A stretch of DNA of 28,586 nucleotides from a virus, in IMG/VR virus record IMGVR_UViG_3300028800_000625, positions 1 through 28,586 of that record, one strand, 5' to 3'. The notes below the pieces were generated by a model. The model had not been told where the DNA came from and did no database searches. It was given only the letters and a program-made list of their open reading frames with translations. The position numbers and the translations under genes are program-made. Shown here piece by piece: positions 1-28,586 of the stretch; positions within the stretch are counted from its first letter, which is position 1; every line of letters starts with the position of its first letter.

Positions 1-129
1 GTAGGCTGCTGCGTTGGCTGCGTGGGGGGATGCTGCGGATGCTGCGTTGGCTGCTGCGTTGACTGCGTTGGCTGCGTAGGCTGCGTAGACTGTGTTGACT
101 GCGTTGGCTGCTGCGTTGGCTGCGTCATC
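1..129 (-). repeat. Degenerate in-frame GCWGCCWAC-type coding repeat
   Basis: On the minus strand the codons GCA, GCC, AAC, TAC and GTC recur in a 9-base pattern (Ala-Ala-Asn or Ala-Ala-Tyr), with extra GCA codons inserted at intervals. On the plus strand it reads as ggctgcgtt/ggctgcgta. It lies entirely inside the 3' part of the Imm-5-like gene and stays in frame. The periodicity suggests growth by replication slippage. Confidence 0.85.
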
Positions 130-459
130 AACCTCTTTTAGGGTTATCTTGCCATCGAGAAACAATCCAGCGGCCTCAATTGCTGTTCGCGGTCGCTTAT
201 CGTCTGGATACTGCTTTTCAAAATAAGGCAAGCATTCCAGAGCAAAGTCAATGGCCATGCGCTGCGCATACCGCTTCCCGTCTACAGTGGTGGCTCCCAA
301 CGCCCATATTGCGTGCTGCAAACCGTTGGACTTGAGGATGTGCGCCAGCGAGATATTCTTATCCTCGCTCTGCGTCTTCGGCAGACTGGCCGTCAGTGTG
401 GCAAGTCCCGCATTGCAAGCGTCCGCTTTGCGGAGTAGAGCTAGTGTCGTGTAGAGCAT
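1..459 (-). CDS. Imm-5-like protein with Ala/Asn/Tyr repeat tail (3' end outside window)
   Basis: The frame reads from an ATG at 459 down to base 1 with no stop, so 153 residues are seen and the C-terminus lies beyond the window. The first 110 residues look like a compact helical domain; the segment around ALECLPYFEKQYPDDKRPR followed by AIEAAGLFLDGKITLKEV resembles, from memory, the putative immunity (Imm-5-like) family found in phages and bacterial accessory regions. Residues 111-153 are almost only Ala, Asn, Tyr, Val and Ser in an AAN/AAY pattern, which is also typical of that family. The start is preceded by AAGGTAGGTAAG. It is the last visible gene of a four-gene minus-strand group that diverges from the virion genes. 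Its function is not known; 'immunity' is a family label and nothing here shows what it would protect against. Confidence 0.72.
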   Translation of the reverse strand, partial: MLYTTLALLRKADACNAGLATLTASLPKTQSEDKNISLAHILKSNGLQHAIWALGATTVDGKRYAQRMAIDFALECLPYFEKQYPDDKRPRTAIEAAGLFLDGKITLKEVDDAANAAANAVNTVYAAYAANAVNAAANAASAASPHAANAAAY

Positions 460-475
460 GGCTTACCTACCTTAT

Positions 476-489
476 CGACGGCTCCGTCG
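476..489. other. 14-base near-perfect palindrome between two minus-strand genes
   Basis: The sequence CGACGGCTCCGTCG is self-complementary apart from the central two bases, giving a stem of CGACG/CGTCG. It lies about 17 bases upstream of the ATG at 459, next to the ribosome binding region. It could be a weak hairpin modulating translation or a protein-binding site, but no T run follows, so it is not an obvious terminator. The rest of 460-561 shows no gene. Confidence 0.3.
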
Positions 490-561
490 GCGGTTGTGGT
501 GCGTTAGGATGCTATACGGCACGCACAACTGCCGTGCGGATATTGCTTATCTGCTCTCCGG

Positions 562-717
562 TTATGACAAATTGAACGCGCTGCGCAACGCCTCTGCCGC
601 GCTATGGAACAGGCGAACGTCTTGTGAATCGTCACGGCCCTCAGCTGCTTCTGCCGCGGCCTCCAAAGCTTCACGTGCCTGTTTGATTGCTTCCGTCTGC
701 TGTTCATAAGGTGTCAT
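562..717 (-). CDS. Small helical Ala/Glu-rich protein, unknown function
   Basis: This gene encodes 51 residues. The ATG at 717 is preceded by GAGGAAAGGAAACAG, a good ribosome binding site, which decides the start although the frame is open further upstream. The sequence starts MTPYEQQTEAIKQAREALE and is dominated by Ala, Glu and charged residues, so it should form one or two amphipathic helices or a short coiled coil. No catalytic motif is visible. It lies between the 61-residue gene at 773-958 and the Imm-5-like gene, on the same strand, and is probably cotranscribed with them. I do not recognise a family. Confidence 0.68.
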   Translation of the reverse strand: MTPYEQQTEAIKQAREALEAAAEAAEGRDDSQDVRLFHSAAEALRSAFNLS

Positions 718-772
718 TCTGTTTCCTTTCCTCATTTGGTGCTTCGTGAGTCCAGACATGGAGGGTCTAGAG

Positions 773-958
773 CTATACGGGATCGGTTGCAAACTGGTTG
801 AAGTCGTAACCGCTTCCGTCGTCATACATGGGCACATCGAGCAGACCGGCGAGGATGCGGGTTGCCTCATCGTGCGCTGGCCTATTGCGGCAACAGTCAC
901 AGCCCTCAGAACGCATGTAATCGGCTACCGCTTGTCTGATTCTCTCGTCCTTTTTCAT
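773..958 (-). CDS. Small conserved-looking phage protein with a CxCC motif
   Basis: This gene encodes 61 residues. It begins MKKDERIRQAVADYMRSEG, then has the cysteine cluster CDCC at residues 20-23, a His at 29, and a C-terminal acidic aromatic stretch around PMYDDGSGYDFNQF. The ATG at 958 is preceded by AGAGAGGCAATCAA. From memory, similar 50-70 residue proteins with a C-x-C-C cluster and a YDDGSGYDF-like tail occur in environmental phages, without assigned function. The cysteines could bind a metal, but four closely spaced ligands are not shown. It belongs to the divergent minus-strand group of small accessory or early genes. Confidence 0.72.
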   Translation of the reverse strand: MKKDERIRQAVADYMRSEGCDCCRNRPAHDEATRILAGLLDVPMYDDGSGYDFNQFATDPV

Positions 959-1079
959 TTGATTGCCTCTCTGTGCTACTCCGTTAGGCTGCTACTGCGA
1001 TGGGCCGGGGAACCGCCGTCTCTTGGTCGGGAAACATGGCGAAAAGCTGGAAGGTGCTGATCGTGGATTTGCTCACTTT

Positions 1080-1430
1080 TCATCCCTGCTCTTTCGGGTT
1101 GATTTCGGGGAGAAACGAGCCGACTATCTCACGAAGGTCGGCGGGAACTTTGGGGTCGTTATAAGCAACGCGCAGGAGGTCAAGGTGCACCTTGTGCTGG
1201 TTCTGGCGAGGGCGTCCGCTATCAGTGAATCCGGAAGCTGCAACGTCTTCCGCCATGTTGCGCCGAGTGGCTGCTACACGGCTGTTGAATCCGCGAATCG
1301 TCAAGAGGGCGCGGCGTCCGGCGCTGTCCAATTGATCGTCAGTGAACCGCTTTGCACCACTCACGAAGGGGTGCATGGTTACGGTTCTGATGGCTGTGTG
1401 ATTGCTGGCTGTGGTGGTCGCTGTCTTCAT
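1080..1430 (-). CDS. Unknown basic protein, first gene of the minus-strand group
   Basis: This gene encodes 116 residues. I start it at the ATG at 1430 because GGAGACGGCAAA precedes it and because a promoter-like TTGACA/TAATCT pair at 1472-1500 would begin transcription near 1465, which makes a start at the upstream TTG (1484) impossible for that transcript. The protein has a Thr/Ala/Ser-rich N-terminus, a basic middle (RGFNSRVAATRRN) and a C-terminal helical section ending LREIVGSFLPEINPKEQG. No domain is recognised. Basic charge would suit nucleic-acid binding, but that is only inference. It is the promoter-proximal gene, so it may be expressed early. Confidence 0.62.
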   Translation of the reverse strand: MKTATTTASNHTAIRTVTMHPFVSGAKRFTDDQLDSAGRRALLTIRGFNSRVAATRRNMAEDVAASGFTDSGRPRQNQHKVHLDLLRVAYNDPKVPADLREIVGSFLPEINPKEQG

Positions 1431-1471
1431 TTTGCCGTCTCCGGGAGGCTGGTTGCCTCTGATCTGTATGT

Positions 1472-1500
1472 AGATTAGTAGCAACCTTGTGCAATGTCAA
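1472..1500 (-). promoter_or_regulatory. Sigma70-like promoter for the minus-strand gene group
   Basis: On the minus strand TTGACA (plus positions 1495-1500) is a perfect -35 box. It is followed after exactly 17 bases by TAATCT (1472-1477), a moderate -10 box. Transcription would start near 1465, 35 bases before the ATG at 1430. The perfect -35 and ideal spacing support it; the -10 matches the consensus at only three positions. Confidence 0.5.
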
Positions 1501-1524
1501 ACAATATCGTACTATATGGCACAA
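1487..1524. promoter_or_regulatory. Divergent control region with nested inverted repeats
   Basis: TTGTGC at 1487-1492 and GCACAA at 1519-1524 form an inverted repeat. Inside it, ATATCGTACTATAT (1504-1517) is a 14-base palindrome with one mismatched pair. The core reads GTACTAT on the plus strand (1509-1515) and GTACGAT on the minus strand (1506-1512), both resembling the -10 boxes seen before other genes here. It therefore looks like overlapping divergent promoters under an operator. Nothing else gene-like is seen between 1431 and 1624. Confidence 0.4.
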
Positions 1525-1612
1525 TAACATGCTACGTTGTCTAAGTTACCGATAACACTAGTGAGCATCTATGCCGTTGATACTAAGTCCAGACCTAGAC
1601 TTGCGCTTAGGG

Positions 1613-1618
1613 TACAAT
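1613..1618 (+). promoter_or_regulatory. -10 box (TACAAT) six bases before the small terminase ATG
   Basis: TACAAT ends six bases before the ATG at 1625, so transcription would begin at or next to the start codon and give a leaderless mRNA. No clear -35 box lies at the usual distance, and the only Shine-Dalgarno-like bases (AGGG) sit too far upstream. The same arrangement recurs at 2132, 4410 and 11505. Confidence 0.45.
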
Positions 1619-1624
1619 TCAGCA

Positions 1625-2128
1625 ATGGCAAAAGTTGGCAGACCGAGCAGCTACGCCCCAGAGAGAGCAGAGATTGTCCTCCAGCGGATGTATACGGGCG
1701 AGAGCATACGCTCCATTTGCCGCTCACCTGGGATGCCTGAGTACGAGACTATCTCAACATGGCGTATCCGCAATCCTGATTTTGCCACACAGTACGCGCA
1801 CGCGAGACGGGCACAAGTTGAGGCAAGGATTGAGGATGCAACGGAAATGCTGCTCAAGACTCCGATGTGCAGCGTGCCTGATCCTGACGGCGGGGTGAGT
1901 GAGCGCGTAGACGGGGCGGCAGTGCAACTACTGCGTACTCGCGTTGACCTGGCCAAGTGGGAGGCAAGCAAGCTGCTGCGTGGGCTGCATACTGTTGACA
2001 ACAAACCCGCACCGCTGGATTACGGTGACAAGGTACAGACAGAGATCAGCGGGCCGGACGGTGGGCCTCTTGAGGTTAGTTTGGCTGCCAGCATCTCGCA
2101 GGCCCGGAAGCGTGTGGGGATTGAGTGA
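1625..2128 (+). CDS. terS: Terminase small subunit
   Basis: This 167-residue protein should recognise phage DNA at the packaging start site and recruit the large terminase. The N-terminus has the GRPSSY signature (residues 5-10), common in this small terminase type, followed by a helix-turn-helix region at about 16-53 with SIRSICRSPGMPEYETISTW. A helical oligomerisation segment rich in Arg, Ala and Glu follows (about 54-115), and the C-terminal 50 residues are less ordered. It lies two genes upstream of the large terminase, as expected. An in-frame ATG exists at 1571, but GRP close to the N-terminus and the TACAAT box just upstream favour 1625. The subunit call is firm; the leaderless start is inference. 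Confidence 0.88.
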   Translation: MAKVGRPSSYAPERAEIVLQRMYTGESIRSICRSPGMPEYETISTWRIRNPDFATQYAHARRAQVEARIEDATEMLLKTPMCSVPDPDGGVSERVDGAAVQLLRTRVDLAKWEASKLLRGLHTVDNKPAPLDYGDKVQTEISGPDGGPLEVSLAASISQARKRVGIE

Positions 2129-2131
2129 GTG

Positions 2132-2137
2132 TACTAT
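2132..2137 (+). promoter_or_regulatory. -10 box (TACTAT) six bases before the zinc-ribbon gene ATG
   Basis: GTGTACTAT lies in the 15-base gap after the small terminase stop. The TACTAT box ends six bases before the ATG at 2144. No Shine-Dalgarno precedes that ATG, so a leaderless transcript is plausible. No good -35 box is seen. Confidence 0.4.
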
Positions 2138-2143
2138 TAGTGC

Positions 2144-2386
2144 ATGAGCGTACTAATGGTGCAAGCGTGGCGATGTGACCGATGTGGGCACGTATGGCTC
2201 GCAGACTCCAAACCCAAGCGATGCGCCAAGTGCAAGAAGATCACGTGGGACAAGGATGGGGCGGTATCTCAGATGGCAGAGCCGTCGGTTGTGGTTGCGA
2301 AAGCCGATGAGAGGGTTGGTTCGAGTCCGGCCCGCTCCACTAAACCTAATCACGGCATCAACTGCCGGTGCTGGCAATGCAAATGA
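2144..2386 (+). CDS. Small zinc-ribbon protein with tRNA-derived middle segment
   Basis: This gene encodes 80 residues. Residues 11-30 hold a zinc-ribbon pattern, CDRC at 11-14 and CAKC at 27-30, followed by KKITWDKDG, a common layout for very small phage zinc-ribbon proteins. Residues 39-66 are the in-frame translation of a tRNA-like sequence (separate entry). The last residues are again Cys-rich (NCRCWQCK, cysteines 74, 76 and 79). The gene starts 15 bases after the small terminase and its TGA overlaps the large terminase ATG (ATGA, 2383-2386), so translation of the two is probably coupled. The role is unknown; position between the terminase subunits suggests nucleic-acid binding. An alternative start is the ATG at codon 5. 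Confidence 0.75.
   Translation: MSVLMVQAWRCDRCGHVWLADSKPKRCAKCKKITWDKDGAVSQMAEPSVVVAKADERVGSSPARSTKPNHGINCRCWQCK
2258..2339 (+). other. tRNA-like sequence inside the zinc-ribbon gene (possible tRNA pseudogene)
   Basis: A cloverleaf can be drawn over 82 bases. The acceptor stem GGGGCGG (2258-2264) pairs with CCGCTCC (2332-2338) over seven pairs including one G-T. The D arm reads TCTC/GAGC around AGATGGCA, with three of four pairs. The anticodon stem GTCGG (2284-2288) pairs with CCGAT (2304-2308). The T arm GTTGG/CCGGC encloses the canonical loop TTCGAGT (2320-2326), and the discriminator is A2339, with no CCA encoded. The oddity is the anticodon loop of 15 bases: TTGTGGT, which would be a normal GTG (His) loop, plus eight extra bases TGCGAAAG. 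It is more likely a degenerate or captured tRNA than a working one, and G-1/C73 expected for tRNA-His are absent. Confidence 0.5.
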
Positions 2387-3924
2387 GCGAGCAACTTCTC
2401 AGGACGGACATAGGGCGGTTCTGCCGCGATCCTTTAGGTTATGCGATGTATGCTTTCCCTTGGCAAGAGCAGGGGGAGCTTTCCGACTCATCCGGCCCGC
2501 GCCAGTGGCAGCGTGACGTGCTGGCGGAGATTGGCGCACACCTTCAGTCTGATACGTGGGCAACCCCGCTACAGCTTGCGATTGCATCTGGGCACGGCAT
2601 CGGCAAGACTGCGCTGATTGCGATGGCGTGCAAGTGGGCAGTTGATACCTGCGAGGATTGCCGCGTGGTGGTTACGGCAAACACAGAGAGTCAGCTACAG
2701 ACCAAGACCTGGCCGGAGGTTTGCAAGTGGTTTGGGATGTCGATAACAACTCACTGGTTCAACGTGGGCGCGACGACAATCAGCGTCAAGGACAAAGAGC
2801 ATGAGCGGCTGTGGCGCATCGACCGCATTGCGTGGTCTGAGAACAACACAGAGGCATTCGCTGGGCTGCACAACAGGGGCAAGCGCATCCTGGTCGTGTA
2901 CGATGAGGCTTCGGCAATCTCTGACAAGATTTGGGAGGTCACAGAGGGCGCACTGACTGACGAGAACACTGAAATCATTTGGCTGGCGTTCGGCAACCCT
3001 ACTAAGAACACGGGGCGATTTAGGGAATGCTTTGGACGGTACAAGCATCGCTGGACAACGCGGCACATCGACTCGCGTGGCATCGAAGGCACGAACAAAG
3101 AGCAGTTAGACAAGTGGGTTGCAGACTATGGAGAAGACTCCGATTTTGTTAGGGTTAGGGTCAAGGGAGAGTTCCCCCGCGCTGGGGGGAATCAGTTTAT
3201 CCCAGCTGATATTGTGTCTGCGGCCCGCAAACGCATGTTGCCGATTGAGACTTATGAGCGGATGCCAAAGATCATCTCGTGCGATGTAGCGCGGTTTGGT
3301 GACGACAGAACGATCATCGGACTGCGCCAGGGGTTGCGATGGCAGACTCTAGCAAAGCTGCGCGGCCAGGATGCAGTCAACGTGGCTGGTCACATCCAAG
3401 AGCAGATCGTGTTGCACAAAGCTCGCATGGTCGTGATAGACGGAGACGGCAACGGTGGGCCGGTCGTGGACATTCTGAGAAAGAACATGGTCGCATGGGT
3501 CAAGCAACCCGAACACCGGCTAGTGGAGTTTCATGGTGGCGCAAGACCTGCCGATCCTGATATGTATTTCAACCGGAGGGCTGAGGTTTGGGGGTTGATG
3601 AAGGGATGGCTGAATGGTGGGGGCGACATTCCCGACGATCCAGAACTTGAGATGGATTTGACCACGCCGGAGTACGGATTCAGCGGCAAGAACCAGATTC
3701 AGCTTGAGAAGAAGGACGACATGAAGAAGCGGGGGATGTCGTCGCCGGACGATGGAGACTGTTTGGCAATGTCGTTTGCGTTCAATGCGCCAGCGAAGAC
3801 GCACCGTGAAAAAGTGGAGGAGGAATTGGCGGCGACCCCTGATCCGATAGCGAACTACCTGATACAATTGCGGGAGCACGCAAGGCAGGAGAAGCAGGCT
3901 GACGGGGGAGAGTGGTGGACGTGA
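2383..3924 (+). CDS. terL: Terminase large subunit (ATPase-nuclease)
   Basis: This 513-residue protein is the packaging motor that pumps DNA through the portal and cuts concatemers. Walker A is GHGIGKT at residues 70-76, and Walker B is ILVVYDEA with Asp174-Glu175. The coupling-type segment IIWLAFGNPTK follows. The RNase H-like nuclease domain shows three acidic sites: Asp301 in ISCDVARFGDD, Asp353 in VVIDGDGNG, and Asp459 in DDGDCLAM. Length and motif order are normal for the family. I start it at the ATG at 2383, whose ATGA overlaps the preceding stop; ATG 2377 and GTG 2368 are alternatives. No clear Shine-Dalgarno is visible, so coupling to the zinc-ribbon gene is likely. All key residues appear intact. 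Confidence 0.95.
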   Translation: MSEQLLRTDIGRFCRDPLGYAMYAFPWQEQGELSDSSGPRQWQRDVLAEIGAHLQSDTWATPLQLAIASGHGIGKTALIAMACKWAVDTCEDCRVVVTANTESQLQTKTWPEVCKWFGMSITTHWFNVGATTISVKDKEHERLWRIDRIAWSENNTEAFAGLHNRGKRILVVYDEASAISDKIWEVTEGALTDENTEIIWLAFGNPTKNTGRFRECFGRYKHRWTTRHIDSRGIEGTNKEQLDKWVADYGEDSDFVRVRVKGEFPRAGGNQFIPADIVSAARKRMLPIETYERMPKIISCDVARFGDDRTIIGLRQGLRWQTLAKLRGQDAVNVAGHIQEQIVLHKARMVVIDGDGNGGPVVDILRKNMVAWVKQPEHRLVEFHGGARPADPDMYFNRRAEVWGLMKGWLNGGGDIPDDPELEMDLTTPEYGFSGKNQIQLEKKDDMKKRGMSSPDDGDCLAMSFAFNAPAKTHREKVEEELAATPDPIANYLIQLREHARQEKQADGGEWWT

Positions 3925-4088
3925 CCAAGAACTTTCCGATGAGCGATAACGAGTTGTCAATCCTTCAGGAACTGTTTTATGCCGAGCGCGAGGAAAGCAG
4001 ACTGGAAGGGGATGCTATGGCCTTGTTTCGCAGGGTTTTGATTGCCCGTGGGATGAGTGCAGAAAAAGCGGAGGCGATGCCAGGATGA
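3921..4088 (+). CDS. Small unknown protein coupled to the large terminase
   Basis: This gene encodes 55 residues. It starts at a GTG whose GTGA overlaps the large terminase stop (3921-3924), with GGGGGAG about ten bases upstream. The protein is helical and charged (SILQELFYAEREESRLEGDAM in two pieces), followed by MALFRRVLIARGMSAEKAEAM. No motif is recognised. An ATG seven codons in (3939) is an alternative start. Its end overlaps the next tiny gene by four bases. Overlapping junctions on both sides and the lack of any stop in the frame support a real gene despite its size. Confidence 0.6.
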   Translation: MTKNFPMSDNELSILQELFYAEREESRLEGDAMALFRRVLIARGMSAEKAEAMPG

Positions 4089-4186
4089 TCTTCTACGTTG
4101 GGTTGGGGGCTGGACTGCTCATCGGGTACCTTGTGGCATACTTCACTCACCGCCCACATCGTGATGCGCGGGGAAGGTTCAAATGA
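4085..4186 (+). CDS. 33-residue single-span membrane microprotein
   Basis: The ATG overlaps the preceding stop (ATGA, 4085-4088) and the TGA overlaps the following ATG (4183-4186). The protein has one hydrophobic segment at residues 2-19 (IFYVGLGAGLLIGYLVAYF without charges) and a basic tail (THRPHRDARGRFK), so the tail should face the cytoplasm by the positive-inside rule. GGAGG lies about ten bases upstream. Small membrane proteins at this locus are known in phages but their role is unclear; it is too short to call a holin. Confidence 0.55.
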   Translation: MIFYVGLGAGLLIGYLVAYFTHRPHRDARGRFK

Positions 4187-4404
4187 TCCAGCGATGGAAG
4201 GCTGCACTTCGCATGTGGCTGGTCGATTTGGTACGCGATGCCGTGCGCATTGAGTTGCTGGAATACACCTACATCAGAACCAATCCGCCTGTAGCCGTGA
4301 AGCCAAAACCTCCAGTTGTGCCAGCCGTGACCGAGCCATCGTTTGAACAGATGCAGGCGCAGGCAATTGAAGCACAAACGAAGTTCTACGCGCCAAAAGA
4401 ATAG
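4183..4404 (+). CDS. Small protein with proline-rich centre, unknown
   Basis: This gene encodes 73 residues. Its ATG overlaps the preceding TGA and is preceded by GGGGAAGG with good spacing. Residues 1-35 form a basic/hydrophobic helix (MIQRWKAALRMWLVDLVRDA), residues 38-55 are rich in Pro, Val and Lys (PPVAVKPKPPVVPAV), and the C-terminus is a polar helix with Gln, Glu and Ala. The layout of anchor, stiff linker and helix could suit a small accessory or connector protein, but no family is recognised. It ends 18 bases before the portal ATG. Confidence 0.62.
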   Translation: MIQRWKAALRMWLVDLVRDAVRIELLEYTYIRTNPPVAVKPKPPVVPAVTEPSFEQMQAQAIEAQTKFYAPKE

Positions 4405-4409
4405 CGTGG

Positions 4410-4418
4410 TACGATAAT
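4410..4418 (+). promoter_or_regulatory. Extended -10 box before the portal gene
   Basis: TGGTACGATAAT spans 4407-4418. Read as TG-G-TACGAT it is an extended -10 box ending seven bases before the portal ATG at 4423. No Shine-Dalgarno fits that ATG, so a leaderless portal mRNA is possible. No good -35 box is present. Confidence 0.42.
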
Positions 4419-4422
4419 CCCG

Positions 4423-6888
4423 ATGGCCACTGAATCAACAGACGAGACGGAAGAAGTAGGCGAAGCGGTTGAACTCAAGCCGATGGATACGTCCAAACTT
4501 GAGCTAGGGCTGTACGCGCCGTTTGAGATGTCGCCAGAGGATATGTATGGCCCCGATGAACTGGGCGTCGATACTGTCACGGCGATACGCGAGATGATCG
4601 ACGGCGCAGGGAAGTATGAGGATGCTGCCCGTATCTGGGAAGTGATACAAGCGGCTGAGGCGCGGCTATTTGATCGTGGATACCAGTGGCTTACGAACGC
4701 GAAGTCTGGCGGATCGTGGGTGATTGCCGGGACGGGTGGCAATGCAGGACTGGGTGCAGGGGCAGTCACACAGCAAGATCGTGGGCGCATGTGGTCAATC
4801 AACATTTATGGCGCACGAAAGGACAAGATTGTCTCGGCTTTGACGGTGAAAGACCCGGAGCCTGAGTTCTTCCCGAAGCTGCCAGAGTCGGCGATTGACC
4901 AGCAATACTCGGAAGAGGCAGACCAGTATAAGCATCTGTGGAAGCAGGCGACGAACGTCCGCAAACTATGCGTGAAGGTTGGCGGGCTGTTCTATACCGA
5001 TGATCGCGTAGCATTGATTACCGAGACGATTGCCGATGCGCAGCGGTTCGACATGGACGGCAAGACGCCGGGGATGCAGGAAGTCACACGGGCATCCGGG
5101 AAGCTGGAGTTCCGAGTTCCGATGTCGATTGACGAGGATGAACCGCTACCGTGGTGCTGCCGGGAGCGGGAGATTGATCTGGCAACGTCGAAAGAGAAGT
5201 ATTCGTGGATTGCCAGTAAGATTTCAAGTGGTTCGGGCAATCATGGACAGATTTCGCGCACTTGCCGGTTGACGGTCAGGAATGCCGTCCAGAACCAGAC
5301 GGGATTCACGTCGAATGCGACTGATCGTGCGGTAACAGAGGTTACATGGTGGATTCGTCCATCGCAATACAACGACGTTGCCGATACTGAAGCCCACACG
5401 CTGAGGAATCAGCTACGCCAGATGTTCCCCGATGGAATGAGGATCGTTTTCTGTGGCGGGGAGTTTGCCTATTGCCGCAATGAGAAGATGGACGACTGCG
5501 TGATTATCCTGTACTCGCGCGAGGGAACTGGGCAGAACCGGCGAGCGATTGGGACGAACAATCTGACGACGCAGAAGGTTTTGAATTACGATTTCAACCT
5601 GTTCAATCGCTACATGACGGCTTGTGTTCCGCGCAAGATGCACGACGTTGAGAAGATCAGTTCCGAGGCTATTCAGCAGCAGCGCAATGACCCCGCGTAT
5701 TCGATGCCAGTCACACGCGACGCCGGGGAAGAAATCTCAAGCTATACGGGGACTGAGAACGTCCCGCAACCACCCGCGCAACTCATGGACTTCATTCAGC
5801 AGATGATTGATGGTCTACCAGAGGCTTTGGACGGCGCTAGTTCGTCTATGTTTGGGCAGTCCGAGGGGGTTCCGGGTGCAATTCCGGTTGGGACTATTAC
5901 AATCCAGCGTGACCAGGCATTGCAGGTGTTTGGTACTCCCTACAATGCAATGACGTGGGGAATCGCAATCTCCTGCGGAAACGCAGCGAAGTGGGCTGGC
6001 AAGAACCGCCAAGGGAAAGCGTCGGGCATGGTTCCGGGTGTTGGGCGCATCTCGGTTGACTTCTCGAAGATGGCCAGCGGCGATGCTTACTGTTTCCCAG
6101 AGGCGGACAGTGGATTCCCTGAGTCTGAGGCCGAGAAAGAATCTCGGTTGATGGATGCGGTAGAGAACTCAGCGAATGTTCCTGTTCTGGCACAGAGCTT
6201 GAACGACCCGATGAACTTCGAGGCATTGAATCGCGTAACGAAGCGGTTCGGAATCCTGATTTCTGGAACTGACTCGGTGCGAAAGCAGCAGGAAGAGTTT
6301 GAGTTGATTCTGAAACAGGCTCCAATCCCAAATCCCGCACTTGCGCAAGCGCAGATGGCTCTACAGCAGTCTCAGAACCACGCGGCGACCGATCCGCAAG
6401 CCCAGGCAGAGTCGCAGTCACCTGAAGGCCAGAACGCGATGCAGCAGGTACAGCAGGCCGTGGGTCAGATTCCCCCAACGGTTTGCTCTGTTCCGGTTGA
6501 GCAGGATGCCAGTGTTAACCATGCAATCGAAGCTGCAACCTGCTTCAACAAGATCAATTCGCCGGAAGGCCAGAAACTCAAGCGCGAGAAGCCTCCCATC
6601 TTCCAGAACCTGATGATGCACTGGCAGGGGCATACGCAGATGGCCCAGAAGTTGTCCGCGCCGCCTCCGATGCCAGAAGTGAAGCCGGGTGTGACGATGG
6701 CCGTTGACAAGCTCGGCCCGGTTGCTCAGGTTGCAGTGCTGGCAAAGGAATACGGCATCACAGTAGCGCCAGAGGACGTGCAGCCTACGCCAGATGTGCA
6801 TGAGATCGTGCAGGAGAAGGAAGGCGTTGACGGGCAGGGCGTTCCAACGAAACAGAAACTTTCATACTCAGGAAAGGCATTGGAATGA
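4423..6888 (+). CDS. Portal protein
   Basis: This 821-residue protein should form the dodecameric channel at one head vertex, through which DNA is packaged and to which the neck attaches. Evidence is position (directly after the terminase genes and before scaffold and capsid), length typical of large short-tailed-phage portals, and the mixed alpha/beta middle part with NIYGARKDKIVSALTVKDPEPEF near residue 125 onward. From about residue 640 the protein becomes helical and Gln/Ala/Pro-rich (ALAQAQMALQQSQNH and following), suggesting a long C-terminal barrel or a disordered extension. It ends in ATGA overlapping the next gene. The start has a TACGAT box seven bases upstream instead of a Shine-Dalgarno. 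The call rests mainly on context and overall similarity, not on a single motif. Confidence 0.85.
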   Translation: MATESTDETEEVGEAVELKPMDTSKLELGLYAPFEMSPEDMYGPDELGVDTVTAIREMIDGAGKYEDAARIWEVIQAAEARLFDRGYQWLTNAKSGGSWVIAGTGGNAGLGAGAVTQQDRGRMWSINIYGARKDKIVSALTVKDPEPEFFPKLPESAIDQQYSEEADQYKHLWKQATNVRKLCVKVGGLFYTDDRVALITETIADAQRFDMDGKTPGMQEVTRASGKLEFRVPMSIDEDEPLPWCCREREIDLATSKEKYSWIASKISSGSGNHGQISRTCRLTVRNAVQNQTGFTSNATDRAVTEVTWWIRPSQYNDVADTEAHTLRNQLRQMFPDGMRIVFCGGEFAYCRNEKMDDCVIILYSREGTGQNRRAIGTNNLTTQKVLNYDFNLFNRYMTACVPRKMHDVEKISSEAIQQQRNDPAYSMPVTRDAGEEISSYTGTENVPQPPAQLMDFIQQMIDGLPEALDGASSSMFGQSEGVPGAIPVGTITIQRDQALQVFGTPYNAMTWGIAISCGNAAKWAGKNRQGKASGMVPGVGRISVDFSKMASGDAYCFPEADSGFPESEAEKESRLMDAVENSANVPVLAQSLNDPMNFEALNRVTKRFGILISGTDSVRKQQEEFELILKQAPIPNPALAQAQMALQQSQNHAATDPQAQAESQSPEGQNAMQQVQQAVGQIPPTVCSVPVEQDASVNHAIEAATCFNKINSPEGQKLKREKPPIFQNLMMHWQGHTQMAQKLSAPPPMPEVKPGVTMAVDKLGPVAQVAVLAKEYGITVAPEDVQPTPDVHEIVQEKEGVDGQGVPTKQKLSYSGKALE

Positions 6889-7136
6889 GCGCAATGAATA
6901 GCAAGAGCGTAGGCGGAGTGGTAGCGGATGCGATGACGAAGAAGCCCAAGACGAAGACAGTCAATTTGGGCGCAAAAGGATCGTTTACTGAGCATCCCGG
7001 AGCATTGCATCGTGCGTTGGGTGTTCCGCAAGGCGAGAAGATACCTGCGAAGGACTTGCAGGGACATCACAGCGGACGGCTGGGCAGAATGATCGCCAGC
7101 GCAAAGGGTTTTGCCGGGATGAACCACAGCAAATAG
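6885..7136 (+). CDS. Small basic protein between portal and scaffold
   Basis: This gene encodes 83 residues. The ATG at 6885 overlaps the portal stop (ATGA); an ATG three codons further on is an alternative. The protein is Lys/Gly/His-rich with GSFTEHPGALHRALGVPQGE and then IPAKDL, ending in a basic helix GRLGRMIASAKGF. From memory, small proteins pairing a 'GSF..HPGAL' segment with a short basic helix are common near phage head genes, but no function is assigned. It could be a minor head or DNA-binding protein. Coupled translation with the portal is likely. Confidence 0.72.
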   Translation: MSAMNSKSVGGVVADAMTKKPKTKTVNLGAKGSFTEHPGALHRALGVPQGEKIPAKDLQGHHSGRLGRMIASAKGFAGMNHSK

Positions 7137-7154
7137 ACCACGGAGAATTGACCA

Positions 7155-8405
7155 ATGGCAGATGAAGCCGCAGTAATCGACCAAACGACCGAAAGCGACC
7201 AGGAATTATCCACCGCTGCTGAAACGCAAGAACTCGACCAAGCGGAAACTCAGGGCGAGAACCAAGAGAGTACACAGCAGACCGAAGCTGACAAGGTTGA
7301 TGGTCGGCGGTTCAATCCTGAGTGGTCTAAGGCTCTCAAGGAACTCCGCGAACTCTACCCCGACAAAGCCGACATGCTTACGAAGATGCGGGACAACTAC
7401 GCCCGATATCAGGCATTGCAGGAGGTCGCGCCGAAGGGTTTGGAGGATGTACGGGCATGGAAGTCAACCATGGACGCTCTGGGCGGCTCTGAGGCCGCTG
7501 CTGACCTCATGCAACGTGCGGCTGACGTTGAGCAGGTTGACGCGAAGATCATTGCTGGGGATTTCTCTGTTGTCAGTGAGTTGCCGGAAGACATGCAGAA
7601 GGGTTTTTTCCAGATGTTGCCCGATGCGCTGGCGGAACTCAGTACGAAAGACCCGCAAGCGTTCGCGGCGGCCGTGATGCCCCACTTTGCAGCTGCATTG
7701 CAAGGGACGGGGATGGAGGCGCACCTCCAGAAGATGTACGCTGCGGCTGAGGGCAATGAACCACTGAAGGAACTCATAAAGCAGCAATATGACTGGTATC
7801 AGGCCCAGGTGCAGGGCAAAGGTACGATGCCGGGTGGGACGAAGACGGCCAGCCCAGAAGTGCAGAGGCTTCAGGCGGAATTGAACTCGCTCCGGGAGGC
7901 TGACGATCAGTCATTCATCGGCGGGATAACCGAGAAGACCAACCAGTACGTCACGGAATCATTCGCCAAGAACGCGGAAGTGTACCTGAAGCAACTCAAC
8001 CTTACCGATGCGCAGAAGTCCGACCTTGCGGAATCGTTCAACGTGAAAATGGTCGATAAGCTCGCTTCGGACACGGCGTTTCAGAAGCAGCTTGCAGCGT
8101 ACAAGTCCCTGAAGAATCGCAATCCTGAGACGGTGAACTCCTACATCCGGTCGAAGATTGACGAGAGCGCGAAGGCGATCATCGACGGACTTGTGACGGC
8201 ACGGTATGGCGGGATGCGAAAGGCGAAGCCGGTTGTCGCGGCTGGCACGTCCACGACGGACGCTGGCGTGGTGCGCGTGGCGAAGACCCCCGATCAGTCC
8301 GAATGGGACATGGCGAAAATGGACGCGGTTGGGTACGAGCAGACGGCCAAGATTGGCAAGTTCTTTTTGAAGGGCAACCGGACGGTGCAAGTCGTTCGGG
8401 CGTAG
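7155..8405 (+). CDS. Probable head scaffolding protein
   Basis: This 416-residue protein sits between portal and major capsid genes, the standard place for scaffold. The first 50 residues are strongly acidic and Gln/Thr-rich (ADEAAVIDQTTESDQEL), and the rest is predicted helical with many Ala, Glu, Lys and Gln residues, including likely coiled-coil around 240-300. Such highly charged helical proteins guide procapsid assembly and then leave the head. No protease active site is visible. The C-terminus is basic (MRKAKPVVAAG, then GKFFLKGNRTVQVVRA), which suits capsid-binding scaffold tails. The ATG is preceded by GGAG nine bases upstream. Sequence similarity alone would not prove the role. Confidence 0.75.
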   Translation: MADEAAVIDQTTESDQELSTAAETQELDQAETQGENQESTQQTEADKVDGRRFNPEWSKALKELRELYPDKADMLTKMRDNYARYQALQEVAPKGLEDVRAWKSTMDALGGSEAAADLMQRAADVEQVDAKIIAGDFSVVSELPEDMQKGFFQMLPDALAELSTKDPQAFAAAVMPHFAAALQGTGMEAHLQKMYAAAEGNEPLKELIKQQYDWYQAQVQGKGTMPGGTKTASPEVQRLQAELNSLREADDQSFIGGITEKTNQYVTESFAKNAEVYLKQLNLTDAQKSDLAESFNVKMVDKLASDTAFQKQLAAYKSLKNRNPETVNSYIRSKIDESAKAIIDGLVTARYGGMRKAKPVVAAGTSTTDAGVVRVAKTPDQSEWDMAKMDAVGYEQTAKIGKFFLKGNRTVQVVRA

Positions 8406-8424
8406 TGTGCTATATTGTTTGCAG
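8386..8424 (+). promoter_or_regulatory. Promoter-like element before the capsid gene (copy 1 of a repeated motif)
   Basis: TGCTATATT (8408-8416) is an extended -10 box (TG-n-TATATT). It lies within an 18-base element starting at 8407 that matches the one at 18311 at 16 positions. A TGCA tetramer lies 22 bases upstream of the TG in both copies. Transcription would start near 8423, leaving a leader of about 140 bases before the capsid ATG. The remainder of 8425-8565 holds no gene; AAGAGG precedes the ATG at 8566. Confidence 0.5.
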
Positions 8425-8565
8425 TATCCGAGTGCCTCCTGAAGCAAAACGGATTGACCCCCGAATTGCCAGCGGTGTGAAATATAACGCCTCTCGGTTG
8501 AATGATGTGTTGACCCGCATCCCGCGTTGCGATAAGCGCGAAATTCAATCAAGAGGAAAAATATC

Positions 8566-9933
8566 ATGGGCGCTCTTTCGGAAACAGCGGTAGAAGGCGT
8601 AGAGGTCGAAGTCTGGGCCGATAACGAGTTGAAGAATTACCAGCCCTTCTTCAACGGTCTGTACAACAAGCTCATCAAGAACGGTGCCAAGAAAGTTCCA
8701 GTGGGGTTCAATACCTCTTCTGGGACGATCACTCGCGGCGCGTTCCGTGCGGGATTCCGTGCGCAGGGCGGCGGCAACTTCACCGCAATGGCGCTTTCAA
8801 CTCCGGGCAGTGTGCCCCCGATTCCGCGTGGCTCTGCATCGGCTTACGATTCGTTCGTCGCAACCCCCTTCCAGTACCTCGGAGTGACCGAAATCGCGTC
8901 GGATGCGATTGCGGCTGTGGCTGGTGGGCGCGGCAAGATCAAACTGCCTTCGAGCGAGATGGAGTATTCGTCCGACTCGTTTATGAACGACATGGAAGGG
9001 CTGATCTACGGCGATGCGTCAGGCACTATCGACACCATCCCATCGACCGGCACGGTCAACAGCGCGACGGGCGGCGGTACGATTGGCACCGCAACGTATT
9101 CCAGCATCGTCGGCATCAACGCTGCGCTGTTCACTGACCAGATGGTTGTGCAGGTCTTCCCGGCAGTCGGCGGGGGTGCGCGTGGTTCATTCACCATCAG
9201 CTTCACCGACCCGGTTGCTGGCATCATCTACTCGACTGCTGCCCTTCCGGGGGGAACCACCACAGGCGACATTCTGGTTGTCCAGGGTGGCACCGGCGCG
9301 GCTGGTTCTGCGGTCTATGGGCTGAAGTACTGGTATCGCAACGGAAACTCAGGGACGCTGGCTGGAATCACGAAGGCCAACTACCCTGGTCGCCTATCGA
9401 CCCCAACACTCAACGCGAATGGGCAATCTCTGCCGCCTTCCCTGGCTGCGAAGATCGAAGCTATCCGCATGAGGGCACAGGGCGACAAGAACTACCTCCA
9501 GAACGACAAGGGGGCATTCTGGTACGTCAACCCGGCTCAGGGAGCGCAGTTCGCCTCTGACTTCTACAACAAGTACACGCCAACGTATGACCTGAGCGGT
9601 AAGGGCGCAGTGCCCGATCTGGCGAAGGGAATGCAGAAGACGTTTCTTGGCGAAGACTGTCTCTGGTCTACCACTTGCGACATGACCCGCGCCGACCGCG
9701 TTCGACCGAAGGATTTCATCATCGGCGAGGCGTTCCCGATGCGACTCAAGGACTTCGGTGAGGGCATGACCATCGTTCCGGTTCCGGCGCAAGCTGGCGG
9801 ATACGGCACGGGTTGGACTTACCTCAACTCCAAGATGTTCGCATGGGAGCAGGCGTTGAACTTGATCTGCACCGATCCGAAGGGTGGATTCTATCTGTCC
9901 AGCCTCCCGACCGTCTCTCTCACCTCCGTCTAA
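8566..9933 (+). CDS. Major capsid protein
   Basis: This 455-residue protein should form the HK97-fold head shell. It follows the scaffold gene, has a strong ribosome binding site (AAGAGGAAAAAT) and an upstream promoter-like element, as expected for the most abundant virion protein. The N-terminal arm is charged (residues 1-45), and the C-terminal part contains helix and strand segments such as LAAKIEAIRMRAQGDKNYL and a domain rich in Trp/Tyr near the end. Residues about 140-275 are Gly/Thr/Ser/Val-rich and beta-like (TIDTIPSTGTVNSATGGG and GSFTISFTDPVAGI), which looks like an inserted surface domain. A stem-loop follows the stop. The assignment rests on position, length and composition. Confidence 0.88.
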   Translation: MGALSETAVEGVEVEVWADNELKNYQPFFNGLYNKLIKNGAKKVPVGFNTSSGTITRGAFRAGFRAQGGGNFTAMALSTPGSVPPIPRGSASAYDSFVATPFQYLGVTEIASDAIAAVAGGRGKIKLPSSEMEYSSDSFMNDMEGLIYGDASGTIDTIPSTGTVNSATGGGTIGTATYSSIVGINAALFTDQMVVQVFPAVGGGARGSFTISFTDPVAGIIYSTAALPGGTTTGDILVVQGGTGAAGSAVYGLKYWYRNGNSGTLAGITKANYPGRLSTPTLNANGQSLPPSLAAKIEAIRMRAQGDKNYLQNDKGAFWYVNPAQGAQFASDFYNKYTPTYDLSGKGAVPDLAKGMQKTFLGEDCLWSTTCDMTRADRVRPKDFIIGEAFPMRLKDFGEGMTIVPVPAQAGGYGTGWTYLNSKMFAWEQALNLICTDPKGGFYLSSLPTVSLTSV

Positions 9934-9944
9934 ATAACTGGCCC

Positions 9945-9965
9945 GGCGGGAGCCATAATCCCGCC
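9945..9965 (+). terminator. Stem-loop after the capsid gene
   Basis: GGCGGGA (9945-9951) pairs perfectly with TCCCGCC (9959-9965) around a seven-base loop. It starts 12 bases after the capsid stop. No T run follows (gattcataagg), so it is not a classic intrinsic terminator. It may attenuate readthrough, mark a processing site or protect the capsid mRNA 3' end. Confidence 0.5.
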
Positions 9966-9988
9966 GATTCATAAGGAGTGACCGTCCT

Positions 9989-10603
9989 TTGAAAGTCAGC
10001 GCAGAAGTAGAAAAAGCCCTCACGCAATCCGGTGGCAAGAATCTTTACGGCAAGCCAAACTATCGCTTCGCATGGAGCGGCCAAGAAACCCAACTCATCT
10101 CCAACGGGAAAAGTTACGAGCATTTCCGTGTCTGTGCAGAGGATTGCTGGCTGCTGATGAAGTGGGAAGGCCCGGAGTTCTGGGGGAGCGAAGAAGAGTG
10201 GAACGCGAACAATCTTGAACTCCCCAGCGGCTTGTATACGGCAGGCCCGTATCCGCGTCAAGGCCGTTATCGAGTGGTGCGGACGCTGAAGAAGGCGGTT
10301 ATCAAGGGTGATGTGATGGAGTTTGAGTATCCCGCTCCCGACCTTGCTTTCGTGCGTGAAGTGTTCCCTTTGATACGCGACTTTCTAGACTTGACGATAG
10401 AGGAGAAATCCAAACTTCTATTTACGCGAGAAGAAGAAGCAAAAGCAAAGCTCGCGCATGACTTTGGGGCAAGCCGTGAGAACTATCGCGGGATTGCCAC
10501 GGCAAAACAGGTTCAAGACAGGATGGAAGCAATCGAACGCTTCTTACATGATCCGGTACGAGTAAAACAAGCCTTAGAATTGACCAAAAGGAGACCAATC
10601 TAA
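9989..10603 (+). CDS. Conserved-looking phage protein downstream of capsid, unknown role
   Basis: This gene encodes 204 residues. The start is a TTG at 9989 with AAGGAG ten bases upstream; no in-frame ATG lies nearby. The N-terminal half contains GKNLYGKPNYRFAWSG and LMKWEGPEFWGS followed by a Gly/Pro/Tyr-rich part, and the C-terminal half (about 130-204) is helical and charged. From memory, proteins starting with a 'NLYG.PN.R..W' segment and ending in a charged helix occur next to capsid genes of many environmental phages, without known function. It overlaps the next gene by one base (TAATG). A head-completion or minor structural role is inference from position. Confidence 0.75.
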   Translation: MKVSAEVEKALTQSGGKNLYGKPNYRFAWSGQETQLISNGKSYEHFRVCAEDCWLLMKWEGPEFWGSEEEWNANNLELPSGLYTAGPYPRQGRYRVVRTLKKAVIKGDVMEFEYPAPDLAFVREVFPLIRDFLDLTIEEKSKLLFTREEEAKAKLAHDFGASRENYRGIATAKQVQDRMEAIERFLHDPVRVKQALELTKRRPI

Positions 10604-11433
10604 TGTCGTCACCCTCTGTTTACCATTCGGATATTTCGATGGGAATGTCTCGCGGCAACAACGTAGGCGAGTACGCTTTTGACCGCAACATGAGCCGAAA
10701 CCCTGAGAACGTCATCACGATCTTCACTGTCAACACCCGCGAGCAGTTTTCGGTGAGTGGCGGAGTCAAGTTCGCAGGACGCGACCCGAAAGAGCGGTTC
10801 CGCAAGGTTGCCAGCTTCAATGACCCGAAATACTACACCGACAATCTGGCCGTGGAAGGGTCGAAAGACCAACGCAGGACGACGGCGGACGATGGCAAGT
10901 GGGTTGCGATGGACTGGCTGAACCCGCAGAATACGTTTTCTCTGGATCAGGATTACGTTGTCCCGAACATGATGGAAGACGGGACAAATCTCTTGTCAAG
11001 AGGTTTATTTTTCATCGTTCGCCCATTCGATGCCAAGAATGGGAATGTCCATGACCAGCCAACCGAAGTGGAGATTGCACCGGCAGAGAAGCGGCTGCGT
11101 GATCGCTACACGGCCCTTGTGAGGCTCTACCAGACGACCAGTTCGGCGAGTCCAGCAAAGTTGCCGCTCATCCTGAACGAAGAGATGATCGACGCTCTCA
11201 ACTATGCGGGGTTGAAGACTCCATACAACACTGCACTGACCGAGATGAAGACCTGCGAAACATGCGGCGAGTCGATTCCCGCTGGCGCAAAGTTCCACAA
11301 GTCCGAGACGCTGGGAGTTATCTGCATCAACCCAAGCGTTGAAGGGTGGAAAGCGGCGGTCAATGCTGGGATCAAGAGCCGCGATGAAGTCCCTGAAGGT
11401 TTCCGCTGGGCTGGAAGATCGCCTAGCAACTAA
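10603..11433 (+). CDS. Phage structural/connector-region protein with a Cys-His cluster
   Basis: This gene encodes 276 residues. The ATG overlaps the preceding TAA by one base and follows AAAAGGAGACC. The N-terminal 190 residues are mixed alpha/beta without a recognised domain. The C-terminal part has Cys218-x2-Cys221, His232 and Cys241 (CETCGESIPAGAKFH), a spacing that could bind zinc, followed by a helical tail ending in RWAGRSPSN. The position after the capsid and before the probable connector gene suggests a virion or head-assembly role. The zinc site is inferred from spacing only. It is the last gene before an 83-base gap with a promoter-like element. Confidence 0.7.
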   Translation: MSSPSVYHSDISMGMSRGNNVGEYAFDRNMSRNPENVITIFTVNTREQFSVSGGVKFAGRDPKERFRKVASFNDPKYYTDNLAVEGSKDQRRTTADDGKWVAMDWLNPQNTFSLDQDYVVPNMMEDGTNLLSRGLFFIVRPFDAKNGNVHDQPTEVEIAPAEKRLRDRYTALVRLYQTTSSASPAKLPLILNEEMIDALNYAGLKTPYNTALTEMKTCETCGESIPAGAKFHKSETLGVICINPSVEGWKAAVNAGIKSRDEVPEGFRWAGRSPSN

Positions 11434-11501
11434 GCTTCGTGCTGGAGGTGCGGGGATGGATGCCTGGTCAGCGGAAGTTTCAGCACCTCTGGTACGTCGA
11501 A

Positions 11502-11510
11502 TGATAGGAT
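11502..11510 (+). promoter_or_regulatory. Extended -10 box before the connector gene
   Basis: TGATAGGAT reads as TG-n-TAGGAT and ends six bases before the ATG at 11517. No Shine-Dalgarno is present in the preceding 15 bases, so a leaderless start is possible. The rest of the gap 11434-11516 shows no gene. Confidence 0.42.
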
Positions 11511-11516
11511 GGCAGT

Positions 11517-12296
11517 ATGGCGAACGTAGTTGGCAATGACGGGCTGGAGGGAGCACCGAGTTTGCAATCTATTTGCGACCTCTACCGCTCCATCGTCAAT
11601 GACACTTTCGACGGCGGAGCGGGGCAGATCAATACAGATACGGCTCCGTGGATGTTGCCCTTTCTCAACTCTGCGATTCGTGACCTTTACTCTGACCTGC
11701 GAATCGTTGGTGACATGCGGGTGATCGTGGACAATGCGATTATCTCAGGGCTTCCTCCAATTCCAGCAGCCAATCCGACTGTCCAAGTTGCTCTTGCGTA
11801 TCAGGGTTACTTCAATGGTTCGACATGGAACGCCTCTTATCTTTTGCCTCCAGATTTGATGTGGCTTATGAAGGTGTGGCAGCGTCCGTCGAATGTTGGC
11901 GCGACGTTCTTCCCAATGACTCCGGCCCCGGCTGGGCTTTCTGGCGTGTATCAGGGATACGGCCTCGGCCAATATGAGATGCGCGGGAACAATGAGTTGT
12001 GGTTCAATGGGGCTTTGCTGGCGACTGACATCCGCTTGCGCTACATGGCCGCTTACCCTGACATTACGGGCGATGACATCGACTTTAGCAACACTTACGT
12101 TCCGATTCAGGACAGCACGAACGCGATAGCGCACAAGATGGTGGCAAACTACGCGCAGCGGCTCAGTCCAGATCAGTATCAGCTTGCCGACAGTCGTCAG
12201 GCTGGATTTGTAAAGAAGTTAGTCACAGAATCCGTACTCAACTCTCAAACCAAGCAATTTGCGCGTCAGCCGTTCGGTTCGCAAGATTGCCCATAA
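11517..12296 (+). CDS. Probable head-tail connector (adaptor) protein
   Basis: This gene encodes 259 residues. The N-terminal third is helical (LQSICDLYRSIVNDTFDG and AIRDLYSDLRIVGDMRVIVD), the middle is strand-rich with LPPDLMWLMKVWQRP and MRGNNELWFNGALLATDIRLRY, and the C-terminal third returns to helices ending SQTKQFARQPFG. A helical bundle with a beta domain placed after the capsid genes and before the large neck protein fits an adaptor that docks onto the portal. The family is not recognised by a clear motif, so the call rests on layout and position. The start has a TAGGAT box six bases upstream and no Shine-Dalgarno. AAGGAG for the next gene follows its stop. Confidence 0.65.
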   Translation: MANVVGNDGLEGAPSLQSICDLYRSIVNDTFDGGAGQINTDTAPWMLPFLNSAIRDLYSDLRIVGDMRVIVDNAIISGLPPIPAANPTVQVALAYQGYFNGSTWNASYLLPPDLMWLMKVWQRPSNVGATFFPMTPAPAGLSGVYQGYGLGQYEMRGNNELWFNGALLATDIRLRYMAAYPDITGDDIDFSNTYVPIQDSTNAIAHKMVANYAQRLSPDQYQLADSRQAGFVKKLVTESVLNSQTKQFARQPFGSQDCP

Positions 12297-12306
12297 GGAG
12301 AACAAC

Positions 12307-12918
12307 ATGGCAGCAGTTACCGCACCACCCACGTTCACCCTCGCCAACCGTCCCGCTGGATACGATCAGACCCAAAAGAAGTTCACGCTGAGTGGGTTGC
12401 TCGGTCTGGCCGCATACTATACCGCCAGCACGGGCATCCCCATCAACTTCGCGTCCATCTACAATGCCTCCGGGGTCAAGGTGAACATCCCTCCGACTTA
12501 CACGGGCGCGAATGGCCCCGGTCAGTCAATTCCGCTGAGTATGGCAGGCGGTGCGGCGGGGTATACACTGTACTACGACACCACCAATCACTCCATCCGT
12601 ATTTGGAATGGAACCACGGAAGCCTCAACTGCCGCCGTCCCTACTGCGCTTTTGGCAACCACTATTGCCATCAACGTAGCGGGCACCGGATACGCGGCAG
12701 ATGACACTTTCTCGGTAGCTGGAGAGCCGGGGATGGTCGGAAAAGTTATTACCGTTTCGTCTACCATCCCTACGGCAATCCAGATCACTACGCAGGGCGC
12801 GACGGCGGCAGCTACTGCGGCTGTGACGACCAACATCGTAGGCTCTGGTTCTGGTCTGACGGTAGACATTACCGTTGCGGCAGGTATCCCGGCAATATTC
12901 ACATTCCTGCGAGGGTAA
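12307..12918 (+). CDS. Beta-rich virion protein
   Basis: This gene encodes 203 residues. The ATG at 12307 has AAGGAGAACAAC directly upstream, which decides it over an in-frame start at 12259. The protein is Thr/Ala/Gly/Ile-rich with few charges: LANRPAGYDQTQKKFTLSG near the start, ASIYNASGVKVNIPP in the middle, and a C-terminal part built from repeats of the 'V-x-G-T-G-Y-x-x-x-D-T-F-S-V' type often seen in phage fibre and decoration proteins. It is probably a head decoration, head fibre or neck component. Function is inferred from composition and location only. It is followed one base later by the TTG start of the neck protein. Confidence 0.6.
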   Translation: MAAVTAPPTFTLANRPAGYDQTQKKFTLSGLLGLAAYYTASTGIPINFASIYNASGVKVNIPPTYTGANGPGQSIPLSMAGGAAGYTLYYDTTNHSIRIWNGTTEASTAAVPTALLATTIAINVAGTGYAADDTFSVAGEPGMVGKVITVSSTIPTAIQITTQGATAAATAAVTTNIVGSGSGLTVDITVAAGIPAIFTFLRG

Positions 12919-12919
12919 C

Positions 12920-15900
12920 TTGCACAATCTCAGTGGCAAGTCTTCCCTCAATCTAACCACATTTGGGGGACTCGTGACATACGCGGGGCCGGACAGTCTA
13001 CCGTCCGGCGTCTCGCCGCGTGTGCATGATATGGACTTTTCTGTTGGGAGTGTTGTGTCTCGCAAGGGTACTCGCGGGGTCTATTCATCGTCGGGAAACT
13101 CGGTCACAGAACCGGGAAGCCATGCAGTAAGTTCGGCATGGTCGAACCCGGCGAATGCCTACAGCACAAGTCTCTACGCTTCGGCGTCGGGGCTTTCTGT
13201 AGGAACTATCGACGTAACTCAGTTTGCATTCAGCGTGACTCAGCCGAGAACGGGGATCACAGTCAGTCTGAAGGGTAACTGCAACACTCCGGGAAACATC
13301 ACCGCGCAACTCATCGTTGGCGGTGTTCCGGTTGGGTCGCCGAAGATTGCAACGTGCCCGGTTACATCGTTCGGGGGGCCACTGGATTTATGGGGCACGA
13401 CGGGGCTGAACATCAATGACACGACATTCGGGGTGAGGTTTGCGGCAAACAGTTCATTTGCGCTGGCGGCATTCTTGCTCAACAGTGTTGCGATCACGGT
13501 TTCGGTTTCTGGGGCATCGGCAAACTTCCAGTACATCAAGAGCTTCCCTGCATCGAATGGAAGCCTCAAGACGCTCGCTATCGACGCAGAGGGGGAATGG
13601 TGGGTTGAAGACGTTACAAACGCGCCAGGGGTGCTTACGCCGCTGCTGAGTGGCCTTCCCGTGAACGGTTATGCCAAGTCGGTGACGGCAGATGACCGCG
13701 AGTATGTCTGCTTCAACGATCTATCGACCGGAAACGACATTCCACGGCAATATACGGGGCAGTGGATCGACCGTATTACGCAGGTTGGGCCTGGTGCGCC
13801 TCCATCGTTCACTCCGCAAGTCAATACCGGGAACAGCTACGCGATCAGCACAATTACACAGCCGACGGCGCACAGCAACGGGTACAGTTATTTCCTGCAA
13901 TCGTCGGGGCCGGGATCATCGACAGCCGGGAACATCGTCACGTTCTATTATCTCGATTCCACGGTATCCGGGCCGGACACGGATTTAGTGAATGCACTCA
14001 ACAGCGGCTTCCCTGTGTACGCCTACGCCTCTTTCGTAGGCACCCCAACGCCGTTCCCCGCAACCGTGGTGCAAATCCTGACAACGGGTTTAGGTTCGCC
14101 TCCAGGCCAACCGAGACAGTTTTACTATCTGACATTTAGCGTTCCAACGGTTGCCTATACTTACTACTCGGGGAGCGGCCACGCTGGGTATACGGCCAAT
14201 TATCAGCGCAGTATTGCGTCGATGACGACGGCTGTGCCTGTTCCGGGTCTTCAGGTTGGAAGCCGCGCCACAATCACCGGATCAAGCGTCTCAAACTACG
14301 ATTCGACATGGCTAATTTCTGAGACGTTGAACTCTGGCGCGATGGTCATAACGCAGACCTCGGTAACGTCCGGCGTGGCGACTTTTTCCTACAGCCTTTC
14401 GTCTGGCGTAGCTCCGATTGCTGCTGAATTGGTTACGATCACAGGTACAACCAACGCAAACGGGGTTTTGAACGTCACGAATGCAGCGATTGCAACAGCT
14501 TCAGGAGGATCAACCGGAACATTTACGGTCAACGTAGCGGCTCCCGACACGGCGGCGGCGGCTGAATCTGGGCAAGCGACCACGGCAGGGACGAAGTTCG
14601 ACTTTGACCCCGGATTTCCTCTTCTGGGAAGCTCTACCACCCCGATTTATGGAGCGGCTACAGGTGGAAATGTAGTATTTGCAGGGACGGCGCAATATAT
14701 CAGCCCCGGAACACGTCAGGGAGTCGTTTTCTTCGGTACGCGCAATGATGCCGAGACTTTCCCTAGCAACCCCGTGATTTTCACTATCCCAACGAACACT
14801 TCCACGCTGATTTCATCGCAAATTCCCCTTGGCCCCCCCGATTGCGCCTATCGGCAAATTGCGATCACCGAACCGGGGCAAAATGGAGTGCCAGGTGGCG
14901 ACTTCTACACGATTGACGACCCAGTTACCTACATAGTCAATGGCATAACGTATACATCTACGTCTTTCCGTATCCCGAACAACACGGACACGACGATTTC
15001 TCTGACTTTCCGAGATTCCGACCTGTTGGCGGCACGGAGAATCGACGTGCAGGGCGAAGACTTGTTCAATCAGGTTGAGATTGGCAACCCGGCATGGGAC
15101 GTTGCTTATGCGGGCCGCATGTTCTATGGGCTGACACAGCAAAAGGTTCAGAACTTCCTCAACCTCAGCTTCGATGGAGGCTATCTCCCGTCCACAACGC
15201 AACAGCCGCTCGGCTGGTCGATTGCAGGTACGGGCGGCTCGCTCATCGCATCCCCGATCTTTGGTGATTCGTACTATGTCCAGAACACGACGGGATCACT
15301 TGCGGCCACGCTGGGGCTTATCACGCAATCGGCGTATCAGGACTACTACGATGCAGCGATCATCAATCCAAATATCCCCTATTCTGTGAGGGTTACTGCT
15401 CGGATACCCTCTGGCAACACGGGCGGCAATCTCGTCATTGACCTGTTTTCTGCTGGGGGAAGCGTTGGATCGTTTACTATCCCATTTGCGAGCATGACGA
15501 CCACGATGCAAACATTCTCTGGCGTCTTGACAACAGGACTTGCGCAAGTTCCGTCTGACCTGACCTACCGCATCTACGGAACAAACATGGCGAATGGTGC
15601 GGACTATGAAATCGACCGATCTGAAGTCTTCACGACACGCCAGCCAGTCAACAGTACACTCTTGCTGGTGAGCTACGTTGGCAACCCGGAAGGCGTAGAC
15701 GGAGTATCGGGCGCACTGAACACAAATAGCGAAAACACACAACCCTGCTATGGCGGAGTAGTGATGAAAGACTTGCTCTATCTGCTAAAGAGCGGGTCGC
15801 TGTATTACACGCAGGACTCAAGCGGTGACGAACCCGCAGACTGGGGAGTGCATGAGGTTAGCAATAAGGCGGGGGCGTGTGGTGTTAATGCTTACGATTC

Positions 15901-16750
15901 CGGCGAAGAGTGGATACTCATGGCGAACCGCAATGGGGTGTATCTATTTGACGGCGGCGAGCCTCAGAAAGTTTCACAAGAGATTCAGCAAGTTTGGGAC
16001 GCGCTGAACTGGGACGCTGGAAAGTCTATCTGGGTCAGAAACGATGTTGCAGCGCGGAGGTTTTATATCGGAGTTCCGTTGCCGACCCCGAATGAATGGC
16101 TTCCTGAAGCTCCCGTCAATGCGGCCCCGACGTACCCGAATGTTGAGTTGATGTGTTCGTACCAGGGATCGTCTACAGGCAGCGCGATCACAGATGCAGA
16201 CCCCGTGCATAAGACTTTCTATGGCGACATTCTGGCGGAAGAGTTGGAGCGGAAGTGGAGCATCCAACAGATTCCTTGCCCCTACGCTGACTTCATCACG
16301 CAAGCGAACGGAATAGATGCGCCGCTGCTCTTCTGCAACGGGATCGGGAACTCGAAAATCTACATCCTCGACCAGACGAACGACGACGGCGCGGAGATTC
16401 CGTGGAAGTACACGACATACGGGTTCGGTTCTGATAAGGATGTTGAGAAGGCCCCTGCTCTCGGTAACGGTCGCAAACGCTGGTCATTGTGGCGGGCGAA
16501 GATGGTTGGTGCGGGTACAGCCATTATAAAAATGCTGGAAGACAACATTGACGCGGCGGTATCGAGTAGAAACACCTACGCAATCACTCTTGACCAGACC
16601 GGAGACTTGCGCGGATCGTCATGCAACGCGACCGGCAGTGTGGTCTACGTTGAAATCTCATCGGGTGGAATCGACAGCGCAATCGACCTGTCCATCTTCA
16701 AAATGGGTGGAACGAAGGACGTGTTCAACGCCGACTATGTGAGGGACTGA
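12920..16750 (+). CDS. Very large neck/nozzle-like virion protein (1276 residues)
   Basis: I start this gene at the TTG at 12920, one base after the preceding stop, with GAGGG five bases upstream; a TTG at 12875 would overlap the previous gene by 44 bases. The protein opens with a segment typical of phage neck proteins (FGGLVTYAGPDSLPSG, then SPRVHDMDF). Long beta-rich regions follow, including two or more copies of a small beta module at about 439-470 and 495-538. The last third (about 940-1276) looks like a beta-propeller: VMKDLLYLLKSGSLYYT, a GEEWILMANRNGVYLFDGG segment, and NWDAGKSIWVRND. It resembles, from memory, the tail-tube or nozzle proteins of short-tailed phages. The size is unusual, suggesting added domains. 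Tail-tip or neck location is inference. Confidence 0.68.
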   Translation: MHNLSGKSSLNLTTFGGLVTYAGPDSLPSGVSPRVHDMDFSVGSVVSRKGTRGVYSSSGNSVTEPGSHAVSSAWSNPANAYSTSLYASASGLSVGTIDVTQFAFSVTQPRTGITVSLKGNCNTPGNITAQLIVGGVPVGSPKIATCPVTSFGGPLDLWGTTGLNINDTTFGVRFAANSSFALAAFLLNSVAITVSVSGASANFQYIKSFPASNGSLKTLAIDAEGEWWVEDVTNAPGVLTPLLSGLPVNGYAKSVTADDREYVCFNDLSTGNDIPRQYTGQWIDRITQVGPGAPPSFTPQVNTGNSYAISTITQPTAHSNGYSYFLQSSGPGSSTAGNIVTFYYLDSTVSGPDTDLVNALNSGFPVYAYASFVGTPTPFPATVVQILTTGLGSPPGQPRQFYYLTFSVPTVAYTYYSGSGHAGYTANYQRSIASMTTAVPVPGLQVGSRATITGSSVSNYDSTWLISETLNSGAMVITQTSVTSGVATFSYSLSSGVAPIAAELVTITGTTNANGVLNVTNAAIATASGGSTGTFTVNVAAPDTAAAAESGQATTAGTKFDFDPGFPLLGSSTTPIYGAATGGNVVFAGTAQYISPGTRQGVVFFGTRNDAETFPSNPVIFTIPTNTSTLISSQIPLGPPDCAYRQIAITEPGQNGVPGGDFYTIDDPVTYIVNGITYTSTSFRIPNNTDTTISLTFRDSDLLAARRIDVQGEDLFNQVEIGNPAWDVAYAGRMFYGLTQQKVQNFLNLSFDGGYLPSTTQQPLGWSIAGTGGSLIASPIFGDSYYVQNTTGSLAATLGLITQSAYQDYYDAAIINPNIPYSVRVTARIPSGNTGGNLVIDLFSAGGSVGSFTIPFASMTTTMQTFSGVLTTGLAQVPSDLTYRIYGTNMANGADYEIDRSEVFTTRQPVNSTLLLVSYVGNPEGVDGVSGALNTNSENTQPCYGGVVMKDLLYLLKSGSLYYTQDSSGDEPADWGVHEVSNKAGACGVNAYDSGEEWILMANRNGVYLFDGGEPQKVSQEIQQVWDALNWDAGKSIWVRNDVAARRFYIGVPLPTPNEWLPEAPVNAAPTYPNVELMCSYQGSSTGSAITDADPVHKTFYGDILAEELERKWSIQQIPCPYADFITQANGIDAPLLFCNGIGNSKIYILDQTNDDGAEIPWKYTTYGFGSDKDVEKAPALGNGRKRWSLWRAKMVGAGTAIIKMLEDNIDAAVSSRNTYAITLDQTGDLRGSSCNATGSVVYVEISSGGIDSAIDLSIFKMGGTKDVFNADYVRD

Positions 16751-17322
16751 TGAAACTCAGCGGCGGCAAAGAACTCGCAGCGCTCAATCGAATCAATCCC
16801 TCTCTTGGTGCGCTACTGTCCCGCCTGATTGATGCGCACAACCACGTTGCATCTCAGGCTGGGATTGACCCAGTGAGTCAAGCGGCTGCACCACCTCCGC
16901 CTCAAGCTGTGAATGCGACGGTGACGGGCGAGCAACTTCATTTGCGGGTGACAGACAACAATCCCACGAATCGGGCGCGGACGTACTTCAGCGAGATTCA
17001 TACAGACCCGAACTTTACGTCTCCAAAGATGGTGATTCAGCACGGAGCAACGCGGGATGCTCAGGTGGTTCTCCCGACACTCAATTCCAGCGGAGCAATG
17101 CAGGATTACTATGTGCGGACGTACTCGCAGACCCCAGGATCACCGCCGTCAACCCCGATAGCGTATCCGACATACATCACAATGGACGTGGCGGGGACGA
17201 CGCAGGGAGATTTGCCCCCCTCGGCGGGGAGTGGCACATCTCCGGCATCTGGAACCGTATCAGGGCAGGGGTTCGGGAGTTTCCAGACACGCAAGGCAAC
17301 GGGCGTCAAGAGGTCGGTTTGA
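16750..17322 (+). CDS. FN3-like domain virion protein
   Basis: This gene encodes 190 residues. The ATG overlaps the preceding TGA (TGATG), with GAGGGA upstream. Residues 1-45 form a helix (LAALNRINPSLGALLSRLI). Residues about 50-135 look like a fibronectin type III or similar Ig fold: PPPPQAVNATVTGEQLHLRV, then EIHTDPNFTSPKMVIQHG, then QDYYVRTYSQTPGSPPS. The C-terminus is Gly/Ser/Pro-rich and probably disordered. Helix plus Ig-like domain in the neck region suggests a small virion protein attached to the neck or tail. No enzymatic motif is present. Confidence 0.62.
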   Translation: MKLSGGKELAALNRINPSLGALLSRLIDAHNHVASQAGIDPVSQAAAPPPPQAVNATVTGEQLHLRVTDNNPTNRARTYFSEIHTDPNFTSPKMVIQHGATRDAQVVLPTLNSSGAMQDYYVRTYSQTPGSPPSTPIAYPTYITMDVAGTTQGDLPPSAGSGTSPASGTVSGQGFGSFQTRKATGVKRSV

Positions 17323-17714
17323 TGCTGGTACGCCCCTACACTGAGGCTGATCTGGACGCATTCAAGCGCATCCATGCCGATTCCCGCATCGACTATAAAT
17401 TTCCAAATCTAAGCAGCCCGCTCTTTATCGTCAGAACGGTTGTGGAGAGGGATGGGGTGCCCACCACGCTCTTGACGGGCAAGTTGGACTGCGAGACATA
17501 CTTGCTTACCTCCGGCACGGCTGCGGAGCGTCTGGAGGACATAGCGGCGGCTCAAGAGAGATTCTTGGCTGACTTGTGGGAGAAGGGCATCGACAACTGC
17601 TATTGTGGGGTTCCCGCGTCAGTGAATCGGCACTTCGGGAAGCACATGGAACGGCTTGGCTGGGAGCGTGGCAGAGATGGTTGGTGCAACTGGTTCATAA
17701 ATACTGTAAAATAG
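17322..17714 (+). CDS. GNAT-like acetyltransferase domain protein
   Basis: This gene encodes 130 residues. The ATG at 17322 overlaps the preceding TGA; a TTG one codon earlier is possible. The N-terminus VRPYTEADLDAFKRIHADS matches the usual start of GNAT acyltransferases, and the order of strand, helix, strand and late helix (LEDIAAAQERFLADLWEKGI, then ASVNRHFGKHMERLGWER) fits the fold. The acetyl-CoA pyrophosphate loop (Q/R-x-x-G-x-G/A) is not clearly conserved, so activity is uncertain. Similar small GNAT-like proteins are seen among virion genes of other phages, from memory. It may modify a virion or host protein, or serve structurally. It is the last gene before the HNH insertion. Confidence 0.68.
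   Translation: MLVRPYTEADLDAFKRIHADSRIDYKFPNLSSPLFIVRTVVERDGVPTTLLTGKLDCETYLLTSGTAAERLEDIAAAQERFLADLWEKGIDNCYCGVPASVNRHFGKHMERLGWERGRDGWCNWFINTVK
17684..17712 (+). promoter_or_regulatory. Possible promoter for the HNH gene
   Basis: GTGCAA (17684-17689) and TAAAAT (17707-17712) are separated by 17 bases, and TG precedes the -10 box. It overlaps the end of the GNAT gene. Transcription would start near 17719, giving a leader of about 60 bases; GGAGAGAG precedes the ATG at 17778. The -35 box is weak. Confidence 0.33.
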
Positions 17715-17777
17715 AAGCATCGTCGTGGAACGCTCTTAGAAAGCCTCCCGGCGCAAATCTCACTGGAGAGAGAACCG

Positions 17778-18305
17778 ATGCCTAGACATTATAAACGAAC
17801 TGTTCGCCCAATCATATTCGTCATCGGGCCTTCCATCGCGTATGTTGAACTGACTCAAGGGCTGTACAGTCTGATTGAATCTGAGGATGCCGCTAGAGTC
17901 GGAGAATCCAACTGGTGCGCTAGATTGAAAAAGCACTCTGGAAAATTCTACGCAATGCGCGAAACCCGTGATGACGATGGCAAGCCGTTTCTGCTACCAC
18001 TGCACAGTTTTCTTGTTGGATCGATGGCAGATCACAAGAACTTGAAAACTCTCGACAATAGGCGTTCTGCCAATCTTCGCGCTGCTACATCCCAACAGAA
18101 TAACTATAACAAAGGAAAGATGATAACCAATACTTCTGGATTTAAAGGAGTGAGTTGGCATAAAACAAAGAGAAAGTGGATCGCATCAATTTCTGTAAAC
18201 TATAAGCGTATCTTTCTCGGATATTTCATCGACCCCGTAGATGCATCTATTGCGTATCAGAATGCAGCTCAACTTCATGCAGGAGAATTTGCACGCTCCG
18301 AATAA
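17778..18305 (+). CDS. HNH homing-endonuclease-like protein with C-terminal AP2 domain
   Basis: This gene encodes 175 residues. The HNH region shows His76 (LPLHSF), the Asp85-His86 pair (MADHKN), Asn94 in LDNRRSANLRAATS, and then the Asn-rich QQNNYNK typical of this subtype. From residue 118 to 172 an AP2-like DNA-binding domain follows (NTSGFKGVSWHKTKRKW, FLGYFIDPVDASIAYQNAA). The nuclease would nick or cut DNA at a specific site, promoting its own spread; AP2 gives sequence recognition. It sits alone between virion genes with its own leader (GGAGAGAG before the ATG) and visibly higher A+T content than its neighbours, which suggests separate acquisition. Catalytic residues look intact. It is a freestanding gene; no intron boundary was seen. 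Confidence 0.88.
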   Translation: MPRHYKRTVRPIIFVIGPSIAYVELTQGLYSLIESEDAARVGESNWCARLKKHSGKFYAMRETRDDDGKPFLLPLHSFLVGSMADHKNLKTLDNRRSANLRAATSQQNNYNKGKMITNTSGFKGVSWHKTKRKWIASISVNYKRIFLGYFIDPVDASIAYQNAAQLHAGEFARSE

Positions 18306-18328
18306 GCACCGTGCTATTATGTTTGCAG
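18290..18328 (+). promoter_or_regulatory. Promoter-like element before the 18400 gene (copy 2 of a repeated motif)
   Basis: TGCTATTAT (18312-18320) is an extended -10 box inside an 18-base element starting at 18311, 16 of 18 bases identical to the one at 8407. TTGCAC lies 20 bases upstream of the -10 box. A small hairpin CCGCC-TCTC-GGCGG follows at 18367-18380 without a T run. The rest of 18306-18399 holds no gene; GAGGG precedes the ATG at 18400. Confidence 0.48.
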
Positions 18329-18399
18329 CAACATCTTGCGCTGACCCCGCCCGCTAAAACAGCAACCCGCCTCTCGGCGGCTCCTCATTCGAGGGTCAG

Positions 18400-18975
18400 A
18401 TGGCGCGACAGCAACAGGCACAAGCAAATCAGACATTTGGAACGGCAACCAACAACTCCGCGAACTACGGCGGGGATGCTTCGACGATCAACGGTGCGCT
18501 AACCCCGTTCCTCATGCAGCGACTCACGAATCCCCAAGGCTACTCGCAGGGCGATATGGGCGCGATGCTGGCAAACGCGATGGGCGGAGCGGGCGGTGCG
18601 ACTTCTGGCATCACTGGGCAGGCAAACTTGCAGGCCGGACGCTCGCGGAACGATGCTGGATTCGGTACGGCCCTTGACGCGGCTGCGCGATCTAGAACTG
18701 CGGCGGCGGCGGGTTCGGCGGAAGGCGTAGCTGCAAGCAACGCCAATCTGAAGCAGGATCAGACTAACAACGCGGCCAAGATGCTGCAAGGGCTGTATGG
18801 AACGGACGTGGGAGCGCAGAATGAGGCTCTCAACACGGCAAATCAGGCAACACAGACCGGAATCGAGGCTGGCAAGAGCGGCTGGCTACAGAATATGACC
18901 GGGATACTAAGCAGTCTTGGCGGAATCGGGCAACTTGGTACGGGCGCAGCCGCGCAAGGATTGAAAATTAGATGA
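18400..18975 (+). CDS. Putative internal virion protein (Ala/Gly/Gln-rich)
   Basis: This gene encodes 191 residues. GAGGG lies four bases before the ATG, and no alternative start lies between it and the in-frame TAA at 18355. The protein is rich in Ala, Gly, Asn, Gln and Thr with a helical middle (RNDAGFGTALDAAARSRT) and a hydrophobic Gly-rich end (GILSSLGGIGQLGTGAAAQG). This composition, and the three following genes, fit the internal or ejection proteins of short-tailed phages, which leave the virion with the DNA and build a channel across the cell envelope. The assignment is inference from composition and order. It overlaps the next gene by four bases (ATGA). Confidence 0.6.
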   Translation: MARQQQAQANQTFGTATNNSANYGGDASTINGALTPFLMQRLTNPQGYSQGDMGAMLANAMGGAGGATSGITGQANLQAGRSRNDAGFGTALDAAARSRTAAAAGSAEGVAASNANLKQDQTNNAAKMLQGLYGTDVGAQNEALNTANQATQTGIEAGKSGWLQNMTGILSSLGGIGQLGTGAAAQGLKIR

Positions 18976-20432
18976 CAGACCTCCAGCCCCTACTTCCGCG
19001 CAAGATTCCTCCGATGACGGCGATTGGCGACGCTCCGGTGATGCCCGACCTATCGTCCATGAGCGGCAGCCCGATGCCCGTCCTCCCCCCGATTGTCGCC
19101 CCGAACGTGATTGGCAACCCGCGCATGGTGGCCAATTCGACCGATCCGCTTGTGAATCGCATGTCGGGCGATACCGCAGACCTGTACGACCGCACCCAAC
19201 GCTCGCAGCTTTCCGGCCTGAATAAGCCTACGACGACGCTCGGCAAGATTGGGCACGTTGCGGCGAACATCGGGAACGTGCTGGGAGACATCTTCGCGCC
19301 GTCCACAATGGCACTCATCCCCGGAACTGGACTCAACAATCAGGTGATGGAGAACAAGGATCGCGCCGACATTGGGGCGGTTTCAGATTTGCAGACTGCG
19401 GAAGCTGGGCGCAAGCAGCAAGCGGCGCAGACGGCATATACAGCGGCACGCCCTGAAATTGAAACAGCAAAACTTCAGAGCAAGATGGACTTACAGCGCG
19501 TCCGTTCCGATCAGTTGGCGGCTAAGGTTGGGCAGAAGCCGGTAGAAGATGCGGATGGCAATGTCAGCTACGTTGACGATCCTGAGTCTGCTGCTTTTCA
19601 GTCTCGCAAGATTCACGATGATGTGATGACGGCCCAACAGCAACTTGCGCAGGCGAATGAGTCTGTAAAGGAAGCATCGCTCGATCCAAACAGTCCGGCG
19701 TACAAAATGGCTCTCGATAAGGCCGCTACAGCGAAGACTAACGCGGCGGCGGCGGTCGAACGCGCTCAGGCTTACTATGGCCGATACCTTCAGAGCGCAT
19801 ACAACGTGGGACTAGACAAGAAAATCCTTCCGGGCTCTACGCAGATTGAGAATCAGGCTGGGAACGTGACTACGGTTGGCACAGGCAACGCAGCGCAAGC
19901 GGCCAAATCTCAGACCAATGCGGCCATGTTCAATGACGTGCATGGTGCGCTCGATAACCTCGAAGCGAAGGCGACCGCGCTGGTCAACTCTGGCGGACGG
20001 CTCAACAGCCCTGGTGTTGTGTACGCGATGCAGCATTCTTCGGGTACGCCTTCACAGATCATTCAGAGTCTCGATAAGGCCAACCTCTCGCCAGAAGAGC
20101 GCGAGTATGTGATGTCGAATCTGGCCGCGCATGAGAATGTCCAGGCACTCCGCAAGTCGGCTGGCGGACTCGCTACCGACCAATCGGTTGAGAAGTTGGA
20201 TGCCCTGTTGCCTACCGGCTCGACTCCCGACCTTGCTTACCTCAAGAATCAGACCAACCAGATTCGGATGACGGCTGAACGGCTCGGCAAGGGCGTTACG
20301 ACTGCGCAAGGCGGACTTGGAGTGCGAGGGGAGAAGGCGAACAACGGCACGATTCGCGCGGTAGACCCTCAAGGTGTGCTGCATGAGGCTCCCGCTGGCA
20401 CTGCTCTACCGAAGGGATGGAAGGCTCAATAA
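18972..20432 (+). CDS. Putative internal virion (ejection) protein, helical
   Basis: This gene encodes 486 residues. The ATG overlaps the preceding TGA; AAGGA lies about 11 bases upstream. Residues 1-60 are Pro/Met-rich and probably disordered (LPRKIPPMTAIGDAPVMP). The rest is helical with long Ala/Gln/Lys stretches that could form coiled coils, for instance around 205-265 (MTAQQQLAQANESVKEASL). A hydrophobic Gly-rich patch near 90-115 (GHVAANIGNVLGDIFAPS) could insert in membranes. It ends in a short SH3- or degradation-like segment RAVDPQGVLHEAPAG. No peptidase motif is seen. Order and composition fit an ejection protein; similarity searches would be needed to name it. Confidence 0.6.
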   Translation: MTDLQPLLPRKIPPMTAIGDAPVMPDLSSMSGSPMPVLPPIVAPNVIGNPRMVANSTDPLVNRMSGDTADLYDRTQRSQLSGLNKPTTTLGKIGHVAANIGNVLGDIFAPSTMALIPGTGLNNQVMENKDRADIGAVSDLQTAEAGRKQQAAQTAYTAARPEIETAKLQSKMDLQRVRSDQLAAKVGQKPVEDADGNVSYVDDPESAAFQSRKIHDDVMTAQQQLAQANESVKEASLDPNSPAYKMALDKAATAKTNAAAAVERAQAYYGRYLQSAYNVGLDKKILPGSTQIENQAGNVTTVGTGNAAQAAKSQTNAAMFNDVHGALDNLEAKATALVNSGGRLNSPGVVYAMQHSSGTPSQIIQSLDKANLSPEEREYVMSNLAAHENVQALRKSAGGLATDQSVEKLDALLPTGSTPDLAYLKNQTNQIRMTAERLGKGVTTAQGGLGVRGEKANNGTIRAVDPQGVLHEAPAGTALPKGWKAQ

Positions 20433-21835
20433 TGGCTGGATGGACGGTAGTTCCTAACCCGGACACGTCGGCATGGAAGCCGGTAGCACCTGTAGTTGCC
20501 GGTGCTGGGCCTCTCGGTGTGCCAAGTCCAGCGGCGCATCCAGCCGTCAGTATGAACTCGTCTTCCCTGCCCGGTGCGGCTCTCACGCTTGGCGACCTCG
20601 GCAAAGGTGTTGCAAAGAGTGGTCTGCAACTCATATCAAGCGGTGACGATTGGGCGCGGCAGCATCTTCCTGCGTTTATGACAAACACTGGCATGGGATT
20701 TGGCAAGCCTGCCAACCTTCCCGCCGAACATGAGCTTGCAACCCCACATGGGACGGCACAGAAGATCGGGTATAGAACGGGCGAGGCTGCACAGTTTCTC
20801 CTTCCCGGTTTAGGCGAAGACGCGGCGGCTGGCAAGCTCGCAGAACTCGCACCACAGTTGGGACGCTATGCCGCTCCCCTCGCACGTCTCGGAGTACAGA
20901 CACTGGGGTCTGGCGCAATCAACAAGTCTCAGGGTGGGTCATTCGGTACGGGGGCTGCGGCTGGAGGTTTGGGTGCAGGTATTGGCGAAGGGTTGAAGAT
21001 GGCCGCGCCCACTCTCACGGGAATTGCACAGGGGCTGAAGTCTCCGTTTCAGAAGACAGGAACGGCGATTCTGGATGAGACGAGCGGTGTCATGCCGTCT
21101 TCTATCCGATCCTCTGCGCGGGGGGTGGTAAACGACTTGACCCCGCAACTAAATGAGGCCGCTGAAAACTCTACATCGCCTATCTCCCTTGCGTCTTCGC
21201 GGAATGCTGCGCAGTCACAGGTCGATGCTGCGAAGGGTCTGAATCAACAGACACTCATCAACGGAACGAAAAAGATGCAGAATCAGCTTCTAAGCAGATT
21301 GGTGGAACCGGCTGCGGGGGCAGAAGGCCCGATGGGGAGAATTGCAATCCCAGATGAGGTTCCAGCGTCTCAGTTTCTTCAGTTGAAGCGTGGAATTGGC
21401 AAGGCTCTCCCCGCTGGCAGTTGGAGTCCAGAATCTTCCAACGCATTCAAGGGCGCACGAAACGCTGTTTATGGCGCGATGAATGATGAGTTTGAAAATG
21501 CTGTGCCAGAAGCCGCTCCGCTGAATAGCCGGATTAGCGCGTTGATCCCCGCGACCAAGAAAGCTGCAAACGTGTATTTCGGTCATGCGCTCGGCCCAGC
21601 TACGGGGGCGATTCTTGGTGGATTTGGGGGTGCTAGGCGCGGTCTAGGCCCGTCAGGTACCAACATTCCGGCTGCGCTTGGTGAAGGTGCGCTCGGTGCG
21701 CTTAGTGGTGGTCTGGTTGGAGCGGCAATACCAGCGGGGCTGAATGGCGTAGCTCGCATGGTGTGGAGTCCGGCGTTGCAGAAAATGGTTCCGATGGCTG
21801 TTGGTGGAGCATTGCAGTACGACAGGAGCAAGTGA
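20432..21835 (+). CDS. Putative internal virion (ejection) protein with glycine-zipper end
   Basis: This gene encodes 467 residues. I start it at 20432, where TAATG overlaps the previous stop and GGATGGAAGG is upstream; an ATG five codons earlier (20417) is possible. The N-terminus is Pro-rich (WTVVPNPDTSAWKPVAP). Gly-rich hydrophobic stretches occur around 165-200 (FGTGAAAGGLGAGIGEG) and 385-440 (GPATGAILGGFGG and ALGEGALGALSGGLVGAAI), resembling membrane-inserting glycine zippers. Between them lies a helical domain with FKGARNAVYGAMNDEFENA. Such proteins in short-tailed phages form part of the DNA ejection channel. The role is inference from composition and from the neighbouring genes of the same type. 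Confidence 0.6.
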   Translation: MAGWTVVPNPDTSAWKPVAPVVAGAGPLGVPSPAAHPAVSMNSSSLPGAALTLGDLGKGVAKSGLQLISSGDDWARQHLPAFMTNTGMGFGKPANLPAEHELATPHGTAQKIGYRTGEAAQFLLPGLGEDAAAGKLAELAPQLGRYAAPLARLGVQTLGSGAINKSQGGSFGTGAAAGGLGAGIGEGLKMAAPTLTGIAQGLKSPFQKTGTAILDETSGVMPSSIRSSARGVVNDLTPQLNEAAENSTSPISLASSRNAAQSQVDAAKGLNQQTLINGTKKMQNQLLSRLVEPAAGAEGPMGRIAIPDEVPASQFLQLKRGIGKALPAGSWSPESSNAFKGARNAVYGAMNDEFENAVPEAAPLNSRISALIPATKKAANVYFGHALGPATGAILGGFGGARRGLGPSGTNIPAALGEGALGALSGGLVGAAIPAGLNGVARMVWSPALQKMVPMAVGGALQYDRSK

Positions 21836-22098
21836 TGGCGCAACCACAGATACCGGAAGCGAAGATACAGGCCATGCTTGCCAGCCTGTACGCTTCCCGT
21901 GTGCCACAGCAGCAACAGGTTCAGCCGGTGAATCTTGGTCGTCCGCAGCCTCAGATTATTGCCCCACAACTGCGTCCTGTAAACTTAGGGCAACAGCAGG
22001 AACGAACCGATATGCAGGTTTCGCCGTACGGATCGCCGAATATGAGTAATCTTGTGATTGACGATACGCCAGAAATGAATGCACGAAGGAGACGATAA
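21835..22098 (+). CDS. Small Pro/Gln-rich protein with a repeated PVNLG motif
   Basis: This gene encodes 87 residues. The ATG overlaps the preceding TGA (TGATG) and follows AGGAG. After a helical start (IPEAKIQAMLASLYASRVP) the sequence is Gln/Pro-rich and carries PVNLG twice, at about residues 34-38 and 51-55. The end is Arg-rich (NARRRR). It is probably disordered and may act as a linker or peptide partner for neighbouring virion proteins. No family is recognised. It overlaps the next gene by one base. Confidence 0.6.
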   Translation: MAQPQIPEAKIQAMLASLYASRVPQQQQVQPVNLGRPQPQIIAPQLRPVNLGQQQERTDMQVSPYGSPNMSNLVIDDTPEMNARRRR

Positions 22099-22766
22099 TG
22101 CCTTTCTACCGCAACTCACCGCCCGAACACGCAATCCTGATTGAGCAGGGATGGCCTGTATACCTTTTCGGTTCGCGCCAGTCGATTGACGCCGAACTGC
22201 AAGTCACCTCTGTCTCCGTCGCTACCAACGTCGCCACGGTTGCCGTGACCTCGTGGAGCGGCCCTTTACCTGTTGTGGGATCGTTCGCCTCCATCACTGG
22301 AAGTCAGAACGGGGCGGGCGAGTTCAACGTCACCAATCTTGCGCTCACCGCAGTGACGCTCAACGCCTCACACACGGATATTGTGTCTGTCTCGTTCGCG
22401 CTGACCCATGCCGACCTTTCTGCTATTGCCGACGTTGGGACGATGCATGTCCGCTTTGCGCCGGTTGGAGAGGCTGTAACTTCGGCGGGGTGTGCTTCTA
22501 TCGCCGGATCGGTCAACACCACGGAAGGACGGTACGGCAATGTTCTGACGGCTCAGGTCTACTTCCCGACCGCTCCCTCAGCAGCTACGGTTTCGCTGCA
22601 AGGTGCGAATCGGGATAATGACGCGGACTATGTTGACATCGTATCCATCCCCATCGTAGCCGGTCGAGGGTTCGCTCCGAACGTCGAAACCAATTTTGAG
22701 TTTGTCAGATTCAACATCACTGCGGTCACTGGATCGGGAACTGTAGTGGCGAGCATCAACGCATAA
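22098..22766 (+). CDS. Beta-rich tail-region virion protein
   Basis: This gene encodes 222 residues. The ATG overlaps the preceding TAA (TAATG), with AAGGAGACG upstream. The sequence is dominated by Val, Thr, Ala and Ser in alternating patterns that predict beta strands. Residues about 50-90 (PVVGSFASITGSQNGAGEFN and following) match a module also present in the large neck protein at 12920-16750. The C-terminal half (ATVSLQGANRDNDADYVDIV, FEFVRFNITAVTGSG) resembles the beta-sandwich of phage proteins that report averaged strands or surface decoration. It is probably a tail or fibre-base component. It ends nine bases before the next ATG. Confidence 0.62.
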   Translation: MPFYRNSPPEHAILIEQGWPVYLFGSRQSIDAELQVTSVSVATNVATVAVTSWSGPLPVVGSFASITGSQNGAGEFNVTNLALTAVTLNASHTDIVSVSFALTHADLSAIADVGTMHVRFAPVGEAVTSAGCASIAGSVNTTEGRYGNVLTAQVYFPTAPSAATVSLQGANRDNDADYVDIVSIPIVAGRGFAPNVETNFEFVRFNITAVTGSGTVVASINA

Positions 22767-22775
22767 AGGAGACCT

Positions 22776-23645
22776 ATGAGCAACAGCGTTCTTACAAGTA
22801 CGGTTATCACAGACGGAGATGGGCAGACTTGGAACAATGGAATCTGGGCTGCTACCCTCATCTCACCAAATGGCTCTCCAACTGTCTCAGGAACTCCCGT
22901 CGCGGTTACTTCTTACCACGGGGCTATGAGTTCAGTTGGAGCAATCACGGCCACAGTCACGGATACCAGCAGCATCGACCAGGCTGGGGCGAAGTGGATG
23001 TTTACGCTCATCCCGAATGCGTCTGTCTCTCCGGTGCAAGTCTTGACGGCGGTTACAGGGGCAACGCCGAATCTCTCAACTACGCTCTCCGCTGGGTTGC
23101 TTCCACGGTTTTTTGCAGGCGAGTCGGCATTTGGGTATCGTGACGCCGAAGTGATTGCCCCGGTTCTGGGAGCAAGCTATTTCAATGTCACTGACAACTG
23201 CATCCATAAACTCACAATCAACGGGTGGGATGCGGCTGCGGCTGGTACTGGATCGGTGACAACAGTTTCGGTCGTCACTGCGAATGGGGTATCCGGCTCG
23301 GTTGCTGGGGCTTCTACTACGCCAGCGATCACGTTGACGCTGGGCGCGATCACCCCCACATCAACCAACGGAGTCCCTGCGGCAACGATGGCTTACATGG
23401 ATGCGACCAGTGGAGTCCAGGCGCAGTTGAACGGTAAGCAGGCGAGCGGTACTTATGTCACGCCGACAACTCTGAGCAATGGCACATTGCCGGTTACAGC
23501 GACGACTCTTGCTGCTGCACTGGCGACACCAGCCTCAGCAGTGGCAACCGGAGTGACAGGAACACTCGCATTCGATGCTGGATTCATCTACGTTTGCATC
23601 AATACGAACACATGGGTCAGGGTTGCGACTGCAACTTGGTCATAG
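22776..23645 (+). CDS. Tail fibre-like protein
   Basis: This gene encodes 289 residues. AAAGGAGACCT lies directly before the ATG. The N-terminal part (SNSVLTSTVITDGDGQTWNNG, ISPNGSPTVSGTPVAV) looks like an adaptor domain that links fibres to the virion. From about 150 it becomes a low-complexity fibre shaft of the common 'GTGSVTTVSVVTANG' type, followed by NGVPAATMAYMDATSG, and it ends with LAFDAGFIYVCINTNTWVRV, a frequent fibre C-terminal motif. Fibre proteins bind the host surface. It is the first of a run of fibre or spike genes at this end of the window, and has no signal peptide, unlike the next one. Confidence 0.75.
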   Translation: MSNSVLTSTVITDGDGQTWNNGIWAATLISPNGSPTVSGTPVAVTSYHGAMSSVGAITATVTDTSSIDQAGAKWMFTLIPNASVSPVQVLTAVTGATPNLSTTLSAGLLPRFFAGESAFGYRDAEVIAPVLGASYFNVTDNCIHKLTINGWDAAAAGTGSVTTVSVVTANGVSGSVAGASTTPAITLTLGAITPTSTNGVPAATMAYMDATSGVQAQLNGKQASGTYVTPTTLSNGTLPVTATTLAAALATPASAVATGVTGTLAFDAGFIYVCINTNTWVRVATATWS

Positions 23646-23655
23646 GAGAGAGAAG

Positions 23656-25170
23656 ATGAAAAGTCGCATTCTTATCGGGATTCTAACGATATTCGCTGCT
23701 AGTGCAGCCTATGGGCAAGCTCTTCCATCTGCCCCTGCGTTGCGATTGGGAGCCTGCTACAGCGCGGCACTCTCGGCGTGGATACCTATTCATGCCCAAG
23801 TCAGCACGGCTATTCCGTATCAACCATATCCCATCATTGGGCTTGCGGGACAGAATGGGACGAGTTACTACCCGATCCAATGCGACTCTAGCGGGAATAT
23901 CACGCCGGGAGGCGCGGCGGGGGGAGTTCTCAGCGGAACCTACCCAAGCCCCGGACTATCGGCAAGCCCACAGGCAATCCCGAATAGATGGACAGCAACT
24001 ACGCAATCGGCGGGAGACAACAGCACAAATCTGGCAACTACAGCCTACGCACAGAATCCCGGCGCGATCACGCCGTCCTCTGTCACAACCTCTGCGCTGA
24101 CGGTCAACAGTGTTGCCAATGTGGGAACGCCTACAGGTGCGCCAAGCGGCACTGGCGGCACGGTCGTCGCATCGTCCACCAACTATCTCTACCTCTCCTG
24201 CGTTGACAATACGGGAACTCACACCACAGCAGCGGTCAACAAATCTGCCAATAACACTACCAGCGGTTCGACCAGCAGCATCGTGTGGTCATACACGCTC
24301 CCTACTGGCTGCACAACGCCCTATGCGTGGCCAGCGACCAGCGGAACACCGGCATACTATACAGCGCTCACTCCAGCATCGACTTCATGGACACAGACCC
24401 TACCCGCCAGTAGCTACACCGCAGCGGCCAGCTATCCGGCAGGGGGCGCGTTCCCGGCAAGCAATACAACAGGTATGGTTGGTATCGGGACGAGTCCGGC
24501 CGCAAGACTCGATATTGCCGATACGACTCTCGCTGGTTCGGGATCTCTCGCTGGTTCGATATTGAACTTGGCACAGACATGGAACACGACCGGCACACCG
24601 ACAGCGATTAAATTGAATGTGACAAACACAGCTTCAACTGGCACACCTCTTTTGATGGATTTGCAAGTAGGGGGAACGAGTGTATTTAGCGTTGACAAAA
24701 ACGGGTCGGCTACAACAGCTAGTTCTATTAACAATTATGGCAACTTAGCTTTCAAGGGCGGTTCTTCATCTATTACTGCCAGTTATTACAATCTCGCCGG
24801 AACTGGATTGGCTGTTCAATGGAGTTTGGCGCAGACCGTCAAATCGGGCCAAACAACACTGTTCGCAATAAGCCCGACTTACAATCAGACATCGGCGACA
24901 ACTGCCAATACTGACTTCCAAATCCTGCGCACTGAAACAGCGGTAGGAAGCGGTACACAATATCTCATGGAAGCTGGAACTGCGGTTACTCCGAATATGT
25001 TTAGTGTCACGAATACAGGTCAAGGATATTTCGCAAACAGCGTACAGGTAGGCAACGGCTCGATCACTTTATACCTTTGCTCAGGTGGAACATTTAACGG
25101 ACTTTTTGCCAGTTCATCCGGTGCTTGCACTGGAGGCTCAGGCACAGCAACGCGGTTATCTTTGCAGTAG
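23656..25170 (+). CDS. Tail fibre-like protein with an N-terminal Sec signal peptide
   Basis: This gene encodes 504 residues. The ATG at 23656 follows AGGAGAGAGAAG, a better start than an open extension upstream. Residues 1-20 form a classic signal peptide: basic MKSR, a hydrophobic core ILIGILTIFAASAA, and a cleavage site Ala-Tyr-Gly before Gln21. The mature part has GGVLSGTYPSPGLSASP, a widespread fibre motif, then Ser/Thr-rich beta repeats, LLMDLQVGGTSVFSVDKNG (shaft-like), and a C-terminal GYFANSVQVGNGSITLYLCSG. Such shafts belong to phage receptor-binding fibres. A cleavable export signal on a virion protein is unexpected, because virion proteins assemble in the cytoplasm. It may be a secreted form or a retained N-terminal adaptor helix. 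Confidence 0.72.
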   Translation: MKSRILIGILTIFAASAAYGQALPSAPALRLGACYSAALSAWIPIHAQVSTAIPYQPYPIIGLAGQNGTSYYPIQCDSSGNITPGGAAGGVLSGTYPSPGLSASPQAIPNRWTATTQSAGDNSTNLATTAYAQNPGAITPSSVTTSALTVNSVANVGTPTGAPSGTGGTVVASSTNYLYLSCVDNTGTHTTAAVNKSANNTTSGSTSSIVWSYTLPTGCTTPYAWPATSGTPAYYTALTPASTSWTQTLPASSYTAAASYPAGGAFPASNTTGMVGIGTSPAARLDIADTTLAGSGSLAGSILNLAQTWNTTGTPTAIKLNVTNTASTGTPLLMDLQVGGTSVFSVDKNGSATTASSINNYGNLAFKGGSSSITASYYNLAGTGLAVQWSLAQTVKSGQTTLFAISPTYNQTSATTANTDFQILRTETAVGSGTQYLMEAGTAVTPNMFSVTNTGQGYFANSVQVGNGSITLYLCSGGTFNGLFASSSGACTGGSGTATRLSLQ

Positions 25171-25250
25171 TAGCTAATTACGACAGACGCTATCGGCTTA
25201 TGTGGTAATCGCGCACACGCTGACAACGTGCCCAACAGACTAGGAGCACC

Positions 25251-25292
25251 ATGAAGACACTCGCCGGGATTGGATTGACGGTGACGAGGTAG
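25251..25292 (+). CDS. Possible 13-residue leader peptide
   Basis: An ATG with a perfect AGGAG at 25242-25246 opens a frame of 13 codons, MKTLAGIGLTVTR, ending in TAG one base before the ATG of the next gene at 25294. It could be a translated leader that couples translation to the following gene, or the remnant of a signal-peptide-bearing gene, since it begins MK plus a hydrophobic stretch. The upstream gap 25171-25250 holds no other gene. This is short enough to be chance. Confidence 0.3.
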   Translation: MKTLAGIGLTVTR

Positions 25293-25293
25293 G

Positions 25294-25818
25294 ATGATGA
25301 GTATTCTCAGGCGCGACGATACAGTACAGGACACGCTCGGCAATGCCATTGCTGGGGCGTCCGTGTACTACCTGACGCAGCCGACAAATCTCCCTGCGTT
25401 GACTCCTCTCGCCACTGTCTACAGCGATTCGTATGGGGATGCTGGGGCTAATCCGCAGATCACGGATGGCTATGGCCACGCCGTAGCGTATCTGAGCGAC
25501 GGGCAACTCTACACCATCGTTTATCTGTACCCGAACGGGACGAAAGTGATCTATCCCGACCAGTTTGTGGGGTCAAGCTCCGGTGCGCCCACTCCATTCT
25601 CCGCAGTCCCATCGGGAACAATCGACGGCACAAATTGCGTCTTTACGATCAATCGAGTGCTGAACCAAGCAACCGTCTGGCTCAACTTTCCGCTCATTCC
25701 AGGTCTCGGATACACCATTGCGGCAGGAGGGCCGGGAATGATAATCACTTACGCGACCGCACCACAACCCGCAGCGGGAAGCGTTCCGGCTGACTCCATA
25801 TTTGTGCAGGGATTCTAA
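25294..25818 (+). CDS. Tail adaptor/fibre-base protein
   Basis: This gene encodes 174 residues. GAGGTAGG precedes the two consecutive ATGs at 25294 and 25297. The N-terminal domain (DDTVQDTLGNAIAGASVYYL, then VYSDSYGDAGANPQITDGYG and HAVAYLSDGQLYTIVYLYP) resembles a carboxypeptidase-regulatory-like beta domain seen, from memory, in phage tail-fibre anchor proteins. The C-terminal part (DGTNCVFTINRVLNQATVWL) is another beta segment, similar to short domains at the ends of fibre anchors. It overlaps the following tailspike by one base (TAATG), so the two are probably made together, with this one as a likely attachment or assembly partner. Confidence 0.65.
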   Translation: MMSILRRDDTVQDTLGNAIAGASVYYLTQPTNLPALTPLATVYSDSYGDAGANPQITDGYGHAVAYLSDGQLYTIVYLYPNGTKVIYPDQFVGSSSGAPTPFSAVPSGTIDGTNCVFTINRVLNQATVWLNFPLIPGLGYTIAAGGPGMIITYATAPQPAAGSVPADSIFVQGF

Positions 25819-28586
25819 TGAAAAGACTAATGTTTGCCGTTCTCGCGCTTTGCTATCCGCTTGCTGCGCAGACGATCAATCCAAGCCAGATTCGCCCTAG
25901 CGCGACGAATGGGCAGGTCGTTACAACTGTTGACGGAAAGACTCAGTGGTCTGATTCGGCACTTCCTCCCGGAGCCGTCACGGCGGTCACGGCTACGTTG
26001 CCTATCGTGTCCAGCGGTGGCACGGCCCCGGTGATTTCGCTAACTACAGTACCAATCACCTTAGGTGGTACGGGCGCGACCACGGCAGCGGGGGCGGCAA
26101 ATAATCTAGGTGTTATCATCAACGCCTCTAATTATGGAGTGTTGTGTGATGGTTCCGCAGATGTTGAGATCGCGCTACAATCTGCGCTCACCTATGCGCG
26201 CTCAGTTGGTGGGGGCATTGTGCAATTACCTCCGGGGAATGGAGACTGCAAGTTTTCTGGTGGACTTGTCATTTCCCCTAACACGAAACTGGATGCTGGC
26301 TCCCATCGCATGTTGCGTAATAATGCCGATGCGAGTTATACGCTGCCCAGCCTTATTAACTATTCAGCCGTGAACCCGGTACGGACACTGACCGATGTAA
26401 CCTCTACGGTAAACAGCACTACGATTGGGTCAGCAGCAGGCTTTGTATCCGCCGATGTGGGCCGGTCGATTACCTGTGGGGGAATAGGCTACCAGTCTAC
26501 CTATATTCAACCGTTGACGGCCCGCATTGTGTCGCAGAGCGGAACAACCGCTGTGTTGGATACTTCGGCTGGCAAGACCAGTTCTGGTGTTTCATGCAAG
26601 ATTTTCAATGTAGACACCAACATTGAGATTGAAGGTGGAAACTGGGACTTGGCTTCAATTCCGGTGTGCAGCAGTGGCTATCTCTGCCAGCACAATATCG
26701 TTCTGCAATCGTGTGACCACTGCTCTATCCACGACGCAACCTTTTCCTCTGCCTTCGCTCACGGCTACGCGATGCTCTGGAGCGACACGCAATACGGGGA
26801 TGTGCAAAACATCACGTCGAATCAGCAAAAGGATTTAGTGCATTTCGCTGGGCCGGGAAGTTACGGATATGTAAACAACCTCAAAGGGGCCGCTGGCGAC
26901 GACGTGGTTGCATTGATCGGTATGTCGCAGGGAGGTGTGTACGACGCCAACCAAAACACATCTGGTTCATTTGCTCACATGAAGGTCAGCAACCTTACTA
27001 TGACTTCAAATGTAAATAGTCACTCAAACCTTGTCGATATGCTGTGGGGAACCTTTTCAGATATTCAGATTTCTAAACTATCCAGCTACAAAACCCCAGG
27101 CACCTACTGTCAAGCCGATGGAGTCTCGACTATGGACAACACCGGCTATCCCCCTACTACGCTGACCGGAATTGTGGTGGATACGCTTTCTGGGTGCTTC
27201 CTTAACAATCCGATTTCCCTTGGCGCGTCTCAGGCAAACGACTTGACATTGATGAATCTGCACAAAGGCACAGGCGCGGGGAGTGGGCAAGCTGAAATCT
27301 TAGTGGAAAGCTGCATTACCGGAGGAACCATCTGCTCCGATGCGGCTACGGCTCACATCAATAATTTGAGTGTAGATGGCTGGACAAAGGATGCAGACGG
27401 CGTGCTCTTTGGAGGCTTGCTTCAAGTTGACGCTGCGGCAACGGTAGAAACATTCAGCATGTCAAATATAGCGCCCCAATTTGACGCTGCCGGGAGTTCG
27501 CCGATTATCTATAACGGGGACTATCTCGTTCACGGCTCGATCAATAGGATTATTGGGGAAAATATTGCTCCGTATTATGGGGCAGAAGAGGCCGCTGCGA
27601 ACATCGTTGACAATGGTAGTAGCTCTTTTGTTCTTCCTGTCATTGAACTTTCCAACATCACTCCATCCTACGCGTCGTCGGCAACCGGGCCCACTGGACA
27701 AGGCGCATTGGTGCATGGGCCTTTTACGCTCCTAAAAGTCGCAAATTCACATTTCAATTTTCATGATACCGGAACTTCCACAGTCGTTGACAACTACGGG
27801 GCACCGACAAATCAGACAGTTCAGATCTCGAATACTTCAATAACGAATGGATTGGCCTTCTTTACTCTTCTCGGTGCGCAACCATTCACGTCGCAAGTAT
27901 CCGGGTTCTCTTCGATCGGGACGCCTCGGTTCGTTCGATCTGAGGATACAAGCACGGTAGACTTCTCTCTCGACGGATTCACCGGAGATTTTAGCGCGGC
28001 TCCTTTCTATATCATCCCTGGGACTACTCCATCAGCAATCAACGTGCGGTGTGGGTCGTATAAGTCAGGCTTTGTAAGTGATAGCAATATAGAGCAGGCT
28101 TCTGGAACAGTTGCGAATGTTTACTGTCCTAACTTTCCAGAAGATACTACAACGCTGGCTTCCACTACGGGGGAGATGGCATACAATACCAATTCGCAGA
28201 GTGGCTATGTCCCGCTTGGGCCGAGCATCTATAACGGCTCAAGCTGGATGCCCCTTGGATTTTCGGTACCTGCTTTCCATGGAAATACGGGGAATGTCGA
28301 TACACGTCGGAATGCCTTCACAAATGCTTCAATCAATCTGTCTCATACCGCTACTACAACCATCAACGTCTCCAATCTTGTCAACGGTGCTCATTTCTAT
28401 TTAGAACTGGCTCAGGATTCTACAGGAGGCAACACGATAACGCTCGGTACCGGATGCCAGTGGAACGAACTCAGCGCAGCAGGATATGTGCTCGGACAGA
28501 CAACTCCGACTCTGACGGCACCCGCGAGCAATACGAACACACTGGAAGCCGTATACGACGGAACTAACTGCTGGTACAACGTTGGG
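25818..28586 (+). CDS. Tailspike with pectate-lyase-like beta-helix and signal peptide (3' end outside window)
   Basis: The frame is open from the ATG at 25818 to the last base, giving at least 923 residues. Residues 1-17 look like a signal peptide: MKR, then LMFAVLALCYPLAA, with Gln18 next. An adaptor-like piece follows (NPSQIRPSATNGQVVTTVDG), then a fibre motif PITLGGTGATTAAGAANN. At about residue 110 a beta-helix entry appears (NYGVLCDGSADVEIALQSAL, GGGIVQLPPGNGDCKFSG), the usual start of pectate-lyase-superfamily tailspikes. Repeating short strands with Asn and Ser continue to about 750, and the end looks like a separate C-terminal domain. Such spikes often cleave or bind surface polysaccharide; no catalytic residues can be assigned. 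Start coupling to the previous stop is by TAATG. Confidence 0.82.
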   Translation, partial: MKRLMFAVLALCYPLAAQTINPSQIRPSATNGQVVTTVDGKTQWSDSALPPGAVTAVTATLPIVSSGGTAPVISLTTVPITLGGTGATTAAGAANNLGVIINASNYGVLCDGSADVEIALQSALTYARSVGGGIVQLPPGNGDCKFSGGLVISPNTKLDAGSHRMLRNNADASYTLPSLINYSAVNPVRTLTDVTSTVNSTTIGSAAGFVSADVGRSITCGGIGYQSTYIQPLTARIVSQSGTTAVLDTSAGKTSSGVSCKIFNVDTNIEIEGGNWDLASIPVCSSGYLCQHNIVLQSCDHCSIHDATFSSAFAHGYAMLWSDTQYGDVQNITSNQQKDLVHFAGPGSYGYVNNLKGAAGDDVVALIGMSQGGVYDANQNTSGSFAHMKVSNLTMTSNVNSHSNLVDMLWGTFSDIQISKLSSYKTPGTYCQADGVSTMDNTGYPPTTLTGIVVDTLSGCFLNNPISLGASQANDLTLMNLHKGTGAGSGQAEILVESCITGGTICSDAATAHINNLSVDGWTKDADGVLFGGLLQVDAAATVETFSMSNIAPQFDAAGSSPIIYNGDYLVHGSINRIIGENIAPYYGAEEAAANIVDNGSSSFVLPVIELSNITPSYASSATGPTGQGALVHGPFTLLKVANSHFNFHDTGTSTVVDNYGAPTNQTVQISNTSITNGLAFFTLLGAQPFTSQVSGFSSIGTPRFVRSEDTSTVDFSLDGFTGDFSAAPFYIIPGTTPSAINVRCGSYKSGFVSDSNIEQASGTVANVYCPNFPEDTTTLASTTGEMAYNTNSQSGYVPLGPSIYNGSSWMPLGFSVPAFHGNTGNVDTRRNAFTNASINLSHTATTTINVSNLVNGAHFYLELAQDSTGGNTITLGTGCQWNELSAAGYVLGQTTPTLTAPASNTNTLEAVYDGTNCWYNVG

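What the first reader, a model, noticed from the sequence alone, without database searches (positions are those of the whole stretch)
2258..2339. tRNA-like cloverleaf embedded in frame in a zinc-ribbon gene
A seven-pair acceptor stem, a D arm, a five-pair anticodon stem and a T arm with canonical TTCGAGT loop fall in the right order inside the coding sequence at 2144-2386. The translation of this stretch (residues 39-66) lies exactly between the N-terminal zinc ribbon and a C-terminal Cys-rich tail. The anticodon loop has a normal-looking GTG loop (TTGTGGT) followed by eight extra bases, so an ordinary tRNA is unlikely. It may be a captured tRNA whose sense strand became a linker, a dual-use tRNA/mRNA, or a tRNA mimic acting on the mRNA next to the terminase genes.
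Basis: partly seen in the sequence, partly recalled or inferred. Interest (0 to 1): 0.68.

Follow-up and report, generated by a model that had tools for sequence, protein, structure and literature searches.

The report
tRNA nested inside phage zinc-protein gene
In a group of uncultured bacterial viruses, a small zinc-binding protein gene next to the DNA-packaging genes contains an entire tRNA-like sequence that is read straight through as part of the protein, and related viruses carry different tRNAs at the same spot, so one stretch of DNA appears to serve both as tRNA and as protein linker.

Summary
Positions 2258-2339 form a tRNA cloverleaf (20 of 21 pairs; Rfam tRNA 27.9 bits, just under the cut-off of 29) inside the 80-codon gene 2144-2386, between terS and terL. 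Close relatives keep it with 21 of 21 pairs (37.6-39 bits).

In 14 virus contigs with a different terL, a homologous zinc gene carries a tRNA at the same codon. These are an Ala-like one, tRNA-Trp(CCA), a Leu-like class II one and tRNA-Met(CAU). All five cassettes keep the reading frame, against 4 of 22 ordinary phage tRNAs that would fit. The protein tail beyond the tRNA is under purifying selection. Homologues without a tRNA have only a short or unrelated linker there.

Within the tRNA, changes do not follow protein selection (3 synonymous : 4 non-synonymous, against 16:0 in the adjacent zinc ribbon). The segment is thus kept as RNA and tolerated as a linker.

The scaffold is tRNA-Ala (G3-U70, A73), not His. 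Its 15-nt anticodon loop makes decoding unlikely. Best reading: an exchangeable tRNA cassette used in two ways, as an RNA recognised by host tRNA enzymes and as a coding linker leading ribosomes into terL. The architecture is well supported; the RNA's function is inferred.

The parts
1571..2128 (+). terminase small subunit (terS); true start perhaps 1625
   Evidence: phrog_1482, E 6.4e-29
2131..2161 (+). operator-like repeat abutting and overlapping the start of the zinc gene: GTACTATTAGTGC ... GTACTAATGGTGC
   Evidence: direct reading; relatives have other palindromic repeats at the same place
2144..2386 (+). 80-codon zinc-ribbon gene that contains the tRNA-like cassette in frame
   Evidence: 16 synonymous and 0 non-synonymous differences in its N-terminal part against L072; Pfam rubredoxin-like PF21349, 19.8 bits, below its cut-off of 26.5
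2174..2233 (+). N-terminal zinc ribbon, CxxC ... CxxC
   Evidence: conserved in alignments; pLDDT about 80 in the model
2258..2339 (+). tRNA-Ala-like cloverleaf cassette, codons 39-66
   Evidence: relatives
2289..2303 (+). 15-nt anticodon loop (8 extra bases); could hold an inner TTG/CGA helix (TCG/CGA in L072)
2340..2342 (+). CTA where L072 and the L077 family have the encoded CCA end
2351..2383 (+). C-terminal metal-binding motif HxxxCxCxxCK, shared with tRNA-less homologues L097 and L116
2383..2386 (+). ATGA overlap of the zinc-gene stop with the terL start (translational coupling inferred)
2383..3924 (+). terminase large subunit (terL), epsilon15-like
   Evidence: phrog_2 and phrog_5902; about 50% identity to Uetakevirus and Purivirus TerL

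Best explanation
A whole tRNA gene, from acceptor position 1 to CCA, sits in frame in the linker between two metal-binding modules of a small phage zinc protein encoded next to the terminase genes. Shown by sequence: ribosomes must read through it to make the selected C-terminal tail; the nucleotides inside change as an RNA would and not as a protein would; and different phages hold different tRNAs (Ala-like, Trp, Leu-like, Met) at that codon, so it works as an exchangeable cassette. In the window the cassette is an alanine-type tRNA-like RNA (G3-U70, A73, intact elbow) with a 15-nt anticodon loop, so it almost certainly does not decode. Inferred mechanism: the transcript has two fates. Either it is translated straight through, giving the zinc protein with a disordered tRNA-encoded linker and delivering ribosomes to the overlapping terL start (ATGA); or the cloverleaf folds, is taken by host tRNA enzymes (RNase P, an aminoacyl-tRNA synthetase such as AlaRS, EF-Tu) and released, cutting the message between terS and terL. 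The dual-coding architecture I put at about 0.8; the two-fate mechanism at about 0.35.
For: Cloverleaf real. Same codon, different tRNAs, in a second phage group whose TerL shows no blastp similarity to the window's: Trp 45.9 bits, Met 58.1 bits, Ala-like 35.3 bits. Cassette edges exact; zinc part 85-99% identical while tRNAs of different type are 49-68% identical. Homologues without a tRNA have a short or unrelated linker and, in L097 and L116, the same C-terminal HxxxCxCxxC as the window. Frame: all five cassettes fit; only 4 of 22 ordinary phage tRNAs would, and the bait was the N-terminal ribbon, so out-of-frame copies would have been found. Tail beyond the tRNA: pN/pS 0.146 over all pairs; in the L081, L108 and Met types no ATG, GTG or TTG lies in frame inside the tRNA. 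RNA-type change: window against L072 has 16 syn / 0 non in the ribbon but 3 syn / 4 non in the tRNA (Fisher p 0.004), and 124:11 in TerL against 3:4 (p 0.002). Of 7 changes 5 are unpaired, one keeps a pair (G-U to A-U), one is the window's own lost pair 10-25, which is T-A in L077/L079 and G-C in L070/L072. Model: residues 41-66, the tRNA-encoded part, are the stretch with pLDDT below 50. ATGA overlap with terL.
Against: No transcript, small-RNA or protein data. The window copy itself is below the Rfam cut-off and has lost CCA and one D-stem pair, so in this phage the RNA may be decaying. L072 relatives lack the C-terminal cysteines, so the tail is not needed in all. L007/L014 have lost most of the cassette by deletion. 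Few independent sequences: about 5 distinct cassettes in 21 contigs, mostly short fragments. The low synonymous rate in the tRNA part could partly reflect recombination, though the syn:non ratio would not. Nothing here shows RNase P cleavage or charging. L085 (A73, mismatched acceptor) and the Met type (two acceptor mismatches) are imperfect as charged tRNAs. The minimum-energy fold of the bare element is not the cloverleaf.
Confidence: 0.62

Rival explanations
1. The cassette is an integration or recombination site: phages use a tRNA sequence as attP or as a shared patch for exchange, and different tRNAs reflect different host sites. The RNA itself does nothing.
For: Whole-tRNA swaps with exact edges and a chimaeric tRNA in L085, whose 3' end after GGTTCGA is from another tRNA. 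One tRNA per contig in most. tRNAs are classical prophage sites; a prophage-encoded tRNA involved in tandem integration is described in PMC9934374.
Against: No Phage_integrase domain in the window or 11 related records, though all may be fragments. attP sites usually hold one end of a tRNA; here the whole cloverleaf is kept, with pair-preserving change. The site lies between terS and terL and would split the packaging genes in a prophage. No relatives found in 84,980 genome representatives with the ribbon bait. A mere patch would not need the frame kept.
Confidence: 0.17
2. A plain phage tRNA gene that happens to overlap an open frame; the frame through it is accidental and the zinc protein really ends near the tRNA.
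For: tRNAs often read through as open frames: 7 of 22 in the frame used. Short end overlaps of tRNA with genes occur, e.g. Kuttervirus tRNA-Met overlaps an HNH gene by 10 nt.
Against: Five cassettes of different length all fit the frame; the tail beyond is conserved as protein; tRNA-less homologues carry the same kind of C-terminal motif in one continuous frame. Window and L077 cassettes have anticodon arms unfit for decoding.
Confidence: 0.12
3. A dead tRNA pseudogene, now only a protein linker under no RNA constraint.
For: Window copy: 27.9 bits, T10-C25, CTA for CCA, 15-nt anticodon loop.
Against: Peptide in the segment changes (4 non-synonymous of 7) while stems stay; relatives hold full-scoring tRNAs at the same codon; the 10-25 pair covaries between the two groups.
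Confidence: 0.09

Closest known systems
Phage-borne tRNA genes (RF00005)
   Same: Cloverleaf, encoded CCA in most members, Trp and Met types with normal anticodon loops
   Different: Nested wholly and in frame inside a protein gene; deviant anticodon loops (15, 9 or 6 nt) in three of five cassettes; no tRNA cluster
tmRNA (tRNA-like domain)
   Same: Alanine-type acceptor with G3-U70 and no usable anticodon in the window-type cassettes; the L077 element matches the tmRNA model at 26.4 bits
   Different: 26.4 bits is under the cut-off of 47; no tag reading frame, pseudoknots or SmpB element seen; lies in frame inside an mRNA
tRNA-like structures inside viral or cellular mRNAs (reviewed in PMC5723415)
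   Same: A tRNA mimic inside a message, proposed RNase P substrate
   Different: Those are distant mimics known mostly from RNA viruses and eukaryotes; here the sequence is a true tRNA scaffold and is swapped between isotypes
tRNA genes that overlap the end of a protein gene (Kuttervirus HNH/tRNA-Met)
   Same: tRNA and coding sequence share bases on the same strand
   Different: Overlap of 10 nt at the end of a gene against complete nesting with coding sequence on both sides

Membership tests
tRNA (RF00005) | Covariance-model score at or above the gathering score of 29 bits | tested here: not met
   Window 27.9; relatives with the same cassette, 39.0 and 37.6, meet it
tRNA (RF00005) | Cloverleaf with acceptor, D, anticodon and T stems and canonical elbow bases | tested here: met
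   20 of 21 pairs in the window, 21 of 21 in L070 and L072; TTCGAGT loop, G18G19, A14 present
tRNA able to decode | 7-nt anticodon loop with U33 | tested here: not met
   15-nt loop in the window; C at position 33 in L072
tRNA-Ala identity | G3-U70 and A73 | tested here: met
   In W, L070, L072, L076, L077, L079; same signature as tRNA-Ala(tgc) of L103-L107
tRNA-Ala identity | Charged by alanyl-tRNA synthetase | not testable with these tools
   Needs in vitro charging
RNase P substrate | 5' cleavage at position 1 of the tRNA | not testable with these tools
   Needs in vitro cleavage or RNA ends from infected cells; acceptor and T stem present, CCA changed to CTA in the window
tmRNA (RF00023) | Score at or above 47 bits, tag ORF | tested here: not met
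   Best 26.4 bits for L077, none reported for the window
Phage attP in a tRNA | Integrase gene in the phage | tested here: inconclusive
   No PF00589 in 12 records, but all may be fragments
Rubredoxin-like zinc ribbon (PF21349) | Score over Pfam cut-off 26.5 | tested here: not met
   19.8 bits, E 5.5e-4; Cys pattern and weak fold match to rubrerythrin, E 0.15

The most novel reading that the evidence does not exclude
A phage gene with an interchangeable tRNA slot: the cassettes keep what a synthetase needs but not always what decoding needs (deviant anticodon loops only in Ala- and Leu-like cassettes, whose synthetases ignore the anticodon; normal loops in Trp and Met, whose synthetases read it). 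The phage would thus release a chargeable, non-decoding tRNA mimic from the terminase message, and folding or excision of that mimic would switch translation of TerL on and off.
Probability: 0.2. Interest if true: 0.92.

Novelty: new variant of a known kind. Interest (0 to 1): 0.74.

Why it matters
It would be a clear natural case in which one strand of DNA is at once a full tRNA and an expressed stretch of protein, with the tRNA replaceable by other isotypes. It makes questions about phage tRNAs testable: are they kept for decoding at all, or as ligands of host tRNA enzymes, and can a tRNA fold inside a message control the terminase operon? It also shows that tRNA finders run on default can miss such elements and that gene finders call them as plain coding sequence.

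Tried and rejected
An ordinary tRNA-His with an intron: rejected, because an 8-nt intron has no known splicing route in bacteria, relaxed ARAGORN gives conflicting isotypes, and the acceptor is alanine-type. Relaxed ARAGORN (ps75) as a test: unspecific, it hits a quarter to three quarters of recoded controls, so it is not used as evidence. Relatives of the zinc protein among isolates, plasmids and genome representatives: none. The exact 5'+3' tRNA pattern in genomes: none. Single-strand folding of the element: z only -1.46 and the minimum-energy fold is not the cloverleaf; this counts mildly against a dominant unmodified cloverleaf. The same position in distant TerL relatives L015-L044: no zinc ribbon matching the motif and no convincing tRNA; isolate relatives have terS overlapping terL with nothing between. 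The first dot-bracket was mis-registered; one search replaces it. Literature: no report of an in-frame nested phage tRNA found, in the open-access library only.

Full report
WHAT WAS CLAIMED. A tRNA-like cloverleaf at 2258-2339 lies in frame in a zinc-ribbon gene at 2144-2386, with eight extra bases in its anticodon loop.

IS IT THERE. Yes. The window is a 28,586-base IMG/VR virus record. Rfam's tRNA model matches 2258-2339 end to end with 27.9 bits, cut-off 29; E for the genome is 1.3e-5. Twenty of 21 stem pairs form; the best other place in the window with the same geometry has 18. ARAGORN on default misses it but calls a full tRNA once the eight bases are removed. The acceptor pairs include G3-U70 and the discriminator is A, which by established knowledge is the alanine identity; real tRNA-Ala genes met here have the same ends (L103-L107).

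CLOSE RELATIVES. Six further contigs hold the same cassette (L070, L072-L076). L070 and L072 keep 21 of 21 pairs and score 39.0 and 37.6 bits, over the cut-off. L072 and L076 have the encoded CCA; the window and L070 have CTA. The 15-nt loop is kept in all compared. L014/L007 has lost most of the cassette by a deletion.

THE SAME THING IN ANOTHER PHAGE GROUP. Searching with the tRNA ends and then with the zinc-ribbon protein brought up 14 contigs with a homologous zinc gene (about 46% identical protein). It follows a related terS (phrog_1482 in both; 28% identity) and, where the contig is long enough to see (L071, L110), precedes a TerL with no blastp similarity to the window's. Every one holds a tRNA at the same codon, right after the Trp-Asp that ends the ribbon. 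The tRNAs differ: Ala-like with a deviant loop (L077-L080), tRNA-Trp(CCA) (L081, L082, L108, L084, L085), Leu-like class II with a 6-nt loop (L086, L110), tRNA-Met(CAU) (L091, L092, L109). Rfam scores run to 58.1 bits. Edges are exact at position 1 and at CCA. The ribbon DNA is 85-99% identical across these contigs, while tRNAs of different type are 49-68% identical and upstream and downstream sequence is often unrelated. L085 is a chimaera: its 3' end after GGTTCGA comes from another tRNA.

HOMOLOGUES WITHOUT A tRNA. L097/L098, L111 and L116 have the ribbon, a short or unrelated linker and a second set of Cys/His residues. The HxxxCxCxxC of L116 and L097 matches the window's tail HGINCRCWQCK. 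So the tRNA occupies the linker between two putative metal-binding modules. AlphaFold gives pLDDT under 50 for residues 41-66 of the window protein and about 80 for the ribbon; overall confidence is low (mean 61).

PROTEIN OR RNA SELECTION. Both, in different parts. Window against L072: ribbon 16 synonymous, 0 non-synonymous; tRNA part 3 and 4; TerL 124 and 11 (Fisher p 0.004 and 0.002). Of the 7 changes in the cassette, five are unpaired, one swaps G-U for A-U, and one is the window's own loss of pair 10-25. That pair is T-A in L077/L079 and G-C in L070/L072, a compensated change between groups. Beyond the tRNA the tail of the L077 family has pN/pS 0.146, and in the Met, L081 and L108 genes no ATG, GTG or TTG in frame lies inside the tRNA, so the tail can be reached from a usual start codon only by reading through it.

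FRAME. Of 22 tRNAs of Caulobacter phage RB23, 4 have the right length modulo 3 and an open frame. Five cassettes in the zinc gene all fit (the Leu-like one with a 4-base longer lead). With four independent cassettes this is about one in a thousand. The searches used the N-terminal ribbon as bait, so out-of-frame cases were not excluded. In window, L070, L072, L076 and L116 the zinc stop overlaps the next start, terL, as ATGA, which gives a second reason to keep the frame: translational coupling.

HOW IT MOST LIKELY WORKS. Shown by sequence: whole-tRNA cassettes, swapped, read through, kept as RNA. Inferred: the message is either translated through, making a two-module zinc protein and feeding ribosomes into terL, or folds its tRNA, which host tRNA enzymes then bind or excise. 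Deviant anticodon loops occur in the Ala- and Leu-like cassettes, whose synthetases do not read the anticodon (established knowledge), and normal loops in Trp and Met, whose synthetases do. This suggests that being recognised and charged matters more than decoding, but there are only four isotypes and two imperfect cases (L085 with A73, Met with two acceptor mismatches). The free-energy fold does not favour the cloverleaf.

RIVALS. An attachment or exchange site explains the swaps and the chimaera but not the kept frame, and no integrase was seen (possible fragments). Accidental overlap is unlikely from the frame and tail data. A dead pseudogene is possible for the window copy alone, not for the family.

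KNOWN OR NEW. Isolate relatives of the window's TerL (epsilon15-like Uetakevirus, Purivirus) have terS abutting terL with no zinc gene; one, phiv142-3, has a tRNA-Arg after terL. Kuttervirus tRNA-Met overlaps a gene by 10 nt only. A review describes distant tRNA mimics in mRNAs of RNA viruses and eukaryotes (PMC5723415). No report of a nested, in-frame, exchangeable phage tRNA was found, within the open-access library searched.

VERDICT.

Noticed in passing
2131-2161; L077:860-896; L097:1050-1086; L116:740-819: Palindrome-like repeats abut the start of the zinc gene, with a different sequence in each group (TGTACC..GGTACA, centre CATATATG or CAACGTTG; GGACAC..GTGTCC; GTACTA..TAGTGC), which suggests an autoregulatory operator or packaging site.
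   Followed up: partly
L007:5001-5102 (same contig as L014): A rearranged relative in which the ribbon is joined by a 2-base microhomology to the 3' acceptor strand of the tRNA, and the upstream part is replaced; terL is intact, so the zinc gene looks dispensable there.
   Followed up: partly
L110:3136-3204 (contig 3300048823_000123, 6910-6978 minus): A second tRNA-like element (27.8 bits) with a deviant anticodon arm lies about 3 kb upstream of the zinc gene, not nested in a clear gene.
   Followed up: partly
L075:14086-14176: This contig ends 6 bases upstream of the tRNA cassette, which may mark an assembly break at a variable junction or a genome end.
   Followed up: no
L122:5698-6327: A 65.8 kb phage contig with an L110-like TerL has two zinc-ribbon genes in tandem upstream of terL, without tRNA; zinc-ribbon genes upstream of terL seem common in these phages.
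   Followed up: partly
L068 (contig 3300021170_000011): A 100 kb viral contig with 36 tRNA matches shares the exact 22-base 3' end of the window cassette (2069-2090), in a region where no full tRNA is called.
   Followed up: no
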